Source: Bacteroidota bacterium
Lineage (GTDB): Bacteria; Bacteroidota; Bacteroidia; Bacteroidales; Paludibacteraceae
Assembly (NCBI GenBank): GCA_022708505.1
Contig: JAKIYP010000017.1
Location: 1-36,438 of the forward strand
DNA: 36,438 nt
Direction: 5' to 3'
Positions 1 through 36,438 of the stretch are shown in pieces (position 1 is the first letter of the stretch; every line of letters begins with the position of its first letter). Both the position numbers and the translations under genes were made by a program. Under the pieces are notes generated by a model, which searched no databases, was not told the DNA's origin, and saw only the letters and a program-made list of their open reading frames with translations.

Positions 1-169
1 CTCAGCAGTCCCTTTTCCCTTTACAGGGGGCTTGCTTTTGAAAATTAAAGAAAACCGGGCAGCAAATGCCCTGTTTACGTAACAATAAAAATTAATTCCG
101 GTTTTACCGGACAACAATGATAAATAATGTGAATCAGGAGTAGCAACTCCTAATTGGTTCATTTGCGAC
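1..169. other. Non-coding edge with short hairpins
   Basis: No gene is visible before the stop codon of the minus-strand nuclease at 170. The stretch holds four compact inverted repeats: CCCT/AGGG at 17-28, GGGCA/TGCCC at 57-71, TCCGG/CCGGA at 97-111, and AGGAGT/ACTCCT at 136-151. The last lies just past the nuclease stop and could act in 3'-end formation, but no T-run follows it on the minus strand, so I do not call it a terminator. Confidence 0.4.
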
Positions 170-1573
170 TTACAACTCAAACTCCTCTCCCGCTTTGGGA
201 ATCTCAATTCCCCTGAATCCTTCTATTTCAAGCTGTTCCTGGTAAAATTGCTGCGAGTCATATTCTCCGTGGACTAAGAATATTTGGCGGATTTCTTCCT
301 GATCCTGGCAATTCAGGAAATCAATCATTTCACTGTAATCGCCATGACCTGAAAAAGCTTCGATGCGTTCCACCTTCGCATTCACCGGATGAACTTCACC
401 GAAAATGGAGATTTCTTTCAAACCAGGTTGCTGAATCCGGGCGCCTAAAGAACTCGGTGAGCAATACCCTATAATCAGTATGGTATTGGCCGGATTGGCT
501 ATGTTATTGGCAATGTGGTGTTTGATACGGCCTGCTTCGGCCATGCCCGATGCTGAAATGATGATACAGGGCTTATCGTAGCTATTCAGGGCTTTCGATT
601 CCTCGACATTTTTGATGTATCGAAGTGAGTTGAAACCAAAAGGATCTTCATCATATTTCAACACTGCTTTTACATCCTCATTCATGGTTTCAGTGTGCAT
701 CCTGAAAATTTCAGTAGCATTGACTGATAACGGACTATCCACAAAGACCTCAATTTTAGGTAATTTGCCGGCATTGTAGAAATTATTCAGCTGAAAAACC
801 ACTTCCTGTGTCCTTCCTACTGAAAAAGACGGGATAATCAGTTTTCCTTTTTTATCCACGCAGGTTTCATGTACAATGCGGAGCAGACTTTCTTCCATTT
901 CCTGCATGGGTGCATGCAAACGGTTTCCGTAGGTTGATTCGGCAATCAGGTAATCACATTGTGGAAATGCTGCTGGTGGTTTTAACAGTTTGTTGTGTAA
1001 CCGACCGATATCACCTGTATAGGCAATCCGTTTTTTCTGACCGTTTTCAGTAATTTCCAGGTTTACAACTGCACTGCCCAACATGTGACCGGAATGGGTA
1101 AACTTCACATTGATTTTATCGTTGATGTAAAAACGACGGTTATACTCCACACTGATAAACAAACCAAGTGCTTTTTCAGCATCATCAACGCTATATATGG
1201 GCGAAACTGTCGGTAAACCCTGACGGGCTCGTTTTTTATTGAACCATTTCACGTCTAATTCCTGGATGTGACCACTGTCGGGCAACATCACCGAGCACAA
1301 GTCGCGGGTGGCACTGGTACAAATCACCGAACCCCGGAAGCCTTGTTTGTACATGTATGGAATCAAACCCGAATGATCGATGTGGGCATGTGATAAAATC
1401 AGGTAGTTGATACTTTCCGGATCGAATCCCAGGTTACGGTTCATGGCATCCGTTTCGAGACCTTTACCCTGAAACATACCGCAATCCAACAGAATGCGTT
1501 TGCCATCATCTGTGGTTATCAGGTGTTTGCTGCCTGTAACTTCTCGTGCTGCGCCTAAAAATTGAATTTTCAT
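170..1573 (-). CDS. Metallo-beta-lactamase/beta-CASP family RNA-processing nuclease
   Basis: This 467-residue protein belongs to the CPSF73/YSH1-like branch of the metallo-beta-lactamase fold (COG1236-type RNA-processing nucleases). The zinc-binding signature HAHIDH is at residues 62-67. Further expected metal or active-site motifs follow: GHMLGSA near 160, YTGDIG near 185, the beta-CASP motif SASGMAEAGRIKHH near 340, and FSGHGDYSEM near 410 in the C-terminal RMMBL segment. The length is normal for bacterial members. No signal peptide is seen, so it should be cytoplasmic. The ATG at 1573 begins directly with the first beta strand (MKIQFLGAAREVTGS). It lies 65 nt downstream of the DEAD-box helicase on the same strand, so the two may be cotranscribed, which would suit a shared RNA-metabolism role (inference). 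The exact RNA substrate cannot be read from sequence. Confidence 0.9.
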   Translation of the reverse strand: MKIQFLGAAREVTGSKHLITTDDGKRILLDCGMFQGKGLETDAMNRNLGFDPESINYLILSHAHIDHSGLIPYMYKQGFRGSVICTSATRDLCSVMLPDSGHIQELDVKWFNKKRARQGLPTVSPIYSVDDAEKALGLFISVEYNRRFYINDKINVKFTHSGHMLGSAVVNLEITENGQKKRIAYTGDIGRLHNKLLKPPAAFPQCDYLIAESTYGNRLHAPMQEMEESLLRIVHETCVDKKGKLIIPSFSVGRTQEVVFQLNNFYNAGKLPKIEVFVDSPLSVNATEIFRMHTETMNEDVKAVLKYDEDPFGFNSLRYIKNVEESKALNSYDKPCIIISASGMAEAGRIKHHIANNIANPANTILIIGYCSPSSLGARIQQPGLKEISIFGEVHPVNAKVERIEAFSGHGDYSEMIDFLNCQDQEEIRQIFLVHGEYDSQQFYQEQLEIEGFRGIEIPKAGEEFEL

Positions 1574-1604
1574 TTAAATTTCGTTTTAAAATTAATTTTA
1601 AACC

Positions 1605-1639
1605 AAATAACTAACCACTTACCACTAACAATTAACCAC
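1605..1639. repeat. Heptanucleotide-period tract 1
   Basis: Five 7-nt units run from 1605: AAATAAC, TAACCAC, TTACCAC, TAACAAT, TAACCAC. The tract fills the gap between the helicase stop (TAG, minus, 1641-1639) and the nuclease start, and touches that stop. Its unit is the reverse complement, up to cyclic permutation, of the TTAGTGG unit at 10355. Confidence 0.6.
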
Positions 1640-2958
1640 TATTTTCTTTTCTTGGGTTTCCCGTATTTCAACCGCATGGCTTCGGCCCGGCGGATTTTCA
1701 TATTGACTTTTTTGTTCTTTCCGATTTTTTCATGGAATGCCCCACCACCCTGCTGTATATCCGGATTGCTTACCAGCACGTTTTTCATCTTCACTTCGGG
1801 CATTTCGTACATGGTCAGTTCGTCCGACAGTTCCACTTCTTCCGGCATAGCCATCAGGGAGATTTTTTGTCCCATCAGGGCTTCAATATTGGATCTGTAT
1901 TCAGCATCGGCTTTTGTCATAAAAGTAATCGAAACTCCTTTTTTATCAATACGACCGGTACGACCGATGCGATGGATATAATTTTCAGCTTCTTCGGGCA
2001 CATCGAAGTTCACAACATGGGTTACATCATCAAAATCGAGTCCACGCGCCACAATATCCGTAGCAATCAGCATCCTGTAATTCCCCTCGTTAAATTGCCT
2101 CAGGTTTTCGAATCGATTATTCTGAGATTTATTGGAGTGAATAATCCCGATTTTTTCCGGATAAGCATCTGCTATTTTTTCATAAACATCATCCGCCATT
2201 TGTTTGGTAGAGACAAAAAGCAACACCTTGGAGAACTCAGGATGCGTATCCAGCAAGAATTTCAGCAGGTTGATTTTTGTATTGAAATTGGGCACCCTGA
2301 TGGCTGCCTGTTTGATGTTCTTCAAAGGCGTTCCGGTGCGTGCAGCTTCAACTTCTTGTGGATCGATAAAGAAATCAGCAATAAAGTCTTTAATCTCAGG
2401 CGTGATAGTAGCTGAAAACATCAAATTTTGACGTTTTGCAGGCAAGAAATCCATCAACCGGATTAATTGGGGTCTGAAACCTAAGTTCAACATCTCATCT
2501 ACTTCATCGATGATAAATTTCTTCACCGACCTGAATTTGAGCGTACCATTCAGCAGAAAATCAAGCATGCGACCGGGAGTACCCACGATAACATCCAACC
2601 CTTCCATCAGCAAAGGAGTCTGCTGCACCATATTCACCCCTCCATACACGCCGGCAACACGAATCTGCATGTATTTTGCCAGTTTGCTGACCTCTTCGGT
2701 CACCTGCAACACCAGTTCACGCGTAGGTACCACCACCACAATCGAAGGGTTTTTATCTTTGGTAAATTTCCACTGACGCAGGCAGGGCAACAAAAAAGCA
2801 ATGGTTTTACCCGTGCCGGTTTGTGCAATGCCGACCATATCGCGACCGGAAAGTATCACAGGATAAGCTTTTTCCTGGATCGTGGTAGGGCTTGTCATGC
2901 CCAGTTCATTGAGGGCATTCAGTAAAGGAGTGGTAATATTCAGTTCTGCAAAAGTCAT
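1639..2958 (-). CDS. DEAD-box ATP-dependent RNA helicase (RhlE-like)
   Basis: A superfamily 2 RNA helicase of 439 residues when started at the ATG at 2958. Motifs appear in order: Q motif near 22-28, motif I AQTGTGKT at 45-52, Ia PTREL at 79-83, TPGR at 127-130, motif II DEVD at 151-154 (Val replaces the usual Ala), SAT at 182-184, then ATDIVARGLD and HRIGRTGR in the second RecA domain. A basic tail ends in KPKKRK. The frame is open upstream to 3051, but those 31 codons cover a good minus-strand -7 promoter box at 2983-2976, and the family N-terminus aligns with MTFAELN, so the later start is preferred. The likely role is unwinding RNA duplexes in ribosome assembly or mRNA turnover. Confidence 0.92.
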   Translation of the reverse strand: MTFAELNITTPLLNALNELGMTSPTTIQEKAYPVILSGRDMVGIAQTGTGKTIAFLLPCLRQWKFTKDKNPSIVVVVPTRELVLQVTEEVSKLAKYMQIRVAGVYGGVNMVQQTPLLMEGLDVIVGTPGRMLDFLLNGTLKFRSVKKFIIDEVDEMLNLGFRPQLIRLMDFLPAKRQNLMFSATITPEIKDFIADFFIDPQEVEAARTGTPLKNIKQAAIRVPNFNTKINLLKFLLDTHPEFSKVLLFVSTKQMADDVYEKIADAYPEKIGIIHSNKSQNNRFENLRQFNEGNYRMLIATDIVARGLDFDDVTHVVNFDVPEEAENYIHRIGRTGRIDKKGVSITFMTKADAEYRSNIEALMGQKISLMAMPEEVELSDELTMYEMPEVKMKNVLVSNPDIQQGGGAFHEKIGKNKKVNMKIRRAEAMRLKYGKPKKRK

Positions 2959-2975
2959 ATTCAAAAAAATTTCTA

Positions 2976-3009
2976 CAAAGTTAAAAGAATTTCCGGAAAA
3001 TGAATTCAA
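2976..3009 (-). promoter_or_regulatory. Promoter of the DEAD-box helicase
   Basis: On the minus strand TAACTTTG (2983-2976) matches the Bacteroidota -7 consensus TAnnTTTG. A TTG at 3009-3007 lies 23 nt upstream as a possible -33 element. Transcription would begin roughly 10 nt before the ATG at 2958, which argues against the longer frame starting at 3051. Confidence 0.5.
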
Positions 3010-3063
3010 TGTTTCTGAATATCCGATATAGGATATAGACGACGCAAACATTGTGTCGCTGCG

Positions 3064-3105
3064 TTTTCCGTTTTTCGTTCTCCGTTTTTCGTTCTCCGTT
3101 CTCCG
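3064..3105. repeat. Heptanucleotide-period tract 2
   Basis: Six consecutive 7-mers: TTTTCCG, TTTTTCG, TTCTCCG, TTTTTCG, TTCTCCG, TTCTCCG. They lie between the divergent helicase and gcvP genes and are non-coding. The period is the same as in the other tracts here but the unit is different. Confidence 0.7.
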
Positions 3106-3156
3106 CTTTGTTGATATCTTTTTAATTTCTAACCTCTCAATTTAAAAAGTTTAAGC

Positions 3157-3164
3157 TAACTTTG
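3157..3164 (+). promoter_or_regulatory. -7 box of gcvP promoter
   Basis: TAACTTTG matches TAnnTTTG and lies 27 nt before the gcvP ATG. No convincing TTG -33 element is found at the usual distance. The implied 5' UTR of about 20 nt leaves no room for a glycine riboswitch. Confidence 0.45.
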
Positions 3165-3190
3165 CGCATCCAAAAAAAATCTTTCAGGTG

Positions 3191-6043
3191 ATGAACGAAC
3201 TGTTTCAAGACCGGCACACCGGTATCTCACAAAAAGACCTGACAATCATGCTTCAGGCAACAGGTGTAAAAACCTTAGACGAATTAATTTCACAGACAAT
3301 TCCGGAAGATATTCTTTTAAAAGAATCACTCGATTTGCCGGAACCCATGACAGAAAAACAATATCTCAAACACATCCGGGAATTAGGCGCCAAAAACGAA
3401 CTTTTCATGTCTTTCATCGGACAAGGTTGGTATGATACCGTGATGCCCGCGGTTATTCAGCGTAATATCTTCGAAAACCCCTCCTGGTATACGTCCTACA
3501 CTCCTTATCAGGCAGAAATTTCACAAGGAAGATTAGAGGCGCTATTGAACTTTCAAACAGCTATTTGCGAATTTACCGGCATGCCACTGGCAAATGCCTC
3601 TTTGCTTGATGAAGCAACAGCTGCAGCAGAAGCAGCCACGATGATGTATAATCTCCGGAATCGTGATCAGGTAAAGAACAACGTAAACAAACTATTTGTC
3701 GATTTGCAGGTTTTTCCTCAAACATTAGCTGTACTGAAAACCCGCACAAAAGCACAGGGAATTGAGCTGGTTACAGGTTATTATGATGACATCAAACTAA
3801 CTGATGGATTTTTCGGAGCGATTGTGCAATTCCCGAATGCAGATGGAAATATATGCGATTACAGGGAATTCATTGATTCGGCAAAGGTATTCAATATGAA
3901 GGTTGCTGTAGCTGCCGACATCCTGAGCTTAGCCCTGTTAACACCTCCCGGCGAATGGGGTGCCGACATCGTTTTTGGGTCTACACAACGCTGGGGAATC
4001 CCGATGAATTTCGGCGGACCATCGGCTGCCTATTTTGCCTGTAAGGAAGAGTACAAAAGAGATATGCCGGGCAGAATCATCGGCATCAGCAAGGACGCAA
4101 ATGGCAAAACGGCCCTTCGCATGGCCTTGCAAACACGGGAACAACACATTAAAAGAGAAAAAGCTACTTCTAATATATGTACTGCGCAGGCTTTATTAGC
4201 TTCCATGGCTGGTATGTACACCGTGTATCATGGTGCTGAAGGAATCAAACAAATTGCCTTGCGCATACACAGCATTGCTAACTACCTGAATGAAATGCTG
4301 CCGGTTTACGGTTATTCGCAAATCAACGAACAGTATTTCGATACGCTTAAAATAGTGCTACCTGAAGAAGTAAGCACAGCTGATTTCCGTGCCGTTGCGC
4401 TTGATTATGGTGTGAACTTCCGTTACTTTGAAAGTGGTGAAGTTGGGTTGAGCATCGACGAAACAACTGACATTGAGTCACTCAACACCCTGATACAAAT
4501 CTTTGCAGAAGCCGCCGGCAACGTACCGGTTTACGCAACAGAGGATCAAATCAACCAGTATATTTCTTTTGATGAAAGTTTAGAACGAAAATCAGACTTT
4601 CTGACACAGGAGATTTTCAACCTGTACAGGACAGAAACGGAGATGATGCGCTACATCAAAAGACTGGAGCGTAAAGATATTTCACTCACCCACTCGATGA
4701 TTTCATTGGGTTCCTGTACGATGAAACTAAATGCAGCCTCCGAAATGCTGGCGCTCAGCATGCCTGAATTCAACAGCATTCATCCCCTGGCACCCAAAGA
4801 CCAAACGGTTGGTTACAATGAATTAATCAACGAACTGGAGTCTTATCTTTCCATTATCACCGGGCTTTCGGCTTGCAGTCTGCAACCCAACTCAGGGGCT
4901 GCGGGTGAGTTTGCCGGACTCATGACCATCCGCGAGTATTTCATTGCTAAAGGTGAGGATCAGCGCAAAACAGTGTTGATACCGGCTTCAGCACATGGCA
5001 CCAATCCCGCGAGCGCCAGTCAGGCCGGCTTAGACATCGTGGTGGTGAAATGCGACGAAAACGGCAACGTAGATTTGAACGACTGGAAAGAAAAAGCCAT
5101 ACAAAACAAGGATGTTTTGCTGGGCTGTATGATTACCTATCCTTCTACACATGGAATTTTCGAAGTCAGTATCAAAGAAATGTGCCGCATCATACACGAA
5201 AACGGCGGTCAGGTTTATATGGACGGCGCCAATATGAATGCGCAAGTCGGACTTACCAACCCGGGAACCATCGGTGCGGATGTATGCCACCTGAACTTAC
5301 ACAAGACTTTTGCTATCCCGCATGGAGGTGGCGGACCCGGAGTAGGTCCCATTTGTGTGGCAGCCCATCTTGAAGCATTTTTACCGGATAAGCAATTTGG
5401 TAAAAACACGGTTGCAGCAGCACCTTATGGCAGTGCCGGCGTTTTGCCGATTACCTACGGATATATCCGCATGTTGGGAGAAGCAGGATTAAAACAATCA
5501 ACCAAAATAGCTATTCTGAATGCCAATTATTTAGCATCCAGATTAGATAAAAGTTATGGCGTGTTATACAGAGGTGATCAGGGTCGTGTAGGACATGAAC
5601 TGATATTAGACTGCCGCAATTTTAAAAACACGGCTGGTGTTACCGAAACTGATATCGCCAAAAGGTTGATTGACTACGGATTTCACGCTCCTACCCTTTC
5701 GTTCCCTGTACATGGCACCCTGATGGTAGAACCAACAGAGAGTGAGTCTTTAGCCGAATTAGACCGCTTCAGCGAGGCCATGCTTCAGATATACAATGAA
5801 ATTCAAGAAATTGAACGTGGTGAAGTTGATAAATCAGATAATATTTTAATTAATGCACCTCATCCGGAGTACGTTATAGCTGCTGACGAATGGAATCATG
5901 CCTATCCTCGTTCCAAAGCTGCTTTTCCGACACCATGGGTGGCATCCAACAAATTCTGGGTGAATGTAGCCCGGGTGGACAATGCCTACGGAGACCGTAA
6001 TTTGGTTTGCAGTTGTCCCCCTACCACGGATTGGTCAGTATAA
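3191..6043 (+). CDS. gcvP: Glycine dehydrogenase (decarboxylating), P-protein
   Basis: The P-protein of the glycine cleavage system decarboxylates glycine with pyridoxal phosphate and passes the aminomethyl group to the lipoyl H-protein. The 950-residue length is that of the single-chain (fused P1 and P2) form. The N-terminus RHTGISQKDL is typical. The PLP lysine is K705 in NLHKTFAIPHGGGGPG, and the glycine-rich loop follows directly. The second half also shows SLGSCTMKLNA and QPNSGAAGEF. A GTG at 3188 precedes the ATG at 3191; the ATG was chosen because MNELFQDRHTGIS matches the usual start. It is a cytoplasmic enzyme. The other system genes (gcvT, gcvH, lpd) are not in this window, so gcvP appears to stand alone. 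Confidence 0.97.
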   Translation: MNELFQDRHTGISQKDLTIMLQATGVKTLDELISQTIPEDILLKESLDLPEPMTEKQYLKHIRELGAKNELFMSFIGQGWYDTVMPAVIQRNIFENPSWYTSYTPYQAEISQGRLEALLNFQTAICEFTGMPLANASLLDEATAAAEAATMMYNLRNRDQVKNNVNKLFVDLQVFPQTLAVLKTRTKAQGIELVTGYYDDIKLTDGFFGAIVQFPNADGNICDYREFIDSAKVFNMKVAVAADILSLALLTPPGEWGADIVFGSTQRWGIPMNFGGPSAAYFACKEEYKRDMPGRIIGISKDANGKTALRMALQTREQHIKREKATSNICTAQALLASMAGMYTVYHGAEGIKQIALRIHSIANYLNEMLPVYGYSQINEQYFDTLKIVLPEEVSTADFRAVALDYGVNFRYFESGEVGLSIDETTDIESLNTLIQIFAEAAGNVPVYATEDQINQYISFDESLERKSDFLTQEIFNLYRTETEMMRYIKRLERKDISLTHSMISLGSCTMKLNAASEMLALSMPEFNSIHPLAPKDQTVGYNELINELESYLSIITGLSACSLQPNSGAAGEFAGLMTIREYFIAKGEDQRKTVLIPASAHGTNPASASQAGLDIVVVKCDENGNVDLNDWKEKAIQNKDVLLGCMITYPSTHGIFEVSIKEMCRIIHENGGQVYMDGANMNAQVGLTNPGTIGADVCHLNLHKTFAIPHGGGGPGVGPICVAAHLEAFLPDKQFGKNTVAAAPYGSAGVLPITYGYIRMLGEAGLKQSTKIAILNANYLASRLDKSYGVLYRGDQGRVGHELILDCRNFKNTAGVTETDIAKRLIDYGFHAPTLSFPVHGTLMVEPTESESLAELDRFSEAMLQIYNEIQEIERGEVDKSDNILINAPHPEYVIAADEWNHAYPRSKAAFPTPWVASNKFWVNVARVDNAYGDRNLVCSCPPTTDWSV

Positions 6044-6119
6044 CTGTTAAAAGATGTAACAAATCATTCAAAGATATAAAATTGAAATGCGGTTTTATTT
6101 ATAGTGAATGAATAAAAAT

Positions 6120-6127
6120 TATCTTTG
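6120..6127 (+). promoter_or_regulatory. -7 box upstream of the small membrane protein and OmpH-like pair
   Basis: TATCTTTG matches TAnnTTTG and lies 19 nt before the ATG at 6146. It would serve the two-gene unit 6146-6997. No clear -33 TTG is present. Confidence 0.4.
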
Positions 6128-6145
6128 TGAGCTAAATTAAAACAA

Positions 6146-6376
6146 ATGGTTGAAGCTTTTATTATATCAGCAATTTTACTTTTCATCGGAATCCTGTTAT
6201 TTGGTATACGCGTGTTTTTCATAAAAGGAGGCGTATTTCCCAATATTCACATTGGTGGAAATAAAGCACTGAAAGACAAAGGTATTGGCTGTGCAACTTC
6301 ACAGGACCGTGATGCACAGCTCTCTAAAAAACAAGCTGCCAACAAGATGGTAGAAGATATGATTCAAAATTTATAA
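6146..6376 (+). CDS. Small single-pass membrane protein, conserved-looking
   Basis: A 76-residue protein with one hydrophobic segment at about residues 3-26. A polar tail follows with an ordered-looking motif, FPNIHIGGNKALKDKGIGC, then ATSQDRDAQLSKK. I recognise the style of a small protein recurrent in Bacteroidales but know no function for it. The His-Gly-Gly-Asn, the single Cys after the motif and the charged C-terminus are its notable features. It has its own promoter-like box and lies only 15 nt before the OmpH/Skp-like gene, suggesting cotranscription and perhaps an envelope role (inference). Topology is likely N-out, C-in by the positive-inside rule, but this is uncertain. Confidence 0.75.
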   Translation: MVEAFIISAILLFIGILLFGIRVFFIKGGVFPNIHIGGNKALKDKGIGCATSQDRDAQLSKKQAANKMVEDMIQNL

Positions 6377-6391
6377 TAATAAAATTTCTTT

Positions 6392-6997
6392 ATGAAAAAC
6401 ATTTTACTCATTTTAAATGCAGTGTTGGTGATTGCTGTAATTATTCTTTTCGTTTTGGTACTCGGAAACAAAGGCAATAATTCATTCAGTGGAGAGTTTA
6501 CCGGCAGTGATTCAACAGCATCCGTTCGTTTGCCAATTGCTTATGTAAACATTGATTCATTGTTACTTAATTATCAGTTTGCAAAAGAATCCAATGAATC
6601 ATTAATGAAAAAGCAAGAAGATTCACGCTTGGATTTGAATGTAAAAGCACGCCAACTTCAGACAGAAATGGCTGAGTTTCAGCGCAAACTTGAGAACAAT
6701 GCCTTTTTGAGCCGTGAAAGAGCTGAGCAAGAACAAAACCGCCTGATGAGAAAAGAGCAGGACTTGCAACAACTCAATGCAAAATTATCTCAGGAACTGA
6801 TGGATGTTCAGCAAAAGGTAAGTGAAGAATTACGTGATTCTATCAATGCTTTCCTGAAAGAATACAACAAGGATAAAAAATACGAACTCATACTCAGCAA
6901 TACTTCCAGTGATAATATCTTACTTTCAAATGATAAATATGATATTACCAAAGAAGTAACAGAAGCTTTGAATAGCAGATACAGCAAGAAAAAATAA
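6392..6997 (+). CDS. OmpH/Skp-family periplasmic chaperone-like protein
   Basis: This 201-residue protein has an N-terminal hydrophobic segment (about residues 3-25) that acts as an uncleaved anchor or signal. A short linker follows, then the typical OmpH start AYVNIDSLLLNYQFAKE near 50-65. A long coiled coil rich in Glu, Lys and Gln covers about 65-150. The closing part (YNKDKKYELILSNTSSDNILLS) matches the conserved C-terminal strand of Skp-like proteins. Skp holds unfolded outer-membrane proteins in the periplasm; Bacteroidota carry several paralogues and which one this is cannot be told. It is the last gene of the plus-strand unit before the terminator at 7012. Confidence 0.85.
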   Translation: MKNILLILNAVLVIAVIILFVLVLGNKGNNSFSGEFTGSDSTASVRLPIAYVNIDSLLLNYQFAKESNESLMKKQEDSRLDLNVKARQLQTEMAEFQRKLENNAFLSRERAEQEQNRLMRKEQDLQQLNAKLSQELMDVQQKVSEELRDSINAFLKEYNKDKKYELILSNTSSDNILLSNDKYDITKEVTEALNSRYSKKK

Positions 6998-7011
6998 AAT
7001 TTCTTATTTCT

Positions 7012-7054
7012 AAAAAAAAGTCCGCTATACGTTAATATATAGCGGACTTTTTTT
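7012..7054. terminator. Bidirectional intrinsic terminator
   Basis: A perfect stem TCCGCTATA (7021-7029) / TATAGCGGA (7038-7046) is flanked by an A-run (7012-7019) and a T-run (7048-7054) that extend the pairing. It lies between the convergent OmpH-like (plus) and TIM-barrel (minus) genes and can terminate both. Confidence 0.9.
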
Positions 7055-7078
7055 ACAAATAATATACTGAAAATAAGC

Positions 7079-7945
7079 TTATTTCGAATAACTCTTTTTT
7101 ACCAACGGATGTTTCTGCAAATACTCCAGACTCATCTTCACACTTTCCAGTGGTTTAAAATTGTATTTTTCAACTTCTACCACGAGGTTTCTTACTCCTG
7201 CTTTTTCTGTGTTACTGAAGATAGCATCAAAACCAACCATGCCGCTTTGTCCGAGTTCCTTGTTGTCTTTGATATGTAACACTTCGAAACGACCGGGATA
7301 GTTGTGGAAATAATCCACCGGGCTGTAACCACCTTTTACCACCCAATACACATCCATCTGAAAAAAGACTTTCTCCGGATCGGTATTTTTCAGCATGAAA
7401 TCATACATCAGCTCGTTTTCCACCTTCACAAATTCGAAGTCATGGTTGTGATAACCAAAACGCATACCGGCCTGGTTGCACTTCTCGCCAATTTTATTAT
7501 AATAATCACAATATGCTTTCAAATCAGTTAAAGTTTTTAAACGTGGCATAGAAGGCACAATCACGTATTTCATACCAGCTCTTTTATGAGCATCAATAGC
7601 GACATTCCACCATTGCCATATTTCATTCCAATCGGTAGCAGCAATATCATCATTTAACCTTTTATTCAGGTGCGATGACAAAACTTTCATGCCTGTTGAT
7701 TCGATTTCCTTTTTAAAATCTTCCGGACTCAAACCGTAAAACTGACCATCTCCGTATCCGGCTGCTTCTATGCCGGTGTAACCCATCTTAGCCACACTGG
7801 CAACAGTACCTTTGAAATCCTTCTTGATATCATCTCTTACAGAATAGAGCTGCAAGTAGATTTCCTTGTTCTTTGTTTTGCCTCCGGCCATAACCAGTAC
7901 ACTTAAAAACAAAGTAAAAGCCAGGAATATATTTCTTTTTTGCAT
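7079..7945 (-). CDS. Exported sugar phosphate isomerase/epimerase-like TIM-barrel protein
   Basis: A 288-residue protein with an N-terminal signal peptide (hydrophobic stretch at about 6-20, no lipobox Cys), so probably periplasmic. The rest fits the xylose-isomerase-like TIM barrel (AP endonuclease 2 family): YLQLYSVRDD near 30, GYTGIEAAGY, SSHLNKRL, FGYHNHDFEF near 155 with candidate metal ligands, FFQMDVYWVVKGG near 195, and LHIKDN near 225. Secreted members with DUF1080 and Gfo/Idh/MocA genes are common in Bacteroidota and have been linked to handling of 3-keto sugars; here that role rests on context only. It is the last gene of the minus-strand run. A 32-bp palindrome separates it from DUF1080 upstream, so part of the transcript may stop before it. 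Confidence 0.85.
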   Translation of the reverse strand: MQKRNIFLAFTLFLSVLVMAGGKTKNKEIYLQLYSVRDDIKKDFKGTVASVAKMGYTGIEAAGYGDGQFYGLSPEDFKKEIESTGMKVLSSHLNKRLNDDIAATDWNEIWQWWNVAIDAHKRAGMKYVIVPSMPRLKTLTDLKAYCDYYNKIGEKCNQAGMRFGYHNHDFEFVKVENELMYDFMLKNTDPEKVFFQMDVYWVVKGGYSPVDYFHNYPGRFEVLHIKDNKELGQSGMVGFDAIFSNTEKAGVRNLVVEVEKYNFKPLESVKMSLEYLQKHPLVKKSYSK

Positions 7946-7974
7946 TTTGTTAGATTTATTGATGTATAAACAGT

Positions 7975-8006
7975 AAACCTGTCAGGTTTTAAAACCTGAC
8001 AGGTTT
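7975..8006. repeat. Perfect 32-bp palindrome (REP-like or terminator)
   Basis: AAACCTGTCAGGTTTT is followed immediately by its exact reverse complement. It lies between the DUF1080 stop (8035) and the TIM-barrel start (7945). The 5'-A/3'-T composition would give an RNA hairpin ending in U residues in either direction. Each arm also contains the smaller palindromic core CCTGTCAGG. Confidence 0.8.
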
Positions 8007-8034
8007 GATAAATTATTTACGCGTGTGTGATAAC

Positions 8035-8799
8035 TTATTCTAAAATCTTCACCTTGATATTACGGAACCAAACATCATCACCATGATCCTGGAATCCGAT
8101 ATAACCTTCCTGATTTTCTCCACCGGCATTGATAAAGTTATCCCAGCCTTTGAATTTGCTGTTTTCCACCATTTTCTTCCAGTCGTCTGTCCACAAATGA
8201 TACTCAACAACCGGTTCTCCGTTTTGCATGTGAATAACGGTACCTTTGTAAACAATTACACTACCGGTATTCCATTCGCCAAAAGGTTTTGAATTCTGTG
8301 GTTTAGCCGGAATCAGGTCATACAAGGAAGCCGACTGACGGTTACCGTCTTTTCCTAATCTGGCATCCAAATGATTCACATTGTCCAAAATCTGGTATTC
8401 AGGTGATGATTTCCATATTTTTTCACCTTCAATTTCCTGAGCAAGATAGAATACACCACTATTACCACCTTTGGAGACTTTCCATTCAAAAGTTAGCTCG
8501 AAGTTTTTGAATTTTTTATCAAAAATGATGTCACCACCATCTTTAGCTCCCGACTCACCCTGACCAGAGCCATTGATTTTCAGGGCACCATCTTCAATAG
8601 TCCAAGCCGCAGGAACATCTGTACGACCATAACCTCTCCAGCCATCAAAACCGGTTCCGTCGAACATGACAATCCATTCGTCATCAGCTTTTGAATCATT
8701 ATGATCACAATCTGCATGTTTTTTTGATGCATTACCACCACAAGCCATTAAACTCATACTTGTAAGTATTACTGTTAAAAAATAAACTGACTTTTTCAT
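8035..8799 (-). CDS. DUF1080 (3-keto-disaccharide hydrolase domain) lipoprotein
   Basis: A 254-residue lipoprotein: the signal peptide ends in the lipobox LMAC with Cys20, and the next residues (GGNASKK) fit outer-membrane or periplasmic anchoring. The rest is one DUF1080 concanavalin-like sandwich: DEWIVMFDGTGFDGWRGYG, a FELTFEWKVSKGGNSGVFY segment, EYQILDNVNH, and the closing GYIGFQDHGDDVWFRNIKV. Recent work on the family shows hydrolysis of 3-keto-glycosides, though many members are untested. Its position next to two secreted Gfo/Idh/MocA proteins, the proposed 3-dehydrogenases, supports that reading. The start lies 44 nt after the upstream oxidoreductase stop, consistent with an operon. 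Confidence 0.88.
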   Translation of the reverse strand: MKKSVYFLTVILTSMSLMACGGNASKKHADCDHNDSKADDEWIVMFDGTGFDGWRGYGRTDVPAAWTIEDGALKINGSGQGESGAKDGGDIIFDKKFKNFELTFEWKVSKGGNSGVFYLAQEIEGEKIWKSSPEYQILDNVNHLDARLGKDGNRQSASLYDLIPAKPQNSKPFGEWNTGSVIVYKGTVIHMQNGEPVVEYHLWTDDWKKMVENSKFKGWDNFINAGGENQEGYIGFQDHGDDVWFRNIKVKILE

Positions 8800-8843
8800 T
8801 TTTAATTTATTTTAGTTTGACAATTAATTAATTTATTATTTTA

Positions 8844-10313
8844 TCAGGGCATATCAGGTAGTTTCCAGCCTTCACGATAATTATGTTTGATTAGCTCTTC
8901 TGCAAAAGCAATCGCATTCACCGGATCTGTCATTGTTTTATTGAAAGTCGGGTGACCATCTTTAATGCTGAAACCATCTTTAATCATGGTACGGATTGTT
9001 GCATTCTCAGGAATGTTGGTAAAACGCATATTCTGACCATCCCAATGCAATTCCTGATTCAGACCTTGCAAGCGAACGCCAAGTACACCCATAACCACCA
9101 TTTCGTTAAACGGACCTGCTTCGCTGAACGGAGAAGCTGTTTCTACGCGATTATCAGCACTTTCTTTACAAGCACGTACCCAATCCATTTCGTGTGATTC
9201 AGTCACAACCCGCATTTTCTTCGGAGCTTCCGGGTTACGACCAGAAACCAACCACGGATTTTTACCGTAACAACCGCAAATCAGCGTATCTTTAGTACCA
9301 TGGAAGATAACACCACCACCGCTGTCATTTAAACTTTTTCCGGCAGGAACACCCGCTGGACGAACAGGTTGTAAACCACCATCATACCAGTAAACTTCTA
9401 CTTCAGGCATACCTACTTTAGGCAGGTTATCACGTGCCGGGAAGGTGTATTTTACCATTTGCGCATTCGGAGCACACTCAGTCAGTAACGAAGTCGAACT
9501 TCCCTGTACCTTGGTCGGATAACCCAGATTTAATCCTTTGAAAACCGGATGCAGAATGTGACAGGCCATATCGCCCAATGCACCTGTTCCGAAATCCCAC
9601 CAGCCACGGAAGTTCCATGGGGTATAAATATGATTAAAAGGACGCATGGGAGCCGGACCGATAAACAAGTCCCAGTTCATTGTATTTGGAATTTTATCAA
9701 CCTGTTCCGGACGTTCCAGCCCCTGAGGCCAGATTGGACGGTCGGTAAAAGCTTCCACTTTGGTGATTTCACCTATTTCGCCGTTCCATATCCATTCGCA
9801 GACCTGGCGAACACCTTCACCTGAAGCACCCTGATTACCCATTTGGGTTGCCAGTTTGTGTTTAGCTGCCAGCTTTGTCAGTAAACGTGATTCGTAAACA
9901 GTATGTGTCAATGGTTTTTCAACATATACATGTTTACCCATGGTCATGGCGTCGGCAGCTACAATAGCATGTGTATGGTCGGCAGTTGCAACCACCACAG
10001 CATCAATACTTTTGCCTAACTCCTCATACATTTTACGGTAATCGTAGTACTTTTTTGCATTGGGGAAATACTTGAACACCCGGTCGCTGTATTTCCAGTC
10101 AACATCGCATAAACCCACGATATTCTGACTCTGTATGTTTTTCAACACCTGGAAACCACGACCTCCCACACCTACTCCGGCAATATTCAGCTTGTCGCTT
10201 GGAGCAACATGACCGAAGTTTTTACCCAGTACTGAAGAGGGTACTACCGTCAAACCGATGGCAGAAACTGCGCCGGCTTTCAGGAATTTTCTTCTTGACA
10301 TTTTTGATGACAT
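8844..10313 (-). CDS. Tat-exported Gfo/Idh/MocA oxidoreductase
   Basis: A 489-residue NAD(P)-dependent oxidoreductase with a twin-arginine signal: MSRRKFLKAGAVSAIGLTVV lies near the N-terminus, so it is exported folded with cofactor. The mature Rossmann fold begins LNIAGVGVGGRG near residue 44. The family motif EKPLTHT near 131 provides the usual catalytic Lys. The long C-terminal domain with GALGDMACHI and LNDSGGGVIFHGT is the bacterial secreted subtype. The likely substrate is a sugar or glycoside oxidised at one hydroxyl (3-position in characterised relatives), but this is inferred. Sequence and length differ clearly from the second paralogue at 10379, so the two are not a recent duplication. 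It is cotranscribed on the minus strand with DUF1080. Confidence 0.9.
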   Translation of the reverse strand: MSSKMSRRKFLKAGAVSAIGLTVVPSSVLGKNFGHVAPSDKLNIAGVGVGGRGFQVLKNIQSQNIVGLCDVDWKYSDRVFKYFPNAKKYYDYRKMYEELGKSIDAVVVATADHTHAIVAADAMTMGKHVYVEKPLTHTVYESRLLTKLAAKHKLATQMGNQGASGEGVRQVCEWIWNGEIGEITKVEAFTDRPIWPQGLERPEQVDKIPNTMNWDLFIGPAPMRPFNHIYTPWNFRGWWDFGTGALGDMACHILHPVFKGLNLGYPTKVQGSSTSLLTECAPNAQMVKYTFPARDNLPKVGMPEVEVYWYDGGLQPVRPAGVPAGKSLNDSGGGVIFHGTKDTLICGCYGKNPWLVSGRNPEAPKKMRVVTESHEMDWVRACKESADNRVETASPFSEAGPFNEMVVMGVLGVRLQGLNQELHWDGQNMRFTNIPENATIRTMIKDGFSIKDGHPTFNKTMTDPVNAIAFAEELIKHNYREGWKLPDMP

Positions 10314-10354
10314 ATGACTTTATTTAAAGGTTAATAAAATTTACTTCTGAATTT

Positions 10355-10375
10355 TTAGTGGTTAGTGGTTAGTGG
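10355..10375. repeat. Heptanucleotide tract 3, three exact TTAGTGG units
   Basis: Three perfect tandem copies of TTAGTGG are followed by a partial TTA. The tract ends three bases before the stop codon of the upstream oxidoreductase gene. The unit is related by strand and permutation to tract 1. Confidence 0.85.
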
Positions 10376-10378
10376 TTA

Positions 10379-12037
10379 TTATCCCCTCGTTATCACCTGC
10401 TTTTCTGCATCCCAATACATGGTTCTGCCCTCAAGATACGCACGGGTACCCATGTGGGCTGCCATGGCCTCTTCGAAAGCCTGATCGATACCACAGGATG
10501 GTTTTTTATCTTGACGAATGCATTCCAGCCATTCTCTGATATGCAGGAAAGTTGTATTATATCTTTTACCTTCCACATAGGAGAACAACAATCCCCTTTC
10601 TGCAAAATACATTTCAGTGGCAGATGAAAGCGCATCAATGCTTTTTCCGGAAGCATAACGGTAAAAAGGCTCACCCGGTTTAATAACACCCTTCTCAATT
10701 TTATCTTTATAACGTTGTGAAGCCCTGTCGATGGTTACATTCAGCGTACTTCCCAATTCTATAGTTGCATCCGTTCCCATGATTTTACGGGGACGGTTAT
10801 ACTGACTTGCCAGTGTAGCTGTATATAACAAGCTCATATCCCGGTCAGGGAACTCAAATGTTGTTTGTAATACATCCGGCACGGTGCGACCATCCTTGAA
10901 ATAATACACTCCTCCCGATGAAGTGGCTGAAGCCGGAATGCCTAAATCAAGCATGTGGTTCATCACATCATATTCATGGGTAAGCAAGTCACCACTCAAA
11001 CCGGTACTGTAATCCCACCAGCAACGCCAGCGGAAGAAACGCTCCAGGCTGAATTTATCGCGTGCATCCGGACCAACATATTTAGCTGCGCCTACTGAAG
11101 TCATGTAATCCATGTATTCTTTAATGCGTTCAGGATTACCTTCAAACTGTTTCCAGTCAATGTTTGATGGGGTTGCTTCCGGATGAATCGGATAAACCCA
11201 GGCGCCATTGGGGTCGTTGCGATTGGTACTTACTTCCACCAGGGTAACTTTACCTATCAACCCCTTTTGGATGATTTCCTTAGCACGGTGATTTATCTCA
11301 ATCTGTCTGCCCTGATGTCCCAACTGAAAAACCTTACCGCTTTTTCTGACAGCATCGGCTACCAGATAAGTTTCCGGAACTGTCCATGTCAATGGTTTTT
11401 CCGCATACACATGCTTACCGGCATTCACGGCATCAATAACCATGGTTCCGTGCCAGTGATCGGGTGTGGCAATGATTACCGCATCAATATCCTTTGCTGC
11501 CAGTAAGTCTTTGTAATGCTTGTATATGACAGGCAATTTGTCAAATTTGCCATTTGTACCCTCTTTGTTGACATTGGCACCTGCCATGGCAGCTTCTTTG
11601 GCGTACACATCAAATATATCGCACACCCCGTTGATTTCAACATTCAGATTTTCCTGTTCCAGAAAATCTTTATAACGGGTATTCTGAGTATCTTTTTTTG
11701 CCTGTTCTTTCAGGTTATCAATATAAGCAGGTGTAGCAAAACCGAGCGCCTGCATCAGCTGTGATCCCCTGATGCCAAAACCGATGATACCCAACCGGAT
11801 GGTTTTTCCGTCGGGCTGACGATCCATAACAGTAGGAGAAGCTTCAAAATTAAAGATGCTTCCGGCAAGCTTGTTATTGTGTTCTGTTTTCTTTTTCTGA
11901 TATACACCATAAGCCATTGCACCCAACACGGGAATGGTCGCAAGCGTTTTCAACGCTTCACGTCTGCCATTTGACGATGGTAACTCCGGTTTGGTTTGTT
12001 CTTTATCTGGCTGATTCAATTCTTCTTTTCCCGACAT
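10379..12037 (-). CDS. Membrane-anchored or Tat-exported Gfo/Idh/MocA oxidoreductase
   Basis: This 552-residue paralogue carries a polar head of about 25 residues, then NGRREALKTLATIPVLGAMA, a twin-arginine-like motif with a hydrophobic stretch that may be a Tat signal or an anchor. The Rossmann motif LGIIGFGIRGSQ is near residue 83. A VIIATPDHWHGT strand and the AEKPLTWT catalytic motif follow. The C-terminal domain contains RWRCWWDYSTGLSGDLLTHE, typical of the secreted Bacteroidota subgroup. Proposed role: oxidation or reduction of a periplasmic sugar or glycoside with bound NAD(P) (family knowledge plus context). It follows the DoxX-like gene by 37 nt, and the next gene starts 65 nt beyond its stop, with heptamer tract 3 between. 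Confidence 0.88.
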   Translation of the reverse strand: MSGKEELNQPDKEQTKPELPSSNGRREALKTLATIPVLGAMAYGVYQKKKTEHNNKLAGSIFNFEASPTVMDRQPDGKTIRLGIIGFGIRGSQLMQALGFATPAYIDNLKEQAKKDTQNTRYKDFLEQENLNVEINGVCDIFDVYAKEAAMAGANVNKEGTNGKFDKLPVIYKHYKDLLAAKDIDAVIIATPDHWHGTMVIDAVNAGKHVYAEKPLTWTVPETYLVADAVRKSGKVFQLGHQGRQIEINHRAKEIIQKGLIGKVTLVEVSTNRNDPNGAWVYPIHPEATPSNIDWKQFEGNPERIKEYMDYMTSVGAAKYVGPDARDKFSLERFFRWRCWWDYSTGLSGDLLTHEYDVMNHMLDLGIPASATSSGGVYYFKDGRTVPDVLQTTFEFPDRDMSLLYTATLASQYNRPRKIMGTDATIELGSTLNVTIDRASQRYKDKIEKGVIKPGEPFYRYASGKSIDALSSATEMYFAERGLLFSYVEGKRYNTTFLHIREWLECIRQDKKPSCGIDQAFEEAMAAHMGTRAYLEGRTMYWDAEKQVITRG

Positions 12038-12074
12038 AACGAATGATATGCTGATTATGTTTTACTTCAATTCT

Positions 12075-12566
12075 TTAATTACCGGATAATTTTTTTCTGT
12101 ATATGAACCTGTCAATTCCAATTTCTTTGGAGGTTGGAAACAGCATCAACACCACTATGGCGCATAGCATAATCAGGTTTTTATCCACCCACATATAAGA
12201 TCCCTCCGGTCGTATCAGGTAATGCACATCGATAAGAGGAGGATGCGATAAATAATATAATGTAAGTAATCCAATTGCTCCTATGTTCGCGTACCTAACA
12301 AAACAACCTAAAATAAGACATAAACCGATGGCTGTAAGTCCATACATGTTGATGGCATTCACAACATCCATAACAAAAGGATGGTCGGTCAACATCGTGA
12401 AAAACGGGGCAAAAACACCTTTGGAATCGCGAAGATAAGCATATGACGACCAGTTTGTAGCCATAATTTTGGTCAATCCCTCATACAAAAAATACCAGCC
12501 GATCAGCACCCGCAATATTACCAGCCAGGTAAGTTGAGAGCGACTGTATGCAATACTTTTACTCAT
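12075..12566 (-). CDS. DoxX-family integral membrane protein
   Basis: A 163-residue protein with about four transmembrane helices. It opens SQLTWLVILRVLIGWYFLYEGLTKI, the characteristic DoxX first helix with the R..(6-8)..Y.G..K pattern. DoxX proteins were first seen as a subunit of thiosulfate:quinone oxidoreductase, and many others are of unknown function. In this operon it could pass electrons between the quinone pool and the exported oxidoreductases, but nothing in the sequence proves that. It starts 28 nt after the four-helix protein upstream and ends 37 nt before the first oxidoreductase, so it is probably part of the same transcript. Confidence 0.8.
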   Translation of the reverse strand: MSKSIAYSRSQLTWLVILRVLIGWYFLYEGLTKIMATNWSSYAYLRDSKGVFAPFFTMLTDHPFVMDVVNAINMYGLTAIGLCLILGCFVRYANIGAIGLLTLYYLSHPPLIDVHYLIRPEGSYMWVDKNLIMLCAIVVLMLFPTSKEIGIDRFIYRKKLSGN

Positions 12567-12594
12567 TTTACTTTAAAACTGTAGTTTATATTTT

Positions 12595-12939
12595 TTAATT
12601 TCTGAAACTCATGAACAAAGTAACCAGGGCATAAATCAACACCACAGCAATCCAAAGTGTGGACCCATCAAACATGGAATAAGTTGCCAGCGCCAGCATG
12701 AGCGTCAGCATCATATTCATTCTCATGAGTCTTTTTTGTCTGAAATCAGGGCTGATGGTATTAAACATTTCGATAAGCTGTTTGACTATCAGCAACAAAG
12801 TCCCGGCACCGAATATATATTTAAATAAGGGCTGATCGAAAAAGTGACCAAAAGAGCCGGTGATAACCAGTAGAATACCGGAAACATAAAGGTATTGAAT
12901 ATACTTGTTTTTACGATTGTCTGTTGCAGGTTGAGCCAT
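12595..12939 (-). CDS. Small multi-pass membrane protein of unknown function
   Basis: 114 residues with a charged N-terminus (MAQPATDNRKNKY), then about four hydrophobic helices arranged as two hairpins, separated by a basic loop (FRQKRLMRMN). I do not recognise a named family. It is the first gene of the run that continues into DoxX and the exported oxidoreductases, with only a 28-nt gap to DoxX, so the two membrane proteins may form a pair. A longer overlapping frame on the same strand begins at 13001 but is out of phase and shows no protein-like features. Confidence 0.7.
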   Translation of the reverse strand: MAQPATDNRKNKYIQYLYVSGILLVITGSFGHFFDQPLFKYIFGAGTLLLIVKQLIEMFNTISPDFRQKRLMRMNMMLTLMLALATYSMFDGSTLWIAVVLIYALVTLFMSFRN

Positions 12940-12974
12940 GCCGTGTTTTTAATAATTATAAGGTCGAACAGAAA

Positions 12975-12991
12975 CCTGCATGCATAGCAGG
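12975..12991 (-). terminator. Weak terminator candidate after the FtsB-like gene
   Basis: CCTGC (12975-12979) and GCAGG (12987-12991) form a short inverted repeat just past the FtsB-like stop. On the minus strand it is followed only by TTTCTG. It may separate that gene partly from the sugar operon. Confidence 0.25.
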
Positions 12992-13008
12992 AAAAGAGCA
13001 ATAGCCTC

Positions 13009-13314
13009 TTATTTCAGGATAAACACATCCTCATTGTCTTTCTTCATGTAATATTTTTCCCTGGCATATTTTTCCAGAAATACTGAATCGTCCCTGAGTT
13101 TATGTATATTTTCCTTATTTTTTTTTATTTCATCCTGATAAAACTGATACTCCGATTCCAGTTTCTTAATTTTCTGTGAAGTCTTATATCGCTTTATCAG
13201 ATTATGGTCATCAAAGAATGTCAGGTACACAAAAAATATCAGGAGAACAAAAGTATATTTGTTCAATAAGTAATGACGAATATTTTTAATAAAAGTCCTA
13301 TTTTTTAATTGCAT
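13009..13314 (-). CDS. FtsB/DivIC-family septum formation initiator
   Basis: A 101-residue bitopic protein: a basic N-terminus, one transmembrane helix at about 18-34, then a coiled coil (about 45-75) and the family's closing segment FLEKYAREKYYMKKDNEDVFIL. FtsB/DivIC joins FtsL and FtsQ/DivIB to activate septal peptidoglycan synthesis. Size and order of parts are as expected. A -7 promoter box lies 26 nt upstream on the same strand. The gene diverges from dnaX. Which of the two names fits cannot be settled from sequence alone. Confidence 0.85.
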   Translation of the reverse strand: MQLKNRTFIKNIRHYLLNKYTFVLLIFFVYLTFFDDHNLIKRYKTSQKIKKLESEYQFYQDEIKKNKENIHKLRDDSVFLEKYAREKYYMKKDNEDVFILK

Positions 13315-13339
13315 TTAACATTTGATTTTCAAAACCACA

Positions 13340-13347
13340 CAAAGGTA
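13340..13347 (-). promoter_or_regulatory. -7 box of the FtsB-like gene
   Basis: On the minus strand TACCTTTG matches TAnnTTTG, 26 nt before the ATG at 13314. It forms a divergent promoter pair with the dnaX box at 13417. Confidence 0.5.
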
Positions 13348-13416
13348 AAAAAAAATCGTTGTTTAAAAACTTTTCAACAATTAAAATTTAGTCCGAAAAA
13401 GCTAAATTAAAATCAT

Positions 13417-13424
13417 TATATTTG
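13417..13424 (+). promoter_or_regulatory. -7 box of dnaX
   Basis: TATATTTG matches TAnnTTTG, 27 nt before the dnaX ATG. The -33 element is not obvious. Confidence 0.5.
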
Positions 13425-13450
13425 CAAAGCAAAGAAGCAGCGAATTATTC

Positions 13451-15193
13451 ATGGAGAATTTCATTGTATCGGCCCGAAAATATCGTCCGGCTACCTTTAA
13501 CTCGGTAGTTGGTCAAACTGCATTAACAACCACACTGAAAAATGCTATCCAGAGCAACCATTTGGCACATGCCTATTTGTTTTGTGGTCCGCGTGGTGTT
13601 GGTAAAACAACCTGTGCACGTATTTTTGCAAAAACCATCAATTGTGAACATCTTTCTACTGAAGGTGAAGCCTGTAATCAATGTGAATCCTGCGTTTCTT
13701 TCAACGAACAGCGTTCGTATAATATTCATGAGTTAGATGCAGCATCCAATAATGGTGTGGATGATATCCGTTCACTCATTGATCAGGTACGAATTCCGCC
13801 TCAAATAGGTAAATATAGTGTGTATATCATAGATGAGGTGCACATGCTTTCTCCGGGTGCTTTCAATGCCTTTTTAAAAACCCTGGAAGAACCGCCTGCT
13901 CATGCCATTTTTATTCTTGCAACAACTGAAAAGCATAAAATAATCCCAACCATCCTTTCCCGTTGTCAGATTTATGATTTTAACAGAATCACCGTTGCTG
14001 ATACGGTAGCACATCTGAAATATGTAGCCGAAAAAGAGGGTGTGAATATCGACGAAAACGCACTGAATATTGTCGCACAGAAAAGTGATGGCGGAATGCG
14101 GGATGCGCTTTCTATTTTTGATCAATTGGTCAGCTTTTGCGGCAATCAAATCACTTATCAGGATGTTATCAGTAATCTGAATGTGCTGGATTATGATTAT
14201 TACTTTCGCCTGGTTGAAGCATTTTTGAAAGGAGATGTGACTAATGCGTTGCTCATTTTCAACGAGGTGTTGAATAAAGGCTTTGATGCACATCACTTTG
14301 TCTCTGGACTTAGCACACACCTGCGTGATTTGTTGGTATGCAAGGATCCTCAAACCATTATCCTGATGGAAGTGGGTGCCGACATAGGCAAACATTACCA
14401 ACAACAGGCACAACTTTGTCCGGTTGATTTCCTTTTCCAGGCACTGAAGCTAAATAACGACTGTGACCTCAGTTACCGAATCAGTAACAACAAGCGATTA
14501 TTGGTAGAACTTACCCTGATTCGGATCTGTCAGTTGACAGATGAAAAAAAAAAATCCATAACTGAGGAAGAACAATCACCACTTAAATCAATTGCTGTTG
14601 AAGCAACTCAGGTGCCGACTGAGACAAAAACGAGTCCTGCCTCCCCGATTCCGGTTGTACAAAAAAAACCGGAACCAAAACCTGCAGCTCAACACCAGGT
14701 TTCGTCAACCGTAAAACCAGATATTAACAGGAATACTCGCCCTGTTTCCATTTCAATTTCTCCTATGCTGAACAAACAACAAAACGCAGCAAAAGAATCG
14801 AAGCAAACATCAGAAGGACTAACAGATCTGCAAGAACCTTATTCCAACACAGCATTTGAAAGAGCCTGGAAAGGCTATATTCAACTAATTCCGAAAATTG
14901 TGAGCGTAGTGAGTTACATCAACAACAACAAGCCAGTAAAAATTGAAGAGCATACTTACGAACTCACCTTTACCAACATTTTTCAGGAGGCTGATTTCAA
15001 AAAGGAATTGGGTAATATTTGCATCCACCTGAGAAAAGAACTAAAGAACTCTAACATTCAATTCGTTACTAAGGTTGTTGAAATAGCAGAAAAAGACAAG
15101 AGAAACAATCCTGAAGATATCTACAGAAAGATGGTGGAGCAAAATCCGGCTTTAAACATTCTTAAAAAAAATCTGAATTTGGAAATTGATTAG
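13451..15193 (+). CDS. dnaX: DNA polymerase III subunit tau (and possibly gamma)
   Basis: The 580-residue clamp-loader ATPase subunit. Walker A is GPRGVGKT at 46-53. The zinc module cysteines are C65, C75, C78 and C81. Walker B DEVH is at 128-131 and the SRC motif at 170-172. Domain III ends near residue 365. Low-complexity linkers rich in Pro, Gln and Lys follow, then a C-terminal domain (about 470-580) taken to contact the polymerase. At codons 365-368 lies a run of 11 A preceded by a perfect inverted repeat. Slippage there would end the protein near residue 370 and give a gamma-like form; see the separate site entry. The stop codon lies two bases from the stop of the convergent trkH, with no room for a terminator. 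Confidence 0.96.
   Translation: MENFIVSARKYRPATFNSVVGQTALTTTLKNAIQSNHLAHAYLFCGPRGVGKTTCARIFAKTINCEHLSTEGEACNQCESCVSFNEQRSYNIHELDAASNNGVDDIRSLIDQVRIPPQIGKYSVYIIDEVHMLSPGAFNAFLKTLEEPPAHAIFILATTEKHKIIPTILSRCQIYDFNRITVADTVAHLKYVAEKEGVNIDENALNIVAQKSDGGMRDALSIFDQLVSFCGNQITYQDVISNLNVLDYDYYFRLVEAFLKGDVTNALLIFNEVLNKGFDAHHFVSGLSTHLRDLLVCKDPQTIILMEVGADIGKHYQQQAQLCPVDFLFQALKLNNDCDLSYRISNNKRLLVELTLIRICQLTDEKKKSITEEEQSPLKSIAVEATQVPTETKTSPASPIPVVQKKPEPKPAAQHQVSSTVKPDINRNTRPVSISISPMLNKQQNAAKESKQTSEGLTDLQEPYSNTAFERAWKGYIQLIPKIVSVVSYINNNKPVKIEEHTYELTFTNIFQEADFKKELGNICIHLRKELKNSNIQFVTKVVEIAEKDKRNNPEDIYRKMVEQNPALNILKKNLNLEID
14525..14565 (+). other. dnaX: Candidate programmed slippage site in dnaX
   Basis: ATCTGTC (14525-14531) and GACAGAT (14536-14542) form a perfect 7-bp stem with loop AGTT. 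One G follows, then 11 consecutive A (14544-14554). In frame these read GAA AAA AAA AAA. After a -1 shift the next codons are ATC CAT AAC and stop TGA at 14563-14565. After a +1 shift they are CCA and stop TAA at 14559-14561. The site falls at the end of AAA+ core domain III, where the gamma form ends in other bacteria. The layout suits transcriptional slippage, as known for the A-run of Thermus dnaX, or ribosomal frameshifting. Confidence 0.55.
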
Positions 15194-15195
15194 TA

Positions 15196-16671
15196 TTATT
15201 TTCGCCAGAAAGCCGGGGTGAAAAGCACCAGTACTGTAAACAGCTCAAGGCGGCCTAACAGCATCATAAAAGAAAGAAACCATTTACTAAAATCAGGAAT
15301 AGCAGAAAAATTACCGGCCGGTCCAACTGTTCCCAATCCGGGACCTACTCCCCCCAGACAAGTAATCAACCCTCCAATCGATTCCTGAAAAGGCATACCG
15401 GAAAGTGCTAGTATGAAAATTCCAAAAGCAATCGTAATTAAATACAACATGACAAATGCCAGTATCTTTGTTATGACATCCTCATTCACAAGACGACCAT
15501 TATATCTAACAGGAACAACTGCACTGGGATGAAGCAATTTCTTAAGCTCATAATAACAATATTTGACCACAATTACAATCCTGATCATTTTTATTGCGCC
15601 ACTTGTTGAACCGGCTGATGCACCGATAATCATGGCAATTAGTAAAAGAACCCAAGTAAATGTTTTCCAATACATGTAATCAGCCGTGGCAAATCCTGTA
15701 GTTGTCATTACGGCAGTCACGTTAAAAAACGCATCTCTCCATGCTTTCTCAAGATGCTCAAAAGAGATGGGAGTTGAGAAATCACATAGAGAAACCATCA
15801 CAATAAGGGTAAATGAAAATAAGGTAATCAAATAATATTTTAGCTCTTCATCCTGAAAAACTTTTCTGAATTTATTTTTAAACCCGAAATAATACAAGCT
15901 AAAATTCACCCCGGCTAAAAGCATAAAAATGGCAATTATATACTGAATATAAGGAGATTCCCAATAGCCTACACTAGCCTGCTTAGTTGAAAACCCCCCG
16001 GTTGCAACTGTACCAAAAGAATGACATATAGCATCGAACCAACTCATACCACCTAACCTGAGTAGAATTGATTCTGAAATTGTCAAAATGATGTAAATTA
16101 AAAATAAACGTTTTGCAGTCTCATTGATTTTAGGGTGTATTTTATCTTTGGTCGGGCCGGCAGATTCAGCAGCAAATAATTGTGCACCACTTACCCCAAA
16201 CACAGGTAATAAAGCCAGAGAAATCACAATGATTCCCAAACCACCTATCCAGTGAGTAAGACTCCTCCAGAATAACATACTATGTGACAATTCTTCGATA
16301 TTATTCAGAATAGAAGCTCCGGTGGTGGTAAATCCTGAGATTGTTTCAAAAAAAGCATCAGTAAAAGAAGGAATACTACCAGATATCCAGAAGGGTAATA
16401 ATCCGAACAGAGAAAAAACAATCCATATAAACGTTACAATTAATGAACCTTCTCTCCTATCAAGCATGGGAATAGCACCTCTCCCTGCCAAAACACCCGC
16501 AATACCCATAAGAAAGGAAATTCCGGCAGTGATAAGAAAGTAATATCCATCATATTCCTTATAAAGCAGAGCAACCAAAGCGGCTGATAACAAGGCAAAT
16601 GTTTCAACCAACAACAAAACTCCAAAAAACCTGAAAATCAACCTATAATTAAAGTCTTTATTAATTGACAT
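15196..16671 (-). CDS. trkH: Trk/Ktr-type potassium uptake channel subunit TrkH, copy 2
   Basis: A 491-residue polytopic protein with the four pseudo-repeated pore loops of the TrkH/KtrB superfamily. Filter segments are visible in order: SGFTTTGAS (about 112), TVATGGFST (about 222), TTTGFATAD (about 325) and LGGVGPGLGTVGP (about 445). It moves K+ across the inner membrane under control of TrkA. Its start lies 21 nt past the stop of the other trkH. The two proteins align over their whole length with well over half identical residues, so this is a tandem duplication. They differ in filter flanks: here the third loop reads GFATADY and the fourth LGGVGPGLGT. It is the last gene of the dxs-trkA-trkH-trkH run. 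Confidence 0.93.
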   Translation of the reverse strand: MSINKDFNYRLIFRFFGVLLLVETFALLSAALVALLYKEYDGYYFLITAGISFLMGIAGVLAGRGAIPMLDRREGSLIVTFIWIVFSLFGLLPFWISGSIPSFTDAFFETISGFTTTGASILNNIEELSHSMLFWRSLTHWIGGLGIIVISLALLPVFGVSGAQLFAAESAGPTKDKIHPKINETAKRLFLIYIILTISESILLRLGGMSWFDAICHSFGTVATGGFSTKQASVGYWESPYIQYIIAIFMLLAGVNFSLYYFGFKNKFRKVFQDEELKYYLITLFSFTLIVMVSLCDFSTPISFEHLEKAWRDAFFNVTAVMTTTGFATADYMYWKTFTWVLLLIAMIIGASAGSTSGAIKMIRIVIVVKYCYYELKKLLHPSAVVPVRYNGRLVNEDVITKILAFVMLYLITIAFGIFILALSGMPFQESIGGLITCLGGVGPGLGTVGPAGNFSAIPDFSKWFLSFMMLLGRLELFTVLVLFTPAFWRK

Positions 16672-16692
16672 GTGTGTTAATTTAGTTAAAGT

Positions 16693-18165
16693 TTATTTTT
16701 TCCAGAAAATCGGCGTGAAAATAATTAATACGGTAAATACTTCCAATCTTCCGATAAGCATCACGAAAGAAAGAAACCATTTAGAAAAATCGGGTATAGA
16801 CGCGAAATTCATTGCAGGTCCTATACTTCCAAGTCCCGGACCAACATCGCTGATACAGGTTATCATCCCGCTTAAAGATTCCAAAAAACCCATACCTGAG
16901 AAAGCAAGAATAATAGAACCAATGATAATCAGCATTATATACAACAAAATGAAAGCAAGCACGCGGGTAATAATTTCATCTCTAACAATCAAACCATTAT
17001 ATTTTACAGGAAAAACAGCATTGGGATGAATAATTCTTTTAAACTCATAATAGGCATATTTAACAACCAGAAGCACCCTTACTATTTTCATTCCACCTGC
17101 TGTGGATCCGGCTGATGCACCAATGAGCATAATAATCAAAACAAGCATCCATGCTACTGGATGAAATAATGTGTAATCTATTGTAACAAAACCTGTAGTG
17201 GTTATAAGTGATACAACCGTAAACAAACTGTCTCTGAAAACCTTTTCAATTGATGCAAATGATTGAAATGGTAATGCATTCGTATTAGATATTATTAATA
17301 AAAATGTAAATACGATTGTTATAAAGAAATAAAATCTAAGCTCTTGGTTTTCCTGAACCTTATTCAATTTTCCTTTAATCAAGAAGTAAAACAAAGAAAA
17401 ATTTACTCCCGCAATAAACATAAAAAAAATGATAATATAATGAATTGCAGGTGATGACCAGTAACCTACACTTGCCTGTTTGGTTGAGAAACCTCCAGTT
17501 GCCATTGTTGCAAATGAATGATTAACAGCATCAAACCAATCCATACCGGCAATAACAAGCAATATGGTTTCTGCAATCGTCAGGATTATGTAAATTGAAA
17601 GTAAACGTTTGGCCGTTTCACTCATTTTGGGATGAATTTTATCTTTGGTTGGTCCGGTAGCTTCAGCAGAAAAAAGCTGTACTGCTGAAAAACCAAAAAT
17701 TGGTAACAATGCAATTGAAATGACAATAATCCCAAGACCGCCGATCCAATGGGTTAGACTTCTCCAATAAAGAATACTCCGTGGTAATGTTTCTATATCA
17801 TTTATAATTGAAGCTCCGGTGGTTGTAAAACCAGACATTGTTTCAAAAAACGCATCAGTAAAAGATGGAATGCAACCACTTAGCCAATATGGTAATAATC
17901 CAATCACTGAAAAAAACAGCCAGATTAGAGTTACAATAATGGAACCTTCTCTTTTCCCAATTACCGGGGAAGCATGTCTTCCGATGACATAAAACAACAA
18001 CCCGAGTAATATTGCTATACAAGATGTAAGCAAAAAATGAGATATTACCTCTTCCTTGTAAATTCCGGCTATAAGAACTGCTGTTAAGAGAAAAGCTCCC
18101 TCGAACAACAATAGACCTCCTATGATTCTAAAAATCAGTTTATGATTGAAATCGCGAAACATCAA
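16693..18165 (-). CDS. trkH: Trk/Ktr-type potassium uptake channel subunit TrkH, copy 1
   Basis: A 490-residue TrkH paralogue with the same four pore loops: SGFTTTGAS, TMATGGFST, TTTGFVTID and ISDVGPGLGSIGP. Relative to copy 2 an acidic residue enters the fourth loop (ISDVGPG against LGGVGPG), and the third loop has VTID for ATAD, which could change affinity or ion preference (inference). Its ATG overlaps the end of trkA by four bases, so it is translationally coupled to the regulator, and copy 2 follows after 21 nt. Membrane segments are spread over the whole protein and no signal peptide is needed. Confidence 0.93.
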   Translation of the reverse strand: MMFRDFNHKLIFRIIGGLLLFEGAFLLTAVLIAGIYKEEVISHFLLTSCIAILLGLLFYVIGRHASPVIGKREGSIIVTLIWLFFSVIGLLPYWLSGCIPSFTDAFFETMSGFTTTGASIINDIETLPRSILYWRSLTHWIGGLGIIVISIALLPIFGFSAVQLFSAEATGPTKDKIHPKMSETAKRLLSIYIILTIAETILLVIAGMDWFDAVNHSFATMATGGFSTKQASVGYWSSPAIHYIIIFFMFIAGVNFSLFYFLIKGKLNKVQENQELRFYFFITIVFTFLLIISNTNALPFQSFASIEKVFRDSLFTVVSLITTTGFVTIDYTLFHPVAWMLVLIIMLIGASAGSTAGGMKIVRVLLVVKYAYYEFKRIIHPNAVFPVKYNGLIVRDEIITRVLAFILLYIMLIIIGSIILAFSGMGFLESLSGMITCISDVGPGLGSIGPAMNFASIPDFSKWFLSFVMLIGRLEVFTVLIIFTPIFWKK

Positions 18166-19496
18166 TTAAAATAATTCTCTATTTTGCGAATGGCTGATGA
18201 CACACAAAAACAAATCACATGGTCACCCGGCTCAATGATTGAATCTCCGGCAACAATATATCCTTCCCCATTTCTTACATATCCACCAATATTTACATTT
18301 GCTGGTAGTTTGAGATCTTTTATCTTTGATTTGGTAATTTTCGATCCTTTTTTGGCTACAAATTCCACTACTTCTGCATCTGCTGATGTCAACGTTCTCA
18401 CATCCAGCACATCAGCATCTAAAGTAAGTTGATAAATATAACCGGCAGCGATCATCTTTTTATTGATTACGGTACCAATATCCATACTTTCAGCCAACAT
18501 GATGTAATCAATATTCTCCACCTCAGCAACCGTTTTCTTCACCCCGAGACGTTTGGCTGCCAAGCATGCCAGGATGTTTGCTTCAGAATTTGACGTTACA
18601 GCAATAAATGCATCAATATCCTGAATACCTTCTTCCTTTAACAGGTCTAAATCTCGTGCATCTCCATTGATAATCAGAGCACGCTGACATTTTTCTGCAA
18701 GTAAAAAACTCTTTTCTCTGTCTTTTTCCAGCAATTTCACACTGATGTGAGAAGGCAAGGCCTGTGCAGTCTTCTGGGCGATGCGACTTCCACCCATAAT
18801 CATGGCACTGTTAATCTTAAAATCAACCTTACCGGCCTGTTCTTTTACAAACGGCACATTCTCAGGACGGGTAATGAAGTACACAATGTCATTTGCTTCA
18901 ATCTCGTCTGCTCCACCAGGAATAATAGTAATGTTGTTACGTTTGATGGCAACAATCCGGTACTTACGGTGGTCAAAGTAACCGCTCATAAATTTTTTGT
19001 TGATGATCACAGCATTATCACGTACCTTGATACCCAACAAAATTAGTTCACCATTGCAAAAACTCAGGTTTTGACGCAACCAGGTAGTTTCCAGTGCGGC
19101 CACAATTTCTTTTGATGCCAATCTTTCCGGATATATTAAATGATTTACACCCAATTTTTCAAAAAACTCTTTGTTTTTGGGTATCAAATATTCGTAATTA
19201 TCAATACGTGCTAAAGTCTTCTTTGCTCCTAAGTTATTGGCAAACATACAAGCATTGATATTCACACTTTCATACGGAGTTACAGCTATGAAAAGATCAA
19301 CATCTTTCACGCCAATATCTTCCAAATCCTGAATGGAAGTTGGACTTCCTTCCCTGGTCATCATGTCGTAGTTGGCATCAAGGTCTTTAAGTTTAGAAGG
19401 ATCTTCATCCATCAGCGTGATGTTGATATGCTCTTTTGCGAGCAGTTTTGCCAGGTGAGTACCGACTTCACCGGCTCCGGCAATAATAATTCTCAT
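18162..19496 (-). CDS. trkA: Trk system potassium uptake regulatory protein TrkA
   Basis: A 444-residue cytoplasmic regulator with two RCK units, each an NAD-binding Rossmann subdomain followed by a TrkA-C subdomain. The first has GAGEVG at residues 7-12 with an acidic strand end (LMDED). The second begins near 230 with the degenerate MIMGGSRIAQ. C-terminal ligand subdomains include LLGIKVRDNAVI and DLKLPANVNIGGYVRNGEGY. It gates TrkH in response to nucleotides. It lies between dxs (41-nt gap) and the first trkH (4-base overlap), a gene order seen in other Bacteroidota. Confidence 0.95.
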   Translation of the reverse strand: MRIIIAGAGEVGTHLAKLLAKEHINITLMDEDPSKLKDLDANYDMMTREGSPTSIQDLEDIGVKDVDLFIAVTPYESVNINACMFANNLGAKKTLARIDNYEYLIPKNKEFFEKLGVNHLIYPERLASKEIVAALETTWLRQNLSFCNGELILLGIKVRDNAVIINKKFMSGYFDHRKYRIVAIKRNNITIIPGGADEIEANDIVYFITRPENVPFVKEQAGKVDFKINSAMIMGGSRIAQKTAQALPSHISVKLLEKDREKSFLLAEKCQRALIINGDARDLDLLKEEGIQDIDAFIAVTSNSEANILACLAAKRLGVKKTVAEVENIDYIMLAESMDIGTVINKKMIAAGYIYQLTLDADVLDVRTLTSADAEVVEFVAKKGSKITKSKIKDLKLPANVNIGGYVRNGEGYIVAGDSIIEPGDHVICFCVSSAIRKIENYFN

Positions 19497-19536
19497 CTTT
19501 TTGGTTTATTGAGTTTTTTGATTTTATCTTTACTTT

Positions 19537-21444
19537 CTACATATCAAAAGTATTTATCATTGTTTTGCCTATACCCTCAGCATCCAAATCAAGCATTTTA
19601 TACAGTTCCTCCGGAGAACCGTGTTCAACAAAAACATCCGGAATACCCATTCTTTTTACCTGAACCGTATATTGATGATCCGCCATAAATTCAAGTACGG
19701 CTGAGCCAAAACCACCATTGATGACACCATCTTCAATGGTTATTATCTGTTTAAATTTCTTGCCGATTTCATGCAATATTTCTTCATCAAGCGGTTTAAG
19801 AAAACGCATATCATAGTGTGCAATTGATAAATTGCTTTCTTTTTCGACATTTTGAATAGCAATTGCAGCCGGAATTGCCATCGTTCCAATGGTAAGTACC
19901 GCCACCTCTTTTCCTTGTTTCAAATAAATACCTTTTCCTATTTCTACTTCAGTCATTTTATTTCGCCAATCAATCAACGATCCTTTTCCTCTTGGATAAC
20001 GAATAACATACGGACAATCATTTTTCAACTGAGCCGTGTACATCATATTTCTAAGTTCATGTTCATTTCGTGGAGCAGCAATAACTAAATTCGGAATACA
20101 CCGCATATAAGCTAAATCAAAAGCGCCATGGTGGGTTGCTCCATCTGCTCCCACGATACCGGCGCGATCAAGACATAAGATTACCGGTAGTTTTTGCAAA
20201 GCCACATCATGAATCACATTATCGTAAGCCCTTTGCATGAAAGAAGAATATACATTGCAAAATGGTATCATCCCTTCTTTTGCCAGTCCTGCTGAAAAAG
20301 TAACAGAATGACCTTCCGCAATTCCGACATCATAGACCCTTTCAGGTATTACGCGCTGCATAATATTCATCGAACAACCTGATGGCATGGCTGGTGTAAT
20401 AGCCACAATTTTTTCATTTTGTTGTGCTAATTCTAATAAAGTTTCACCAAAAACAACCTGAAACAAAGGAGGTGTTGGAATCTGACTACCCGCTATCTTT
20501 TCACCTGTTGAAGCATCAAAACATCCCGGAGCATGCCAATGTACTGCATCGTTTTCAGCAGGTTCGTAACCTTTTCCTTTTTTTGTTATACAATGAAGTA
20601 CCTTGGGCCCTTTAAAATTTTTGATTTCATTTAGTATTTTAACCAGGTTTTTCACATCATGTCCATCAACCGGACCAAAATAACGGATATTTAACCCTTC
20701 AAAAATATTTCCTCGCTGACGGGTCAATGTAGCTTTCAAACTATTACCTAATGTTAAAAGACGTTTTTTCCCATCTTCACTAATCAAACCAAGTTTTCTG
20801 AAACAGCGATATATGAAAAAACGTAATTTGTTGTATGCAGCAGAGGTGGTCATATCGACTAAATACTGCGTAATTCCTCCATGCACAGGATCGATGGCCA
20901 TTTGATTGTCATTCAACACGATCAGCAAGTCATTTTTATCCATGGAAGTATTATTCAGTCCTTCGAATGCCAATCCTCCGGTCATCGATCCATCGCCAAT
21001 TACGGCAACCACCCGTCGGTTGTTTTCATTTTTCAACAAAGATGCCACCGACATGCCCAACGCAGCAGAAATTGAAGTAGAGGCATGACCAACACCAAAA
21101 GCATCATATTCACTTTCGAAAATACTAGGGAAACCACATATTCCACCAAACTTACGATTTGTATGAAAATTATCCCGGCGACCGGTAATGATTTTATGAC
21201 CATAAGCCTGATGTCCTACATCCCACACAATGCGATCGTAAGGGGTATTAAACACGTAATGCAGGGCAACCGTCAGTTCGACACTACCTAAATTAGAGCC
21301 GAGATGACCCGGATTTTTTGAAACCTCGTCGATAATAAATTGTCTCAACTCGTCACAAACCTCGGGTAGTTCTTCCTTCGTGAAGGTTTTCAGATCATCA
21401 GGCGAATCGATTTTCTGAAGATATTTGTATGTTTTGTCAGTCAT
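19537..21444 (-). CDS. dxs: 1-deoxy-D-xylulose-5-phosphate synthase
   Basis: A thiamine-diphosphate enzyme making DXP from pyruvate and glyceraldehyde 3-phosphate, the first step of the MEP isoprenoid pathway. The 635 residues match the family. Visible motifs are [10 protein letters not shown] with H47, [13 protein letters not shown] with H78, the ThDP/Mg signature GDGSMTGG at 150-157 with LNDNQM at 177-182, the [18 protein letters not shown] catalytic loop near 430, and the transketolase C domain. The start [19 protein letters not shown] fits the usual N-terminus. It heads the minus-strand cluster with trkA and both trkH genes. A -7-like box lies 23 nt upstream of its start. Confidence 0.97.
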
Positions 21445-21466
21445 TATTTCTAAAGAATACAGCAGG

Positions 21467-21474
21467 CAAAAATA
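21467..21474 (-). promoter_or_regulatory. dxs: -7 box upstream of dxs
   Basis: On the minus strand TATTTTTG matches TAnnTTTG, 23 nt before the dxs ATG. The sequence is T-rich and no -33 TTG is clear, so support is modest. Confidence 0.35.
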
Positions 21475-21717
21475 ATATTTTTTTGGTGATATTATCCATG
21501 AAAGCTCCTTTTTATTTTAATGCTGATAAATTGTATCAAATTGTATTGTTTTTTAACAACTGATTTCATCATTTACTCCTCCACCTGTAGTCACTTTATG
21601 CGTACAATAAATTTATTAATCACACACCACTTTCATAATTTTACAGAAAAATTAATAGGTCAAATTGCTAAACTTCAGATATGGCAATTTTTATTGAAAA
21701 TATTTTTTCAATTTCCA
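21475..21717. other. AT-rich intergenic stretch, nothing recognised
   Basis: Between dxs and the small lipoprotein I see no protein-like frame, RNA gene or strong hairpin. Short open frames here have random-looking composition. Only the two divergent promoters at its ends can be supported. Confidence 0.5.
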
Positions 21718-21747
21718 TTTGAGATATAAAAAATGTTTGTAAATTTG
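21718..21747 (+). promoter_or_regulatory. Promoter of the small lipoprotein gene
   Basis: TTTG at 21718-21721 is followed after 18 nt by TAAATTTG at 21740-21747, a full match to the Bacteroidota -33/-7 pair. The ATG follows 25 nt later. Confidence 0.6.
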
Positions 21748-21772
21748 TATATAATAAAAAAAATGTGAATAT

Positions 21773-22135
21773 ATGAAAACACTAATTCGTTCTTTAGTAT
21801 TGATCGCAGTGCTCTTTAGTCTGAGTGGTTGCGAAGATTTGAGTAAATCGCTTACTATCACCATGAAAAACACTTCGAATGAAGCTGTACATTTATGGGT
21901 TGATGGAGAAAGTATCGGGCCATCGAACAAGGTAAATCCCGGAGGTAAACGGTCAGTTACACGTGAATGGGAATCAATTACCGGCGAAGAAGGTATTGTA
22001 CCACAAGAGGTTACTGTTTACGTTTATGCTGGAAGAAATGGTGAAACACTTACTTCTGCTAGTTTCGATATCACAGTAGGAAGCCATGCCTCGCTGACAG
22101 TAAGGTATAATGGTAAAACCCTCAGTGGAAGCTGA
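21773..22135 (+). CDS. Small lipoprotein of unknown function
   Basis: 120 residues. The signal peptide (KTLIRSLVLIAVLFSLSGC) ends in a clear lipobox LSGC with Cys20, so the mature protein is lipidated. The next residues EDLS include acidic positions near the Cys. The remaining 100 residues alternate short beta-like segments (LTITMKNTSNEAVHLWVDG, EVTVYVYAGRNGE, ASLTVRYNGKTL) and suggest a small beta-sandwich, but no named family is recognised. It has its own promoter and no obvious terminator before the ilv leader, so read-through into that region is possible. Its neighbours give no functional clue. Confidence 0.75.
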   Translation: MKTLIRSLVLIAVLFSLSGCEDLSKSLTITMKNTSNEAVHLWVDGESIGPSNKVNPGGKRSVTREWESITGEEGIVPQEVTVYVYAGRNGETLTSASFDITVGSHASLTVRYNGKTLSGS

Positions 22136-22232
22136 AAATTATAATACTCATACAACAACCTTATTTTTCAACAATTAAATACACCAAAAACTTACAATTT
22201 ACCACTAAAATGCACTTTTTTCAAAAAAATAG

Positions 22233-22262
22233 TTGATTTATAAAATTATCTGTTTATCTTTG
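22233..22262 (+). promoter_or_regulatory. Promoter of the ilv operon leader
   Basis: TTG (22233-22235), 19 nt, then TATCTTTG (22255-22262), matching TAnnTTTG. Transcription would start near 22269, about 16 nt before the leader-peptide ATG, and give a leader RNA of roughly 165 nt up to the attenuator T-run. Confidence 0.6.
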
Positions 22263-22285
22263 CAACCGATATTTAATAATAAAAC

Positions 22286-22354
22286 ATGTCCGTTCGTCTA
22301 TTTAATATTGTCGCTTTAATCGTCGTGGTACTTTTGGTCAATCATCAAGGGTGA
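22286..22354 (+). CDS. Branched-chain amino acid leader peptide (ilv attenuator)
   Basis: ATG at 22286, 22 codons, TGA at 22352-22354. Twelve of 22 residues are branched-chain: Val at 3, 9, 13, 14, 15 and 18; Leu at 5, 11, 16 and 17; Ile at 8 and 12. Codons 11-18 form an unbroken run of Leu, Ile and Val (LIVVVLLV). The peptide ends NHQG. It lies between a promoter and an intrinsic terminator and upstream of ilvD-ilvB-ilvN-ilvC. This is the arrangement of ribosome-mediated attenuation leaders such as ilvL of enterobacteria, though the sequence is not related to ilvL. Too short for standard gene finders, it is supported by composition, position and the RNA pairing beside it. Its role is to sense charging of Val, Leu and Ile tRNAs by ribosome stalling. 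Confidence 0.85.
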   Translation: MSVRLFNIVALIVVVLLVNHQG

Positions 22355-22410
22355 GGACGGTTATGTGATCAATATTACAGATATAAATGCACAAGAAGCC
22401 TTTCTCACCT
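22349..22410 (+). promoter_or_regulatory. Antiterminator pairing of the ilv attenuator
   Basis: GGGTGAGGA (22349-22357), which includes the leader stop codon, can pair with TTCTCACCT (22402-22410): nine pairs including two G-U. This sequesters most of the terminator 5' arm (22399-22406). A ribosome that finishes the peptide would cover 22349-22357 and let the terminator form. One stalled in codons 13-18 leaves it free. Confidence 0.65.
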
Positions 22411-22436
22411 ATAATGAGAGAGGTTTTTTCTTTTTT
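22399..22436 (+). terminator. Attenuator terminator before ilvD
   Basis: CCTTTCTC (22399-22406) pairs with GAGAGAGG (22416-22423), eight pairs with one G-U, around a 9-nt loop. TTTTTTCTTTTTT follows at 22424-22436. The ilvD start is only 20-56 nt further on, so this terminator lies in the leader, not at an operon end. Confidence 0.85.
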
Positions 22437-22491
22437 ATCTAAGGCAATTTGATTGATGTTTAAAAAAGATAACCATAATAAAAAACAGAAT

Positions 22492-24321
22492 ATGAAGAAT
22501 ATTTTGCGCAGTCAGACCAGTACCGGCGGAAGAAAAATGGCCGGAGCCAGGGCTTTGTGGAAAGCCAACGGCGTAACCGAACAACAATTTGGCAAACCCA
22601 TCATTGCCGTTGTAAATTCATTTACACAATTTGTCCCCGGACATGTGCATCTGCATGATATCGGTCAGAAAGTAAAAACAGAAATAGAAAAACTCGGCTG
22701 TTTCGCGGCTGAATTTAACACCATAGCCATTGACGACGGTATCGCGATGGGTCACGACGGGATGCTGTATTCTCTTCCTTCCCGCGATCTGATTGCTGAT
22801 AGTGTGGAATACATGGTTAATGCTCACAAAGCTGATGCCATGATATGCATATCCAACTGCGATAAAATCACGCCGGGTATGCTGATGGCTGCCATGCGAC
22901 TGAATATTCCGACTGTATTTGTTTCTGGCGGACCGATGGAAGCCGGCGAATTAGACGGGAAACACCTTGATTTGGTGGATGCTATGGTACAGGCTGCTGA
23001 TGAGGAAATCTCTGATGAACAAATTGCCAAAGTTGAAAGTGCTGCTTGTCCAACCTGCGGTTCTTGCTCGGGTATGTTTACGGCCAACTCCATGAACTGT
23101 CTGAACGAAGCCATCGGATTAGCGCTGCCGGGTAACGGAACCATTGTTGCGACTCATGCCAATCGTGCCCGTTTGTTTGAAGATGCAGCTAAACTGATTG
23201 TTGAAAATGCCTATAAATATTACAGAGACGGAGACGATACCGTACTTCCACGTACCATAGCCACCCGCGATGCTTTCATGAATGCCATGGTACTTGACAT
23301 CGCGATGGGCGGTTCTACCAATACCATCCTGCACACTTTAGCCATTGCACAAGAAGCTGAAGTTGATTTCACCATGGACGACATTGATGCACTTTCCAAA
23401 AAAACACCGTGTTTGTGTAAAGTTGCACCAAATTCAGATAAATATCATGTTCAGGATGTTAATCGTGCCGGTGGTATCCTTGGCATTCTTGGGGAACTGG
23501 CCAAAGGAGGTTTATTAAAAGCTAATGTTTACCGCGTGGATGGTCTTACTTTGCAACAGGCTGTTGAGAAATACAGCATTACCGGTGCAAATCCAAACCC
23601 GGAAGCCGTTCGCATTTACAAAAGTGCTCCGGCTAATCGTTTCAACTTAGTTATGGGTTCACAAACCTCGCAATACAAAGAATTAGATGCTGACCGGGTT
23701 AACGGTTGTATTCGTGATTTGGCACATGCTTTTACCATCGATGGAGGTTTGGGTATTCTGAAAGGAAATATCGCAATTGACGGTTGTGTCATCAAAACTG
23801 CCGGTGTCGATGAAAGTATCTGGAAGTTTAGCGGACCTGCTAAGGTTTTTACCTCACAGGATACGGCATGTTACGGTATTTTGAGCGGACAGGTAGTTGC
23901 CGGTGATGTGGTGGTTATTACCCACGAAGGACCTAAAGGTGGACCGGGCATGCAGGAAATGCTCTACCCTACTTCCTATATTAAATCAAAGAAACTTGGA
24001 AAAGAATGCGCCCTGATTACCGACGGACGTTTCTCCGGTGGAACATCAGGCCTGTCGATCGGACATATTTCTCCTGAAGCTGCTTCTGGAGGTAACATCG
24101 GATTAATTGAAGACGGTGATATTATTGACATTGACATTCCGAACAGGACCATCAATGTAAGATTGAGTGATGAAGAACTGGCTACCCGTCGTGCGAAAGA
24201 GCTGGCACGCGGAGCCGATGCCTTCACCCCGAAAGACCGTAACCGAGTCGTCAGCAAGGCCCTGAAAGCCTATGCTTCGATGGTAAGTTCGGCTGACAAA
24301 GGGGCTGTGAGGATGATTTAA
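22492..24321 (+). CDS. ilvD: Dihydroxy-acid dehydratase
   Basis: IlvD dehydrates 2,3-dihydroxy-isovalerate and -methylvalerate to the 2-keto acids, the third common step of Val and Ile synthesis. The 609-residue protein follows the E. coli type closely: [19 protein letters not shown] at the start, [13 protein letters not shown] near 42, [10 protein letters not shown] with C123, and [12 protein letters not shown] with C186, C189 and C192. C123 and a cysteine of the second motif are candidate Fe-S ligands. [14 protein letters not shown] lies near the C-terminus. The frame is open upstream to 22453, with an ATG at 22456, but family members begin at MKNILRS, so 22492 is preferred; the 12 extra residues would be Lys/Asn-rich and unlike the family. 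It is first in ilvD-ilvB-ilvN-ilvC and directly follows the attenuator. Confidence 0.96.
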
Positions 24322-24325
24322 AAAT

Positions 24326-24402
24326 CAGACACCAGTCTCCGGTCGTCAGACACCAGTCCGTAGTCAGTAGACCGTAGACTGTAGACAATAAATAATAAAT
24401 AA
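24326..24402. repeat. Heptanucleotide-period tract 4 inside the ilv operon
   Basis: Eleven 7-mers in phase: CAGACAC, CAGTCTC, CGGTCGT, CAGACAC, CAGTCCG, TAGTCAG, TAGACCG, TAGACTG, TAGACAA, TAAATAA, TAAATAA. It occupies most of the 97-nt ilvD-ilvB gap. The units drift gradually along the tract. Confidence 0.75.
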
Positions 24403-24418
24403 TTAGCAAAATCAAGAT

Positions 24419-26116
24419 ATGGAACACAAAAAAATGTCAGGGTCACAAATCCTGATTGAATCAATGATAAAAGAAGGCGTTGATACCATCTTCGGATATC
24501 CGGGTGGTGCCATTATGCCGGCATTCGATGCGCTGTATGATTATCGAAACCGGTTGAATCACATATTAACCCGACACGAACAGGGAGCTACGCATGCAGC
24601 GCAGGGCTATGCCCGTGTTTCAGGAAAAACAGGTGTATGCTTAGTTACTTCTGGCCCCGCTGCAACGAACACAATTACCGGCATCAGTGACGCCATGCTC
24701 GACAGTACCCCACTCGTGGTAATTACCGGTCAGGTTGTTGCTCCTTTATTGGGAACGGATGCTTTTCAGGAAATTGATGTGGTTGGAATTACGCAACCGG
24801 TAACCAAATGGGCTTACCAGATTCGGAGAGCGGAAGACATTGCCTGGGCAGTTGCCCGTGCTTTTTATATTGCCAAAAGCGGTCGCCCTGGTCCTGTTGT
24901 ACTAGATATCACTAAAAATGCTCAGATTCAACAGGCTGAATTTGATTACAAACCATGCACCTACATCCGCAGCTATATTCCTGTTCCAGAAGTCAACAAA
25001 GATCAAGTGGCATTGGCTGCAGAAATTATTAACGGTGCTAAAAAACCGTATGCCTTGGTTGGACAAGGAGTTGTATTGTCGGGCGCGGAAGCTGAACTGA
25101 AAACATTCTTGGAAAAAGCGGACATCCCGGCAGCCTGGACCTTGCTGGGCGCATCAGCTATGTCTACTGATTTCCGTTTGAATAAAGGCTTTCTGGGAAT
25201 GCATGGAAACGTATCTCCCAACATGAAAACAAATGAATGTGATGTGTTGATTGCTATTGGGATGCGTTTCGATGATCGTGTAACCGGGGATCTGAATACC
25301 TATGCCAAACAAGCCAAGATCATTCATTTAGACATCGACATGGCTGAAATCAATAAGAATGTAAAAGCAGATGCTCCGGTTTTGGGTAGTGCCAAAGATA
25401 CCCTGCCTGCCATCACTGAATTGCTGAAACCTGCCAAACACACCGAATGGATTGATTCTTTCAAGGTGTATGATGATCAGGAATTCGATAAGGTAATCCG
25501 GAAAGAACTTTATCCTGAATCAGGTGAAATGACCATGGGAGAAGTTATCCGCAAAATTTCGGAAGCCACACAACACAAAGCGGTAATCGTAACCGATGTT
25601 GGTCAGAACCAGATGATGGCTGCCCGTTACTCGAAATACTCACAAACACGTAGTTTGGTTACCTCTGGTGGACTTGGAACGATGGGATTCGGTATTCCGG
25701 CAGCGATGGGTGCGAAAATCGGCGCTCCCGAACGTACTGTTTGCATGTTCAGTGGCGATGGCGGTTTCCAGATGACCATCCAGGAACTCGGGACCATCAT
25801 GCAGGAACAAATCGGTGTAAAAATGATTATCCTGAACAACCATTTCTTAGGCATGGTTCGTCAGTGGCAGGAAATGTTCTTTGATGAACGATATTCATTC
25901 ACAGAAATGCAAAATCCCGACTTTGTTGCCATCGCGAAAGCATATCGTATTGAAGGTACCGAAGTACTGAAAAGAGAAAACCTGGATGCAGCCATTGCTG
26001 ATATGCTGAAAGATGACAAGCCTTATCTGCTCGTAGTAAATGTAGAGAAAAAAGGAATGGTTTACCCCATGATGCCAGCGGGCGCTTGTGTTACCAATAT
26101 CCTGCTGGGAGATTAA
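24419..26116 (+). CDS. ilvB: Acetolactate synthase large (catalytic) subunit
   Basis: A thiamine-diphosphate enzyme condensing pyruvate with pyruvate or 2-ketobutyrate, the first common step of branched-chain synthesis. The 565 residues contain the catalytic Glu in RHEQGA (E54), the TSGPAATN segment, the FAD-binding central domain, and the C-terminal ThDP/Mg motif from SGDGGFQM to LNNHFLGMVRQWQ. The VRQWQ context is normal for the biosynthetic anabolic form. The ATG at 24419 opens with the short MEHKKMSGSQILIE. The gene is 97 nt after ilvD, separated by the heptamer tract, and 32 nt before the regulatory subunit. Confidence 0.96.
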   Translation: MEHKKMSGSQILIESMIKEGVDTIFGYPGGAIMPAFDALYDYRNRLNHILTRHEQGATHAAQGYARVSGKTGVCLVTSGPAATNTITGISDAMLDSTPLVVITGQVVAPLLGTDAFQEIDVVGITQPVTKWAYQIRRAEDIAWAVARAFYIAKSGRPGPVVLDITKNAQIQQAEFDYKPCTYIRSYIPVPEVNKDQVALAAEIINGAKKPYALVGQGVVLSGAEAELKTFLEKADIPAAWTLLGASAMSTDFRLNKGFLGMHGNVSPNMKTNECDVLIAIGMRFDDRVTGDLNTYAKQAKIIHLDIDMAEINKNVKADAPVLGSAKDTLPAITELLKPAKHTEWIDSFKVYDDQEFDKVIRKELYPESGEMTMGEVIRKISEATQHKAVIVTDVGQNQMMAARYSKYSQTRSLVTSGGLGTMGFGIPAAMGAKIGAPERTVCMFSGDGGFQMTIQELGTIMQEQIGVKMIILNNHFLGMVRQWQEMFFDERYSFTEMQNPDFVAIAKAYRIEGTEVLKRENLDAAIADMLKDDKPYLLVVNVEKKGMVYPMMPAGACVTNILLGD

Positions 26117-26148
26117 TTCAATGTTAAATGCATTAAAAGGTTATCAAC

Positions 26149-26697
26149 ATGGAAAATAAATTATATACAATCACAATTTTTTCTGAAAATACAGTCGGTT
26201 TACTCAACCAGATTACCATTATTTTCACCCGCAGGGCAATTAACATCGAAACATTGTCAGTCTCCCCATCAGCATTGAAAGGTATCCATAAATTCACCAT
26301 CACAGTTTATGCAACCGAAAGCATGGTAGAAAAGGTTGTTAAGCAAATCGACAAACGCGTGGATATCCTGAAATCTTATTACAATACCGATGAAGATTTG
26401 GTACACCAGGAAATCGCGCTTTACAAAGTGGCTACCGATAAGTTGCTTGGGTTAGGTTCAATTGAGAAAATGGTTCGTCAGTACAACATCAGCATCCTGG
26501 AAATGAATGAGACTTTTGTAGTATTCCAGAAATCGGGGCATTATGCTGAAACACAACAGTTGTTTAACGAGTTAAGTTCAACAGTGGGCGTACTCCAATT
26601 TATCCGCTCCGGACGAGTTGCTATTACAAAATCGAAAGTTGAGCGTCTGAGTGATATGCTGGAAACACTGAAAAAATTTGAAGATCAAAACAATTAA
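26149..26697 (+). CDS. ilvN: Acetolactate synthase small (regulatory) subunit
   Basis: A 182-residue partner of the catalytic subunit that usually confers valine feedback inhibition. The N-terminal ACT domain (about 5-80) begins YTITIFSENTVGLLNQI, followed by RRAINIETLSVSPS. The second, ferredoxin-like domain (about 85-160) contains ELSSTVGVLQFIRSGRVAITK. The order and length fit the 160-185 residue bacterial small subunits. It lies 32 nt after ilvB and 72 nt before ilvC. The symbol ilvH is also used for such subunits. Confidence 0.93.
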   Translation: MENKLYTITIFSENTVGLLNQITIIFTRRAINIETLSVSPSALKGIHKFTITVYATESMVEKVVKQIDKRVDILKSYYNTDEDLVHQEIALYKVATDKLLGLGSIEKMVRQYNISILEMNETFVVFQKSGHYAETQQLFNELSSTVGVLQFIRSGRVAITKSKVERLSDMLETLKKFEDQNN

Positions 26698-26769
26698 AAT
26701 CAAAAAGATTGTTTATCAATCGGAAAAAATACAATAATTTTACACAAAATTTATTTTAACAACACAAAA

Positions 26770-28248
26770 ATGGCAAATTATTTCAATTCACTTCCACATC
26801 GCCTGAAAGTTCAGGAACTGGGAAAATGTGATTTTATGGAAAGCAGCGAATTCGCTGATGGAGTTAACAAACTGATTGGCAAAAAAGTAGTTATCGTTGG
26901 TTGCGGCGCTCAGGGCTTAGCTCAGGGACTTAACATGCGCGATAGCGGTCTGGATGTTGCTTACGCACTGCGTAAAGTTGAAATCGACGAAAAACAAATT
27001 TCTTATCAAAACGTAGTTGAAAACAAGTTTGAAGTGGACACCATTGAAAATATGGTTCCAAAAGGTGATCTTGTATTGAATTTAACCCCGGACAAATATC
27101 ACACTCCGGTTGTTAATCAGATTATGCCGCTGATGAAAAAAGGCGCTTGTCTGTCGTATTCTCACGGTTTCAACATCGTGGAAGAAGGCATTCAGATTCG
27201 CAAGGACTTAACCGTGATCATGGTAGCTCCAAAATCTCCGGCTTCTGAATTACGTGCTGAGTACCTCCGTGGTTTCGGTGTTCCTACCCTCATTGCTGTT
27301 CACTTGGACAACGACCCGAATGGCGACGGACTGGAAATTGCCAAGGCCTATTGCGTTGGAACTGGTGGTCACAAAGCCGGTGTACTGCATTCGTCATTTG
27401 TTGCAGAAGTAAAATCGGACCTGATGGGCGAACAAACCATTCTTTGCGGTCTGTTGCAAACCGGTTCTATCCTGTCATTCAACAAGATGGTAGAATCTGG
27501 CATCGACAAAGGATATGCTTCTAAATTAGTACAATACGGATGGGAAGTGATTACCGAAGCGTTGAAAATCGGTGGTATCACCCACATGATGGACCGCTTG
27601 TCGAATCCGGCTAAAATCGAAGCTTACAAATTAGCGGAAGAGCTGAAAGAAATCATGACACCTTTGTTCGCGAAACACATGGACGATATCCTTTCAGGAG
27701 AATTCTCACGCACCATGATGGAAGACTGGGCGAATGGCGACAAAAACCTGTTGGCATGGCGTGCAGCTACCGGTGAAACCGATTTCGAAAAAACTCCCGC
27801 CGGCAACATGGAAATTACCGAACAAGAGTATTTCGACAATGCTGTACTGATGGTAGCCTTTGTTAAATCAGGCGTTGAACTGGCTTACGAAATGATGACC
27901 AACTCAGGCATGAAACCTGCATCGGCTTATTATGAGTCATTGCACGAAACACCACTGATTGCCAACACCATTGCCCGTAAAAAACTGTTCGAGATGAACC
28001 GCGTTATCTCCGACACCGCCGAATACGGTTGCTACTTGTTCGATCACGCTTGCAAACCGCTGTTGGCCGACTTCATGAAAAAAGTAGATACCAGCCTCAT
28101 CGGTAAAAACTTCAACGAAGGCAAAAGCAACCACGTCGACAACTTCGAACTGGTACAGGTAAATGCTGCCATCCGCAACCACTCCATCGAAGTATGTGGT
28201 GCCGAATTGCGTGCAGCCATGACTGCCATGAAGAAAATCGTGGAATAA
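26770..28248 (+). CDS. ilvC: Ketol-acid reductoisomerase, class II (long form)
   Basis: Converts acetolactate or acetohydroxybutyrate to the dihydroxy acids using NADPH and Mg2+. The 492 residues mark the long class II enzyme with a duplicated knotted C-terminal domain, as in E. coli. The Rossmann loop is [14 protein letters not shown] with GCGAQG at 44-49. LRKVEIDEK follows, where basic residues typically bind the NADPH phosphate. [24 protein letters not shown], the metal-binding [12 protein letters not shown] near 220 and [13 protein letters not shown] in the second repeat are all present. A plausible extra promoter upstream is too weak to call. The gene ends the operon at a strong terminator. 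Confidence 0.96.
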
Positions 28249-28290
28249 TCGATTCAATAGAAAACATACAGACACAGTAAATTGGGAAAG

Positions 28291-28320
28291 CAGGTGTACA
28301 GCAATGTGCACCTGTTTTTT
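28291..28320 (+). terminator. Intrinsic terminator of the ilv operon
   Basis: CAGGTGTACA (28291-28300), loop GCAA, TGTGCACCTG (28305-28314), ten pairs with one G-U, then six T. It lies 42 nt after the ilvC stop. Confidence 0.9.
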
Positions 28321-28695
28321 GTTGCCCAATATGCATCCGATGCGCATTTGTTGGCGCAACACATGCGTTATATATGGCGCAACACCGGCACCAACAGCTA
28401 AATGTGTTGCACTATGGCGTTCACCGGATATGTTGATAATAAAATACTGATAATATATTGATTATTCATTTTTTGTGTTTATTTTTGGGGTAAATTTTAG
28501 AACACTTCAACTGTTTAAATCTAATAAGTGAAAATTTGTATGCGAAAAACATCCAAATTCAAATCATTTTATATTCCTTTCGTTTTGAAAGTTTTAACAA
28601 GCTATTAATTAAAAAACAAGGCAGATATACGAAATACTGGTTTGCATACAGAAAAGGGGGTTGTATAGTTAGATGTTAGTGGTCAAGATAAAAAA
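28321..28695. other. Gene-free stretch with short GCAACAC repeats
   Basis: No protein-like frame or RNA gene is seen. The first 100 nt hold TGGCGCAACAC twice (28352-28362 and 28375-28385) and the inverse GTGTTGC at 28404-28410, which could close a hairpin with the second copy. From about 28440 the sequence becomes strongly AT-rich and stays so into the DUF2971 gene. This marks the change from the ilv operon to accessory DNA. Confidence 0.5.
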
Positions 28696-29487
28696 ATGGA
28701 AGTAGTTTATAAATTTAGAGATTGGGGAAATAAATATCACAAAAAGATATTAACAGATAATGAAATCTATTTGGCTCCACCGAATAAGATTAATGATCCC
28801 TTTGACTGTCGTATTAATGAGAATTTCTCTCTTCTGTCAGAGAAAGAGTTTGAACAATATATTGATGACCAAATAAACTTACTTAATTTAAAGAATTTGG
28901 ATTCTGTTAGGATTAAAATTAAAAACAGGTATACCAATCAGGATAAATTAAAAAAGGAATATAACGTTCATTGTAAGAATATTGGAGTTTTTTCTTGCTG
29001 TCATGACACGAAAGAAGATAAAGGTTGGCAGAATATTTTATTGTGGTCTCATTATTCAAATGAGCACAAAGGGTTCTGCGTGGTATTTTGGAAAGAAAAA
29101 CTATTTAAATATTTAACTATTCATGGTGAAGTTAAGTATGGTAAATATCCTAAATTAAAGCCACTTGCTCCTGTTGAAAAGAACAAAAAAAAGATTATTA
29201 AAAATTTCATAGCCTTATTATCTACTAAAGAAAAAAGATGGAAATATGAACATGAGTATAGATACATAAAGATAAACACGAAAAATAATTCTGAGACAGG
29301 TTTCCATAAAGAAGAAAGAATAATAAAATTATCAAATGATTGCTTTGTTGGAGTATTTCTTGGCTTAAATATTCCCAAAAATCATGAAAAAGAAATATTG
29401 GTTTTATGTAGACAAAAAAATATTCCGGTATTTAAAACCAAAATGAATCCGTTTGACTTTACGCTAACAAATGAACAAATTATTTAA
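28696..29487 (+). CDS. DUF2971 family protein
   Basis: A 263-residue protein with the DUF2971 hallmark N-terminus YKFRDWGNKYHKKILTDNEIYLAP followed by NKINDPFDCRI. Later family-type segments are GVFSCCHDTKEDKGWQNILLWSHYSNEHKGFCVVF and KRWKYEHEYRYIK. There is no signal peptide or membrane segment, so it is cytoplasmic. The biochemical function is unknown to me; the family is typical of variable genome regions and phage or defence neighbourhoods. Codon and amino-acid use is markedly AT-driven (many Lys, Asn, Ile) compared with the ilv genes, consistent with acquisition by transfer (inference). It stands alone and is followed by the intron relic on the other strand. Confidence 0.85.
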   Translation: MEVVYKFRDWGNKYHKKILTDNEIYLAPPNKINDPFDCRINENFSLLSEKEFEQYIDDQINLLNLKNLDSVRIKIKNRYTNQDKLKKEYNVHCKNIGVFSCCHDTKEDKGWQNILLWSHYSNEHKGFCVVFWKEKLFKYLTIHGEVKYGKYPKLKPLAPVEKNKKKIIKNFIALLSTKEKRWKYEHEYRYIKINTKNNSETGFHKEERIIKLSNDCFVGVFLGLNIPKNHEKEILVLCRQKNIPVFKTKMNPFDFTLTNEQII

Positions 29488-29509
29488 ATTAAATAATCCC
29501 GAACGCCAA

Positions 29510-29845
29510 ATCGAGTAAACTGCCCCGCCAGCTTAACTGACGGGAAGAGCCTCTCACACCACTGTAGTGCGACAAGAAGTCGCTTAATATAACTGTTTAA
29601 CACTCATTGAATGACTGATTAAACCATGCGTTCCATCGCAAACAGCCTAAGGACACGTGCATACGAGCAACCGGTTTGTGCGAAGCTGTCCGGACAATAT
29701 AGCCTATAAAAACTTTCTGTGAAGAAAGTCTTTATTGTATCGTTGAATGATGGAGGAGTTAGGCTTAGCTGGTATGGTTAACAAAAGTGAACGTCCTTGA
29801 CTTCCTCCTTTGTCAGGGGGACTTTCACCCTTCAGAAAAACACAC
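29510..29845 (-). mobile_element. Degenerate ORF-less group II intron remnant
   Basis: Read on the minus strand, it begins GTGTG (29845-29841), matching the GUGYG intron 5' end. Within about 25 nt comes GGGTGAAAGTCCC, a domain I motif of bacterial introns, then TTGTTAACCATACCAGC. Near the 3' end lies GTGGTGTGAGAGG, the usual 3' half of domain V. A domain VI-like hairpin CCCGTCAG/CTGGCGGG with loop TTAAG follows, and the end is TTTACTCGAT. The 5' half of domain V does not pair properly, and there is no reverse transcriptase, so about 336 nt remain of a normal 2-kb element. The exact ends are estimates from remembered family motifs. Confidence 0.55.
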
Positions 29846-29857
29846 TTGCTAAAATCA

Positions 29858-29886
29858 TTGTTTAACCATAATTATTTGTAATTTTG
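29858..29886 (+). promoter_or_regulatory. Promoter candidate for the isochorismatase-like gene
   Basis: TTG at 29858-29860, 18 nt, then TAATTTTG at 29879-29886 (TAnnTTTG). The ATG is 111 nt downstream, so the 5' UTR would be about 105 nt. No riboswitch-like fold is recognised in it. Confidence 0.4.
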
Positions 29887-29997
29887 AGATTTTTCTGTTG
29901 CTTTGCGGCAGGTTAGCCACAACCGAACATGCGAGAGTGCGATATACAATAAAATAGTAAATTGAAATAAAGTATAAAACTATAAGAAGAAAATCCC

Positions 29998-30495
29998 ATG
30001 CAGAAAAAGTCTTTAGTGATAATTGACATTCAAAATGACATTACCAAAAACTACAAAGAAATAATTGACAATGTTAATCGGGCAATTGATTGGGCAATGG
30101 AAAATGAAATTCATGTTGTTTACATAAGGCATTATAACTTATCAGACGGTACAAGGACTTTCAAACCAAATACCCGTGGGTCTGAATTGGTTCCGGACAT
30201 GAAATTGGTTTCCAAAAACATTTTTGAAAAATCCAAAGGAAACGCATTGACCAGCCAGGATTTTACTGACTTTATCAAGAAAAATGAAATAAGCGAATTT
30301 TACATTGCAGGAGCAGACGCCATTGCTTGTGTGAAATCGACCGTATTTAATATGTGCAAGAAAAACTATAAAGTTACAGTCTTATCTGATTGTATTACCA
30401 GTTATGATAAAAGGAAGATTGACGAAATGCTGAATTATTACGAAAAAAATGGCTGTAAAATAATTAATTTGAATGACTTATTGGCTTCTAAATAG
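29998..30495 (+). CDS. Isochorismatase-like cysteine hydrolase
   Basis: A 165-residue member of the cysteine hydrolase family (isochorismatase, nicotinamidase). The catalytic triad candidates are in place: D10 in VIIDIQND, K78 in FEKSKGNA, and C111 in AGADAIACVKSTV. The central TRTFKPNTRGSELVPDM segment is also typical. The natural substrate is usually a small amide or isochorismate and cannot be assigned here. It is cytoplasmic, with no signal peptide. It is followed by the DUF3795 gene after 26 nt and may share a transcript with it and the photolyase remnant. Confidence 0.88.
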   Translation: MQKKSLVIIDIQNDITKNYKEIIDNVNRAIDWAMENEIHVVYIRHYNLSDGTRTFKPNTRGSELVPDMKLVSKNIFEKSKGNALTSQDFTDFIKKNEISEFYIAGADAIACVKSTVFNMCKKNYKVTVLSDCITSYDKRKIDEMLNYYEKNGCKIINLNDLLASK

Positions 30496-30521
30496 AATAT
30501 GAGCAATCTTATACAACAAAT

Positions 30522-30947
30522 ATGAATAACAACAGCGTAGCTCCCTGTGGCGTAATATGTGATATTTGTTTAGGTTATCAGCGGGAGAAAAATAAATGTG
30601 TCGGCTGCCTCAATGTTGGTAATAAACCTTATCATTGTACAGTATGTAGTATAAAATCATGTGAAGAAAAGAAAGGCAATGAAGAATTACTTTGCTATGA
30701 TTGCAGTAAATTCCCCTGTACACGCATCAAAAACTTAGATAAACGTTACACATTAAAATATGGTGAAAGTCCTATTCAAAACCTGAATAAAATAAAAGAA
30801 ATTGGATTGCAGGCATTCATTGAAATTGAGAAAGAAAAGTGGAAATGTAATAGCTGCGGTCAGTTGTTATGTGTTCATAGAGAGGTCTGTTTGAATTGTG
30901 GAAATAAGAACGAGTACTTTCCACAAAAAAATAGCACAATTATTTGA
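30522..30947 (+). CDS. DUF3795 cysteine-rich protein
   Basis: A 141-residue protein with the DUF3795 opening APCGVICDICLGYQREKNKC. Cysteines at 9, 13, 16, 26, 29, 39, 42, 47, 58, 61 and 66 suggest one or more zinc or iron-sulfur sites. A C-terminal knuckle repeats the theme (CNSCGQLLCVHREVCLNCG). The function of the family is unknown. There is no signal or membrane segment. The stop codon directly abuts the ATG of the photolyase remnant with no gap, suggesting former translational coupling. Confidence 0.85.
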   Translation: MNNNSVAPCGVICDICLGYQREKNKCVGCLNVGNKPYHCTVCSIKSCEEKKGNEELLCYDCSKFPCTRIKNLDKRYTLKYGESPIQNLNKIKEIGLQAFIEIEKEKWKCNSCGQLLCVHREVCLNCGNKNEYFPQKNSTII

Positions 30948-31911
30948 ATGAAAACACCCCTTATCATCTACTGGTTTCGCCGCGGTTTAAGATTGCACGA
31001 CAACAGGGCTTTGTTCGAAGCGCTGCAAAACGGCTGTCCTGTATTGCCCCTTTTTATCTTCGATACTGATATTCTCGACAAATTACCGGACAAAAGGGAT
31101 AAAAGGGTTGGGTTCATTTATCATGCAATCAGCAAGTTACAGGATGAATTGATAAAAATGGGAAGTTCCTTGCTGGTGCTTTACGGGAAACCACTGGATA
31201 TCTTTCAGCAACTGCAACAACAGTATGCTATTTCGGCAGTATATGCAAATCATGATTATGAACCCGAAGCCATAAAACGGGATTCAGCAATTGCCGACTT
31301 ACTGAAGAACCATAACATTCGTTTTGAAACATACAAGGATCAGGTTATTTTTGAAAAAGCTGAAGTCCAATCCCTATACCGTATTCACACCTTACTCAAA
31401 AAGGTGGAAACAGCAACTTACTGAAGAAACGGTGAAATCATTCCCAAGTCAAGATTACCTGATGCATCTTTATAAAACCAATCCATTTCATTTCCCTGCA
31501 CTTACAGCAATTGGCTTTGTTGATGCCGGAATGAGGGAGTTAAACGCAACCGGCTACATGCACAACAAGGTGCGGATGATTGTCGCAAATTTCCTGACAA
31601 AGCATTTGTTGATTGACTGGCGTTGGGGTGAAGCCTATTTTGCGGAGAAACTGCTGGACTATGAGCTATCATCGAACAACGGAAACTGGCAATGGTCGGC
31701 CGGCTGTGGCTGCGATGCTGCTCCCTATTTCAGAATATTCAATCCTGCCGAACAAACAAAAAAGTTTGACCCCAAACATATTTACATAAACAAATGGGTT
31801 GAGAATATACACGAAAAAGATTATCCGGAGCCGGTGGTTGAACATCAATTCGCGAGAGAAAGAGTTTTGCAAGTGTTTAAAATGGCACTTAATAATGATA
31901 AGATAAATTAG
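30948..31911 (+). pseudogene. phrB: Deoxyribodipyrimidine photolyase/cryptochrome, decayed
   Basis: The first part, from ATG 30948, encodes a good photolyase antenna domain (YWFRRGLRLHDNRALFEAL, later ANHDYEPEAIKRD). After QVIFEKAEV (about 31366) the family sequence continues only in the +1 frame ([17 protein letters not shown]), which implies a small indel. Further on, IGF is joined directly to [16 protein letters not shown] at about 31516. The segment that should lie between them, the first half of the FAD-binding domain, is missing. The last part ([38 protein letters not shown]) is well preserved to the stop at 31911. Reading through both frames gives about 320 codons against about 430 in the family. 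Loss of FAD-pocket residues makes repair activity unlikely even if the frame were restored. Confidence 0.88.
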
Positions 31912-31917
31912 AAAATC

Positions 31918-32832
31918 ATGGCAATTCCAACAACAAGAACAAAAGAAAATGCAACGATTTCAATCGACACCGAAAGGTGTACCGGCTGTGGAAAATGCAT
32001 CCTGGTTTGCAAAGATTTCAACTTTCGCCTGGAAAACGACAAGGCCAGCATCAGCAATACCCCTGTATTTGGTTGTATAGGTTGCGGACATTGTATGGCT
32101 ATTTGTCCCGCAGATGCTATTGAAATAACCGGAAGGGAAATATCCAAAGCCGATTTGTTTGAGTTGCCCTCCAAAAAGGAGATGGCAGATTATGAACAAT
32201 TAGTTGCCTTGTTCAGGCGAAGAAGAAGTGCACGCGAGTTTCAGGAGCAAGAAGTTTCACCCGAAATAGTAGAAAAGATTCTCGGTGCTGCCTCTACAGC
32301 CCCCATGGGTCTTCCTCCATCTGATGTGAACATTCTGATACTTGACAGCAAAGCAAAAAACAGGCAGTTTGCTGCTGATTTTTGCAACTATCTAAACGAG
32401 ATGAAGTGGTTTGTATCCGGTTGGTTTTTAACGCTCATGAAACCTTTCTGGGGTAAAGCCAATGATGAAATGTTCAAAGGTTTTGTTAAACCTCTGTTTG
32501 ATGTGTACATCAAAAACATGCAGGTTGGTATCAACTTGGTAAACTACGACGCTCCTTTAGCGCTTTATTTCTACGGCTCACCTTATACCGACCCGGCTGA
32601 CCCGATTGTTGCAGCGACAGCAGCCATGTACGCGGGAGAGTCCCTGGGATTGGGGACCTGCATGTTAGGCGGGATTCACCCGCTTATTCAAAATGGGAAA
32701 AAAGCTAAAATATTCAGGGAAAAACATGGCATTCAATATCCCAGCAGGGAAGGATTATTTGTTATTTTCGGGTATCCGGCAGTGCATTACAAAAAAGGGA
32801 TCAGGAGAACATTTGCTTCTGTTACGCACTGA
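31918..32832 (+). CDS. Ferredoxin-nitroreductase fusion protein
   Basis: A 304-residue two-domain redox protein. The N-terminal ferredoxin module binds two [4Fe-4S] clusters: CTGCGKCILVC (C21, C24, C27, C31) and CIGCGHCMAIC (C53, C56, C59, C63). A nitroreductase-fold FMN domain follows from about 95, beginning RRRRSAREFQEQEVSPEIVEKIL with AASTAPMGLPPSD next, and ending PSREGLFVIFGYPAV. Such fusions probably feed electrons from the clusters to FMN for reduction of an unknown substrate. It starts six bases after the photolyase remnant stop and looks intact. A strong terminator shared with the convergent TPR gene follows. Confidence 0.9.
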   Translation: MAIPTTRTKENATISIDTERCTGCGKCILVCKDFNFRLENDKASISNTPVFGCIGCGHCMAICPADAIEITGREISKADLFELPSKKEMADYEQLVALFRRRRSAREFQEQEVSPEIVEKILGAASTAPMGLPPSDVNILILDSKAKNRQFAADFCNYLNEMKWFVSGWFLTLMKPFWGKANDEMFKGFVKPLFDVYIKNMQVGINLVNYDAPLALYFYGSPYTDPADPIVAATAAMYAGESLGLGTCMLGGIHPLIQNGKKAKIFREKHGIQYPSREGLFVIFGYPAVHYKKGIRRTFASVTH

Positions 32833-32873
32833 AGTTCTGAGTGACAATAAAGTTAATAATCAAGTTAAAGCAT

Positions 32874-32909
32874 AAAAAAACTACAAGAACGAATTCCTGT
32901 AGTTTTTTT
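32874..32909. terminator. Bidirectional intrinsic terminator
   Basis: AAAAAAACTACAAGAA (32874-32889) pairs with TTCCTGTAGTTTTTTT (32894-32909) with one internal mismatch around loop CGAA. A-run and T-run flanks serve both strands, between the convergent nitroreductase and TPR genes. Confidence 0.88.
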
Positions 32910-32943
32910 GACATTTTTATGTATTTTGCTTGTATTATTCCGC

Positions 32944-34167
32944 TTAGTAGCCAAGCTCTTTCTCAATGGCTTCTAATTCTTTACTCATACCCAATCTGTA
33001 GTATAACATCCTCAGATTTCGTTTATAAAGTTGCTCATCCGGATTGATTTCAGCCGCCTTTTTAAAGTATTCAATAGCAGATTTGAAAACCTCATTAGAT
33101 TTATTTTTTGCTAAATTAAATTCCCTGTCTGATTTATAAGCAGCGTCATCCAGTATTTTCTGACCTTCGTCTATAATCAACACGCCAATACCGGCATAAG
33201 CATCGGCATATTTGGGATCTAATTCAAGCGTTTTATCATAATATTTACGTGCGTCAATAAAATTTAATTCTGTTTCATAAATTTTTGCTTTAATATAATA
33301 ATATACAGCTTCATTCGGAGATACCTGAATTGCTTTATCAATATAAATTTTCGATTCATTTATCAAATTATTGGTTAGATAGTAATTGATCAGGTTCTGA
33401 ATAAACCAGGGATCTTCAGGCATCTTATTAAATCCTTCATCCAATGTCTTGATGAAATTTGCAGTATCCTTTAAATGAACATATTCTTCATAAAGTAACT
33501 TATAGACATTACCGGTTTCATAACCTTCATTTTTTATATCTTCATGAATTTTTGCGGCTTTTTCCCACATGTCGGCATTTCTGGCTGCAAGTGCATTGAA
33601 ATACTTCACCTGAATATAAGTAGAATCAATTTTTACCACATCTTTCATGAATGGTAAATTTGCGATCTCCAGGTAGGTTTCAAAAGCTTTCATGGCTCCT
33701 GTATAATCTTTTTTCTCATCATACAAGGTTGCTGCATAATAAAACAGATTATGTTTTTCTTCAAAGTATTCTTTGATTTTAGCTTTGATATCTGACTCAA
33801 ATTTTGGTTTAACTTTATTCCCTTTTTTATTCACCTGATTTTGATCCAAATCATACGCTTTAAGGAAATAATTAAGCGATTCCATGACAGCTTCGCCTTT
33901 TTTCACGAAGTCAACTTGTTTACCCAAAGCCAAATCTTTAAAATAGTTTTCGTTCTCCTTATATCCAATAAGTCCGGCAACATGCCAGGTTTTTGGGTCT
34001 CCACTGGTGGAGGGATCTTCCAATGCGGGTAAAATAGCTTCACGGGCGCCTTTAAAATCAGGTGTTTCCATTAAGGCCAAATTCCTTGCTTTGGATACAT
34101 TCTTTTTTTGAGCAAATATTGCTGTTACACTTAAAAGTAATAAAAGTGAAAAAATTACTTTTTTCAT
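32944..34167 (-). CDS. Exported tetratricopeptide-repeat protein
   Basis: A 407-residue protein with a signal peptide (KKVIFSLLLLLSVTAIFAQ, likely cleavage after AQ), so periplasmic. Several TPR units can be seen, with clear helix pairs around residues 265-350 (SPNEAVYYYIKAKIYE, and DPKYADAYAGIGVLII with its preceding helix) and 355-405 (NPDEQLYKRNLRMLYYRLG). Earlier repeats are looser. It is presumably a protein-interaction scaffold; no partner can be named. It follows gyrA after 57 nt on the same strand without a visible promoter, so it is probably cotranscribed. A TPR gene just after gyrA recurs in Bacteroidota as far as I recall. Confidence 0.85.
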   Translation of the reverse strand: MKKVIFSLLLLLSVTAIFAQKKNVSKARNLALMETPDFKGAREAILPALEDPSTSGDPKTWHVAGLIGYKENENYFKDLALGKQVDFVKKGEAVMESLNYFLKAYDLDQNQVNKKGNKVKPKFESDIKAKIKEYFEEKHNLFYYAATLYDEKKDYTGAMKAFETYLEIANLPFMKDVVKIDSTYIQVKYFNALAARNADMWEKAAKIHEDIKNEGYETGNVYKLLYEEYVHLKDTANFIKTLDEGFNKMPEDPWFIQNLINYYLTNNLINESKIYIDKAIQVSPNEAVYYYIKAKIYETELNFIDARKYYDKTLELDPKYADAYAGIGVLIIDEGQKILDDAAYKSDREFNLAKNKSNEVFKSAIEYFKKAAEINPDEQLYKRNLRMLYYRLGMSKELEAIEKELGY

Positions 34168-34224
34168 AATTGTCTAATTTAATAAATTGTTTGTTCTTTA
34201 TTTTAGTCTCACGAATACATTCGA

Positions 34225-36438
34225 TTACTCCTCTGTTTGAGTTTCATCCGTTTCTTGTTCAGTTTGATTGTTATTTTCTTCTTCGATTTCAATTTGATTC
34301 TTAACATCATCTTCATCTTCCGTTTCAGCTAATACTTTACATACGGAAGCAATTTCATCATTTCTTTTTTCCAGATTAATAAGTCTGACTCCTTGCGTTG
34401 CCCTACCCATCACGCGGATGTCAGACACATGCAGTCTGATGACAATTCCCGAGACGTTGATGATCATCAGGTCATTTTCATCTTTTACACTTTTGATAGC
34501 AACTAATTTTCCAGTTTTCTCCGTGATGTTGATGGTTTTTACACCTTTTCCACCCCGGTTTGTAATCCGGTAAATCGGTTCTCCATTTTCATCATCAAGT
34601 AAAGAGCGCTTGCCATAACCTTGTTGTGATACAACCATGATAGTTTCACCTGAGTCCTTCTTAACACAAACCATACCAACTACCTCATCCTGTCCGTCAT
34701 CGTCTAACTGCATACCAATTACACCGGTAGCAGTCCTGCCCATGACACGCACCTTGGATTCATTGAAACGGATTGCCCGTCCATTGCGATTTGCCATTAC
34801 AATTTCGGAATCTCCATCGGTCAGACGTACCTGAATTACTTTATCATCTTCCCTAATGTTGATGGCAATCACACCATTCGCACGAGGTCGGGAATAGGCT
34901 TCCAACGAGGTTTTCTTCACGATACCATTTTTAGTGCAAAAAATAATATTGCGTGTATTGATGTATTCTTTGTCATCCAGACTCCCTTTGACCCTTATGA
35001 ATGCATTTACCTTGTCATCCGGTTCAATATTAAGCATGTTTTGAATAGCTCTTCCTTTAGAGTTTTTGCTTCCTTCAGGAATTTCATATACTTTTAGCCA
35101 GTAACATTTCCCTTTTTGTGTAAAGAACATCATGGTGTTGTGCATGGAAGCCGGATAAATGTATTCTATGAAGTCCTCATCACGGGAATCGCTTCCTTTG
35201 GAACCGACTCCTCCCCTTCCCTGAGCGCGGAACTCAGCCAGAGCAGTTCGTTTAATATAACCGAACCTGGAAATGGTGATGATCATTTCATCATCAGCAT
35301 AAAAATCTTCCGGATTGAAATCTTCTGATGCATATACAATTTCGGTACGACGAATATCTCCAAATTTAGCTTTTACTTCGAGCAATTCATCTTTGATGAT
35401 GGCCATGCGAAGTTCCACTTTTTCAAGTATTTCTTTCAATTTAGCAATAAGCGCCATCACATCTTCATATTCAGCTCGCAGTTTATCCTGTTCCATTCCG
35501 GTCAACTGACGCAGTCGCATTTCCACCACAGCACGTGATTGAACATCCGACAAGCCAAAGGCTTCCATCAAGCGCATACGGGCTTCATCAGGCGTTTTGG
35601 AATCGCGTATGATGCGAATAGCTTCATCTAAGTTATCCAGGATAATCATAAATCCTTCAAGTAAATGTGCACGCTTTTCAGCTTCTGCCAACTCGAATTG
35701 AGTGCGTCGTGTCACTACCTCATGACGGTGATCCACAAAATGCCTGATCAAATCCTTCAGGTTGAGCATACGGGGTCTTCCTTTCACCAGGGCAATATTG
35801 TTTACACTGAAAGAAGATTGTAATGCTGTGAATTTAAACAACTTATTTAACACTACAGAAGAATTGGCATCTCTTTTTATATCAATCACGATGCGCATTC
35901 CTTCCCGGTCGGACTCATCATTGATATGTGCAATTCCCTCTATTTTCTTTTCTTCGATTAAAGTAACAATAGATTTAATCAGTTCCGCTTTATTAACCTG
36001 ATAAGGAATCTCATTGATTACAATTTTTTCTTTCCCTGATGCTTCTGCTTCAATTTCAACTTTGGAACGTACTACAATACGACCCCGTCCGGTTTCATAA
36101 GCTTCCTTAACACCTGCGTAACCATAAATGATACCTCCTGTTGGGAAATCGGGCGCTTTAACAAACTTCATCAATCCGGCAATATCAATTTCCTTATCAT
36201 CGATATATGCGACTGTTGCATCAACTACTTCCGATAGATTGTGAGGCGCCATATTGGTAGCCATTCCAACTGCAATACCCGACGAACCATTAACCAACAA
36301 ATTTGGAATGCGTGTTGGTAACACCACCGGTTCTTTTAATGTATCATCAAAATTTAATTGAAAGTCAACTGTATCTTTGTTGATATCTACCAGCATTTCT
36401 TCGGCAAGTTTCTGCAAACGGGCTTCGGTATAACGCAT
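34225..36438 (-). CDS. gyrA: DNA gyrase subunit A (N-terminus beyond window)
   Basis: The visible 737 residues start at MRYTEARL, where Tyr3 of the fragment corresponds to the catalytic tyrosine (Tyr122 in E. coli); about 120 N-terminal residues lie off the window. Next come the tower and coiled-coil regions (LPTRIPNLLVNGSSGIAVGMATN, VEMRLRQLTGMEQDKL). Then six beta-pinwheel blades follow, with the GyrA-box-like AQGRGGVGSKG near 415 and repeated VMGRATQGV and NRGGKGVKTI signatures. The tail is strongly acidic (about 35 Glu/Asp/Gln-rich residues), as in other Bacteroidota GyrA. It introduces negative supercoils together with GyrB. ParC is less likely given the complete pinwheel and GyrA-box-like element. 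Confidence 0.95.
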   Translation of the reverse strand: MRYTEARLQKLAEEMLVDINKDTVDFQLNFDDTLKEPVVLPTRIPNLLVNGSSGIAVGMATNMAPHNLSEVVDATVAYIDDKEIDIAGLMKFVKAPDFPTGGIIYGYAGVKEAYETGRGRIVVRSKVEIEAEASGKEKIVINEIPYQVNKAELIKSIVTLIEEKKIEGIAHINDESDREGMRIVIDIKRDANSSVVLNKLFKFTALQSSFSVNNIALVKGRPRMLNLKDLIRHFVDHRHEVVTRRTQFELAEAEKRAHLLEGFMIILDNLDEAIRIIRDSKTPDEARMRLMEAFGLSDVQSRAVVEMRLRQLTGMEQDKLRAEYEDVMALIAKLKEILEKVELRMAIIKDELLEVKAKFGDIRRTEIVYASEDFNPEDFYADDEMIITISRFGYIKRTALAEFRAQGRGGVGSKGSDSRDEDFIEYIYPASMHNTMMFFTQKGKCYWLKVYEIPEGSKNSKGRAIQNMLNIEPDDKVNAFIRVKGSLDDKEYINTRNIIFCTKNGIVKKTSLEAYSRPRANGVIAINIREDDKVIQVRLTDGDSEIVMANRNGRAIRFNESKVRVMGRTATGVIGMQLDDDGQDEVVGMVCVKKDSGETIMVVSQQGYGKRSLLDDENGEPIYRITNRGGKGVKTINITEKTGKLVAIKSVKDENDLMIINVSGIVIRLHVSDIRVMGRATQGVRLINLEKRNDEIASVCKVLAETEDEDDVKNQIEIEEENNNQTEQETDETQTEE

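Follow-up and report, generated by a model that had tools for sequence, protein, structure and literature searches.

A probable leader-peptide attenuator ahead of the ilvDBNC genes in a Bacteroidales genome and in its relatives

The ilvDBNC genes of the Bacteroidota genome discussed here are very probably controlled by ribosome-mediated transcription attenuation in response to charged valine and leucine tRNA, a reading to which we give a probability of about 0.9. The DNA analysed, called the window throughout, is a stretch of 36,438 nucleotides (contig JAKIYP010000017.1 of assembly GCA_022708505.1, family Paludibacteraceae) and belongs to a 2.4 Mb assembly of 149 contigs that is about 75% complete. 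An earlier note, made from the sequence alone, had proposed leader-peptide attenuation for these genes, and the proposal is well supported by the elements of the leader, their conservation in relatives, the matching of two RNA strands (2 and 3 below) across families in exchange tests, the placement of the control codons, and folding. Attenuation of ilv genes by a leader peptide is established in enterobacteria, as it is for their leu and trp leaders. The mechanism is a textbook one, so that the surprise is its breadth and conservation, not its kind.

The leader is located between a 120-aa ORF (21773-22135), which has no Pfam or NCBIfam match, and ilvD. Its elements and the genes that follow are listed here, with a colon denoting pairing between strands.

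22233-22262, forward strand: putative Bacteroidota-type promoter, read from sequence, with a -7 box TATCTTTG at 22255-22262 and a weak -33 TTG at 22233-22235
22286-22354, forward strand: leader peptide gene of 22 codons, MSVRLFNIVALIVVVLLVNHQG, ending in the stop codon TGA at 22352-22354
22317-22338, forward strand: strand 1, the 5' part of the protector within Ile/Val/Leu codons, from the MFE fold (pieces 22317-22324 and 22329-22338)
22344-22363, forward strand: strand 2, which contains the stop codon and pairs with strand 1 (through 22344-22353 and 22356-22363) or with strand 3
22349-22362, forward strand: strand 2 as predicted antiterminator, from pairing, exchange tests, and state folding
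22397-22410, forward strand: strand 3, the terminator 5' arm and start of the loop, alternative partner of strand 2
22393-22436, forward strand: intrinsic terminator (3:4), core 22399-22407 with 22415-22423, loop 22408-22414, T-rich tail 22424-22436
22492-24321, forward strand: ilvD, dihydroxy-acid dehydratase (NCBIfam NF009103 / TIGR00110 above cut-off), first gene of the presumed operon
24419-26116, forward strand: ilvB, acetolactate synthase large subunit (TIGR00118 above cut-off)
26149-26697, forward strand: ilvN, acetolactate synthase small subunit (TIGR00119 above cut-off)
26770-28248, forward strand: ilvC, ketol-acid reductoisomerase (NF003557 / TIGR00465 above cut-off)

The promoter, the 22-codon leader with 12 Val, Leu, or Ile codons, the unbroken run at codons 11-18 (LIVVVLLV), and the terminator with its T-run were all found where the earlier note had read them. 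A pattern scan independently recovers the terminator, which by both sequence and structure stands between the leader ORF and the first structural gene. The -7 box, 23 nt before the leader ATG, agrees with TAnnTTTG, which PMC7366714 and PMC9723704 quote as the consensus of Bacteroidota -7 elements. Of 30 loci of the window's genus, 28 have the longer form TAnnTTTGC close to the leader, the exceptions being L023 (TATCTTTGT) and L005, for which there is only 126 nt of upstream sequence. No Shine-Dalgarno-like sequence was seen by eye before the window's leader. The start of ilvD is placed at ATG 22492, where the alignment of relatives begins, while the mechanical ORF list has TTG 22453. The four ilv genes are presumably carried on one transcript.

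The attenuator would work as follows. RNA polymerase would start near 22268, as judged from the promoter sequence, and a ribosome would translate the leader. When valine and leucine are ample, the ribosome would reach the stop codon and cover strand 2, the 3:4 terminator would form, and transcription would end near 22436. When either amino acid is short, the ribosome would stall at codons 13-18 and mask strand 1, leaving strand 2 free to form 2:3 before strand 4 exists, and the polymerase would continue into ilvD. If the leader were untranslated, 1:2 and 3:4 would form and transcription would stop. Stalling, termination, and read-through are what we would expect of this leader in the cell. As codons 13-18 specify V V V L L V, valine and leucine, and not isoleucine, should be the amino acids sensed.

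The arrangement was sought ahead of ilvD in other genomes under a strict rule, namely a frame of 12 to 45 codons with at least 7 Val, Leu, or Ile in 9 residues and an intrinsic terminator 10 to 130 nt later that lies within 320 nt of ilvD. The earlier note had suggested aligning the leader across the Bacteroidales, and the frame and terminator are indeed conserved, in 31/31 loci of the window's genus (window included) and in 53/83 loci from other genera of the order. Matches were also found at 2/5 loci with a distant IlvD type (about 560 aa) in the order, 1/5 loci from other orders of the class, and 23/78 named records. Under a relaxed rule the same five sets gave 31/31, 68/83, 2/5, 1/5, and 25/78. 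The strict rule matched none of 2,020 dinucleotide shuffles (310 + 830 + 50 + 50 + 780, in the same order) and none of 202 reverse complements; the relaxed rule matched 9 of 1,010 shuffles (0/155, 3/415, 1/25, 0/25, and 5/390) and 5 of 202 reverse complements. The leader and terminator ahead of ilvD are not a product of chance. Loci of the same family are related, and the locus counts are not counts of independent events; by family label, with locus L053 left out, 31/49 labels have a strict match and 40/49 a strict or relaxed one. The scan excludes L005, L174, and L184, which have less than 180 nt upstream, and the order set leaves out the second G429 copy, G408 (contig end), fragments in G288, G369, and G379, and distant second ilvD copies in G331, G382, and G416.

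The distribution is uneven. Nothing was found under either rule at 15 of the 83 order loci, among them the only two that represent further genera of the window's family (L057 and L087), or at the Heminiphilus faecis locus, and several rumen Prevotella records are among the named loci without a match. Among the named matches are Bacteroides graminisolvens, Odoribacter laneus, an uncultured Alistipes, and a Labilibaculum sp., and two of them (L133 and L134) belong to the window's genus. Taking the phylum from record titles, 46 named records are from Bacteroidota groups (23 strict and 25 relaxed matches) and 32 are from other phyla (0 matches under either rule). The IlvD of L053 (G359) is 90% identical to that of the window, and this locus may sit on a misassigned contig that belongs to the window's genus.

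The antiterminator of the window is formed by 22349-22357 with 22402-22410, nine pairs of which two are G-U. This is the helix described in the earlier note, which had it right but too short, as four further pairs (22359-22362 with 22397-22400) follow one C.U mismatch. The leader stop codon falls inside the antiterminator strand, and the overlap between the two that had been claimed is real. In the MFE fold the protector helix joins 22317-22324 to 22356-22363 and 22329-22338 to 22344-22353. The fold of 22268-22440 has an energy of -50 kcal/mol (z = -5.87), and none of 200 shuffles is equally stable. When 29 genus sequences are compared, 94.6% of 335 cells are paired in 2:3 versus 49-61% in slid pairings, and 95.8% of 522 cells are paired in 1:2 plus 3:4 versus 41-67%. 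Two-sided changes within the genus are found at just 1 of 12 pairs in 2:3 and 1 of 18 in 1:2 plus 3:4; they are scarce because the sequences are close, and the case for 2:3 therefore leans on exchange tests across families. The covarying pairs anticipated by the earlier note are accordingly thin within the genus but plain when families are compared, where strand 2 and strand 3 stay matched. Examples of matched strand pairs that diverge in sequence are AATCGGTAT/ATGCCGATT (L041), GACCCGGAAA/TTTCCGGGTC (L110), and GGTGGAAAGG/CCTTTCCACC (L069).

In the exchange tests, strand 2 of each locus was paired with its own strand 3 or with permuted ones. At 77 loci outside the genus list, a set that contains L053 and L135, whose leaders look like genus leaders, the mean duplex energy was -15.7 kcal/mol for own partners versus -11.4 for permuted ones; at the 31 genus loci it was -16.5 versus -15.8 kcal/mol. 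None of 20,000 permutations was as low in either group. The control pairing 1:3 was not significant, with 18,217 and 6,483 of 20,000 permutations reaching the own value. These permutations preserve composition and not phylogeny, and the 1:3 control covers kinship only in part. At 8 of the 77 loci strand 2 ends 11-16 nt upstream of the stop codon and was detected only when the search range was widened.

The states that a ribosome would impose were folded with an assumed E. coli-like footprint, in which the RNA becomes accessible 12 nt downstream of the A-site codon's first base. On this footprint a ribosome 4-6 codons ahead of strand 2 would mask strand 1 and expose strand 2. In the window, with strand 4 unmade, a stall at any of codons 11-18 gives 2:3 a predicted probability of at least 0.99, while a ribosome at codons 22-23 leaves no 2:3. 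Without a ribosome the 1:2 pair probability is about 0.99, and in the full-length RNA the terminator pairs reach 0.998-1.0. In this model all three states are thermodynamically possible for the window, and the earlier proposal that a stalled ribosome frees the strand and a finishing one masks it is upheld as a prediction. Pairing, exchange, and state folding together describe an antiterminator that is exclusive with the terminator, freed by the stall, and covered at the stop.

Across loci, a ribosome at codon -7 leaves at least 5 expected 2:3 pairs in 31/31 genus and 70/77 other loci, and with the ribosome at the stop at least 5 persist in 1/31 and 10/77. The contrast between stall and stop (at least 5 versus fewer than 3 pairs) is predicted in 24/31 genus and 51/77 other loci. 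Swapping strand 3 between loci alters little in these folds because the terminators resemble one another; at least 5 expected pairs still form in 31/31 genus and 67/77 other loci, with means of 11.3 for swapped versus 11.6 for own strands in the genus and 9.1 versus 11.0 elsewhere.

It is possible that the family as a whole uses a plainer form of the same attenuator, in which 2:3 competes with 3:4, the ribosome at the stop codon blocks strand 2, and some species have a strong 1:2 in addition, mainly to stop read-through when the leader is untranslated. We take this form seriously without favouring it, and it would refine rather than exclude the explanation preferred here. It draws on the folds without a ribosome, where 2:3 nonetheless forms in 20/31 genus and 64/77 other loci, and on the small number of loci that satisfy all three states (8/31 and 4/77). 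Equilibrium folding, however, disregards that 1:2 is made first, and 1:2 has support of its own. Own 1:2 duplexes are stronger than permuted ones in the two locus groups (-18.4 versus -15.1 and -18.6 versus -16.3; 0/20,000 each), and RNAalifold recovers the inner 1:2 hairpin, along with 3:4, unprompted from 30 leaders. The helix also exceeds that of synonymous variants of the same peptide. In the window 0/150 and 3/150 variants are as strong under two codon pools, and p is at most 0.05 in 17/31 genus and 39/77 other loci with ilvD codon usage or in 13/31 and 24/77 with the leaders' own codon pool. We read 1:2, on the modelling, as a real but variable part that is dominant in the window and not in most relatives. 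The "compact two-state switch" of the earlier note thus misses the window, where the full 1:2/2:3/3:4 scheme with a protector at about 0.99 is predicted, but comes closer to most relatives.

An indirect hint that the leader may be translated comes from its length differences. In the genus alignment those inside the leader are in frame (three deletions of 3 nt, one of 6 nt, and an insertion of 3 nt, with 3-nt end gaps in L003 and L004), whereas downstream of the leader stop only 6 of 78 are divisible by 3; this argument is partly circular, as an open frame was demanded at detection. Peptide sequence differs between families and the Val/Leu/Ile content is retained. At the 77 loci the Val/Leu/Ile fraction is highest 4-6 codons ahead of strand 2 (0.87-0.92, with Val at 0.47-0.52) and is down to 0.21 at codon -1. 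In the genus GTC makes up 50% of leader Val codons versus 9% of those in ilvD, and at 21 named loci outside it 47% versus 16%.

Related leaders were found ahead of other amino acid genes. A covariance model trained on the ilvD leaders of 29 loci, so that its ilvD matches are largely by construction, finds the ilvD leader in 32/36 genus genomes (E 5e-21 to 1.3e-13); of the other four, three are without an ilvD match and one has only 126 nt upstream. Upstream of leuA, on the same strand, the model also identifies a site in 36/36 genus genomes (E 6.4e-10 to 1.1e-3; positions by eye), and leuA leaders were absent from its training set. A frame rich in Leu or in Val/Leu/Ile and a terminator were both detected by script before leuA at 22/30 loci. 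These leaders are rich in Leu and Ile, and that of the window's genome, MNNNFLHILLLGIIILLQKQ, has an antiterminator match. Weak matches to the model (E about 4e-4 to 0.05) occur elsewhere in the genus genomes, some of them antisense to the ilvD and leuA sites. Bacteroid-trp RNA (RF01692) was detected in 27/36 genus genomes, 20 of them above the cut-off, including the window's genome at C58:7925-8054, and a WWW leader precedes a TrpB-like ORF (TrpB by eye) in 8/8 inspected loci. A histidine attenuator before hisG was considered and rejected, as a frame with 3 His in 8 was found in 0/11 scored loci (12 fetched). A terminator lies 136 to 65 nt upstream of hisG in 11/11 scored loci, and in 4/5 loci listed a longer Ala-rich frame ends just before it, so that this terminator looks like that gene's own.

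The short frame might instead be the gene of a small hydrophobic membrane protein and have a terminator to itself, ilvD being reached by read-through or from a further promoter. This reading is in keeping with the hydrophobic peptide and the terminator behind it, but we consider it very improbable. The peptides diverge across families while Val/Leu/Ile near strand 2 is kept, the leader residues fit the operon (Leu/Ile before leuA and Trp before the TrpB-like ORF), strand 2 and the terminator arm are matched within loci, and in part of the loci codon choice favours 1:2 beyond what the peptide requires. Also very improbable is a ligand-binding riboswitch or tRNA-sensing T-box with an incidental ORF. 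A structured leader, terminator, and alternative helix would fit any transcription-attenuating RNA, but the window has no T-box or other Rfam riboswitch match at gathering score (Rfam 15) and its coding frame, rich in product amino acids, keeps a fixed distance from strand 2. The sole Rfam match in the window is to a group II intron model at 29624-29758.

Like the enterobacterial ilv, leu, and trp leaders, of which PMC10272879 and PMC5794164 make mention, the attenuator proposed for ilvDBNC has a short ORF rich in the pathway's products, mutually exclusive helices, and a terminator with a T-run, and serves the same pathway. It differs in its phylum, in having ilvD as the first gene, in the antiterminator strand on the leader stop codon, in its Bacteroidota promoter box, and in having, by eye, no Shine-Dalgarno-like sequence before the leader. 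The Staphylococcus aureus ilvD attenuator, as presented in passages of PMC5794164, likewise places a leader peptide rich in branched-chain amino acids (BCAA) and a terminator before ilvD, and suppressors selected without valine hit both. There the leader has Leu/Ile codons, CodY also acts, and the predicted antiterminator sequesters the poly-U, whereas the window has mostly Val/Leu codons and an antiterminator that takes the terminator 5' arm. For the Corynebacterium ilvB-II, Leptospira ilvB, and ilvB-OMG motifs attenuation is described or proposed in parts of PMC10272879; they too have a BCAA-rich uORF before a BCAA gene, in other bacteria and before another gene (ilvB), and are likened here by description alone.

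Within the phylum, the Bacteroid-trp RNA of RF01692, treated in part of PMC2864571, is a Bacteroidota leader RNA for another amino acid, and nothing in the window reaches the gathering score of its covariance model. For Flavobacterium psychrophilum, PMC9723704 reports "strong clues" that leader peptides attenuate amino-acid operons, with leader-peptide candidates upstream of them; phylum and proposed mechanism are the same, and the section of that paper on 5' cis-regulatory RNAs names no ilv leader. Passages of PMC7366714 mention Bacteroides thetaiotaomicron 5' UTRs that contain leader-peptide-like sORFs, and the main text of that paper has 0 occurrences of "ilv". The earlier note's view that attenuation is little studied in Bacteroidota has to be tempered by RF01692 and the F. 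psychrophilum candidates. Little was found in print on the regulation of amino-acid synthesis in Bacteroidales, which are major bacteria of the gut and of anoxic habitats. Our literature search recognised no Bacteroidales ilv or leu leader within a scope that ended short of one likely earlier description, Lopatovskaya et al. 2010 (Mol Biol), and of the supplements of PMC9723704 and PMC7366714.

On balance, we lean towards a single old, order-wide family of leader-peptide attenuators as largely controlling BCAA synthesis in the Bacteroidales, with Val/Leu-rich leaders before ilvD and Leu/Ile-rich leaders before leuA, an antiterminator on the leader stop codon, and valine often encoded by GTC, a codon little used in the gene that follows. 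A conserved attenuator before ilvD, and in the genus before leuA, would allow regulation to be predicted from sequence, and it points out small peptide genes that tend to escape annotation. It is also an RNA element with no match in Rfam 15 and could act as a natural reporter of valine and leucine supply. In one lineage the family appears to have placed a tandem pair before ilvD: two leader/terminator units precede a single ilvD in G057 (L043), with an antiterminator match in each.

The element before leuA is, as predicted from its sequence, a second attenuator, like in kind to the one that precedes ilvD.
G000:C32:339-441 (locus L218, in the window's own genome): leuA leader element, predicted second attenuator, leader MNNNFLHILLLGIIILLQKQ
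A site of this kind was matched by the covariance model trained on ilvD leaders, whose training set contained no leuA leaders, in all 36 genomes of the genus.

In one relative, G057, two leader frames rich in branched-chain codons are arranged in tandem upstream of a single ilvD, each with a separate terminator and antiterminator match.
G057:C112:1-360 (locus L043): tandem leader frames before ilvD

Codon choice in the leaders is skewed, as GTC makes up about half of the Val codons in the window's leader (22286-22354) and those of its relatives, versus 9% across the ilvD genes of the genus. CTG accounts for 0% of leader Leu codons within the genus. Part of this bias may serve the protector hairpin (1:2 helix), and part may tune tRNA sensing.

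The window's own genome also contains a Bacteroid-trp RNA (RF01692; G000:C58:7925-8054, 52.7 bits). Within the window, an Rfam group-II-D1D4-7 match (29624-29758, 62.9 bits) has a DUF2971 ORF on one side and an isochorismatase-like one on the other, and the gap between these two holds no ORF of at least 100 aa in the window's ORF list. DNA photolyase domains at 30948-31911 are divided between two overlapping ORFs, reflecting either a frameshift or an assembly error.
30948-31424: ORF with DNA photolyase domain PF00875
31324-31911: ORF with DNA photolyase domain PF03441
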